64,000 nt of DNA from Lepisosteus oculatus (Eukaryota > Chordata > Actinopteri > Semionotiformes > Lepisosteidae). This document shows positions 1-64,000 of the stretch, in pieces. The notes beneath the pieces were generated by a model, which searched no databases, was not told where the DNA came from, and was given only the letters and a program-made list of their open reading frames with translations. A program made the position numbers and the translations under genes. Location of the stretch: positions 372,001 through 436,000 of the forward strand of contig NW_027168298.1 of assembly GCF_040954835.1 (NCBI RefSeq), in the 5' to 3' direction. The number at the start of each line of letters is the position of its first letter. Positions within the stretch are counted from its first letter, which is position 1.

Positions 1-10327: not shown

Positions 10328-11459
10328 AGCAAGCCCCGCTGCCGCTGCGTTCTTGCTACAATCTTACCTGGATCGCGAGGCGCCGGCGGAAGCCTATTTC
10401 AAAGTCGTTCTCCGTTTCAAAAAAACATTTCCAAAATACAAGCCTTGCAGACAGACACGCCTCAGAGGACTTAAGGGTGGCTTCATGTCGGAATGATAAA
10501 GTCTCCCCGTCCGGACATGAAAATGCCACTTTGTTACACACAAAAAAAGAATCAACAACAGAGAAATGCCCACAAGCATTTGAAAAGCCGCACCACGTCG
10601 CACTTGAAATAGCTCTTACATTAGTGGTAGACGCAGGAATCGCCTTTTTATTTATGCTCTTACCAACGCGATGGAAAGCAAAACAAAGCAAAGCAGAGCA
10701 AAACAAAACGAACAAACGAAAACCCTCACGTCCCGCACTTGCATATAACGCTGTTACGTGCCCAAGCGGTATTGTACGTCATCCTAGCACTGCACGCCGG
10801 TGCGTATGGTATATGGGAACGAGCACACGCCACGAATCGTCTCGAATCACTCCCTACAGCTGTAAGGTGCCTTGAAGCGTGCACCCCCAACATTCTTCTT
10901 TGCTCATCTGTGAAAGGTAAACTCTTGAGCAAACTCTGAACCAGCTCTAAGGAAACTAATCCGATTAGATGTTACTTTGACTCATCATTTAAGGGATCCT
11001 TGTTAATTGGAGAAATCAATGATTTCGAATGAATTCTGTATGCGTTAAAAGACAGCTATACACAGAAAACATGCAGGACACTGCTCATGATGTTTCCCGA
11101 GCCGAAACACAGTGCGTTTTTCCAAGCCATCTGACCAAGCCTGCCCACTGAAAACTGCAGGAGATCGTGTAAAGACGTTCAAGTTTGTAACTACTGCACG
11201 CACAGGAAGCAGAATAAATTCCTCTATTCAAACTGTCAAAGGTTTGCTTTGCGAACGCTGCAGGACATCGCACAATCTCTTTTGAACAGGGACAAACGAT
11301 TTCTTATGGGGCGCAGTAAGTACAGACGTTTAAAAAGCTCCACTCATGCCAATGATGCAGCATGAAGAAGCGCAACCTAAAGTTTGCATTCCTAGCACCG
11401 TTGCAACCTAGCACTGTTGCATTCCCCGCATCAGTAGCTAAGAGAATATAATTTACGAC

Positions 11460-11775
11460 TCTTGTTAATGCAGTTTCAGAAACCAGACTGAAATTTCTCA
11501 AGTATATTATTTGAATCCATTTGATGTTGGGCAACAACTATTCTTTCAAGACTTTTAGATTGAAATGGGACCTTTGAGACAGGCCTGTAGTTGTTAAGAA
11601 CTTGTGGATCCAAATTTGACTTCTTAAGGAGCGGTCTAACAACCGCTACCTTAAATTGATCATGTACGACGCCTGACGCAAGCGATGCATTCATCATACT
11701 AATTATAGGTCCTGCCAGTCCTTCGAGGGAATCTTTGACTAGCTGAGTGGGGATGGGATCTAGCAAACAGGTGGT
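11460..11775 (-). mobile_element. L2-clade LINE fragment (reverse transcriptase start)
   Basis: The minus-strand translation reads LDPIPTQLVKDSLEGLAGP, then a NNYRPVS block and LERIV, the region before and at the start of the reverse transcriptase domain of fish L2-like LINEs. The copy is truncated on both sides and has accumulated changes. It pairs with the longer copy at 28671-29625. Confidence 0.75.
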
Positions 11776-11960
11776 TTACTTTGTCTTACGTCTGTGTTCA
11801 TGAGTCCACCATAAGAAGAAATCTGAACAGGAGCGGTGATCATGCGAGGTCACCACGGAGGAAACCACTGCTCTCCCCCCAAAAAAAACCACCACTGCCC
11901 CTCTCAAGTTTGCTAAAGACCACATGGACATCGCCCATTGGGAACACCTTACTATCACTA
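11776..11960 (+). mobile_element. Tc1-like transposase fragment
   Basis: The plus-strand translation gives HESTIRRNLNRSG, then RRKPLLSP, followed in a shifted frame by LKFAKDHMD, which correspond to the N-terminal half of a Tc1-type transposase. It is short and frameshifted, with no terminal repeats. The equivalent fragment sits in the inverted duplicate at 28500-28670. Confidence 0.6.
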
Positions 11961-12963
11961 GTTTAAGAGACTCTTAAGGTCTTGCAGAGGTGCCTGTCTA
12001 ATAGCATGCGCTTTGCAAGCTATAGGTGTTTAGGCTGAGGCAGAATGCCTGTTAACAAAATGTTTTTCTAAAGGGGCCTCGCACTCTTTTCCAAGCAATG
12101 GTCTCCATCCCCACCGAGTGTCACAATGTAGTCATGTCCTAGGACATCACCTGTTAGTCTCCATTTGTCTGCCACCAACACTTTAGGTTACGGGGTCACA
12201 ACCGCACCCCGGAGACCAGAGGAGCCGTTGGCGTTCTGGCGGCGCAGATTGGGCTGAAGGTGGGGCGCTTGAATCTCGCTGTTGGAGGCCGTCTGAAACT
12301 GACCCAAGCCTTTCCCTTGAATTAAATGTAAATAAGAAATGAACCCCAGATGCACATGGAATCAATCACGTGTTTCCTTTGAGCCGTTTCAGAGACTGCT
12401 CCAGAGTTTACCTTGCACAGATGCGCAAAGATTAATGATGGGGGTGCACGCTTCCAGGCGTCCTACAACTGTAGGGACTGATTAGAGACAATTCGTAGCT
12501 TGTGCTCATTTCCCTCTATTCCCCGTGTTGCAGTGGTAGGATGACTTAAATTCCTGCTTCGACACGTAACGGGATTATAATCAAGTGCAGGAGCTGAGGG
12601 CTTTAGTTTTGTTTCGTTTTCCATGGCGTTCGTAAGCGCGCAAATCAAAGGCAATTCCTGCGTCTAACACGAATGTAAATGCTTTTGAAAGTGCAGTGTG
12701 GTGCAGCTTGTAAAATCCTTGTCCACATTTTTGGTTCGTTGATGTTTTTTCTGTCTGCCAAAGTTGCATTTTGACATCCGGACTGGGGGACTTTATCATT
12801 TGAACGTGAAGCCAGCCTTAAACCCTCTGAGGCGTGTCTGTCTGCCGGCACGAATCTTGTGAAAGGTATTTTTTTTAACGGAGAGCAACTTTAAAAAGGT
12901 TTCCGCAGCCACCTCGCAGTCCGTGTTTGATTATAGGAGGAATGCGGCGGCGGGGAGCTCGCA

Positions 12964-13045
12964 TTTGTCGTGCTCGAGTGGTTAAGGCGATGGGCTCGAA
13001 ATGCGTTGGGGCTTCCCCGCGCAGGTTCGAAACCTGCCGACTCCG
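12964..13045 (+). pseudogene. tRNA-Ser(CGA), acceptor stem lost
   Basis: Anticodon CGA, a long variable arm (GTTGGGGCTTCCCCGC) and T arm GCAGGTTCGAAACCTGC identify a serine tRNA. The first four bases (TTTG) no longer pair with the 3' strand (ACTCC), so the acceptor stem is mostly gone. The inverted duplicate at 26192-26273 shares the defect. Confidence 0.7.
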
Positions 13046-13999
13046 GCGTCTACCGCACGTCACCTTGTGCCTTCGCGGCAGATGCGGAGTGCCGCTTCTC
13101 CTTTCCTGGTACTATAAAAACGCTAAATCGCTTGGCCCCGCTGCCATGGAAAGCAATTCTTCAGATAACCACACATTTTGCGTTCGCACCTCTGGTGCTC
13201 TACTTATGCCTTTGAAAACCTAATGAATAAAGCTGTAAGAACCGACACGATGTGTAGGTGCTCTTAAAGCACGCAGTAAAGAACTGTTAACAGCAAGGGT
13301 TTCAGTGGGTTAACTGAGGAGAAGGCGTGATCGCTAATTGTTGACTTTTTATTTGGTGTTAGAAACACTCTTACTGTGCATGACGTGCAACAAATGTAGC
13401 CACAGAAATTGCATCACGCTTTCATGTATGCTATCGCAGACACCAACGTTGCCTAGATAGAAAACCGAAATAGCCGTGGGTTTGCTTGCTGGTCTGAAGG
13501 ATCTCTCTTCGAATCTCTATCATTTGTCAATCGAAGTAAAAGGCGCTGCAATTTCATACGTTCAGAATCAAACCCGCAGCTGTTGTTCGACTTTATTGCT
13601 TGACTAATTACAACTGAGTGTCGCATGAGCAGTTACGTAAACTTGTCTGGTATATTTGAACACAAATGCCGTTCTTCAATTAAAACTAACAGTACATTGT
13701 CAGGGACATTCAGTTCTATACAAACAAGAGACAGACAAGAGAATATTTCTACCTTTCATGTGGACTACGTGTTGACTTACTGATCGGAATAATTGAAAAG
13801 TTCGGGTTCATAGCCGATGCAGTGCGTGCTAATTAGAACAGCAAAGCTGAGCTCTCAGCACCGTACTGAGCCCAGGTGTTTTTCTAAAGCTGTCAGGTGC
13901 AGTTCATTTACATGAAGGAAATCTCTTACTGGGTACTATTACAATGCAGTAAGTAGAACAGACTACTTAGGGAGTAGCCCGATGCATTTAAAAACAACC

Positions 14000-14073
14000 C
14001 GAGCCAGGCAGGAGTCGAACCTACAATCTCCTGATCTCTAGTCAGACGCGTTATCCAGTGTGATACTGCAGGA
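14000..14073 (-). pseudogene. tRNA-Arg-type gene with AGA in the anticodon position
   Basis: The T arm, acceptor 3' strand and anticodon stem match the tRNA-Arg(ACG) at 25165-25237 in the inverted duplicate. The anticodon loop reads CTAGAGA instead of CTACGGA, turning the anticodon from ACG to AGA (serine). The D arm is also disrupted (CAGTATCACACTGGA). Probably a pseudogene, since the D stem does not form. Confidence 0.7.
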
Positions 14074-14344
14074 CTGTAACCCAGTGAAATCAGCACTACA
14101 ACTAGTAAAATATTACCCCCGGTCCATTCTTTTCCAAAAGTGAGAAACACCTGTTTTCTACATTTTGTCTGTTTTAAAACCATATCTCTTTAAACCAAAC
14201 CAAGAGTTTGTCTTTTGCACTGATATTCTGATTCATTTCGATTTCAAAGAAAAAAAAAAACTTTATCTTCCAAAGCATCATAAAATTGTCCCTTCTTCCA
14301 GACTCTACTTCTCTCTTGTAGTAGTACAGCAGACCTTTACAGGT

Positions 14345-15792
14345 GTAGTGATTCATAGCCGTTTCAGGGACGCCAAATATGTAATGTTAGTGGCTCTCTG
14401 AAGGCACCAGTTCTGTAGGGTTTGGGCATTTACTGAGACAATTATTAATTGTAGCAGTAAATCACAAAGTTGATTCTTTTGATGGCTCTAGAGTCCAACC
14501 ATGCGACATAACTCAAACAACGCACACACACAGGTGCTAATACACGAGGATACATTTATTAATACATAGAATATGCCTTAAACTAACAGATCTTATCGAG
14601 AGGGTTATCAGAATACAAAAGATATATATTCAATCAGTTACGAAGTGTTACATATATCAAGAGGACATACGTTCAGTATATCATTCATTAAGACCGTTTC
14701 ATAAATGAACTTGGTTATAACTTCTACATTAGATACTCGAAACAAGTACATAACTCTTAGGAATTAAATTGATATCAACTGGTTGGGATAACAATTGAAT
14801 TCTTGAGCTGTAATGCATTGAAGTTGAATACTCATCCAATCTTTGGGGATTCAGATCTCCTGCGGGCACAAAGAAACAGTTGCAGGCTGTTGCTGTCCAA
14901 TCCGCGCTCTCTGGCTCGGTGCCAGGATGTGCTGTGCGGCTTGCGACGGTGCGCTGCTGATGCTCACTGACCGGCTAGTTAGTGTTGGCTTTAACTAGCA
15001 AAGTTTGTGCACAGGAGAAAAGATGACTGTGGGTCCCAGCAAGTCAGGAAGAGGACCGGTTCGTTCCTAATGAAGAGCTAGTTCTGAATAGTGATTCAGC
15101 TGTCCACAGTTCCGACCTGTTCACGAGGCCTGCTGCTGGTTACTCTCTGGCAACCTCCACTCTAGACTCTTAGAACAAAGGAAAGTTCTGGCACTCGGAC
15201 ACACTGGCCGTTCCGTGGTTGTCCGGGCTGAGTCTCAGGATGGTCAGGAGGCGCGCTGCGAGGATGTCCTGCCCTTGGGAGCCTTCTGCTCCTGGGCCGT
15301 CCTGCCCTGGAATTCTCCTTTGAATTCCCTTTAGAACAGTCCACAGAATCCTCTCCAGAATCCCTTCTGAATCTTGTTGAATCTCTGTGTTGCCTGTTTT
15401 TACCTGGAGGAACTTCAGCTCATTGATTGGCTGAAAGTTCCATGGGCATCAGAGTCCCACGTGGGTTACTCGGCCCTACCAGTCCCTGATTGGTTGATCA
15501 AGGTGAGATATGAGTCACTTACTCCTGACACTTAGGAATGCAATCCAGATGTCCAACTCGCACTCCCTAGACAGATAGGCGCCAATGGATGACCATTGAT
15601 CATGATAGCCAGGCTTAGCTAAGTGCATCCCCCTTTGGGAGCTGGTTTCTTATCACAAGAAAACATCTTAAATCAGCTTGCATGAATTCTTTCTCTGTGG
15701 CTGCACCACAGAGATGAACAGAGAAATGAGGCCTAATTTGGGAAAGCTCAGAAACACTTAATTCTGCCTTATTAATAAGCCTCGCCGCTACA
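14345..15792 (-). mobile_element. LTR retrotransposon fossil: one LTR plus primer-site stub
   Basis: A terminal repeat of about 1.38 kb (14414-15792, bounded by TGTAG and CTACA) is closely related to 50855-52234. The short segment before it still carries a primer-site-like word (GGGACGCCA). A CAGGTG word lies at both edges (about 14339 and 15793) and may be the target duplication; the empty form of the site is visible in the inverted copy near 49250. Broken remnant. Confidence 0.65.
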
Positions 15793-16002
15793 CAGGTGAG
15801 CAGATCACAGAGTCCGAAATGAGCTTCCTCCATCAGGCAAAGTACCTGAACATGACTCTGTCTTCATAAAAGCGCCCCTGTAATAAAGAAATTAAATCCG
15901 AAATCAAGAGGGCAGCACAGTGGGCAAAAGACGTATAATATTCGTCTATTAAACGCATACCTTAGACGTCTAAATGTGGTCTGCAATTCGTCTAGAATCT
16001 CT

Positions 16003-16125
16003 GCACAGTGTACGAAGTAAATTATTTTCGCAGTAATTAATTTACATGTGTATAATAAATATAGTAAATATAATAAATTAATTACTGCGAAAATAATTTA
16101 CTTCGTACACTGTGCAGAGTGCCGT
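16003..16125. repeat. Long palindrome (hairpin) of family B, copy 1
   Basis: Inverted arms of about 45 bases run from CTCTGCACAGTGTACG inward through TTTCGCAGTAATTAATTTA, with a short A+T-rich centre. Matching palindromes are at 21186-21310 and 53715-53830, with a partial one at 8331-8440. The arms are nearly perfect, which is unusual for old neutral DNA. Confidence 0.8.
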
Positions 16126-16860
16126 ATACTCCTAGTTGCGGCACACACGATACAGATGCAGCCATTCAAAATGGGTGAGGTATTTCGCGGCAGTCCGCGA
16201 CACGCCAACCGGGGTATCACGCGGTTCACGTGTGTCACGTGACTAACTATCCGGCGTCGCCTTGTAAAACCGCCTTTAATTTTGAACTGTGTATTACAGC
16301 ATGTTAATCATCAGTCATTAAAATGTTGGTATATTTTATGAAAGCAAGATTGCTCAGTTGGACAAAAGTACACAACCTACCTTTATCAGAAATATTTATG
16401 CATCAAAGCCTTTACTGAAGATATTACTAATAGTATTAATAATGGATGACTTTGGACAAGCTGTATACTCAAAGTATAATTTCTTTAGCACATTTGTACA
16501 AGCACTTGGAATCTGTCCAAGCCATACTTTGTCAGGCATTTTGTTTTACTTCAACGGGCATAAAAACTTCCTTGCTTTTAACAGGGCGTTTCATAATTTC
16601 TAACTACGAAAATGATTTAAAATGCGACACCTATCATGAAAAGAAAAAAATACACACCAGTATTCCATTTCTCCCTAAACATTGTAAGCTTCGAAGTCTT
16701 TAACTAACGTGATACCGGAGTCAACAAGCATACTTTTAGAATTTGATTAAAAGGGAATATAATATGGAATTGCGTATCTCAAGAATTTAATAACGGTATG
16801 ATTATATCCGTGTACTGCGGCAGGTTTGTGTAGGGCTGTTTCGCCTGCCTGTTAATGCGA

Positions 16861-16936
16861 GCTGTCTTGTAGTCTACTGGTCTAGGTGTGTGACTACCAA
16901 CTGGCAGGGTGTGTGTTCGAATCCAGCTGGTGCTGG
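16861..16936 (+). other. tRNA-like relic
   Basis: Contains an A-box-like GTAGTCTACTGGTCTAGG and a B-box-like GTGTTCGAATCC at tRNA spacing, but no good cloverleaf and no assignable anticodon. It may be a decayed tRNA or a tRNA-derived SINE head. Looser relatives occur near 17745-17815 and 39855-39925. Confidence 0.25.
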
Positions 16937-19900
16937 ACCTTTCAGTTTTATTTATTTTTTTTTTAATCGCGTAACATAAACATATTACCGTATGCAAACT
17001 GTACTGTATACAATATGTATATGTATATTTAATGTCTTAACTGTGCCCGTTTAAGTATTGAATATTCATATCTAATTTTACCACTGAAGGGAAATCTTAA
17101 CATAAACATACAGTATATGGCTGGTCTCGGTACTTTAAAGAAAAAAATACACACCAGTATTCCATTTCTCCCTAAACATTGTAAGTTTCAAATGAAACCA
17201 CTAAATAAAGACATAAATATAGAAATCTTAAGATTTGTTTTATTTAATGTTGGTAGCAGGATGAACTGTCAGAGTGTATATTTTGTCACAAAGTTGCTAC
17301 AAGATGTTAACAGTGAAAAAGGTATTTAGAAATGAGTTATTTCAAGATGAAAAAGAAAACATACACGAAACATGGTTTCATTACGACCAGAATCGGTCTT
17401 GAGATATTTTTAACTTGATTTACAGTATTTGAGAGGTATGTCTTAACACCGATACTACAGTGCTTAAGTACTGCTCACGTATATGTTTCTAGGTTTATAT
17501 TATGCATTTCATACGGTCAAATTACTTTTGAGCAACTAATAAGAAGCGCGAAACGGTATGCGTTTTAGTTTCGTTTTGTGCTGGAACCCGTGGATTGATT
17601 AGAGATATCAAGTACATACAAGTCATTTTTTAAATGTTGTAGTTCGTCTTGAAAAAATGTTACGATTACATCATCTATCAACAATTACACAGGTTCTGTT
17701 TCCATATTGCGGATTTTGGTTAGGTACAGTATTATCAAATCCAGTGGCGCTGTGTGTTACTTTACTGAGTCCCATGTCACATGGTCTGTGATTGAAACCT
17801 GTAAAACCGGTTTAATTCGTCACAGCCAGCACTCTTCAGGTGTGAGGGTCTTCTGCTCAGAATGAAACGCTAAAATGTTTGTGTATATTCTAATGGTGGT
17901 GGGGGCAGGGTGTGTGGGAACAGGTTTGTTCTTCACACCTGAAACATTTTCTCTGAAAGGATTTTCTTCGCAGTTTAACCGATCTTGTTACAGCATGTTA
18001 CAGTTTACTATTATTAACCATATTAATTTTAAGTGCTTAATGTAAAATCTTGTAAAAATATATTTTCATTGTTCAAATATACATTAATATACATTAAGTC
18101 TGACTATCATATAATAAGTTAAATACAAAACTAAAGAAAAAATAGGGTTAAATATAATTCAAAATATTTTGCTAACAATGTTAACTGTTTATGAATAATA
18201 AAATGTATTAACTAAGGAGTAGGATGGCACAGTTGTTTTGTTTCTTTTTCATAAATACAACAGTAGTACCTGATGTCTCAGTGGCTTTCAAAATTAAATT
18301 ATGCATGCAAACCTGTGAACTAGAAAGATAACTAAGATTTTAATACTAATTAAATGACCGCGGGCACTTTCCACCCCCTCTACATTCTCAGAGTAGAACA
18401 GACTAACCTTCTAATGAAAGACGGTCCACCCCCCACGGACAGGAAAAGTGCCCACAGGCACTTAAACTTAATATGGTCAGTAACAGTAAACAGTAACATG
18501 GTAAGAAGGAGCACGTACAAACGTTTTCGAAATAACCACATGTAAGACTCTGATGCTTAAAATGTTTAGGGAGAAAGTGGAATACTGGTGTGTATTTTTT
18601 CTTTAAACTACCAATACCAGCCATATACAGTCTGTAACGTAGGGATTTCTATATGTCTTTATTTAGTGGTTACATTAGTGACAAAGGCTAAACTTTTAGC
18701 TTGAGTAACGTGTACATATCTCCCCTTTTTATAAAACGACTTGGTTGAAAACTGTTCCAGAGCCACTGTTGTTTCATCAGTGAAAAGTACATCATGAAAT
18801 GCCTCTCCCTGTTCAATCCACTGGAAAAAAGAAAAGGAGCATAAAGCTTCTGATGGTCATAAACGATATTCATTTAGGAGCAGCATCAGAGGTATGTTTT
18901 TAACTGCACTGCATTGGAGAGAATACCATATTGTTTTTTGTTTTTTACTCCCTGGCGGAAACTGGCTTCCAAAAGAATCAGTATGGCTCAGAGATTAAAT
19001 AAAACTTCACAGACATTAACGAAGAGCATAACGCGTGTACTGTATACACTGCAAGTACAACCCCCCTCTCTGCAGGAGTGCTGGCTGTGACGAATTGAAC
19101 CGGTGACACGGGTATTTTCAAAGTAGGAGGCGAGATTTCCAGCGAAAGACACCCCCCCCCCCTCAAAAACCCAGTAAATACAGTACTTACTAGTTAAAGG
19201 CTAGGCTCCCGACTACGGCAAAAGGAACCCTTCTTTCATTAGAAGACAATGAACATATTTTAGCCCTGAATGAATTAATAGCAAACATGGTTTACATAAA
19301 AGACATTTTTCCAAGAAAGTTTAGCCTTTGTCACTAATGAAACCACTAAATAAAGACATAAATATAAAAATCTTAAGATTTTTAAAATACATGACTTTGC
19401 TAAAATTTATTTGAAAATAAAAACAATTACAACCGCCAGGGGAGAGAGAGAACAGGGGAGGGATGTTGGTTTTGCATAAGGGGCGGGGTTATGGAAATTA
19501 GGTCTGTTTGGGAATGTGTAGTTACATGTTCTGGCTGCTTGTGAATTATCGTTGTTGAGTATGGAGTGTTGAGGTATTGATTTTGTGTAATGCTTTATGT
19601 TGAAAATTGAGGTGGATTTTGTTTATGATAAACAGGATAAACTGGGATAGGAGGAAGGTTTGGTTTTGCATAAGGGGCGGGATTATGATAATTGGAGGAC
19701 TTTGCGAGAGTAAAATGGTTTGATTATTTGATTTTGTATTGTGGTTGTTATCTATGTTTTTGGTTGGTATTATGTTTATATGGTTGTTTTTGTTGGTTGG
19801 TTGTTATTATGGTTATTAATAATATGATCTATAGTTGAAATCTGAGCCTAAATAAAAAGAAAAAGCAAGTGATTAGGTTTATGAGCAATCTAATTACTTA

Positions 19901-20217
19901 TTCGTTTAAAAAGCTATATAAAATAAAGTTTATTATTAATTTGCTGGACAGAGCGGTGAACATTATTATGCATAAGACAAAGATAACGATCCTGATCAGT
20001 TTAGAAATCTGTGTACGCTGTAAGGTTTTTACTTCTTAAACTTTTAAAATACACGTTTCGAATAGAAAGAAATCCTCTTCCTTGTACAGTATGTATAGCA
20101 AACCAGCACGTCTTTTTTCTCCAATCAGAGGGGTGTCAGGTGGTGTCAGCCAATCACCATTCTGAAGCCCTACCATAATCTCTGGTATGGGGAGACCCCA
20201 GAATTCTGTCCCATAGT

Positions 20218-20265
20218 TTAGATAGATGATAGATACTTTTATTGATCCCGTGAGGGAAATAAAGT
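20218..20265 (-). repeat. LINE 3'-tail-like sequence
   Basis: On the minus strand it reads TTTCCCTCACGGGATCAATAAAAGT, then repeats of TATC. This is the kind of conserved tail with short tandem end seen on fish LINEs and SINEs. The same tail is at 38095-38137 on the plus strand. The body upstream is not recognisable. Confidence 0.5.
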
Positions 20266-22139
20266 CAATCATTTTCATTTTAGGAAATTATTAAACGCTC
20301 GGTTAAAAGCAAAGGAGATTGTCTGTTATAGTGGACATAAAAACAAGAGTTCGCTGGCATTATATCCTGGAAGACACAGACCGGCGCCAGACCAGGAGAA
20401 TGCCCGCAGCTTAAAAGAAAATGCCTGATGAACTAGGGATTGGACAGTTTCCAAGTGCTTGTACAATCGATGGAAATGTTCAAATAAATGTGCAAAAGAA
20501 ATAAACAAAATAATAATTTATTTCTTTATCATATTGGCTAGGTAATGTCCTCTCTTTGCTAGTTAGTGGCTGTGTTTCTGCGTTGGGTAGCAACGGGTGA
20601 CTGTTCTCAGCCGGAAGATGTAAACAGCTTAATGTTCGTGTTAAATATTTTTTTTACATTAAAATTCATTCTATACAGCAATCGCATATTTGGGTACCGT
20701 TTCATAAAACTTTCATGCTTAAAATGTTTAGGGAGAAATGGAAGACTGGTGTGTATTTTTTCTTTAAACTACCAAGACCAGCCATACACAGTACAGTTTA
20801 CATACATACAGTAATGTTTATGTTCCTAAATTAATATCGTTTATGACCTTCAGATGCGTTATGCTCCTCTTCTTTTTATGCTCAGCTACTAAAATTTCCC
20901 TTTAGTGGTAAAATCCATATAAATATTCAAAACTAAGCGGATTAAAATGTGCACAGTAAAGACATTAAATGATTAAATCTTTGCACTACCAACCAATGCA
21001 CCACGAGTGCCCCTGTCGGTCATTTTGGCCAGCCAATCACTTGCCCTGCGGTACCCTCCGGTGCCCCGCGGTGGCATGTGGGTAGGTTACTGTACCGCAG
21101 GTTTTTACCGCGCATTTTGAATGGCTGCATCTATTAAACGCATACCTTAGACGTCTAAATGTGGTCTGCAATTCGTCTAGAATCTCTGCACAGTGTACAA
21201 AGTAAATTATTTTCGCAGTAATTAATTTACACATGTATAATAAATATAGTAAATATAATAAATTAATTACTGCGAAAATAATTTACTTCGTACACTGTGC
21301 AGAGTGCCGTATACTCCTAGTTGCGGCACACACGATACATACAGTAAAAAGCCTCAGGCACTGTGTTAGATGTGTTTTTGATGTTATATATGCGTTTATT
21401 CATGTCGTCGATTTTACAGTTGCAATTCGACGTTGATTATACGTCGAGGCGACGTATATATACGTATAGCCGTATTTTCGCCGTAAATATACGTATATTC
21501 GACGAATCAATGCCCACTGGGAAGGCGCATTGAAGGGTGCACCCCCATCATTAATCGTTGCACCTCTGTGAAAGGAAAGCTCTTGAGCAGTCTTTGAAAC
21601 AGCTCGGATGAAACACTTGATTGCTTCCATGTGCATCTGGAGCCCATTTCTTATTTTCACTTCACGCCGCCCAAAGCATTTCTAAAACAGGAGATTCGCG
21701 TTTGGGAATGCGCCCTGCCCTACAAATAAAACAGGTCTACGGGTTTGAAAGCTGCTCCACGGAAAACAGTTCTGTTGCGCTTTTGATCAAAGGGAGATTC
21801 GCTGTTCTTACTTTTTGATGACATAACACCCAAAGGGGCTTCTTTGGAGCTGTATTCCAACCAGAATCCTAAAGTTTCTTGGCGGTATCCTTTACAGTCC
21901 TCTGTTCGGTCGACAAGGGACAGAAGGGGGCAGCTTTCCTCACACATACAGTGCAATGTACTGTAGTGTTCCCGTTCATTGAATTCGCAGTTCTGCATCA
22001 GACCTCTAACTCGTTTCCTTAGCTTGGATTTAAGCCACGAAGCAGGCTTCTACTGTATAAACGTCTAGAGGAATCACAAACTATTTGAGAGGCCATCATC
22101 CCAGGGGGAACTGACAAAGTCTATCCCTAAACACCTAGC

Positions 22140-22270
22140 GCAGTCTCTCAAGAGACTGTCAAAAATCGCTTTCTCCGTTTGCGTTGCAAGTAAGTGAAAA
22201 CGCGGTCTCAACCCAGAGCCACTTGGCAGCAGCGGCACGTAAATACTGTTACTGTCACTGCTCGATACCG
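22140..22270 (-). ncRNA. U4-like snRNA, divergent, function unknown
   Basis: The minus-strand 3' third is clearly U4: ACTTGCAA, then GG and GC at U4 spacing, an Sm-like ATTTTTGA and a perfect terminal hairpin GACAGTCTCTTGAGAGACTG. The 5' end keeps a GCAGTGACAGTA word like that of U4. The middle, where U4 pairs with U6 and forms its kink-turn, is not conserved. A 3'-box-like word (GTTTAGGGATAGA) follows at 22120-22132. It is either a U4 pseudogene or a variant RNA; the near-identical copy at 47576-47705 keeps the same features. The 5' boundary is uncertain. Confidence 0.55.
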
Positions 22271-22383
22271 ATGTTAGCCTACTATACCATGTTCAGCCAC
22301 CGCTAGAAAATGTATGGCTCTAGTTCTGGAGCAAACGACAGGAGGGCCAACATCAAATGGGCACACATGTCAGACATGGAAAC

Positions 22384-22465
22384 CGACAAGAGTGAGATTC
22401 GAACCCATACATGCAGAGCACAATGGATTAACAAGCCATCGCCTTAACCACTCAGCCACCTCATC
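22384..22465 (-). pseudogene. tRNA-Ser body with GTT (Asn) anticodon
   Basis: An 82-nt class II serine-type tRNA whose sister at 47819-47900 is a normal tRNA-Ser(GCT). Here the anticodon loop reads TTGTTAA, so the anticodon is GTT, and one anticodon-stem pair is lost. The acceptor stem survives only through several G-T pairs. A and B boxes are kept, so it could still be transcribed. More likely a decaying copy than a working tRNA. Confidence 0.7.
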
Positions 22466-22842
22466 AACAGAACTGGGCTGTCCCAACTGAGTTGGCGCGC
22501 TCCAGATGATCTTTTTCTTTTTTTTCCTCGTACTCGAGGGTCATTTTCCTGTTCCACATGCGATTTCAACATTTTCCTTGGGAGATGTCAAGCCAGCAAG
22601 CCACTGCTGTGGTTCAGTGGCCAGTGTGGAGTTCAGTGGCCCTGTTGTACACAGAAAGCACATTGAGCTCCTTGGACATGAAAAGTTCCAGATAAAAGCC
22701 ATTTGTCATCCTTTCTCTTGGTGTCGATGTTGCTATTGTATGTAAAGATGGCAACTTGCTCAGCGAGCAGGCGGAGCACACACCGAATGCAGATGTGTCT
22801 GAGTGGTGTGTCCAAGTGGCTGCAAAAGGACAGCGCTCTCGG

Positions 22843-22916
22843 GGCGCTGTGGCTTAGTTGGTTAAAGCACCTGTCTAGTAAACAGGAGACCCTGGGTCTG
22901 AATCCCAGCAGACAAC
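22843..22916 (+). pseudogene. tRNA-Thr(AGT) with broken 3' end
   Basis: The 5' two thirds match tRNA-Thr(AGT), including GCTGTGGCTTAGTTGG and a perfect anticodon arm CCTGT-CTAGTAA-ACAGG. After the T arm the acceptor 3' strand is replaced (AGACAACC instead of GGTGCC), and the T run that follows the sister gene at 48280-48353 is missing. About 40 bases that lie after the sister tRNA are also deleted here. Confidence 0.75.
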
Positions 22917-23235
22917 CGCTAGACTTAATTAAATGCAAGTATTCATTTCCTGTCTTTAACACGACTTGTTTTTCTTAAAATGGATGCAACTTGCAAAACA
23001 TGAAATACAAACCTTGCTAATCAGCACTAGCAGCTGGCAAAAAAAAAAGAAGTCAGCAATGTTTCTTTTCTTTAACCTTAACCCTGCTAATGGAGAAGAG
23101 TTAAACGACCGAGTCTATGCAGCTTAAACGGTGCGCACGTCGGGTTCTTAGCTGAAAGGCTGGTAAATCACACTCACCCCAGTCCTTAATCTTTTAAACA
23201 GGATACAAAATTGAACCTAGTCGCCACATCACATA

Positions 23236-24865
23236 CAGTGCCTTGCGAAAGTATTCGGCCCCCTTGAACTTTTCAACCTTTTGCCACATTTCAGGCTTCA
23301 AACATAAATATATAATTTTTTTATTTTATGTGAAGAATCACCAACAAGTGGGACACAATTGTGAAGTGGAACGAAATCTATTGGATTTTTGAAACTTTTT
23401 TAACTAATAAAAAAATGAAAAGTGGGGCGTGCAAAATTATTCGGCCCCCTTGCGTTAATACTTTGTAGAGCCACCTTTTGCTGCGATTACAGCTGCAAGT
23501 CGCTTGGGGTATGTCTCTATCAGTTTTGCACATCGAGAGACTGAAATTCTTGCCCATTCTTCCTTGCAAAACAGCTCGAGCTCAGTGAGGTTGGATGGAG
23601 AGCGTTTGTGAACAGCAGTTTTCAGCTCTTTCCACAGATTCTCGAATGGATTCAGGTCTGGACTTTGACTTGGCCATTCAAACACCTGGATACGTTTATT
23701 TGTGAACCATTCCTTTGTAGATTTTGCTGTATGTTTGGGATCATTGTCTTGTTGGAAGATAAATCTCCGTCCCAGTTTCAGGTCTTTTGCAGACTCCAAC
23801 AGGTTTTCATCCAGAATGGTCCTGTATTTGGCTGCATCCATCTTCCCCTCAATTTTAACCATCTTCCCTGTCCCTGCTGAAGAAAAGCAGGCCCAAACCA
23901 TGATGCTGCCACCACCATGTTTGACAGTGGGGATGGTGTGTTGAGGGTGATGAGCTGTGTTGCTTTTAAGCCAAACATATCGTTTTGCATTGTGGCCAAA
24001 AAGTTTGATTTTGGTTTCATCTGACCAGAGCACCTTCTTCCACATGTTTGGGGTGTCTCCCAGGTGGCTTGTGGCAAACTTTAGACGAGACTTTTTATGG
24101 ATATCTTTGAGAAATGGCTTTCTTCTTGCCACTCTTCCATAAAGGCCAGATTTGTGCAGTGTAAGACTGATTGTTGTCCTATGGACAGACTCTCCCACCT
24201 CAGCTGTAGTTCTCTGCAGTTCATCCAGAGTGATCATGGGCCTCTTGGCTGCATCTCTGATCAGTCTTCTCCTTGTCTGAGCTGAAAGTTTAGAGGGACG
24301 GCCAGGTCTTGGTAGATTTGCAGTGGTCTGATACTCCTTCCATTTCAAGATGATCGCTTGCACAGTGCTCCTTGGGATGTTTGAAGCTTGGGAAATCTTT
24401 TTGTATCCAAATCCGGCTTTAAACTTCTCCACAACAGTATTACGGACCTGCCTGGTGTGTTCCTTGGTCTTCATGATGCTCTCTGCGCTTTCAACAGAAC
24501 CTTGAGACTATCACAGAGCAGGTGCATTTATACAGAGACTTGATTACACACAGGTGGATTCTATTTATCACCATCAGTCATTTAGGACAACATTGGATCA
24601 TTCAGAGATCCTCGCTGAACTTCTGGAGTGAGTTTGCTGCACTGAAAGTAAAGGGGCCGAATAATTTTGCACGCCCCACTTTTCATTTTTTTATTAGTTA
24701 AAAAAGTTTCAAAAATCCAATAGATTTCGTTCCACTTCACAATTGTGTCCCACTTGTTGGTGATTCTTCACATAAAATAAAAAATTTATATCTTTATGTT
24801 TGAAGCCTGAAATGTGGCAAAAGGTTGAAAAGTTCAAGGGGGCCGAATACTTTCGCAAGGCACTG
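23236..24865 (-). mobile_element. Tc1-type DNA transposon, complete and young
   Basis: A 1,630-bp element with long inverted termini of about 215 bases beginning CAGTGCCTTGCGAAAGTATT; the two ends differ at only a few positions. TA flanks both ends (23234-23235 and 24866-24867), as expected for Tc1/mariner. It holds a single intact transposase gene. The uninterrupted form of the site, CACATACATCCTG, is present in the sister segment at about 48714-48726, so insertion came after the duplication. The high terminal identity and open gene suggest recent activity. Confidence 0.96.
23455..24474 (-). CDS. Tc1-like transposase, intact, 339 aa
   Basis: It catalyses cut-and-paste transposition of the surrounding element into TA dinucleotides. 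The N-terminus (residues 1-110) has the two helix-turn-helix regions of Tc1 transposases, with a GRPSKLS linker. The DDE catalytic domain follows: first aspartate in WSDETKIKLFG, second in FQQDNDPKHTA, and the glutamate in SPDLNPFENLWKELK, 34 residues after the second aspartate, as in Tc1. A KHGGGSIMVWACFS block lies between. The length is the usual 340 aa for the family. The start was chosen at the first ATG, giving MKTKEHTRQ. No stop or frameshift is present, so it could encode active protein if transcribed. Confidence 0.96.
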   Translation of the reverse strand: MKTKEHTRQVRNTVVEKFKAGFGYKKISQASNIPRSTVQAIILKWKEYQTTANLPRPGRPSKLSAQTRRRLIRDAAKRPMITLDELQRTTAEVGESVHRTTISLTLHKSGLYGRVARRKPFLKDIHKKSRLKFATSHLGDTPNMWKKVLWSDETKIKLFGHNAKRYVWLKSNTAHHPQHTIPTVKHGGGSIMVWACFSSAGTGKMVKIEGKMDAAKYRTILDENLLESAKDLKLGRRFIFQQDNDPKHTAKSTKEWFTNKRIQVFEWPSQSPDLNPFENLWKELKTAVHKRSPSNLTELELFCKEEWARISVSRCAKLIETYPKRLAAVIAAKGGSTKY

Positions 24866-25055
24866 TACATCCTGTTCAATGATAAAAAGGTAACATCTAT
24901 CCTCACTCCAGAGTAAATCTCACGTTGAGGGAATATTTTTTTTCACTTTACCGTGAATCGGGCTCGGCTGCACAGAGGAGAGAGGACAGGTGACAGGGGA
25001 GTCACACGCTGGCGGTTTGAATACGCGGAAGATCACTGAGGGATCCACAGTATAT

Positions 25056-25112
25056 GGACCCTCCATGCGCCATCAGTCCACACTCCGGACTCTGAATCCT
25101 GCCATCCGAGTT
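25056..25112 (+). pseudogene. tRNA-Gln(CTG) relic, truncated in the T arm
   Basis: The same variant Gln tRNA as at 30-104 and 48923-48997, but it stops after CATCCGAGTT and continues as unrelated sequence that leads to tRNA-Arg(ACG). The junction therefore lies inside a tRNA gene. Confidence 0.65.
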
Positions 25113-25164
25113 TACTAGTTGCAGTGCTGATCTCACTGGGTTACAGTCCTGTAGTGTCACACCA

Positions 25165-25237
25165 GGGCCAGTGGCGCAATGGATAACGCGTCTGACTACG
25201 GATCAGGAGATTGCAGGTTCGACTCCTGCCTGGCTCG
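25165..25237 (+). tRNA. tRNA-Arg(ACG)
   Basis: A 73-nt cloverleaf: 5' GGGCCAGTGGCGCAATGG, anticodon ACG in CTACGGA, T arm GCAGGTTCGACTCCTGC, 3' CTGGCTCG. It matches vertebrate tRNA-Arg(ACG) except for wobble changes. The sister at 14000-14073 is defective. No strong T run follows closely. Confidence 0.93.
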
Positions 25238-26191
25238 GGTCATTTTTAAACGCATCGGGCTACTCCCTAAGCAGTCTGTGCTACTTTCTGCATTGTAATC
25301 GTACCCAGTAAGAGATTTCCTTCATGTAAATGAACTGCACCTGCCAGCTTCAGAAAAACACCTGGGCTCAGTACGGTGCTGAGAGCTCAGCGTTGCTGTT
25401 GTTCTAATTAGCACGCACTGCATCGGCTATGAGCCCGAACTTTTCAATTATTCCGATCAGTAAGTCAACACGTAGTCCACATGAACGGTAGAAATATTCT
25501 CGTCTGTCTCGTTTGTATAGAACTGAATGTCCCTGACAATGTACTGTTAGTTTTAATTGAAGAACGGCATTTGTGTTCAAATATACCAGACAAGTTTATG
25601 TAACTGCTCATGCGACACTCAGTTGTAATTAGTCAAGAAAAAAAAGTCGAACAACAGCTGCGGGTTTGATTCTGAACGTATGAGATTGCAGCGCCTTTTA
25701 CTTCCATTGACAAATGATAGAGATTCGAAGAGAGATCCTTCAGACCAGCAAGCAAACCCACGGCTTTTTCGGTTTTCTATCTAGGCAACGTTGGTGTCTG
25801 CAATAGCATACATGAAAGCGTGATGCAATTTCTGTGGCTACATTTGTTGCACGTCATGCACAGTAAGAGTGTTTCTAACACCAAATAAAAAGTCAACAAT
25901 TAGCGATCACGCCTTCTCCTCAGTTAACCCACTGAAACCCTTGCTGTTAACAGTTCTTTACTGCGTGCTTTACCAGCACCTACATATCGTGTCGGTTCTT
26001 TCAGCTTTATTCATTAGGTTTTCAAAGGCATAAGTAGAGCACCAGAGGTGCGAACGCAAAATGTGTGGTTATCTGAAGAATTGCTTCCCATGGCGGCGGG
26101 TCCAAGTGATTTCGCGTTGTTATAGTACCAGGAAAGGAGAAGCGGCACTTCACTTCTGCCGCGCAGGCACAAGGCGACGTGCGGCAGACGC

Positions 26192-26273
26192 CGGAGTCGG
26201 CAGGTTTCGAACCTCCGCGGGGAAGCCCCAACGCATTTCGAGCCCATCGCCTTAACCACTCGACCACAACAAA
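26192..26273 (-). pseudogene. tRNA-Ser(CGA), acceptor stem lost (second copy)
   Basis: Inverted duplicate of 12964-13045, with anticodon CGA and the same unpaired acceptor start (TTTGTTG against CGACTCC). It also carries an extra T-stem mismatch. Confidence 0.7.
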
Positions 26274-26723
26274 AGCGAGCCCACCACCGCCGCATTCCTC
26301 CTATAATCTAACACGGACTGCGAGGTGGCTGCGGAAACCTTTTTAAAGTTGCTCTCCGTTAAAAAAAATACCTTTCACAAGATTCGTGCCGGCAGACAGA
26401 CACGCCTCAGAGGGTTTAAGGCTGGCTTCACGTTCAAATGATAAAGTCCCCCAGTCCGGATGTCAAAATGCAACTTTGGCAGACAGAAAAAACATCAACA
26501 AACCAAAAATGTGGACAAGGATTTTACAAGCTGCACCACACTGCACTTTCAAAAGCATTTACATTCGTGTTAGACGCAGGAATTGCCTTTGATTTGCGCG
26601 CTTACGAACGCCATGGAAAACGAAACAAAACTAAAGCCCTCAGCTCCTGCACTTGATTATAATCCCGTTACGTGTCGAAGCAGGAATTTACGTCATCTTA
26701 CCACTGCAACACGGGGAATAGAG

Positions 26724-26960
26724 ATGTAACGCAACGGGGGCTCAGGCGGGCGCCCTTGCCGCATCTGGTCGGCCCCATCCCGACTGGAGGCTCAAACCCG
26801 GGACTTCCGCGTCTCTCTGCAGCGACCTAGCCCCGTGAGCTAAAGAGAGATCTCTCCACAGCCCAGTAGCTGTGGTCCTGCTATCACAGGGAAGGGCGGT
26901 GACGTCACCCGCTCTTGTACGCCGGCTCTTACACAGTGCCTGTCGGCCGTAAGCGTTACA
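26724..26960 (-). mobile_element. 237-bp inserted element with short inverted ends and a tRNA-like promoter
   Basis: Compared with the paralogous segment near 12500-12520, this is an extra G+C-rich block starting ATGTAACGC and ending GCGTTACA, flanked on both sides by GAG. On the minus strand it holds an A-box-like TAGCTCACGGGG (26831-26842) and a B-box-like GGGTTTGAGCC (26789-26799) at tRNA spacing. It is either a small non-autonomous DNA element with a 3-bp target duplication or an odd tRNA-type SINE. No relative elsewhere in the window. Confidence 0.65.
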
Positions 26961-27927
26961 GAGGGAAATGAGCACAAGCTACGAATTGTCTCTAATCAGT
27001 CCCTACAGTTGTAAGACGCCTGGAAGCGTGCACCCCCATCATTAATCTTTGCGCATCTGTGCAAGGTAAACTCTGGAGCAGTCTCTGAAACGGCTCAAAG
27101 GAAACACGTGATTGATTCCATGAGCATCTGGGGTTCATTTCTTATTTACATTTAATTCAAGGGAAAGGCTTGGGTCAGTTTCAGACGGCCTCCAACAGCG
27201 AGATTCAAGCGCCCCACCTTCAGCCCAATCTGCGCCGCCAGAACGCCAACGGCTCCTCTGGTCTTTGGGGTGCGGTTGTGACCCCTTAACCTAAAGTGTT
27301 GGTGGCAGACAAATGGAGACTAACAGGTGATGTCCTAGGACATGACTACATTGTGACACTCGGTGGGGATGGTGACCATTGCTTGGAAAAGAGTGCGAGG
27401 CCCCTTTAGAAAAACATTTTGTTAACAGGCATTCTGCCTCAGCCTAAACACCTATAGCTTGCAAAGCGCATGCTATTAGACAGGCACCTCTGCAAGACCT
27501 TAAGAGTCTCTTAAACTAGTGATAGTAAGGTGTTCCCAATGGGCGATGTTTGGCTTTCAAATCATCTCTCTGTGGAAGCGCCGAGATGCAGCTGTTTAAG
27601 GCTTAGAAGCAGCTGACTGTTTCACTACCTAGCTGATTACTGTCAGTCAGGGAGCTCAGAGGTGAAAAGCCTGTCTGAGAGACAATTCGCCGTCGATCAG
27701 TTCAATATGTTCCGTACCAGCTCGGCGCACCTGAGATCATCTTGGTAGCCGTGTAGCTCAGATGAGTGAGAGCGTGTGTGTGTGTACCACCGTGATTGGA
27801 TGCCGGTCCTTCTCAGGTCACAGTAAACCTTCTGCTGCCTAACTTTCCTAATTTTGGGGATCCCTTTGAAAAAGCAAAGGAAAAAAAAAACTGGCTCTTC
27901 ATCAGCGTGATCGACCCAACCCAGTGT

Positions 27928-28000
27928 GCCCCAGTGGCCTAATGGATAAGGCACTGGCCTCCTAAGCCAGGGATTGTGGGTTCGAGTCCCATCTGGGGTG
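27928..28000 (+). tRNA. tRNA-Arg(CCT)
   Basis: A 73-nt cloverleaf, essentially identical to vertebrate tRNA-Arg(CCT): acceptor GCCCCAG/CTGGGGT, anticodon CCT in CTCCTAA, T arm GTGGGTTCGAGTCCCAT. A T run (TTTTT) at about 28010 can terminate Pol III. It lies in a part of the right arm with no counterpart in the left arm, so it is single copy here. Confidence 0.96.
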
Positions 28001-28089
28001 CTACTGTCCCTTTTTGAGCGTACAAATGTCCTTTTGATTTGCAAAGCTGCAACCCCACCTTACTCAGTGAGCGTCTCTGCTTTTCTCTC

Positions 28090-28670
28090 ACACACAGTTG
28101 GGAGATGTCTTGCACTGAACGGCCTGCTTCAGATCACGCCACAGCACTTCAATGGGATTGGGGTCAGGACTCTTACTCGGCCATCCCAAAATACGGAATT
28201 TCTATTGTTTCAGCCACTCTGTTGTTGATGTACTCCTTTGTTTTTGTCATGCTGCATGACCCAGCGTCTTTCGAGTTTTAGATCACAGGCAGACACCCTG
28301 ACATTCTGCTGTAGAATTTCCTGATACATCTTGGAATTCATCGGTCCCTCGATGATTGCAAGCCGTACAGCCTCCGCTATGCTTCCCAGGTGGGATGAGG
28401 TTTTGGAGTTGGTATGCAGTGTTTTGTTATCTCCAAACATAACGTTGTGCACATTTACCAACATGTTCAACTTTTGTCACTGTCCACAGAACATTGTTCC
28501 AGGAGTTGCTGTGGAACATCCATGTGGTCTTTAGCAAACTTGAGAGGGGCAGTGGTGGTTTTTTTGGGGGGGAGAGCAGTGGTTTCCTCCATGGTGACCT
28601 CGCATGATCACCACTCCTGTTCAGATTTCTTCTTATGGTGGACTCATAAACACAGACGTAAGACAAAGTC
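28090..28670 (-). mobile_element. Tc1-like transposase pseudogene
   Basis: Minus-strand words include GPMNSKMYQEILQQNV, then RRWVMQHD, and SPDPNPIEVLWRDLKQAV with the catalytic glutamate, in different frames. This is the C-terminal half of a Tc1-type transposase of a different family from 23236-24865. An N-terminal piece is joined at 28500-28670. Frames are broken and no termini are visible. Confidence 0.8.
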
Positions 28671-29625
28671 AACCACCTGTTCGCTAGATCCCATCCCCAC
28701 TCAGCTAGTCAAAGATTCCCTCGAAGGACTGGCAGGACCTATAATTAGTATGATGAATGCATCGCTTGCGTCAGGCGTTGTACCTGATCAATTTAAGGTA
28801 GCGGTTGTTAGACCGCTCTTAAGAAGTCAAATTTGGATCAACAAGTTCTTAACAACTACAGGCCTGTCTCAAAGGTCCCATTTCAATCTAAAAGTCTTGG
28901 GAGAATAGTTGTTGCCCAACGTCAATCATATCTGGATTCAAATAATATACTTGAGAAATTTTAGTCTGGTTTCTGAAACTGCATTAACAAGAGTCGTAAA
29001 TGATATTCTCTTAGCTACTGATGCAGGGAATGCAACAGTGCTTGTGCTTTGCTTCTAGATCTTAGAGCTGCCTTTGACACGGTTGACCTCTCTGTTTTGT
29101 TACACAGGCTTGAGTTTGAGGTTGGCTTATCTGGAACCGTCCTTCAGTGGTTTACTTCACATTTTACTCATCGTTTTCATTATGTTCAAATATCTAATAA
29201 TTGTAGTGCTTCATCAATGTCACCAGTTCAATTTGGGGTACCAGAAGATCAGTGCTGGGACCAATATTGCTCTCTCTCTCTACATGCTGCTGCTAGGTAG
29301 GATAATATGAAAAAATAATATGAACTTTCATTCATATGCTGATGACACTCAAATAAACATTTTGTTTACACCAAACGACAACTCTTCTATTATCAGTTTA
29401 GTTAAATGCATTAAGGAAGGAAATACTTGGATGTGTGAAAACTTTTTGTTACTCAACTCTGAGAAAAATGAGGATCTGTTGATCGGAGGCAACAATACTG
29501 ATAGGACTACTATAACTTCAGCACTTAACTCAGAGGATTTAAACATCTGCCTCAAAGAGACAGCACGTAACCTTGTTGTGAAAGGCGCTATATAGAAATA
29601 CATTGATTTGAATTGAATTGACAAT
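28671..29625 (+). mobile_element. L2-clade LINE, 3' part, decayed
   Basis: Reverse transcriptase words on the plus strand: LDPIPTQLVKDSLEGLAGP, LLDLRAAFDTVDLSVLLHRL (motif A), a degraded GVPEDQ block where GVPQGS is usual, and YADDTQI (catalytic YADD) at about 29335. The 3' end has AAAGGCGCTATATA and a short TTGAAT-type tandem, the classical end of fish L2 elements. Several frameshifts and stops make it inactive. Confidence 0.85.
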
Positions 29626-29699
29626 GTAAAATGTTGTGTGTGTTGTTTGTTAAACAAGACTGTCTTTATTTATCAAAAAATAAAAGGAATTTGCTAGGA

Positions 29700-30102
29700 A
29701 TGCAAACGTTAGGTTGCGCTTCTTCATGCTGCATCGTCGGCATGAGTGGAGCTTTTTAAACGTCTGTACTTACTGTGCCCCATAAGAAATCGTTTGTCCC
29801 CATTCAAAAGAGATTGTGCGATGTCCTGCAGTGTTCGCAAAGCAAACCTTTGACAGTTTGAAAAGAGGAATTTATTCTGCTTCCTGTGCGTGCAGTAGTT
29901 ACAAAGTTGAACGTCTTTACACGATCTGCTGCAGTTTTCAGTGGGCGGGCTTTGTCAGAGGGCTTGGAAAAACGCACTGTGTTTCGGCTCGGGAAACATC
30001 ATGAGAAGTGTCCTGCATGTTTTCTGTGTATAGCTGTCTTTTAACGCATACAGAATTCATTCGAAATCATTGATTTCTCCAATTAACAAGGTTCCCTTAA
30101 AG
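29700..30102 (-). repeat. Repeat X, copy 3
   Basis: Inverse of the X core seen at 576-1172, followed on its right by block Y (30103-30365). The X-Y order equals that at 10720-11385 in mirror image. Confidence 0.8.
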
Positions 30103-31459
30103 GATGAGTCAAAGTAACGTCTAATCGGATTAGTTTCCTTAGAGCTGGTTCAGAGTTTGCTCAAGAGTTTACCTTTCACAGATGCGCAAAGAAAAATGTT
30201 GGGGGTGCACGCTTCAAGGTGCCTTACAGCTGTAGGGAGTGATTCGAGACGATTTGTGGCGTGTGCTCGTTCCCATATACCGTACGCCCCGGGGTGCAGT
30301 GCTAAGATGAAGTACAATACCGCTTGGGCACGTAACGGCGTTACACGCAAGTGCGGGACGTGAGGCTTTTCGTTTGTTCATTTTGTTTTGCTCTGCTTTG
30401 CTTTGTTTCGTGGTCAAGAGGCGTAAGGTAAGTCGTAATCCAGGGAGAACACTGGTGGCAAACAGTCCGAGGTGAGAGGCGAGGTCCAAAGTCGAAAAGG
30501 CAGAAGGGGAGTCCAATATCCAGAATAAACGAGGTAATGGAAAAAACGCCAGGTAGAGCTCTCAAGGAGTAGACTCAATACCAGCGGGAAGCAAGTAAAG
30601 ATGGTAAAAATAGCACTGCGTACCCCACGGTGGAGTGTGTGCAGGTGGGTTAACTCGTGCGGCGGCGTTTGTTAATAATCACCCTCTGCTGGTGCTGTTT
30701 AGATTGCTTAAGAGTTGGTCTTAACTGCCTGGCGGTCATGACAAGCTCCTCTTTAAGCTGTGGTTTAGTTTTGCATTCATGTGTTTCTAGAGCAGTTATT
30801 TATGGGGGTGGGTGGGTCCTTCACAGAGGCTCAGGACAAATCCCCTGCATGAAAGTCTACTGTGTGCGTTCAAACAGTCACAGGTCAAGAGCCAGGCAGG
30901 AGGACAATGGACAGATGAGCCAACGAACTAAAAATAAAAGAACAGATATGAAAAAGCCACCATCTTTTTCTTTTTGACATTTTCCGACTTTCATGCAAGC
31001 CAGGACAAAGTTGCTCGTAGCTACTTGTGGATTCAAATACTCTATCGAGTGCTTTGATGAGTTTTTGCAATTTGATTGTCGTCCTGTCAGCCTGTTTCTG
31101 TTTTTTTTTTTCAATCTAGGGATGGAAAGTATGAGGGAAATGATGGAGCAATCAATAACCGCTCCGGAAAAATGGCAGAAAGAAATGGTCCGTCACTAAG
31201 GACATTTGTGAAGCAGAGGAGTGACATCACCACAAAGGCGACTTATTCTGCTGATCGTTTTGGTGAATAATGATTGAGGCGTGTTAAGAGAAAGGTAGCT
31301 GCGTCAGCATGCTTAGGCTGCAAAGGATCAAGCAAAGGTTTACTCCATGCTGAAAAGAGAAGAAAAGAAGCACAACGTTTCGACTGTGGAGCCTTCTGCA
31401 CCATCTTCTTTAGCGATGGTGATGATGTTTACATTGGAAAAACTGAGACACGCATACTG

Positions 31460-31500
31460 GAGGGGCTTGAACCACCAACTTTTCAGCACCACAGAGTCTG
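31460..31500 (-). pseudogene. tRNA-Asn remnant
   Basis: Only the outermost parts of the Asn tRNA seen whole at 35905-35978 remain (GGCTTGAACCACCAAC joined to CACAGAG); about 30 bases including the anticodon arm are deleted in this duplicate. Confidence 0.65.
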
Positions 31501-31741
31501 ACAGTCTTTTGTGCACCCTACATTTGCAGGTTTATGGTCAAAGAAAACAATCACTTGCGCTTCTTGCAGCCGGCAATCTTTTTCCACTGACAACCAAGAA
31601 ATGGATTTCATCTTTCACAAGCTGTATGGATTTCTTCAAAAACAAGTTATTCCAGAAAGGAAATGAATTCTTGCATTAAACTGAACCAAGCTGTACATGT
31701 TTGTCTGAAATGAGACATTCGGCACAACAAGACACGGAGAG

Positions 31742-31815
31742 AGGCACCGCTGGTATTCAGACCCAGGATCGCCTGCTTACTAGGCGGGCACTTTAAGCCA
31801 CTAGGGAACAGCGCC
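31742..31815 (-). pseudogene. tRNA-Thr(AGT)-type gene with altered D arm
   Basis: A 74-nt minus-strand copy with acceptor GGCGCTG/CGGTGCC, anticodon AGT in a paired stem (CCGCC-TAGTAA type) and T arm CTGGGTCTGAATACCAG. The D arm (TTCCCTAGTGGCTTAAAG) deviates strongly from TGGCTTAGTTGG, weakening the A box. The copy at 36222-36295 shares this. Confidence 0.65.
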
Positions 31816-32691
31816 AGCGGAGCACCGCGCTTTTACAGACACTTGGACACATCTGCGTTCGGTGTGCACTTAACCTGCTCTCTGAGCCCGTTGCCTCCGT
31901 CCCATTTAATAGCAGAACTGACGCCAAGAGAAATGATGAGAAATGGCATTTATCGGGCACTTTTCATGTCCAAGGAGCTCAATGCCCTTGACACCTCCAC
32001 AAGGCGACAGAGCTGTGCATTCTTTGGCGACACCATTTCTTCTTTTGTTTAATTTCTATACTTATTGATAGAATAAAAATGATATGTCATGTACTGTAAG
32101 GGAAATGTCTCTTTTCATGGGGAAAGCGAGCACCAGCAAATGTTGTGTTTAGAAGAAGTGATTTAACATGACACGTGACCTAATTTACCGGAGCAAAAGC
32201 TCACCCAGCAAGCCCTGCTTTACTTCTACAGGAGAGAAGTACTGTAGAGTCTGCAAGATGTTCAGCTTGGTAGCTACGTCAGCATGCCTCGGCTGCAAAG
32301 GAACAAGTACTAGGTTTATTGCATGCTGAAAAGAGAAGAACGGAAACACAGCGTTTCGACTGTGAGGTCTTCTCACACCTGAAGAAGCCTCACACCTGTA
32401 AAAGGCTCCATGGTTTTCTTTCTTCTCTTTTCAACATGGAATACACCTATTGTCTGCAAGATGTGACAATTTCATGGTGTTTTGGAAGAAAACCTTTTTT
32501 CTTTGAATTCAAAATCAATCGGAATTTCAGCACGACACATCAACACTTTTTCTGTTTTAAGGAGATGATATTTTAAACCTGATAAAAATAGTAGGAAACA
32601 CAAGTTTCTTGCTGTGAAAATTTAGATGGGGAAGTGTACTACTAGTAGCAGTGTAGAGCTCTCTGTGGTGGAGTGCAAGTGCATGTTCTAT

Positions 32692-32764
32692 GGGCCAGTG
32701 GCGTAATGGATAACGCGTCTGACTTCGGATCAGAAGATTGTAGGTTCGAGTCCTGCCTGGCTCA
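32692..32764 (+). tRNA. tRNA-Arg(TCG), copy 1
   Basis: A 73-nt cloverleaf with all stems paired: acceptor GGGCCAG/CTGGCTC, anticodon TCG in CTTCGGA, T arm GTAGGTTCGAGTCCTGC. Its flanks resemble a diverged version of the Arg(ACG) block at 25165, so the two Arg genes probably share an origin. Looks functional. Confidence 0.93.
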
Positions 32765-33550
32765 TGAGGCTTTTAAACCTCTCAGGTTCCTCGGTAACAG
32801 GTTGCCGTCATGTATATGAACTATAGAAAAGCATTTGCCACAACCCGTAAATTAGCACGCAAGTGCGGGCTAGTGAACACAGAACTGTATGGAGATCATC
32901 TCCAGCTCCGAGCTCAATTGCAATGAAAAAACATGCAGAACAGAACTGGAGAGCAGCTGAATTTGTGCTCGGTAGGGTGGGGAGGACTCAGCATTGCTAT
33001 TGTTCTAATTGGCATGAACTGCAGGGGATCTGAATCAGAACATGTCAGTTAGTTCGATCATTGCGTCAATATGTAGGCCACGTTAATACAGAATTATTAC
33101 TTTGTCTGTCTCGTCTTTGTATATAGCTGAATGTCCCTGACAATTTCATGTTAGTTTTTAAGAACGACATTGGTGCTAATAGATACACATATAGCATATA
33201 AGGAACACGTAAAAGTTTAGTCCATGCTGAAAAGATAAGAAAACCGCCACAACGTTTCATCTTGGAATAAATCTTTACTTGTTGTTTTGCAGCCTACCCA
33301 TTCTGACCTAACTCCTCCCTTTAATTCCCTAACAGATAAGGGTACGTAACGGCTCATGCGATGCTCAGTTGCAATTTGTCCCAAAACAAACAAGAACAGC
33401 AGCTGAGGGTTTGAGTTTGAACATGCACTGTATTAAAGCAGCTTTTATTTCCATTGATAAATGCTAGATATTCCTACAGAGATTCTCCAGGTGAGTAAGC
33501 GATTCCTGTTTCTGTTTCTATTTCTGTTTCATATATATATATACAGTATA

Positions 33551-34323
33551 TATATATATGTTACATGTGTCTCTGCAATAGTACAAATGTGTTATACACT
33601 ATCAGGGGCTGCTTTTTTGTGCACCTCATCTACAACAAGGGTTTTTTTTTCATTTATGTTTGTGGACCTTCACCATTTGAGGAAGTGAGTTAGATAAGAA
33701 AGTTACAGGTATGGTGAGCAATGACTGACAAAGGCACGTACTGCGTATTCCTTACAGAAGTGTAAGCAATTTGTTCTAAAAAACACCGGCTAAAGTCCAA
33801 CATCGTTAGCAATCTTATTACTTAAACAGAATTAACATCAATAAACTGTAAGGTGCTGGTACATGCGAGTAGATTTGATCTTCTATTAAACAAAAATGCA
33901 ATTACAGCTCTAAAAAGGTCAACCTAGACTTCTGGAACAGATCTGTTCAGGTCATCGTTTTTCCTCTGACCTTGTGAGTCTTTGGAATTTTAAAAGTGTA
34001 TTTTGCTTGCCTTTCATGTGGTCTGTGTACAAGTCACTGTGGCGTATGCGGTCCTACACAGCCTTGCTATAGACGTGACGAGCCTCCGCTATGTTGCAAT
34101 GGAGAACAGGTTCAGTACGGAGCTGCCGAGAAAATTCAGCTGGAAAGCTCGTTGCAGAAAAGCATCGGTATCTGTGTCCAGCGGCAAAGCGTCCTTCGTG
34201 GGTGCTGAAGAATCGATTTCACAGGCTGCGGGTCCAGGCGATTTAGAGTGTTAAAGGTCCCAGCGAAAACGAAACGGCGCTGGTCCTTTTACACGCACGC
34301 ACGCAACCAAATGCAAAGGACGC
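33551..34323. other. No gene recognised
   Basis: Starts in TA-type microsatellite (about 33533-33560). The rest resembles weakly the flank of the other Ser tRNA blocks. No RNA gene or coding frame was seen. Confidence 0.5.
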
Positions 34324-34405
34324 CGTAGTCGGCAGGATTTGAACCTGCGCAGGGAGACCCCAACGGATTTCAAGTCCGTCACCTTAACCACTCGGCCACG
34401 ACTAC
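34324..34405 (-). tRNA. tRNA-Ser(TGA)
   Basis: An 82-nt class II tRNA with perfect acceptor (GTAGTCG/CGACTAC), anticodon stem ACGGA/TCCGT, anticodon TGA and T arm GCAGGTTCAAATCCTGC. It is the best preserved serine tRNA of the TGA group in the window. Confidence 0.93.
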
Positions 34406-35904
34406 AGCGAGCGCCGCGGCCGCTGCCTTCTTGCTACAATCGAACAGGGAGTGCGAGGCGGCGGCGGCAGCGGAGGCAACTTTTTTCAAGTTCGCTCTCC
34501 GTTTAAGAAACCTTTTACGCCATACGTGCAAGCACACACAGACCTTAGAGGACTTAAGGGTGGCTTCAAGTTGGAATGATAAAGTCTCCCCGTTCGGACA
34601 TGAAAACAGAACGTTCTTAGACAGAAAGCAATCAACAACGGAGACATGTGGACGACGATTTTAGTCACTGCACTTTGAATAGCATTTTTGCTCCAGTTAC
34701 AGGAGATGCACCAATGACCCTTGACCTACGCTCTTACCAATGCCTTGAACATTCAAACAAAACAGCCCTCAAGTCCTGCGGTTTAATATAACGCTGTTAC
34801 GTGTCGAGGCAGTATTTGACTCTGTCCTACCGTTGAGACACGGGGCGTATATGGAAACGAACACATGCTACGGATCGTCTCTAATCGGTCCCTACAGTTG
34901 GAAGGCTCCTTGAAGAGTGCACCCCCATCATTCATCTTTGCGCATCTGTGAAAGGTAGACTCTTGAGCAATGTTTGAGCCAGCTCTAAGGCAACTAGTGC
35001 TATTGGACAGAGACCTCTGGAAGATCCTAAGAGTCTCTTAACACCACTTCCAGCAGCAAGCTTAATTGTTCGCTGGAGGTCTCCCACCCAGGTACTGACC
35101 AGGCAAAGAATCACCACTACATTGAATGAGGAAGTTAATCCTGAAATCCAATTACATATCTCAAGGTAAGACAAATCCATAAGAACATGTCTTAGTATTA
35201 CTTTGTTTACATTAGTATGGCACTGAGTTGGAGCTCCTCTTTAAGCTGTGGTTTAGTTTTGCATTCATGTGTTTCTAGAGCAGTTATTTATGGGGGTGGG
35301 TGGGTCTTTCACAGAGGCTCAGGACAAATCCCCCGCCTGAAAGTCTAATGTGTGCGTTCAGACAGTCACAGGTCAAGAGCCAGGCAGGAGGACAATGGAC
35401 AGAAGAGCCAACGAACTAAAAATGAAAGAACAAATATGAAAAAGCCACCATCTTTTTCTTTTTGACATTTTCCGACTTTCATGCAAGCCAGGACAAAGTT
35501 GCTCGTAGCTACTTGTGGATTCAAATACTCTATTGAGTGCTTTGATGAGTTTTTGCAATTTGATTGTTGTCCTGTCAGCCTGTTTCTGTTTTTTTTTTCA
35601 ATCTAGGGATGGAAAGTATGAGGGAAATGATGGAGCAATCAATAACCGCTCCGGAAAAATGGCAGAAAAAAATGGTCCGTCACTAAGGACATTTGTGAAG
35701 CAGAGGAGTGACATCACCACAAAGGCGACACATTCTGCTGATGGTTTTGGTGAATAATGATTGAGGCGCGTTAAGAGAAAGGTAGCTGTGTCAGCATGCG
35801 TAGGCTGCAAAGGATCAAGCAAAGGTTTACTCCATGCTGAAAAGAGAAGAAAAGAAGCACAACGTTTCGACTGTGGAGCCTTCTGCGCCATCATCTTTAG
35901 CGGT

Positions 35905-35914
35905 GATGATGTTT

Positions 35915-35972
<58 letters not shown>

Positions 35973-35978
35973 AGAGAC
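35905..35978 (-). pseudogene. tRNA-Asn(GTT) with unpaired acceptor
   Basis: 5' GTCTCTGTGGCGCAATCGG, a perfect anticodon arm with GTT, and the T arm GGTGGTTCAAGCC are standard tRNA-Asn. The 3' strand reads AAAACATC instead of CAGGGACG, so the acceptor stem cannot form. The Pol III boxes are intact, so a transcript may be made but not processed. Confidence 0.75.
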
Positions 35979-36221
35979 TGACGGCCACTTGTGCTCCCTA
36001 CATTTGCAGGTTTATGGTCAAAGAAAACAATCACTTGCGCTTCTTGCAGCCAGCAATCTTTTTCCACTGACAACCAAGAAATGGATTTCATCTTTCACAA
36101 GCTGTATGGATTTCTTCAAAAACAAGTTATTCCAGAAAGGAAATGAATTCTTGCATTAAACTGAACCAAGCTGTACATGTTTGTCTGAAATGAGACATTC
36201 GGCACAACAAGACACGGAGAG

Positions 36222-36295
36222 AGGCACCGCTGGTATTCAGACCCAGGATCGCTTGCTTACTAGGCAGGCACTTTAAGCCACTAGGGAACAGCGCC
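36222..36295 (-). pseudogene. tRNA-Thr(AGT)-type gene, copy 2
   Basis: Duplicate of 31742-31815 with two substitutions in the anticodon stem, which still leave AGT in the loop. It has the same abnormal D arm. Confidence 0.65.
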
Positions 36296-37161
36296 AGCAG
36301 AGCACCGCGCTTTTACAGACACTTGGACACATCTGCGTTCGGTGTGCACTTAACCTGCTCTCTGAGCCCGTTGCCTCCGTCCCATTTAATAGCAGAACTG
36401 ACGCCAAGAGAAATGATGAGAAATGGCATTTATCGGGCACTTTTCATGTCCAAGGAGCTCAATGCCCTTGACACCTCCCCAAGGCGACAGAGCATTCTTT
36501 GGCGACAACATTTTTTCTTTTGTTTTATTTCTATACTTATTGATAGAAAAAAAACGATATGTCATGTACTGTAAGGGAAATGTCTCTTTTCATGGGGAAA
36601 GCTAGCACCAGCAAATGTTGTGTTTAGAAGAATTGATTTAACATGACACGTGACCTAACATACCGGAGCAAAAGCTCACCCAGCAAGCCCTGCTTTACTT
36701 CTACAGGAGAGAAGTAGAGTCTGCAAGATGTTCAGCTGGGTAGCTATGTCAGCATTCCTCGGCTGCAAAGGAACAAGTAATAGGTTTATTGCATGCTGAA
36801 AAGAGAAGAAAGGAAACACAACGTTTCGGCCGTGAGGTCTTCTCACACCTGAAGAAGCCTCACACCTGTAAAAGGCTCCATTGTTTTCTTTTTTCTCTTT
36901 TCAACATGGAATACACCTATTGTCTGCAAGATGTGACAATTTCACGGTGTTTTGGAAGAAAACGTTTTTTCTTTGAATTCAAAATCAATCGGAATTTCAG
37001 CACAACACATCAACACTTTTTCTGTTTTAAGGAGATGATATTTTAAACCTGATAAAAATAGTAGGAAACACAAGTTTCTTGCTGTGAAAATTTAGATGGG
37101 GAGGTGTACTACTAGTAGCAGTGTAGAGCTCTCTGTGGTGGAGTGCAAGCGCATGTTCTAT

Positions 37162-37234
37162 GGGCCAGTGGCGTAATGGATAACGCGTCTGACTTCGGAT
37201 CAGAAGATTGTAGGTTCAAGTCCTGCCTGGCTCG
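37162..37234 (+). tRNA. tRNA-Arg(TCG), copy 2
   Basis: Identical to the gene at 32692 except for TTCAAGT in the T loop and G as the last base. All stems pair, so both copies may be active. Confidence 0.92.
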
Positions 37235-38094
37235 TGAGGCTTTTAAACCTCTCAGGTTCCTCGGTAACAGGTTGCCGTCATGTATATGAACTATAGAAAA
37301 GCATCTGCCACAACCCGTAAATTAGCACGCAAGTGCGGGCTAGTTAACACAGAACTGTATGGAGATCATCTCCAGCTCCGAGCTCAATTGCAATGAAAAA
37401 ACATGCAGAACAGAACTGGAGAGCAGCTGAATTTGTGCTCAGTAGGGTGGGGAGGACTCAGCATTGCTTTTGTTCTAATTGGCATGAACTGCAGGGGATC
37501 TGAATCAGAACATGTCAGTTAGTTCGATCATTGCGTCAATATGTAGGCCACGTTAATACAGAATTATTACTTTGTCTGTCTCGTCTTTGTATATAGCTGA
37601 ATGTCCCTGACAATTTCATGTTAGTTTTTAAGAACGACATTGGTGCTAATATATACATATATAGCATATAAGGAACACGTAAAAGTTTAGTCCATGCTGA
37701 AAAGATAAGAAAACCGCCACAACGTTTCATCTTGGAATAAATCTTTACTTGTTGTTTTGCAGCCTACCCATTCTGACCTAACTCCTCCCTTGAAATTGCC
37801 AAACAGATAAGGGTACGTAACGGCTCATGCGATGCTCAGTTGCAATTTGTCCCAAAACAAACAAGAACAGCAGCTGAGGGTTTGAGTTTGAACATGCACT
37901 GTATTAAAGCAGCTTTTATTTCCATTGATAAATGCTATATATTCCTACAGAGATTCTCCAGGTGAGTAAGCGATTCCTGTTTCTGTTTCTATTTCTGTTT
38001 CATATATATATATACAGTGTATATATACAGTATTGTACTATTATTATATAATTCGTTACACTGTGGCTGTGTTGTGTGTGTTAAGCTGCTGTTG

Positions 38095-38137
38095 CACTGC
38101 AATTTCCCTCACGGGATCAATAAAGTATCTATCTATA
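38095..38137 (+). repeat. LINE 3'-tail-like sequence
   Basis: CACTGCAATTTCCCTCACGG, then GATCAATAAAGTATCTATCT: the same conserved tail with TATC-type end as at 20218-20265. It is a truncated insertion at the right edge of the duplicated segment. Confidence 0.55.
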
Positions 38138-38140
38138 AGA

Positions 38141-38220
38141 AGACATTACCAACAACGACCACAAGATGGAGATATTGTCTAGACATTACCAACAACGACC
38201 ACAAGATGGAGATATTGTCC
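38141..38220. repeat. 40-bp direct doublet
   Basis: Two tandem copies of a 40-base word starting AGACATTACCAACAACGACC; the same doublet occurs at about 41970-42049, followed in both places by AAAGAGGCAAGAAGGGC. Confidence 0.85.
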
Positions 38221-38374
38221 AAAGAGGCAAGAAGGGCAAAGCCGCGATAAGGTAAAATCATTTTTTGTAAGAGATTGGTGTCAGAATGCACATCCGTATC
38301 CCAAACAGAATCTCTAGTAAAATGTGATCATTTGTGAAACAGGCAAATGAGTGTCTGCTACAATATGATTGCTA

Positions 38375-38781
38375 CAGATGCAGCCATTCAAAATGTGCGG
38401 GCGATACTGCATTATTTTAAATACCGCTAGCAAAATAATAGTATCCGGAATTTCCGCAAGGTGGAGCTAATAAAGCTCAACTTCTCATGTTTGAGCTGTA
38501 GCCATCAAAGTCTTTAATGAAGATATTACTAATAGTATTAATAATAAATGACCTTGGACAAGCTGTAAACTCAAAGTATTGCCCTGGTCCACATTATTTT
38601 TTTCACTGACCTTCATTGTAAAAGTAACACCACAGCATTTCGCAATCACGCATTTTTTTCCAATCATGCAAAGTACAGTAATTTTTGAGAATCGATTCAC
38701 CATGCCTTTCACATGCTCATAAAAGAGATTGATTTAGGAACATAAACATATTACCGTATGCAAACTGTACTGTATACAGTT

Positions 38782-38812
<31 letters not shown>

Positions 38813-41000
38813 TTAATGTCTTAACTGTGCCCGTTTAAGTATTGAATATTTATATGGAATTTTACCACTGAAGGGAAATCTTAGTGCCTGAGCATAAAAA
38901 GAATAGGAGCGTAATGCAACGCGTGTGAAGGCCATAAACGATATTAATTTTGGAACATAAACATACAGTATATGGCTGGTCTCGGTACTTTAAAGAAAAC
39001 ATACACGAAACATGGTTTCATTATGACCAGAATCGGTCTTGAGATATTTTTAACTTGATTTACAGTATTTGAGAGGTATGTCTTGACACCGATACTACGT
39101 AAATACTCCTCACGTATGTGTTTCTAGGTTTATATTATGCATTTCATACGGTCAAATTGCTTTTGAGCAACTGATAAGAAGCGCGAAACGGTATGCCCAG
39201 GGCGTTTTAGTTTTTGTTTTGTTTTAATGCAGTGCAGTGGATTGATTAGAGATATCAAGTACATACAAGTCATTTTTTAAATGTTGTAGTTCGTCTTGTA
39301 AAAATGTTACGAGTACATCATCTGTCAACAATTACACAGGTTCTGTTTCCATATTGCGGTTTTTGGTTACGTAATACTATTTTCTAATTTCACGTTGTGA
39401 ATATATGATTTGGGCAAACAGAGCCGCAAAGAAGTACATTATGGGTTGTTGTTGTTTTTTTGCAGTTTTATCTAAAATAAGCGATGCTTAAACCTTTGTC
39501 TGATTCTTGTGAAACTATCCACACGACAGTTACCTAGGAGTTGACTTCAGTGATGTCACTGATGGGATGTTTCTAAAAATCCATCCTCTGTAAAACATCT
39601 TCTCTAGTTGTTCTGCATATGTATTCGCTAATGAAGCTGTGTGTTCTGAGCCTGGTTCTCTACATTTCTGTATGAACCAGCTTAGAGGGCTAAAGACAGC
39701 TTGTGTTTAAATTGAGTGTAAGGTAATTTATGCTTCTAAAGTCATGGTCAGCATTTATTATTGTACTGTGCTGTAAACTTCTTCTGTGCCTAATTACATT
39801 ATTTTATAGTCGATAATGTTTCTGTAGTGCTTTTTCAGCCCTCAGCATGTGACTGCGCTGGTGGTGCTGTGGGTTAGGTTCCTGACTCCTATGTCACATG
39901 GTCTGTGGTTGAATCTCATGGAACTATGACTTTAATTTTTAACAAACATTTCTTTGAAAAAATGAAACATTTCCCTTGGTCAGAGATTAAATAAAACCTC
40001 ACTCGCATCAAAACAAATTTATATTTCTAAATATCACAACATGATCGAATTTACGTCTTTTTAATAACAATGAATAGTCACCTATGCGTTACAAAATAAA
40101 CATTTATATTGATTTGAATCGAGTTTTGATTTAAATCGTAAACGCGTGTTTAAAGGCGATATACTGTATAAAAGCGCTGATTCTTATGGAATGTGTTTGG
40201 CCGGGGATTCAAAAAAATTATTTTTTTTAATCGCGTATCTAAGGAAAATTGCAGTATAACTTTGTTCATGCACAAACAGTGGCATGTTACATTATAATTT
40301 GGGTGTCTCCTCTTGCCAGAAAGCTCTAAATTGGATTTTGAGTGCGGTTTTTGACTTTTTCTAAATTGCAATCCATAAATAAAGCTGATACAGTTTAGAC
40401 TTACTGTATTCTAAACTGTATTACAACATCACATTGGACAATGCAACGTAAATTGCAAAAATGCACTTGGAATCTGTCCAAGCCCTACTACGAAAATTAT
40501 TAAAACTGCGACACTTATCATTCATCTTTAAATAAACTTTATTTTATATAGCGTTTTAAGCGAATAGGTAATTAGATTGCTCATAAACCTAATCGCTTTT
40601 TCTACATAAACACAGCGTGATTGCTCTCTGAAAATGCTTTTTTCTTTATATTTAGGCTCAGATTTCAACTATAGATTGTATTATTATAAACTTTCTTGGA
40701 AAAATGTCTTTTATGTAAACCATGTTTGCTATTAATTCATTTAGGGCTAAAATACGTTCATTGTCTTCCAATCGAGTCGAGTTGACATTGGAAGCTTGCC
40801 ACGCCCGGACTGTTACACCAACGCATTAGCATGTTGAAGCGATTTCATTGAGGAGGCCATCTACTAGTTAACACTGTACTTCCTACTTTGAAAACACCTG
40901 TGAAATTGGTTTAATTCGTCACAGCCAGCACTCCGGCAGAGAGGGGGGTTGTACTCGTTAATGTCTGATGACATACAAGTGGAAAGATTACAGATTTTAA
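38375..41000. mobile_element. Deleted relative of the A+T-rich island
   Basis: Starts with the terminus AGATGCAGCCATTCAAAATG and continues with blocks matching 16395-16520, 16975-17060, 17090-17720 and, inverted, 19830-19960. The right terminus was not found. At its left edge the flank GATTGCTAC matches an uninterrupted paralogue near 42430 (GATTGCTACATATC), which supports an insertion. No gene seen. Confidence 0.55.
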
Positions 41001-43390
41001 TCGTTTTTTTTCTGAACCAGGGAAAATCTGATCATGTTTCTCTATAACAATAATAAAAAACTTTATTTTAAATTATTTTACATATCCCGCTTGCACATCG
41101 CACGACTTTAATAAATCTATTCTTTATTAATACTAAATAAATAATACTAAAAATACTACAGCAAAGAGGTCACTTGATTTTTGGAATAATTCCAAATAGC
41201 ACAATGATCCACTGGCATTCCTGAAGTCTGTTTAGTGCATAATCTTCCAAATACAATCACTAAGCAATTATAAGAATTATACCATCCTATTTCTTTGTGA
41301 TGTCCTGTAAAAACTAAACCTATTTTTATAAGGCTTTTACTCAAAAGGTTTCCAAACACACAAAGCATTTGTGAAGTACTATAGTATTTCTAAAGGTTAC
41401 TGGTACAACATCAATCATTAAAGCTTAACAATAAAGTTTAGATTGCTGACTATGGACTAACTACATTAACTAACTGCAATGCAACATTATACATTTTACA
41501 AGAATATCTGGTTGAATTCTTGCATTTGTAGCCAATTTAATGCGAGAGAAATAAGCCAATTTAATTATTTCACAAAAAATAATGTAATATAAAATGGACG
41601 TTTTTAACTTTATTGTAGTGTTTTAGAAACTAATATGTCTTCAAAAATGGTTGTTTTTCACTCCTAGGAATGAAAGCTGTTGTTATATGATGTTTATTTT
41701 CAAATTTGGAAAAATCAAAGGATTCTAGCTTTCTCCCCTTGCAGGCATCGGACACAGAGAACCTCATGGTTTTCCTAAAAATCATTTTTTATGTTCCCTG
41801 GTGTTCCAAACTTAGTTTTAATTTGTTATTATGTTAAAAACAGGGTAATAAATTTCTAATTGGACTATAAATAATGTCATATTGTCTGCTATAAAACTGA
41901 TGTTTTCAACTCTATTGTAGAGATTCTAGAATCATCTAATAGAGAATTGAAATAAAAAAAGGGCATAAGAAGACATTACCAACAACGACCACAAGATGGA
42001 GATATTGTCTAGACATTACCAACAACGACCACAAGATGGAGATATTGTCCAAAGAGGCAAGAAGGGCAAAGCCGCGATAAGGTAAAATCATTTTTTGAAA
42101 GAGATTGCTGTCAGAATGCACAACTGAATCCCAAACAGAATCTCTAGTCAAATATGATCATTTGTGAAACAGGCAAATGAGTCTCTCAGGTGCCCATTGC
42201 TCATTTTCAGACACATTTATGCAATACTTTCACCATGCGTTGAGCAATAGGGATTAAAGATACCAGAGGTAAGGTTTAAAAGTGATTCTGAGGTGCAACA
42301 CATCAGCAATACAGCTAGGCATCTGAAATGCGGGGTTTGAGAGCCCTTCAGGGAACACCGTACCCTAAAGGTACCAGAAGTCCAGTAATATAAGCATTAA
42401 GTCACTGTCACCCCTGTTACAATGTGATTGCTACATATCTTCATTTCTTTGGTTTTTAAGGAGTAAGAGTGCAGGGGGTCTAAATCTGCGATCCAGTGTG
42501 TTGAAGTATTTCACAACATTACCTGTAGCCCGTATGGAAATAAATACTAATTCTGATTATTGCCCTGGGCATGTACCAATAAATCACTGAGCATATATAT
42601 ATATATCACTGTGTTGAAGCTAGAGACCTGTATGTAATATTATGGTGCTAAAATGTCATTTTCACATATATTAATGTAATAAATGATTGCTTATGCTTTA
42701 TAAACAAATCTAATTAAAATAAATGATTAAGTTTTGTATTTATCTTGTACCATAGAACATGATTTTCTTTGTATTTCAAGCCCACAAAGTGTCCAAATGA
42801 CGCACTACATGATATAAGGAAGATTATCACATGCATATCGGTATTATCTTTCTTATGAAAATGCATTCCTTTCATTACCTTTTACTTTTTAAAATGAACT
42901 CAAATTGTGTATAATGTAATAATTTAAGTAGAAGTGCTTCACTGCTCTATGCCGTCTGGAAATAAATCCTCAGACTACTTACTGCCCTGGGCATGTACCA
43001 ATAAATTACAGGAGCACATCTATATATCACTGCGTTGAAGCAGGAGACACACAATCACTGCAAACACATCCTAAATACAGTGTTCTAGCACCTTTGACCT
43101 CATCCAGAACATATCATTTCTTGAAAGGGATTGCTGTCCGAATGCACATCTGAATCCCAAACAGAATCTCTAGTAAAATACGATCATTTGTGAAACAGGC
43201 AAATGACTGTCTCAGGGGCCCATTCCTCATTCTCAAGACACATGTATGCAGTACGTACACCATGCATTGAGCAATAGGGATTAAAGACACCACAGCTAAG
43301 GTTAGAAGTCATTCTGACTATATTCTAAAATATTGGACTCATATTCTTATGATGGCAGACATGATGCTGCGTTTAAAACCGGGGTTAATG
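41001..43390. other. A+T-rich non-coding DNA with internal duplications
   Basis: No gene was recognised. A block of about 140 bases at 42110-42250 recurs at 43125-43280, and the 41960-42130 stretch matches 38136-38330. A CTGGGCATGTACCAATAAAT word occurs near 42570 and 42990. Ancient local duplication is the simplest reading. Confidence 0.5.
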
Positions 43391-43642
43391 GACATTATAT
43401 GACTGTCAATTCTGTTTTGTTTTGGAGACTCTTGGCTGCCTATATGGTACACTGCAGCGTGAAGGAATTATTTTCCAAAACTGTGTCAGCTCAAAAGTTG
43501 TAAGAGAACCTCTCCAGCTGCTTTAACTCTCTTCATTTTTGTCATTTAATTGTCTGTCGGCACTATGTGGCAGCGTTGCATGACAACCCCTCTCACCACG
43601 GAAAGGAACCTAACAGCTTTGGTAAGAGAGGAGAAAAGGACC

Positions 43643-43716
43643 TGGCCAGTAAGGGGCACAAACCCGTGACTTTGGCGTTATTAGCACCATGCTCTAACCA
43701 ACTGAGCTAACCGGCC
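43643..43716 (-). pseudogene. tRNA-Ile(AAT), decayed duplicate
   Basis: Duplicate of the gene at 9332 with AAT still in place, but the B box is changed (GGGTTTGTGCC) and the acceptor has an additional mismatch (ACTGGCC). Probably not well transcribed. Confidence 0.75.
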
Positions 43717-43879
43717 TCACGACAGTGGTTCTCTCTGTGCTGCAAAAAATCGAACTCAGGGAATTTCTTTTGCCCTCCTTTGAATAGAAAGCCGTGTAAT
43801 TCAGTGTACGGGCTTTCTCATGCAGTTTCATGGTTCTTGTAACCCAAATCCTACACTGGCCTGAAGTGCCCCCCATTTC

Positions 43880-44232
43880 ACAGAATTTTTCAGCTGATTT
43901 AAAATGTACCTACAGGAGAAGCATTATTGAAGACGATCAATTACCAAGAGCTTTTGTCAAAGGTTTTGGTGGTCATTTTTAATGACCACAGAGCGATGTG
44001 ACCTCGGTTTTACATCTCATCCAAAAGACAGCGCCCTTTTACAACACAGTGTCTCCGTCACTATGCTGGGGCATTGGGACCCGCACAGACCTCAGGGTGA
44101 GCGCCCCACCGCCGGCACCATTAACACCGCTTCCAGCTGGAAGCTTTGTTTTTCCCTGTAGCTCACCCTCATCCGGGTACTGACCTGGCTCACACCTGCT
44201 TAGCTTCAGTGGGTTTTCAGTTGCGAGTTGCA
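43880..44232 (-). repeat. 5S rRNA-derived SINE, duplicate
   Basis: Same insertion as 9575-9920, copied with its flanks. It carries scattered substitutions only. Confidence 0.8.
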
Positions 44233-44272
44233 AGGGGATGCAAGTGATGGAGCAGCTAGCTGCAAAAGCCAC

Positions 44273-44343
44273 TGCATTGGCGGGGAATCAAAGCCGAGTC
44301 TCCCGCGTGGCAGGCGAGAATTCTACCACTGAACCACCAATGC
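44273..44343 (-). pseudogene. tRNA-Gly(GCC), decayed duplicate
   Basis: Anticodon arm CTCGC-CTGCCAC-GCGGG and D arm are canonical, better than at 9963, but the T arm reads TCGGCTTTGATTCCCCG, breaking the T stem and the B box. Confidence 0.7.
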
Positions 44344-44557
44344 TCAGAACCCGGGCCTTCAAAAAAGACGCTTTTTTGGTGCTCTGTGCAAAAAGCGTCG
44401 ACATCTGCTTCCAGCTGTAAAATGCCATTCGCGGACGCTGAAGAACTTATTTGCAAGGGAGCGGGTACAAGCAATTTGGCATTTTAAAACCACCAGGAAC
44501 ACCGAACAGGCGCGCTTCTTTGCTTGCGCCGAAACACAACGACAGGAGGTGGACAAC

Positions 44558-44581
44558 GTAGTCGGCAGGATTCGAACCTCT
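44558..44581 (-). pseudogene. 3' end of a tRNA-Ser, cut at a junction
   Basis: The last 23-24 bases of a serine tRNA (AGGTTCGAATCCTGCCGACT in minus orientation) then an abrupt switch to the flank of a different tRNA block (matching the region around 25500). A breakpoint inside a tRNA T arm. Confidence 0.75.
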
Positions 44582-45302
44582 TTCTGTCTATTATATACTA
44601 AATGTTCTCTTGTCTGTCTCTTGTTTGTATAGAACTGAATGTCCCTGACAATGTACTGTTAGTTTTAATTGAAGAACGGCATTTGTGTTCAAATATATCA
44701 GACAAGTTTACGTAACTGCTCATGCGACACTCAGTTGTAATTAGTCAAGAAATAAAGTCGAACAACAGCTGCGGGTTTGATTCTGAACGTATCAGATTGC
44801 AGCACCTTTTACTTCCATTGACAAATGATAGAGATTCGAAGAGAGATCCTTCAGACCAGCAAGCAAACCCACGGCTATTTCGGTTTTCTATCTAGGCAAC
44901 GTTGGTGTCTGCAATAGCATACATGAAAGCGTGATGCAATTTCTGTGGCTAAATTTGTTGCACGTCATGCACAGTAAGAGTGTTTCTAACACCAAATAAA
45001 AAGTCAACAATTAGCGATCACGCCTTCTCCTCAGTTAACCCACTGAAACCCTTGCTGTTAACAATTCTTTAATGCATGCTTTACGAGCACCTACATATTG
45101 TGTCGGTTCTTTCAGTTTTATTCATTAGGTTTTCAAAGGCATAAGTAGAACACCAAAGGTGCGAACGCAAGATGTGTGGTTATCTGAAGAACTCATTTCC
45201 ATGGCAGCGGGGCCAAGCTATTTAGTGTTTTTATAGTACCAGGGAAGGAGAAGCGGCACTTCACCTTTGCCGCGCAGGCACAAGGAGACGTGCGGCAGAC
45301 GC

Positions 45303-45384
45303 CGTAGTCGGCAAGATTTGAACCTGCATGGGGAGTCCCCAACGGATTTCAAGTCCATCGCCTTAACCACTCGGCCACGACTAC
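45303..45384 (-). tRNA. tRNA-Ser(TGA)
   Basis: An 82-nt class II tRNA with a fully paired acceptor (GTAGTCG/CGACTAC), anticodon TGA in CTTGAAA and T stem kept through one G-T pair. Its left flank belongs to the block that carries Ser(CGA) at 26192, so the tRNA body may have been replaced or converted. Looks functional. Confidence 0.88.
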
Positions 45385-46773
45385 AGCGAGTTCACCATCG
45401 CCGCATTCCTCCTTTAATCTAACACGGAGTGCGACGTGGCTGCGGAAACCTTTTCAAAGTCGCTCTCCGTTAAAAAAAAATAATACCTTTGACAAAATAC
45501 GTGCCGGCAGACAGACACGCCTCAGAGGGTTTAAGGCTGGCTTCATGTCGGAATGATAAAGTCTCCCCGTCCGGACATGAAAATGCCACTTTGTTACACA
45601 CAAAAAAAGAATCAACAACAGAGAAATGCCCACAAGCATTTGAAAAGCCGCACCACGTCGCACTTGAAATAGCTCTTACATTAGTGGTAGACGCAGGAAT
45701 CGCATTTCTATTTACGCTCTTACCAACGCGATGGAAAGCAAAACAAAGCAAAGCAGAGCAAAACAAAACGAACAAACGAAAACCCTGCACATAACGCCGT
45801 TACGTGCCCAAGTGGTATTGTAGGTCATCCTAGCACTGCACCCCGGGGCGTACGGTACATGGGAACGAGCACACGCCACGAATCGTCTCGAATCACTCCC
45901 TACAGCTGTAAGGCGCCTTGAAGCGTGCACCCCCAACATTCTTCTTTGCGCATCTGTGAAAGGTAAACTCTTGAGCAAACTCTGAACCAGCTCTAAGGAA
46001 ACTAATCCGATTAGACGTAACTTTGACTCATCTTTTTACGCTCAGTGCTGGATTGCTCAAACTCCAGCTAGGGTTAGGGTTAGCATTACCACGCTACTTA
46101 GACACTTTGTTTACGCTCAGTGCTGGATTTTGGGAACTTCAGGACGAATGGGAATTTTCTCCTATCTGTCCATTCTGTTTTGTTTTGGAGACTCTTGGCT
46201 GCCTATGTTGTACAGTGCAGCGTGAAGGAAACATTTTCCAAAACTGTGTCAGCTCAAGAGTTGTAAGAAAACCTCTCCAGCTGCTACAACTCTCTTCATT
46301 TTTGTCATTTAATGTGACACTCGATGTATAACTGGAGCCTCACATATGCAAATGGTGCGGCTCCAGTTCGACACCCAGTTCGACACCACTTTACAGTATA
46401 TGACAAAAGCATGGCAAACTGTGCCGGACCAGCAGATAACTTCCGCTTATTTTGACCATATTAAACATTGGAAATCTTCCCACTTGAATTTGTGACACTT
46501 GATTTTGGCTCCACCTAAGAAACTCTTAAATCTTCTAACACTTTTCTCTTCTCCCGCAACACACTTGTCTGTCGGCACTATGTGGAAGCGTTGCATGACA
46601 ACCCATCTCACTACGGAAAGGAACCTAACAGCTTTGGTAAGAGAGTAGAATTACCTGAAGAACTGCTTTCCATGGAAGCAGGACCAAGCGATGTAGCATT
46701 TTTATAGTACCAGGAAAGGAGAAGCGGCACTTCGCCTTTGCCACACAGGCACAAGGCGACGTGCAGCAGACGC

Positions 46774-46855
46774 CGTAGTCAGCAGGATTCGAACCTGAGC
46801 GGGGAGTCCTCAATGGATTTCAAGTCCATCGCCTTAACTACTCGGCCACAACTAC
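46774..46855 (-). tRNA. tRNA-Ser(TGA), weaker copy
   Basis: Class II tRNA with anticodon TGA; the acceptor pairs through wobble (GTAGTTG/TGACTAC). The usually conserved GG of the D loop is AG (GAGTAGTTAAGG) and the outer T-stem pair is lost. Borderline between gene and pseudogene. Confidence 0.7.
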
Positions 46856-47575
46856 AGTGAGCTCGCCGCCGCCGCATTCCTCCTCCGGAGTGCGAGGTGT
46901 CTGCGGAAACCTTTTTAAAGTCGCTCTCCGTTAAAAAAAAAATACCTTTCACAAGATACATGCCGGCAGACAGACACGCCTCAGAGGGTTTAAGGCTGGC
47001 TTCACGTTCAAATGATAAAGTCTCACCGTCCGGATGTCAAAATGCAACTTTGGCAGACAGAAAAAAAACATCAACAAACCACAAATGTGGACAAGGATTT
47101 TACAAGCTGCACCACACTGCACTTTCAAAAGCATTTACATTCGTGTTAGACGCAGGAATTGTCCTTGTTTTGCGCGCTTACGAACGCCATACAAATAAAA
47201 CAGGTCTACGGGTCTGAAACCTGCTCCACGGAAAACAGTTCTGTTGCGCTTTTGATCAAAGGGAGATTCTCTGTTCTTACTTTTTCATGACATAACACCC
47301 AAAGGGGCTTCTTTGGAGCTGGATTCCAACCAGCATCCTAAAGTTTCTTGGTCGTATCCTTTACAGTCCTCTGTTCGGTCGACATGGAACAGAAGGGGGC
47401 AGCTTTCCTCACACATACAGTGCAGTTCTGCATCAGACCTCTAACTCGTTTCCTTAGCTTGGATTTAAGCCACGAAGCAGGCTTCTACTGTATAAACGTC
47501 TAGAGGAATCACAAACTATTTGAGAGGCCATCATCCCAGGGGGAACTGACAAAGTTTATCCCTAAACACCTAGCG

Positions 47576-47705
47576 CAGTCTCTCGAGAGACTGTCAAAAA
47601 TCGCTTTCTCCGTTTGTGCTGCAAGTAAGTGAAAATGCGGTCTCAACCCAGAGCCACTTGGCAGCAGCGGCACGTAAATACTGTTACTGCCACTGCTCGA
47701 TACCG
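47576..47705 (-). ncRNA. U4-like snRNA, divergent, second copy
   Basis: Same RNA as 22140-22270, with a GCAGTGGCAGTA word that matches U4 better, an Sm-like ATTTTTGA and the perfect hairpin GACAGTCTCTCGAGAGACTG; in this hairpin the loop differs from the other copy while the stem is unchanged. The downstream 3'-box-like word is slightly damaged. The central part again lacks the U4 kink-turn. Function unknown. Confidence 0.55.
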
Positions 47706-47818
47706 ACGTTAGCCTACTATACCATGTTCAGCCACCGCTAGAAAATGTACAGCTCTAGTACTGGAGCAAACAGAAGGAGGGCCAACATCTAACAGGCACA
47801 CGTGTCAAACATAGAAAG

Positions 47819-47900
47819 CGCCGAGGATGGGATTCGAACCCATGCGTGCAGAGCACAATGGATTAGCAGTCCATCGCCTTAACCACTCGGCCACCTCGTC
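47819..47900 (-). tRNA. tRNA-Ser(GCT)
   Basis: An 82-nt class II tRNA: 5' GACGAGGTGGCCGAGTGG, anticodon GCT in CTGCTAA, variable arm TTGTGCTCTGCACGC, T arm TGGGTTCGAATCCCA. It matches vertebrate tRNA-Ser(GCT) nearly exactly and looks functional. Confidence 0.95.
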
Positions 47901-48279
47901 AATGAAACTGGGCTGTCCAGACACGGGTTGGCACGCTCCAGATGATCTTTTTCTTTTTTTTCCCTCGTACTCGAGGGTCCTTTTCCTGTTCCACATGCGA
48001 TTTCAACATTTTCCTTGGGAGATGTCAAGCCAGCAAGCCACTGCTGTGGTTCAGTGGCCAGTGTGGAGTTCAGTGGCCCTGTTGTACACAGAAAGCACAT
48101 TGAGCTCCTTGGACATGAAAAGTTCCAGATAAAAGCCATTTGTCATCCTTTCTCTTGGTGTCGATGTTGCTATTGTATGTAAAGGTGGCAACTTGCTCAG
48201 CGAGCAGGCGGAGCACACACCGAATGCAGATGTGTCTGAGTGGTGTGTCCAAGTGGCTGCAAAAAAACAGTACTCCCGG

Positions 48280-48353
48280 GGCGCCGTGGCTTAGTTGGTT
48301 AAAGCGCCTGTCTAGTAAACAAGAAATCCTGGGTCCGAATCCCAGCGGTGCCT
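48280..48353 (+). tRNA. tRNA-Thr(AGT)
   Basis: A 74-nt cloverleaf: GGCGCCG/CGGTGCC acceptor, anticodon AGT, T arm CTGGGTCCGAATCCCAG. One C-A mismatch lies in the anticodon stem. A run of seven T starts at the very 3' end (48353-48359) and is an excellent Pol III terminator, which the sister copy at 22843 has lost. Confidence 0.92.
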
Positions 48354-48922
48354 TTTTTTGTGCTGTGTTCTCGAACAGAACTGGTCATTATGGACAACCG
48401 CATACGCCTAGACTTAATTAAATGCAAGTATTCATTTCCTGTCTTGAACGACTTGTTTTTCTTAAAATGGATGCAACTTGCAAAACATGAAATACAAACC
48501 TCGCTAATCAGCGCTCGCGGCTGGCAAAAAAAAAAGAAGTCAGCAATGTTTTTTTTCTTTAACCTTAACCCTGCTAATGGAGAAGAGTTAAACGACCGAG
48601 TCTATGCAGCTTAAACGGTGCTCACGTCGGGTTCTTAGCTGAAAGGGTGATAAATCCCGCTCACCCCAGTCCTTAATCTTTTAAAAGGATACAAAATTGA
48701 ACCTAGTCGCCACATCACATACATCCTGTTCAACGATAAAAAGGTGACATCTATCCTCGATCCAGAGTAAATCCCACGTTGAGGGCATATTTTTTTCCAC
48801 TTTACCATGAGTCGGGCTCGGCTGCACAGAGGCGAGAGCAGAGCAATGAGGTCACGGGGACAGGAGAGCCACACGCTGGCGGTTTAAACACGCGGAAGAA
48901 AACTGAGGGATCCACAGTATGT

Positions 48923-48997
48923 GGACCCTCCGTGCGCCATCAGTCCGCACTCCGGACTCTGAATCCTGCCATCCGAGTTAAGATCTCGGCGGAACCT
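48923..48997 (+). pseudogene. tRNA-Gln(CTG)-like gene, third copy
   Basis: Same variant as 30-104: normal anticodon arm and 3' end, abnormal D arm and T loop. Full length of 75 nt. Confidence 0.6.
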
Positions 48998-49479
48998 GAG
49001 GCGCAGTTCTTTCTTAAAACGTAATCTGGTGAGCATTTCTAGAATCGTACTTGTATAGATGCAGCCTTTAATGTGTTGCTAGGTTAAAATTGATGACTTC
49101 TTGAACTTCAGTAGGCAACTGCCCTCTTGATTTTGGATTTAATTTCTTTATTACAGGGGCGCTTTTATGAAGACCGAGTCATGTTCAGGTACTTTGCTTG
49201 ATGGAGGAAGCATATTTCGGACTCTGTGATCTGCTCACCTGGAAAGGTCTGCTGTACTACTACAAGAGAGAAGTAGAGTCTGGAAGAATGGACAATTTTA
49301 TGATGCTTTGGAAGATAATGTTTTTTTTTTCTTTGAAATTGAAATGAATCAGAATATCAGTGCAAAAGACAAACTCTTGGTTTGGTTTAAAGAGATATGG
49401 TTTTAAAACAGACAAAATGTAGAAAACAGGTGTTTCTCACTTTTGGAAGAGAATGGACCGGGGGTAATATTTTACAAGT

Positions 49480-52234
49480 TATATAATAGTAAAATATTAT
49501 ATAATAGGGGTAATAGTCGCGAGGGGCTTCAGCTTTTTCGTGCTTAATATGGTGCGCTGTGGCCACGGCAGATATGGGATCTATAAAAGCCGAAAATTCT
49601 CCGATCATTGCCTGACACAGCTCCTCAAAGCTATTACAGACCTCAGGTCCTTGTCTAGACATCCACTCGTGGACCGCTCGGCTGGTAGTTTTCCTTACTA
49701 ACATAGCCTTTTCCTGTTCGGACGCTTCGGGCATAAACTGCAAAGTATATCTCAGCTCATCAATGTAGGTCTCCACATTATTCCCTGACACTGTCGGGTC
49801 AAACCTTTCTACATCTTTGGCTAACTGCCTCAGGGAGTGGAGGTTAATTTTTACAGTTTCTCCGTGGGCAGGGAGACGGCCGTGATCAGGAGCAGGGGGT
49901 CTATGCCTGAATTGAATCGCCCTTGCGTCTCGCGCAGGACTCGGCGATCTCCCCCATGCCGATCCGACCACAGACCCTGGCCGGGAGAAACCTCCTGGGT
50001 GAGCGCTCCGGGCTGCTAGGTGGGCTGGCATGTAAGTGGGATCTAGCCTGTTTTGCTTCCAGTACGGCAGCATCTAACTCCTTTTGCCTTTCCTGGCTGA
50101 GCTCATTTAAACTCTCAATTTCTTTTTCTTTTTCTTTCAAGCTCGCTTCTAGGTCTCTCCTAGCTACCTCAGCCGCAGTTTCTCTAGCAGACAGGTCATC
50201 TAATTTACCTAAAACTTCCCTGAGTCTGTCTTCACTTTCCTCACTTTTCACTCTCTTTTCTCTGATTATATCCAACAACTCAACTCGCTCCGCCTTATAT
50301 CTTTCTAGCTTTCCCTGAAGCGTTTGAAACTTTGTCAGCTCGGACAAAGACAGTTCCAGCTGTTTAGCTAGATTTAAGGCGAAACTAGATAGGACCTGAA
50401 CTGCGTTCACAGACCCTCCTGTGTTAAGCTGGTTCGCTACCTTAGCTACTAAATCTACTTGCAGCTTCTCAATATCATCAAAGTTCAACTTTTCGATACC
50501 GCTCCAGTAACCAGGATTGTCGTCGCTAGAAATAGTACTTATAAGCGACTCCACTTCAGACATTTTAGCAGCCATTGTCATTACGTCAGAGAAACTTTAA
50601 GAGTATTACTTTTTTTCCTTTTACCAAAATACAGTATGGAATCTAAACACCCGAGCAGATGGATTTCCAATCAGCACACGTTACACTAAACGCTAGAAAA
50701 CAGGGGGATTTCTTTACGCAGTTATCAGCACACCCGGTATTCGCGTATAAAAGCCACGGTGCTGTGCTGAACTTGAACTCACAGCAACATCAGTTATTCT
50801 GTGCGATTGAGTCTCATTTCATTCTAAACTCGCCCACCCAGGGACGCCATTAAATGTAGTGGTTTGATGGGTTTACTGAGACACTTATTAATTGTAGCAG
50901 TAATCACGAGGTTGTTCGTTGGGGCTTTTAGAAAATCAATCGCCAGAACAACTAACAACGCACACACACGGGTTCAATACACGAGATACATTTATTAATA
51001 TAAATTGTGCACCAAACATATACTAGTCTGCCTGGATACGAGCGGCAGACCTTACTGTGAGGGTTATCAATATACAAGATATATAATCTCGAAGAGATGC
51101 AAACACAAAGAGATACACAACAGAGAATATATGTCAATATATATCGTTCGGTTACCAAATCGCTAATCAGTGTTATTACCCATTGTTACTCTAAACTCGG
51201 AAGTAAATACATTACTCATGAATTAAATTGATAACAACTTGTGTTGAGGTACAATTGAATTCTCGAGACGCAATGTAGAACATGGGGTTAACTTATCCAC
51301 TGTGTATGGATTTGGAATTTCCCGGCACGAACACCAAACCAGCTGACAAGCTCTGTTGCAGCCTCTGTTCCAGCGGTTGTCCAATGGGCGTTGTGTCGGC
51401 GTCCTCTGGCTACCAGCCAACCAGTCAAGGTGCAGCTCGGAGTAGGACGGGCGGAGGAATCTGACTGCGGCGCGCAGGGCAGTCGTTGCTCCGAGGGGAT
51501 CTACCAGCAGTCCGGCTGGCTAGTAGAAAGTCTCTATGCACAGAGTGTGACCGCGAGTCCTCACAAGTCACTCTTTTGCCTGGGAAGAAACTGGTTCGTT
51601 CCCGGTCCAGCGCTGCTTCTGAATAAGCTATTCAGGTTGTCGACGAGGGTCCAACTGTAGGCTGCCGTTGATCAAACAGAGCATTCACGTTAGTAGAATT
51701 CTGAGTACGTACGGGATGCTTGGCCTCGCGCTTAGAACAAAGTCCAAGTCCCTATGCAGACAACAGCAGTTGTCACGTGATTGTCTCTGAGGATGCGCGA
51801 AAATGGCCAAGGAGAGCCCCGATCTGAGCTTGCGCTCCCTTTTTGACCAAGACACAGATGTGTGCTGATTGGTTGAGAGTTTGGCGGGCATTGGAGACCC
51901 ACGTGGTATTACCACGCCCTGCCAGTCCCTGATTGGTTGGTCAAGGTGAGATATAAGTCACTTACTCTTGACACTTAAGAATGCAGTCCAGATGTCCATT
52001 CAGCACTCCCTAGACAGATAGGCGCCAATGGATGACCATTGATCATGATAGCCAGGCTTAGCTAAGTGCATCCCTGTCTGGGAGCTGTTCCCTATCAAAA
52101 GAAAACAACTTAAATCAGTCTGCATGAATACTTTCTCTGTGGCTGCACCACAGAGATGGGGGGTGAGATGGGGCTTCATTTAGGACAGCATACCAACGCT
52201 TAATTCTGTCTTATTAACAAGCATTGCCGCTACA
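49480..52234 (-). mobile_element. LTR retrotransposon fossil with gag remains
   Basis: Minus-strand element: one LTR of about 1.38 kb (50855-52234, TGTAG...CTACA), then a primer-binding site complementary to the 3' end of tRNA-Asn (about 50833-50851), then a gag-like region with a long coiled coil (about 49500-50581). No pol or second LTR follows. It is broken and truncated. A related LTR lies at 14345-15792. Family unassigned; a Ty3 or retrovirus-like gag is likely. Confidence 0.7.
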
Positions 52235-52254
52235 CTTGTATCCCAACTTTTGCA

Positions 52255-52590
52255 ACTCGCAACTGAAAACCCACTGAAGCTAAGCAGGTGTGAGCCAGGT
52301 CAGTACCAGGATGAGGGTGAGCTACAGGGAAAAACAAAGCTTCCAGCTGGAAGTGGTGTTAATGGGCGCTCACTCTGAGGTCTGTACGGGTCCCAATGTC
52401 CCAATATAGTGACGGAGAAGCTGTGTTGGAAAAAGGGCGCTGTCTTTTGGATGAGATGTAAAACCGAGGTCATAGTGCTCTGTGGTCATTAAAAATGACC
52501 ACCAAAACCTTTGACAAAAGCTCTTGGTAATTGATGGTCTTCAATAATGCTTCTCCTTTAGGTACATTTTAAATCAGCTGAAAAATGCTG
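52255..52590 (+). repeat. 5S rRNA-derived SINE, inverted duplicate
   Basis: Plus-strand copy with head ACTGAAGCTAAGCAGGTGTG and GGTCAGTACCAGGATGAG. It begins 20 bases after the LTR fossil ends, in the inverted version of block A. Confidence 0.8.
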
Positions 52591-52752
52591 TGAAATGGGG
52601 GGGCACTTCAGGCCAGTGTAGGATTTGGGTTACAAGAACTATGAAACTGCACGAGAAAGCCCGTACACTGAATTACACGGCTTTCTATTCAAAGGACAAA
52701 AGAAATTCCCTGAGCTTGATTTTTTGCAGCACAGAGAGGACCACTGTTGTGA

Positions 52753-52826
52753 GGTCGGTTAGCTCAGTTGGTTAGATGGTGGTGCTAGTAACGCCAAGGT
52801 TGTGGGTTTGAGCCGCGTACGGGCCA
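52753..52826 (+). tRNA. tRNA-Ile body with AGT (Thr) anticodon
   Basis: A 74-nt cloverleaf related to the tRNA-Ile(AAT) at 9332. The anticodon loop reads CTAGTAA instead of CTAATAA, so the anticodon is AGT, which decodes threonine codons. The anticodon stem (TGGTG/CGCCA) and D arm TTAGCTCAGTTGG are intact; the T arm reads TGTGGGTTTGAGCCGCG, still mostly pairing. A TTTT run follows at about 52832. It could be an expressed tRNA of changed identity or simply a decaying copy. Confidence 0.7.
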
Positions 52827-54339
52827 GGTCCTTTTCTCCTCTCTTACCAAAGCTGTTAGGTTCCTTTCCGTGGTGAGATGGGTTGTCATGCAACGCTGCC
52901 ACATAGCGCCGACAGACAAGAGTGTTGCGGGAGAAGAGAAATGTGTTTGAAGATTTAAGAGTGTCTTAGGTGCAGCCAAAATCAAGTGTCACAAATGCAA
53001 GTGGTTGGATTTCCATTGTTTAATATGGTAAAAATAAGCGGAAGTAATCTGCCGGTCCGGCACAGTCTGCCATGCTTTTGTCATTTACTGTAAAGTGGTA
53101 TTGAACTGGGTGTCGAACTGGAGCCTCACCATTTGCATATGTGAGGCTCCAGTTATACATCGAGTGTCACATTAAATGACAAAAATGAAGAGAGTTAAAG
53201 CAGCTGGAGAGGTTTTCTTACAACTTTTGAGCTGACACAGTTTTGGAAAATGTTTCCTTCACGCTGCACTGTACAACATAGGCAGCCAAGAGTCTCCAAA
53301 ACAAAACAGAATTGACAGATAGGAGAAAATTCCCACTCGTCCTGAAGTTCCCAAAATCAAGCACTGAGCGTAAACAAAGTGTCTAAGTAGCGTGGGAATG
53401 CTAACCCTAACCCTAGCGTAAAAAGATGAGTCAAAGTAACGTCTAATCGGATTAGTTTCCTTAGAGCTGGTTCAGAGTTTGCTGAAGAGTTTACCCAGTG
53501 GGCACTGATTCGTCGAATATACGTATATTCACGGCGAAAATACGGCTATACGTATATATACGTCGCCTCGACGTATAATCAAAGTCGAATTGCAACCGTA
53601 AAATCGACGACATTAATAAACGCATATATAACGTCGAAAACACATCTAACACAGTGCCTGAGGCTTTTTACTGTATGTATCGTGTGTGCCGCAACTAGGA
53701 GTATATGGCACTCTGCACAGTGTACGAAGTAAATTATTTTCGCAGTAATTAATTTACACGTGTATAATAAATATAGTAAATATAATAAATTAATTACTGC
53801 GAAAATTACTTCGTACACTGTGCAGAGTGCCGTATACTCCTAGGTAAGTTAGGTACATCTTTTTGCCCAAAACTGAAGGGGCGACATTCCTCCCTCCCCC
53901 CGTGATGCCAGGCCTGTCCCCATCCTATTCCATAATGTCATTATACTGTATATAATACCATACAACAGTGACCGATCCTTACTAACTGCATGCGTTAAAA
54001 TTGCACATCAGCTCATAGCAGGGGGCACATAGCCGCGATGTATTATCAATGTTAAATTTCAACCATAATATCGACAACATTAATAAACGCATACGTTGAG
54101 AAAATATCGAACCCAGCATATTTTCCGGTTATATACCACAATGCATTGCTAGTATTCGTTGGTCACCATTTTGGACACGTTTTTCAAACGTAGAAGTATA
54201 TCCGCAAATATCTCAGCAATCCTCTTTTGACGAGTAAGTATGAACAATAATAATACTATCTGAATACATACAGATCTTTCTTAATATTATTTTGATTAAA
54301 ATAGTAAGTGAATAAGCAAAAAATGGCACATAAAAATAG

Positions 54340-54659
54340 TGGAGCTTTTTAAACGTCTGTACTTACTGCGCCCCATAAGAAATCGTTTGTCCCCATTCAA
54401 AAGAGGTTGTGCGATGTCCTGCAGCGTTCGCAAAGCAAACCTTTGACAGTTTGAAAAGAGGAATTTATTCTGCTTCCTGTGCGTGCAGTAGTTACAAAGT
54501 TGAACGTCTTTACACGATCTGCTGCAGTTTTCAGTGGGCGGGCGTTGTCAAATGGCTTGGAAAAACGCACTGTGTTTCGGCTCGGCAAACATCGTGAGCA
54601 GTGTCCTGCATGTTTTCTGTGTATAGCTGTCTTTTAACGCATACAGAATTCATTCGAAA
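54340..54659 (-). repeat. Repeat X fragment inside the family B element
   Basis: About 320 bases of X in inverse orientation, ending abruptly at CATTCGAAAT. It lies wholly between the termini of the 53494-55861 element, so it was captured or inserted. Confidence 0.75.
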
Positions 54660-55449
54660 TGGGGAATGGTGTGAATGGGGAAGATGACACTAAATCGTTT
54701 TGCCGTTTCTCTATTCTTATTCTATGTTGTACTTTCAAACTTTGGGTACTCTTTAATTAGGACAGACTTTATTGCTCAACTTCTATGATGCAAGCCAAAT
54801 TTTATACATTTATTTCAGCTTTGAGCTTAGTAAACCGTTCATTTTTTAGATTATACTAAAGAAGATATTAATCATCATTAATTTGGGAAGTAATATTATA
54901 TAATTTTCTCCTAGCTGCGGTGCTGAAGTCCCGCCCTAAATCAGCAGAAAAAGAAATAAAGGAGCACGCAATGTGTTACTTGAAGAATGCATATGCAAGG
55001 CAGGGGGCCAGGAGATCTGGACACTGAAAATACTAGGTTTTTGGTTCTAACTGTTAGGACAATTACACAGGGTTTGCAAATAGTGGACAAAAATCGTCTT
55101 AACTTCCATTGTAATATTTTTTTTCTTGGAAATATAGAAGTTGTACATTTTAAAATGTATATTTGAATCAAAATGTGGTTTTGAGTTAGTGTGTTAATGT
55201 AATTAGTTTGTGTTTGCCGTTACTATACTGTATATTGCCATATTACCAGAATTTGTAGCTGAAGTTTAAGACTAGTTGTGTTTTTTATGATTATTGCCCA
55301 TATGTTGATTGTTGATTGATTGTATACAATGTATAATTTGAAATACATATTTTTCAGGTGTGAAGGTGTATTTTCAGAATAAATTTCTAAACCAAATCAT
55401 TGGGTTGATTTACTAGTTTCTACACCTGTAAAACCTAACTTTGATGTAT

Positions 55450-55720
55450 AATAGACCTCTACCCATATACGTATAATAGACCTCTAAAGTTATCCGTATA
55501 ATAGACCTCTAACCATATACATATAATAGACCTCTAAAGTTATCCATATAATAGACCTCTACCCATATACGTATAATAGACCTCTAAAGTTATCCGTATA
55601 ATAGACCTCCAACCATATACGTAGACTAGTCCTCTAAAGTTATCCGGAACTCCAACCATATATGTATAATAGTCCTCTAAATTTATCCGTATAATAGAAC
55701 TCCAACCATTTACGTATAAT
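55450..55720. repeat. Minisatellite, 25/50-bp period
   Basis: About five copies of a roughly 50-base unit made of two 25-base halves of the form CCTCTA-x-TATCCGTATAATAGA. The halves alternate between ACCATATAC and AAGTTATCC centres. It grades into the ACGTATA motifs of the element's right end, suggesting growth from terminal sequence. Confidence 0.85.
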
Positions 55721-55861
55721 GAACATCTAATCATAGACGTATAATTGACGTATAACAATAGACGTATATTAGAATTTCATTCTAGACGAATTGCAGACCA
55801 CATTTAGACGTCTAAGGTATGCGTTTAATAGACGTATATTATACGTCTTTTGCCCACTGGG

Positions 55862-56402
55862 TTACGTCTCAACAGAAACGCTCTTTAGCTCTTTCAGTGT
55901 TATGCAGAGAACAGCGTCTGTCGAGATCACTTTTGAGTCAGCGCGAAACGCCGTGTGCTGTCAGTTTGATTTCATATTGCTCGTAGCGGCGCCCGGCTTT
56001 TGTCTGTCAAACGTTAGGTTGCGCTTCTTCATGCTGCATCGTCGACATGAGTGGAGCTTTTTAAACGTCTGTACTTACTGCGCCCCATAAGAAATCGTTT
56101 GTCCCCGTTCAAAAGAGATTTTGCGATGTCCTGCAGCGTTCGCAAAGCAAACCTTTGACAGTTTGAAAAGAGGAATTTATTCTGCTTCCTGTGCGTGCAG
56201 TAGTTACAAAGTTGAACGTCTTTACACGATCTGCTGCAGTTTTCAGTGGGCGGGCTTTGTCAGATGGCTTGGAAAAACGCACTGTGTTTCGGCTCGGGAA
56301 ACATCATGAGCAGTGTCCTGCATGTTTTCTGTGTATAGCTGTCTTTTGACGCATACAGAATTCATTCGAAATCATTGATTTCTCCAATTATCAAGGGTCC
56401 CT
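55862..56402 (-). repeat. Repeat X, copy 5
   Basis: Inverse copy of X beginning TTACGTCTCAACAG and ending at the AATTATCAAGGGTCCC edge, followed by block Y up to 56525. Confidence 0.8.
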
Positions 56403-56524
56403 TAAAGGATGAGTCAAAGTAACCTCTAATCGGATTAGTTTCCTTAGAGCTGGTTCAGAGTTTGCTCAAGAGTTTACCTTTCACAGATGTGCAAAGAAGA
56501 ATGTTGGGGGTGCACGCTTCAAGG

Positions 56525-56738
56525 TGCCTTACAGTGCGTTGTTTCCGACACAGTGTGGCCGGGTGTTTTCCGAGTTATCGCACGGATTGGGCACGCTCGC
56601 AAACCGTGAGCCGCAGGCGATGAGCCCGGAGCTGAACGGGCCCCACTGGCTCGTTTGTAAGGCCAGGTGTATTGCCAACCACGACCGGCAGGGCAGAGGC
56701 CTTGAAGGCGGCCTGGGCTCCTGCAGCTGTGCAGCCAT
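56525..56738 (+). promoter_or_regulatory. Upstream promoter region of the first U5 gene
   Basis: The 134 bases nearest the gene match the U5/U1 intergenic promoter at 58102-58233 in inverse orientation, and the distal part matches 57038-57120. The position and conservation fit the proximal sequence element zone of an snRNA promoter; an exact PSE could not be fixed by eye. Confidence 0.5.
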
Positions 56739-56857
56739 GCATTCTGGTTTCTCTTCATCTCGTACAAATCTTTTGCCTTTTACTAAAGATTTCCGTGGAG
56801 AGGAGCATGAATGAGTTCCATGCAATTTTTGTGCTTCCCTGCCTTCGGGTGGGGCGC
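56739..56857 (+). ncRNA. U5 snRNA gene, copy 1
   Basis: Spliceosomal U5 RNA. It has the 5' stem (TCTGGTTTCTCTTCA), the invariant loop I (GCCTTTTACTAAAG), the opposing strand TTTCCGTGGAGAGGA, an Sm site (CAATTTTTGTG), and a terminal hairpin CCCTGCC-TTCG-GGTGGGG that pairs along all seven positions. A snRNA 3' box follows. Length about 118 nt, normal for U5. The 5' end starts GCATTCTGG where ATACTCTGG is usual, a small deviation. Likely transcribed by Pol II. Confidence 0.88.
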
Positions 56858-56877
56858 AGCCTGGCTGGTCAAAGAGA

Positions 56878-56889
56878 GAAAACAAAAAC
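56878..56889 (+). promoter_or_regulatory. snRNA 3' box of U5 copy 1
   Basis: GTCAAAGAGAGA, fitting the GTTT-N(0-3)-AAARNNAGA consensus in its second half exactly. It lies about 20 bases after the U5 3' hairpin, the normal place for Integrator-dependent 3' end formation. Confidence 0.7.
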
Positions 56890-57010
56890 GCTCGCAATCG
56901 GTCTTGTTATGGCGATTGTGGCAGTCTGCTCCGCGAGTCCTCGGTCTCCGGCCGTCTGATTGGCGCTCTTTTCTTTGGGGGGTGGGAAGTGTCCGGCCGC
57001 AGGGGATCTT

Positions 57011-57165
57011 GGGACCTCGCTTTGCATAGCGGCTTCCCAGAGTGCGTCGTTTCCGGCACAGTGTGGCCGGGTGTTTTCCGAGTTATCGCACGGATTGGGC
57101 ACGCTCGCAAGCCGTGAGCCGCAGGCGATGAGCCCCGAGCTGAACGGGCCCCACTGGCTCGTTTG
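57011..57165. promoter_or_regulatory. Orphan fragment of the U5/U1 promoter region
   Basis: Matches 56525-56670 but adds an octamer-like word (CTTTGCAT, inverse ATGCAAAG at about 57019-57026) typical of snRNA distal enhancers, and it stops at GTTTGTAAG, before any U5 sequence. It is joined directly to repeat X. A truncated duplicate. Confidence 0.5.
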
Positions 57166-57172
57166 TAAGATC

Positions 57173-57590
57173 TGCGGCAGATCGTGTAAAGACGTTCAAC
57201 TTTGTAACTACTGCACGCACAGGAAGCAGAATAAATTCCTCTTTCAAACTGTCAAAGGTTTGCTTTGCGAACGCTGCAGGACATCGCACAATCTGTTTTG
57301 AACGGGGACAAACGATTTCTTATGAGGCGCAGTAAGTACAGACGTTTAAAAAGCTCCACTCATGCCGACGATGCAGCATGAAGAAGGGCAACCTAACGTT
57401 TGACAGACAAAAGCCGGGCGCCGCTACGAGCAATATGAAATCAAACTGACAGCACACGGCGTTTCGCGCTGACTCAAAAGTGATCTCGACAGACGCTGTT
57501 CTCTGCATAACGCTGAAAGAGCTAAAGAGTGTTTCTGTTGAGACGTAACAAGCTTGTTTCTTTCTACCATGATGTTACCATGACAAAATC
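57173..57590 (+). repeat. Repeat X, copy 6, downstream of U4
   Basis: This copy ends at the 3' box of the U4 gene at 57609-57754. It may therefore show the original setting of X: the DNA lying 3' of a U4 gene. Confidence 0.75.
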
Positions 57591-57602
57591 TGTCTTTAAA
57601 CA
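57590..57602 (-). promoter_or_regulatory. snRNA 3' box of U4
   Basis: On the minus strand GTTTAAAGACAGA, a perfect match to GTTT-AAARNNAGA, about seven bases after the U4 3' hairpin. Confidence 0.85.
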
Positions 57603-57608
57603 CCTTGC

Positions 57609-57754
57609 TCAGTCTCTGACGAGACTGTCAAGAATTGCTTTCGCCGATTGTATTGCAAACCGGCGGAAGCGGGGTATTGGGAAAAGTTTTCAACTAGCAA
57701 TAATCGCGCATCGGCTAAACCTCACAGGCTACGATACTGCCACTGCGCAAAGCT
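57609..57754 (-). ncRNA. U4 snRNA gene
   Basis: Spliceosomal U4 RNA, about 146 nt. The 5' end AGCTTTGCGCAGTGGCAGTA is identical to vertebrate U4, as are GCGCGATTATTGCTA (stem I with U6) and TTGAAAACTTTTCCCAATAC. The central hairpin (GCCGGTT/AATCGGC) has changed but still pairs, and the 3' hairpin CAGTCTC/GAGACTG is intact. Two changes could matter: the Sm site reads AATTCTTG instead of AATTTTTG, and the kink-turn bulge strand reads CCGATG instead of CCGAGG. It may be a variant or an early pseudogene. A perfect 3' box follows. Confidence 0.88.
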
Positions 57755-57960
57755 GACGGTTGCCAGGCAACCGCGTGGATCCTATGGAAATCGTTATCAA
57801 TCGTCTCATGGCATGTCGTTGCTGTAACGCTTCATATTTGCGGCCGGACACTTCCCGCCCCCCAAAGAAAAGAGCACCAATCAGACAGGCGGAGACCGAG
57901 GACTCGCAGAGCAGACGGCCACAGTCGCAGTAATAAGAGTGATTGTGAGCGGTTTTGTTT

Positions 57961-57972
57961 TCTCTCTTTGAC
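57961..57972 (-). promoter_or_regulatory. snRNA 3' box of U5 copy 2
   Basis: Minus-strand GTCAAAGAGAGA, the same word as after U5 copy 1, placed about 12 bases after the U5 end. Confidence 0.7.
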
Positions 57973-57983
57973 CAGCCCAGCTG

Positions 57984-58101
57984 CGCCCCACCCGAAGGCA
58001 GGAAAGCACAAAAATTGTATGGAACTCATTCATGCTCCTCTTCATGGAAATCTTTAGTAAAAGGCAAAAGATTTGTACGAGATGAAGAGAAACCAGAGTG
58101 C
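57984..58101 (-). ncRNA. U5 snRNA gene, copy 2 (divergent from U1)
   Basis: Loop I GCCTTTTACTAAAG, Sm site CAATTTTTGTG and the TTCG-capped 3' hairpin are all present. The stem strand TTTCCATGAAGAGGA differs from copy 1 (GTGGAGAGGA) but pairs better with TCTCTTCA, so structure is kept. It starts GCACTCTGG. The gene points away from U1, with 132 bp between the two start sites. Likely functional. Confidence 0.88.
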
Positions 58102-58233
58102 GTGGCTGGACAGCTGCAGGAGCCCAGGCTGCCTTCAAGGCCTCTGCCCTGCCGGTCGTGGTTGGCAATGCACCTGGCCTTACAAACGAGCCAGTGGGGC
58201 CCGTTCAGCTCCGGGCTCATCGCCTGCGGCTCT
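58102..58233. promoter_or_regulatory. Shared bidirectional U5/U1 promoter
   Basis: 132 bp between U5 (-) and U1 (+). For U1, a PSE-like CACCTGGCCTTACAAACGAG (58171-58190) ends about 44 bases before the start, the correct spacing; its ACC and AA..GAG parts agree with the vertebrate U1 PSE. An octamer-like ATGCAATT word lies inside the neighbouring U5 gene of copy 1, about 220 bp from the corresponding U1 start. The whole intergenic block is conserved at 56606-56738. Confidence 0.55.
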
Positions 58234-58265
58234 CGGCTTACCTGGCAGGGGAGATACCTTGATCA
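58234..58265 (+). ncRNA. U1 snRNA gene, nucleotides 1-32 (interrupted)
   Basis: CTTACCTGGCAGGGGAGATA matches U1 nucleotides 4-23, including the 5' splice-site recognition sequence, and continues through GATCA (nt 28-32). The first three bases are CGG instead of ATA, and nt 26 is T instead of A. The gene then stops because a retrotransposon begins; nucleotide 33 resumes at 63403. The interruption falls in the loop of stem-loop I, the U1-70K binding site. Confidence 0.93.
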
Positions 58266-58332
58266 GCCTGTAGTTGGAGTAGTTGGATTGTTTTCTTGTT
58301 TTGTGGAAGCAGTGTTTGTTTTGCAGTTTGAG

Positions 58333-59760
58333 ATGGCAACCTTTGGATCCCGCAAGAATGCTGTACGTTTTGAGCTTTTGGATGACCTCTTCATGGATCG
58401 TATGCAGTTCAGCAGAAAAGTGTTACAGAAGGAACTTGGCTTTGAACCTCGGCACTTGGATTTCATCTTTGCTCTCCCAGGTCAGAAAGCATTTGAGGTT
58501 GTATTTGGTACCTATCCTCTGTTTGAACAATGCGTGGATGTGTTTGAGGCAAAAAGAGGGAAAGTTCCTGCACTTGAGAAGATCAACTTGCAGCCTCTGA
58601 CACAGAGAGAGAGGAAAACGGTGCATGTTGTTATGTTCTCGGAACTGGCAAAGACGGAGGACATTCACACCTGGCTTAACCAGTACTGCACCGTCCACCA
58701 TGGAACTGAGGTTAGAGATGTTGACGGTATAAAAACAGGAGCAAGGAAATTCGAGGTTCGCTTACTACCGGACAATGTAAATGGAGGCTTAAGGCACCTG
58801 CCCTCTACAATCCGGCTGGGCGCCTGCAATGGCTATGTTTTTTATGTGGGACAACCAAAGGTGTGTCGGCGCTGTGGTGCTGTGGGACACCTGGCATCTT
58901 CCTGCACTGTGAAATGCTGCAAGACCTGTGGCAAACAGGGACATTTAGCCTCTGACTGTTCAATGCTGCCAAAGTGCAATTTATGTGGCTCGGAAGGACA
59001 CGTTTTTAAGAACTGCCCTCACGCCTACGCCAATAAACTCAAAATGAGAAAGGATGAGGCAGTGCTTGTTTCAGCCAAACCGGCCCGAAAAGCCAAAGCA
59101 AACAACAAGTCAAACAAAGAACCCTTGTTGGACAAAGAGTCTCAGCCTCCAGCCAGGATCAGTCCTGCTGTGGCTCCGGGGCCGGTGGAAGAGAAATCCA
59201 CTGCGCTCCCACAACCGCAGACTGCACCAGACAAGCACGAGGGTTTGAAAACCCCCGAGAACAGCGAGGACCCCTCCCCCACTCCTGCTCCTCAGAACGA
59301 GGGCCAGTGTGGGGCCCCCCGGTGGAGCGGGTCCAGCGACGATACCCAGGATTCAGCGGAGCTGCTTTTCTCAGACTCTGCAAGTGCTACAGATGCCCTC
59401 CTCTCCTCCATCCAGTCCATCACGGAGGATCTGCAACAGCTGGTGGGTGAGGGGGAAGAGGAGACTGGTGCATCGGCTGCACCCCTTTCCCCTCAGTGCT
59501 CCCAGGAGCTGGACTTGAGGAAAAGGAAAAATGACTCTGTTTTCTCCCCGAGCGAGGAGGAAGGAGAGAATGGCGATGGGGACAGCTGGAACCCCTCCAC
59601 CCCTCCCTCTACCCCCTTCCTTGAAATGGACTCCGTGAATGCTTTTACTGCTGCCACCCTGATGAAGGCTCATTCAGAGGATGGCTGGCAGGAAATTGGT
59701 AAGAAGAAAAAGAAAAAGAAGAAGGTAACAGGTGAGACCGAAGAGAAATGTGTTTTGTAA
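58333..59760 (+). CDS. LINE ORF1 protein with three CCHC zinc knuckles, 475 aa
   Basis: Nucleic acid-binding ORF1 protein of a Tx1-type LINE, expected to coat the element RNA. It starts MATFGSRKNAVRFELL. Three gag-like knuckles of CX2CX4HX4C type lie at residues about 178-230 (CRRCGAVGHLASSC, CKTCGKQGHLASDC, CNLCGSEGHVFKNC). The N-terminal 170 residues are probably an RNA-binding domain; the rest is low-complexity, acidic and proline-rich, ending in a lysine run (GKKKKKKKKV). The frame is open far upstream through U1 and U5 DNA, but the first ATG inside the element was chosen. The end overlaps a possible upstream ATG of ORF2. Intact. Confidence 0.92.
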   Translation: MATFGSRKNAVRFELLDDLFMDRMQFSRKVLQKELGFEPRHLDFIFALPGQKAFEVVFGTYPLFEQCVDVFEAKRGKVPALEKINLQPLTQRERKTVHVVMFSELAKTEDIHTWLNQYCTVHHGTEVRDVDGIKTGARKFEVRLLPDNVNGGLRHLPSTIRLGACNGYVFYVGQPKVCRRCGAVGHLASSCTVKCCKTCGKQGHLASDCSMLPKCNLCGSEGHVFKNCPHAYANKLKMRKDEAVLVSAKPARKAKANNKSNKEPLLDKESQPPARISPAVAPGPVEEKSTALPQPQTAPDKHEGLKTPENSEDPSPTPAPQNEGQCGAPRWSGSSDDTQDSAELLFSDSASATDALLSSIQSITEDLQQLVGEGEEETGASAAPLSPQCSQELDLRKRKNDSVFSPSEEEGENGDGDSWNPSTPPSTPFLEMDSVNAFTAATLMKAHSEDGWQEIGKKKKKKKKVTGETEEKCVL

Positions 59761-59786
59761 AGACTGGTTCCACTTTCTTATGTAAT

Positions 59787-62700
59787 ATGGCTCTAAACAT
59801 AATTTCTCTTAACACCAGAGGTATCAATGACGGAGTTAAATGTCAGTGTGTCTTTGATTACCTCCAGCAGAGAGAGGGAGATGTGTTGATGTTGCAGGAG
59901 TGTGCTTTAGCCTATCAAGAGAGGTATAAAAGCTTTGAAGATAGGTGGGATAAAGGGCCTTCTGTTTGGTCAGGGGACAATAACAACAGAGCCTCTGGCG
60001 TGGCCATTCTTTTCAAAGGATGGGCTTTCAAATTGAAAAGTATTCAGAGGGTCATAGATGGCAGGTTGCTGTGTGTGGATGTGGAATGGGGGACCGTTAA
60101 CCTGCGGCTAATCAATGTGTATTGTCCTACTGACGTGGGAGGAAGGGTGGAGCTACTCAAGGCACTCTCTCCCCTATTGTTAAGTAGCACAGACGTGATA
60201 GTGGGAGGGGATTTTAATTGTATCTTAGAGCACACAGACAGGCAGTCTAGCTCTCCGATAAAATTGGATTCCAGCTCACTGGCCCTGCAAAACTTAGTTC
60301 AAGACTTTAAACTCTCAGACACATATAGATGTATATATCCCACAACAGCAGGATATGCATGGTCAGGGAGGAATAGCAGCTCCAGAATTGACTATTGCTT
60401 TGTCTCAGAGAGAGTGAAAGTTGTTGGGGTCACTCTTCAGCCTGTCTTCTTCTCAGATCATCAGGCTTTAGGGTGTAGAGTGGAACTCCAGGGCGGGACT
60501 GTCTTTGGCCCAGGCCTCTGGAAACTCAACACAAAGCTGCTAGAGAACGAGGGGGTAGTATCCCGCTACAAGGAGAAACTATCACAGTGGCTGTCCTTGC
60601 AGTGTCTGTACGGGTCAGTAGGAGAGTGGTGGGAGGAGGTGAAGATGAGGACAAAGACCTTTTTCATGGCTGAGGGAAGGAAGGCTGCTGCCAGACGGAG
60701 AGGAGTGCTAGCCAGGAAACAGAGGCAGCTGCAGCGTCTCTACACGATGCTGCACAGTGGCTTCGATGTGCTCGAGGATATCACCCTTTTAAAAAAGGAC
60801 ATCCGGAGCATAGCCGAAGAAAGTAGTCGAGGAGTGCTGTTAAGAGGCAGAGTGCAGTTCTTGGAAGAAAATGAGAAGTGTACTCGCTTCTTTTTCAGGA
60901 AAGTGGTAGGCTCCAAGTCTGTCATGGAAAGTGTAGTTGATGAGGAGGGACGAGAGAGAACAGAGCCGAGTGCTATCCTCTCCTGCACCAAGGCCTTCTA
61001 CTCAAGACTGTACAGCTCTACAGAGGTAAAGGATGAAGAAATTCATTTTTTTACCTCAAAGCTAGAAAACGTTTTGAGTGAAAAGATAGGGAAGTACTTG
61101 AGAGGGATTTGACAGTAGAAGAGCTGAGACAGGCTATGGAGAGCTTACAGAAGGGGAAAACTCCAGGTGCTGACGGGCTCCCTAAAGAATTTTATTGCAC
61201 CTTTTGGGATCTGCTTCAGGATCCGCTACTGGTCCTATTCGAGGAAAGATATAAGACAGAATTGCTGCCTGACTCCTTAAGAGAAGGCACTATCTCTCTC
61301 TTGTTTAAGAAAGGAGCAAAAAATGACATAAAGAACTGGAGACCCCTCAGCCTGTTAGGCGTGGACACTAAGATCCTGTCCAAAGCCCTTTTCCTGCACC
61401 TACAAAATGTAGTGGCCTCACTGGTAGGGAAAGAACAGACTTGTGGGATAGCAGGACGCCTGATGAGCGACAACCTGGCCTTGTTGAGGGATGTCTGTCT
61501 GTACTCTGAGGATCGCTCCCTCCCTCTTTGCATTTTAGGTGTAGACCTAGAAAAGGCCTTTGACCGCCTAAACCGGCAGTACTTAACATCGGGACTTGAG
61601 CACATGAAGTTTGGCCCCATCATGAGAAAGTGGATTAACCTGCTGTACACAGGTAGCAACAGCAGAGTCATGGTTAATGGCAATAGATCACGCCCCTTTG
61701 AAGTCTGTTCAGGGGTGAGGCAGGGCTGCCCATTATCCCCCTTGTTATGCGTTTTGGCTATGGAGCCCTTAGCCTGTGCCTTGCGCCAGGATCAGGCCAT
61801 TAATGGGATACCAGTGCCTGGAAGTGGGGGAGGAGAGGTAAAGACATCTCTATACATGGATGACGTCACCCTGCTCCTCTCTGACAATGCCTCAATTAGC
61901 AGAGCTCTGCAGTGCTGTGATCGTTTCTCTTTGGCTTCCTCCGCAAAAATTAACAAATCTAAGAGTGAGATTTTTTATCAGAACTGGAGGGAGCCAAAAG
62001 AAGGACATGATCTCAGGCTGCAAGAGAAGAGAATTAAGGTCCTGGGGGTGTATTTTGGAGAAGAGATGGGAACAGTAAATTGGCAGAACAAATTGCCAAT
62101 CTTAAACAAAAAACTGATGCAATGGAAGGACCGAGACCTCACCATGACAGGGAAGGTGCTGGTCATCAAAGCCGAGCTCTTGCCTGTCTTGAATTTTCTG
62201 GCTTCTACCTTCCCAATCCCACACCGTGTTGCGGCGGTGCTGAGGAGATTGATGTTTCAATTTCTATGGGGTGGGAAGCAGGAAAGACTCAGAAGGGAAA
62301 TAATGTACAGGCCGCTACCCTCAGGGGGGAAGTCTGTCCCAGATATTGCTACGAAGCTGCTGTGCATTTTCCTGGCCTCTGTGCTGAGAGGCTTTGCAAC
62401 AGCACCTGCAGCGCGTACCTGGACTTATTTTTCCAGGCTCTGGGTAGGTAGGGAGGTGTTCAGAGTGTGGGGTGTCAGACCCAAGCTGGACGTCCCACTC
62501 TCTGACACATGCCCTGCAATTTATGGGACAGTTAAAAGTTTTCTAAGATCTCACCCAATTGGCCATATTCCCCTCCGAGATGTCAGCGTCCAAAAACTGG
62601 AAGATTTCGTTGCACCCCAGAACAATAGGCAGACCCATGTGGGCATTTTAACATCAGCCCAAACAAGGAAGGTGTGGAAACACACATCCTCTAAGTTTCT

Positions 62701-63205
62701 GTGCAACATTCACAGAGATTTAGCCTGGAGTGTCGTCCACCAGTGCTTACCGGTACGAACTTTCTTGTACCGTAGGGGCCTCACCCCCAGCCCTCGCTGC
62801 GTTAGGGTGGGCTGCGGCGAGGAGGAGACTGTATCCCATCTCCTGTGGTCCTGCTTTTTTGCTAAGGCCTTCTGGGCACAGTTTGAAGATTGGTTGCTGG
62901 CTCTCTCGCCCCAATTTACCCTGACCGCTGCTTTCGTCATATACGGCATCTCTCCTGTCAAACTTCCTCCTGACGTGTTTGACAGGATCTGGGCCGTGGT
63001 GAACAGTGGGAAAGTTGCCCTGTGGAGAGTGAGGAACATGGGGCTGTTCAAAGGCATCGAGATCCCAGTCAAGGCAGCAGGTAGCCTGGCCCTGTTCATC
63101 ACCCGAGAGAACTATTACCTCAGAGATCTGTGGAGAGAAGGGAGGGAGGAAGCAGAAAATCTGTGGGAAATAGAGAGCATAGGTCAATATCTCAAGAAAC
63201 TGTGA
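59787..63205 (+). CDS. LINE ORF2: APE endonuclease and reverse transcriptase, one frameshift
   Basis: Start chosen at MALNIISLNTRGIND, where APE-type endonucleases begin; an in-frame ATG at 59748 overlaps ORF1. Endonuclease motifs: LNTRG, LQE, GGDFNC, SRIDYCFVS, SDHQAL (residues 1-240). A single frameshift near 61085-61109 separates the endonuclease/linker part from the reverse transcriptase part, which reads on from LTVEELRQAM. Reverse transcriptase motifs: NWRPLSLL, LGVDLEKAFDRL (A), GVRQGCPLSPLL (B), YMDDVTLLL (catalytic YxDD), LGVYFG. Near the C-terminus, CVRVGCGEEETVSHLLWSC gives a CX4CX7HX4C finger like that of L1-type ORF2. Total about 1,140 codons, the usual size. It primes reverse transcription at the nicked target DNA. 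Confidence 0.92.
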
Positions 63206-63402
63206 AAAACATTATCAAGTTTAAGTAAAGAATGTGATTTGCACCAGAAAAAAAGAAAATTGTTGCTATGTAACTGTTACCATGTCAAAATGTAATGAGA
63301 TGTGATCATATATACTGTTTTAAGTATGTATATGAATGTAAAGCTTTCTGATTTGTGATGTCCTGTATTTTTTTGTGAAAAGAAAATAAAGTTCTTAAAA
63401 AT

Positions 63403-63534
63403 CGAAATCGGTTCACCCAGGGCGAGGCTCGGCCATTGCACTCCGGCTGTGCTGACCCCTGCGAATTCCCCAAATGTGGGAATCTCGACTGCATAATTTC
63501 TGGTAGTGGGGGACTGCGTTCGCGCTCTCCCCTG
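63403..63534 (+). ncRNA. U1 snRNA gene, nucleotides 33-164 (interrupted)
   Basis: Colinear with U1 nt 33-164 without any indel: CGAA (33-36), CCCAGGGCGAGGC, CCATTGCACTCCGG (U1A loop), GACCCCTGCGA, TCGACTGCATAATTT (Sm site region), GGTAGTGGGGGACTGCG and the end CTCCCCTG. Changes at nt 95 (T to A) and nt 113 (A to T) restore each other in stem III, and stem II carries a similar coupled change, so the gene had been under structural selection before it was split. The usual length of 164 nt is met when both parts are counted. Confidence 0.95.
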
Positions 63535-63542
63535 ATGTGCTT

Positions 63543-63556
63543 GGTCCAAAATCAGA
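63543..63556 (+). promoter_or_regulatory. snRNA 3' box of U1
   Basis: GGTCCAAAATCAGA, with AAAATCAGA fitting AAARNNAGA exactly, nine bases after the U1 3' end. It confirms a genuine U1 locus rather than a retrocopy of U1 RNA. Confidence 0.82.
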
Positions 63557-64000
63557 TACGGGAGGGTTAGGACACCACGAGCTGCGTGGCTGCGGAAGGA
63601 TCCCGGTTCAACAGGAGTGGACGCCGCTGCTGCTTTTAGTTAGGGGTCCGGAGAAGCATCTCAAGCTAGTTCCACTACTCCTTCCGGACGTTCATTCCCT
63701 TTTCAAAGTCAGTCGTTTTGCTGTAGTCTGCGTTCTTTAGGCTGATTATCGAGGTTAGCCTTTATTTGGTCATGGGGGGCCTCGGTACTGTATGCTGAGT
63801 CTAAAGACAGTTTCACCCGTTTTCTGATTGCTCGGTTCTGTACCAGTGCAGACATGTCAAACAGTGAATGGCTGTACCTCTATTGTATCCGTGCTCAATG
63901 AATGAAATCGGTAACAAATGAATATATGTCTAGTTATACGAAAAACGAGTGGTTTATCGACTCATCTTCATTTGCAGATTTAGAGGCAGCTTCGATATTC
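63557..64000. other. No feature recognised
   Basis: DNA downstream of U1. No tRNA, snRNA or repeat shared with the rest of the window was noticed. Confidence 0.5.

Follow-up and report, generated by a model that had tools for sequence, protein, structure and literature searches.

A LINE between nt 32 and 33 of a U1 snRNA sequence

The window analysed here, a 64,000-nt stretch of Lepisosteus oculatus DNA, carries a cluster of tRNA and snRNA genes, with 21 tRNAs predicted by Rfam (20 by ARAGORN), two U5 genes, one U4 gene, and one U1 gene. A LINE insert of 5137 bp (58266-63402) lies exactly between nt 32 and 33 of the U1 sequence, dividing it into a short head and a long tail (Table 1). When human U1 was compared with the window by BLASTN, the tail was recovered as U1 nt 40-164 at 63410-63534 (92% over 125, E 2e-48), and beyond head and tail the four further listed matches all had E ≥ 1.2. 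Once fused, head and tail form an ungapped 161-nt alignment to human U1 with 147/161 identical positions; the reference in this and the other U1 comparisons below is human U1, not a gar U1. The single U1 match at the Rfam gathering score spans 63365-63534, with LINE bases replacing the first part of U1.

Both junctions can be read to the base. The head is followed by G instead of the C of U1 nt 33, and the tail is preceded by T instead of the A of U1 nt 32. Because of these mismatched bases, the junctions are unambiguous and entail zero duplication and zero loss of U1 sequence. BLASTN and the reading of the junctions therefore bear out the original prediction that colinear U1 segments, nt 4-32 ending at 58265 and nt 33-164 starting at 63403, enclose a LINE of ~5.1 kb without target duplication. 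The start of the U1 sequence had been placed at 58234, which is three bases early: U1 nt 1-3 are missing, with CGG in place of AUA, and the head begins at 58237. The proposed location of the site in the U1-70K loop also stands, since the U1 snRNP crystal structure places C31, A32, C33, and G34 among the loop I contacts with U1-70K (PMC4383343); these residues span nt 32/33, so that our U1 numbering agrees with the structure and the insertion site falls within loop I.

Table 1 Features of the interrupted U1 locus. BLASTN matches are to human U1.
Feature	Position	Strand	Evidence
U5 unit abutting the U1 head; matches the other U5 unit (57001-56601, minus) as far as U1 nt 4-6	57839..58236	.	401 bp at 93.3%
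U5 snRNA gene (U5b), next to the U1 head and divergent from it	57988..58101	-	Rfam RF00020 86.9 bits; 3' box motif at +19
U1 snRNA nt 4-32 (head)	58237..58265	+	BLASTN 28/29 identical, E 3e-8
LINE 5' UTR, 67 nt	58266..58332	+	Sequence
ORF1, 475 aa: two ZCCHC3-type RNA-binding domains, three CCHC knuckles	58333..59760	+	Pfam; motifs; match to Atractosteus spatula P0121
ORF2, first part: APE-type endonuclease	59787..61112	+	Pfam PF03372 (Exo_endo_phos) E 4.8e-15; motifs LQE, GGDFN, SRIDY, SDH
ORF2, second part: reverse transcriptase and zinc finger	61109..63205	+	PF00078 (RVT_1) E 4.9e-34; PF13966 (zf-RVT) E 5.5e-8; YMDD
LINE 3' UTR, ending in AATAAAGTTCTTAAAAAT; AATAAA at 63385-63390	63206..63402	+	Sequence
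U1 snRNA nt 33-164 (tail)	63403..63534	+	BLASTN; Rfam RF00003 93.9 bits; stem-loops II-IV 32/32 pairs
3' box motif AAAATCAGA, starting 14 nt past the U1 tail	63548..63556	+	Fits AAARNNAGA; background ~0.011 per 30 bp

Domain content and relatives of the element

ORF2 is split by one frameshift near 61.1 kb, with its catalytic motifs retained. At a Pfam threshold of E 0.001, no restriction-like or other nuclease family besides the APE-type one was detected in the element, and an Rfam scan of 52000-64000 gave no ribozyme family at E values up to 0.5. An APE-type endonuclease joined to a reverse transcriptase in ORF2, together with a separate ORF1 carrying CCHC motifs, is the arrangement of the Tx1 clade as judged from Pfam and motifs; the L1 clade has the same ORF2 part, so this domain set alone does not decide the clade. 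Against solved structures, the reverse transcriptase half best matched the LINE-1 ORF2 protein (E 2.8e-55), with R2 weaker (E 1.2e-19).

A protein search with the reverse transcriptase, which scored the 8000 candidates with the most words in common with it, found 384 proteins, of which 120 were listed; the best 24 of the 384 (P0001-P0024) are 44-54% identical to the window sequence. A quick tree combined the window sequence with 73 of the 120 listed proteins, all of ≥600 aa and consisting of the first 70 and some further named ones. In it the window falls together with these same 24 proteins (25 rows, SH-aLRT 100), and Danio proteins named "pol-like" and "transposon TX1" are placed elsewhere, apart from this group. 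The program warned of long branches, located elsewhere than in the window group. Assignment to the Tx1 clade is tentative, being based on motifs and the annotation of relatives rather than on a Repbase-referenced tree.

A close relative of ORF1 comes from another gar: 365/379 residues are identical to Atractosteus spatula protein P0121, a match that by itself points to a probable gar host. The ORF1 search returned 23 proteins, one named as gar, and the endonuclease search 104, none named as gar. The A. spatula protein belongs to a cluster of 13 sequences; this number may reflect multiple copies of the element, though it is no proof of them.

The upstream junction and its U5 flank

On its left side, the U1 head directly adjoins a U5 unit that matches the second U5 unit of the window. 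Left of U1 nt 4, the adjoining 60 bp are identical at 59/60 positions to the second U5 unit and at 55/57 to a third copy of the flank, and identity over the 40 bp right of this point falls to 13/40 and 14/40, respectively. The two copies that continue past the break are themselves 39/40 alike there and may therefore count as one. This collapse of U5-flank homology at U1 nt 4 indicates that the head starts at a breakpoint, which adjoins the 5' end of U1 RNA; the junction between U5 unit and head bears a microhomology of 2-3 nt (CTT/TTT).

An assembly misjoin at 58237 within a repetitive snRNA array might produce such a break, and the U5 units are indeed 93.3% alike over 401 bp. We nevertheless rate this as highly improbable, given that the break falls at the U1 RNA 5' end and not within a long repeat, and that the joined sequences share just 2-3 nt.

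A simpler history would be plain insertion by a U1-targeting LINE into one U1 gene that stood back to back with U5, the loss of nt 1-3 and the U5 flank belonging to that gene's own past. Perfect colinearity of head and tail without a gap fits this account, as do the closely spaced snRNA genes on both strands of the window. The flank block common to the third copy also opens at 58179, a point 55 bp upstream of U1 nt 1, which is presumably about where the U1 proximal promoter element should lie, so that a native U1 promoter may be present left of the head. A search with a promoter-element consensus gave 8/13 matches upstream of U5a, U5b, U4, and the U1 head alike, a level also reached (at least 8) in 1093 of 2000 random 90-bp stretches and therefore uninformative. 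Against plain insertion, nt 1-3 do not read AUA and U5 homology ends right beside them; together with the stem-loop evidence given below, this leads us to consider it rather unlikely, though deserving of serious weight.

The same region includes a 129-bp block present twice at 97% identity (56533-56661 and 57041-57169), one copy upstream of U5a and the other without an adjoining snRNA found; the latter is possibly a relic promoter. A tandem array with a 25/50-bp unit (55446-55773) also adjoins the snRNA genes.

Stem-loop pairing across the insertion

Downstream, the tail resembles the end of a real U1 gene. The 3' box of snRNA genes has the consensus AAARNNAGA, and a motif of this form, found in the window also behind U5a (+16), U5b (+19), and U4 (+16), begins at +14 from the tail, which suggests that the tail is a genuine U1 gene end.

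One strand of stem-loop I is supplied by the head and the other by the tail, and it is there that pairing is impaired. Using pairs taken from ViennaRNA folds of single stem-loops, 8/11 pairs of stem-loop I form, and three of the four pairs changed relative to human no longer form. In stem-loops II, III, and IV, which lie entirely in the tail, 32/32 pairs form and none of the four changed pairs is broken, two being kept by two-sided changes. The loop of stem-loop I comprises 10 nt in the ViennaRNA fold vs. 11 in the crystal paper (PMC4383343), which makes its outermost pair, 27/38, unsure. The mispairs can be read from the joined sequence itself, whereas which positions count as changed is determined by the choice of the human reference.

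Folded alone, the joined stem-loop I reaches -6.2 kcal/mol vs. -11.6 for human; a hybrid of the window head with human nt 33-48 reaches -12.1 kcal/mol, and one of human nt 16-32 with window nt 33-48 only -6.2 kcal/mol. These hybrid folds and the pair counts suggest that head and tail derive from two different U1 sequences, each sound in itself. A point against this is that minimum-energy folds of the full-length RNAs showed no difference in strength (joined U1 -60.8, human -59.9).

Changes relative to human are also unevenly spread, with 5/16 positions affected in nt 33-48 compared with 8/116 in nt 49-164 (Fisher p 0.0099). At least one of these eight tail changes is normal for fish, since the Dada-U1 target duplication in zebrafish reads GCGAAT or GCGAAC (PMC3706591), giving A at nt 95. 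Plain insertion would attribute the mispairs to decay, but three broken pairs in stem-loop I vs. 0/32 in stem-loops II-IV count against it, as does the uneven density of changes, which is not expected of uniform decay. The original prediction of a LINE inside one U1 gene is accordingly true of the sequence as it now stands and probably not of its history, as a native-looking U1 5' flank is lacking and head and tail mispair.

Possible origin by a U1-targeting LINE carrying a U1 leader

What is observed at this one locus comprises the exact junctions, the domains of the element, a U5 flank whose homology breaks off at U1 nt 4, mispairing in stem-loop I, and the 3' box motif. From these we propose that a U1-targeting LINE brought a U1 leader from an earlier home into a variant U1 gene that lost its 5' part, a scenario that we regard as moderately probable. 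The APE-type endonuclease would nick the bottom strand of U1 between nt 32 and 33, within the U1-70K loop, and reverse transcription would be primed at this nick, copying the LINE RNA. This RNA would have been made from the U1 promoter of the occupied gene, and so would start at or near U1 +1 and carry a U1 leader of ~32 nt. The present copy would then have entered a second, variant U1 gene, represented by the tail with its 3' box, and the leader of the earlier home would have come along as U1 nt 4-32. The leader end of the cDNA may have been joined to the upstream U5 unit at the CTT/TTT microhomology, with the target's own 5' part and promoter lost in the joining. That the element is specific for U1, that it is transcribed from the U1 promoter, that it nicks at nt 32/33, and that the locus is a chimera joined by this route are inferences from a single locus.

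In favor of this leader-carrying origin, head and tail are exact complements at nt 32/33 with unambiguous junctions, and the 5' UTR is 67 nt long, without a ribozyme family among Rfam matches; a U1 start site 32 nt upstream would make a ribozyme unnecessary for forming the leader. If the chimera reading is right, the end of the head (32) records an earlier insertion and the start of the tail (33) a later one, so that the same site was hit twice. Weighing against it, the evidence comes from one locus only, that of the single copy in the window, the pairing argument consists of three mispairs, and a similar mispairing pattern could arise if the tail decayed once the element was in place. The earlier suggestion of a U1-targeting LINE is supported in so far as U1 sequence flanks an APE-type LINE on both sides at one exact site, for which U1 targeting is the best explanation, but the plain colinear insertion that accompanied it overlooks both the U5 join and the mispairing.

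Two other explanations bear on the head and on specificity. The reverse transcriptase might have jumped from the LINE RNA onto mature U1 RNA, thereby creating the head; in Drosophila ambigua, the 5' junction of some R2 copies includes a 5' part of U12 snRNA, accompanied by a 48-bp 28S deletion (PMC3414825). Such a jump would have had to land exactly at nt 32, just where the tail, starting at 33, takes over, and we give it very little credence. Alternatively, a LINE lacking strict specificity may have hit the U1 gene by chance. Here, too, the single locus counts, and contigs from viruses, bacteria, and archaea yielded no relative with informative flanks. Viral contigs contained no relative with the reverse transcriptase half alone as query, one distant locus at 30% with an alignment as query, and no match to U1 nt 4-25; bacterial and archaeal genome contigs contained 10 related loci, the best at 37%. 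For the 11 loci L001-L011, Rfam gave one match, which is not an snRNA. A chance hit nonetheless appears improbable: a U1 gene is a tiny target, two events would have struck one site if the chimera reading holds, and the insertion lacks a target duplication, unlike those of most non-specific APE LINEs, which make them. Template jumping, chance insertion, and misassembly are all ranked below the leader-carrying origin.

More tentatively, and with some doubt, we suggest that a U1-specific LINE, by residing ~32 nt downstream of a strongly used RNA polymerase II start, would obtain a short target-homologous leader from the host start, achieving ribozyme-free what R2 achieves with a ribozyme, and that the locus represents two successive hits at the same site.

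Comparison with known elements in snRNA and rRNA genes

Several known systems share parts of this arrangement. Keno, of the Tx1 clade, is likewise an APE-type LINE in snRNA genes, found in fish, frogs, and other animals, but its target is U2 and its 3' flank is identical to that of Utopia (PMC4640811), whereas the 3' flank here is U1 from nt 33. U1 sequence lies on both sides of the present element, and no U2 match at the Rfam gathering score occurs in the window. Utopia similarly has an exact 3' boundary in an snRNA gene; it differs in having a restriction-like endonuclease and in targeting U2, with downstream U2 starting at nt 39 (PMC4640811). For Phytophthora copies of Utopia, no 5' U2 fragment was found upstream, and the authors leave recombination open (PMC4640811). 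In place of the restriction-like endonuclease of Utopia- and R2-type elements, Pfam at E 0.001 identifies an APE-type domain here.

R2, which occupies 28S rRNA genes, is co-transcribed with its target, and the target-derived 5' end of its RNA can guide the 5' junction (PMC3414825, PMC11331408). Target homology at the template 5' end yields precise 5' junctions by annealing, with end-joining otherwise (PMC11331408). The 5' end of R2 RNA is formed by a ribozyme (PMC3414825), whereas here the U1 start site would set the ~32-nt leader. Dada-U1 DNA transposons also reside in fish U1 genes but encode a DDE transposase, generate target duplications, and use another U1 site, GCGAAT/GCGAAC (PMC3706591, PMC8869645). 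The present element instead has a reverse transcriptase, no duplication, and a site at nt 32/33. Kojima 2015 reportedly described crocodilian SINEU SINEs with U1- or U2-derived heads, moved by a Tx1-clade LINE. Their U1-derived 5' heads are as seen here, but they are SINEs and are said to target a Mariner element. This SINEU work is cited in PMC5753468.

Among the papers listed in searches of the open full-text literature, no U1-targeting LINE appeared; such a family may yet be described in Repbase or in subscription papers. Pending a survey of copies, we consider the element a candidate target-specific LINE with a probable new target. If this is true, U1, a highly conserved gene, would join the natural targets of LINEs, with a cut in the U1-70K loop, and nearness to a host start site could replace leader processing. 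R2, a target-specific LINE, has already been used for RNA-templated transgene insertion (PMC11331408), and it would be useful to compare it with an APE-type element that naturally carries a short leader.

Other features of the window

Outside the snRNA genes, about 20 tRNA genes of mixed kinds are spread over both strands from 1508 to 48353. The minus strand at 49387-50581 has two open frames, 228 and 226 aa long, that overlap and lack a Pfam match at E 0.001. Also on the minus strand, 23455-24474 holds an uninterrupted 339-aa frame for a Tc1/mariner-type transposase, with a Sleeping Beauty HTH, a Tc3-type HTH, and a DDE_3 domain.
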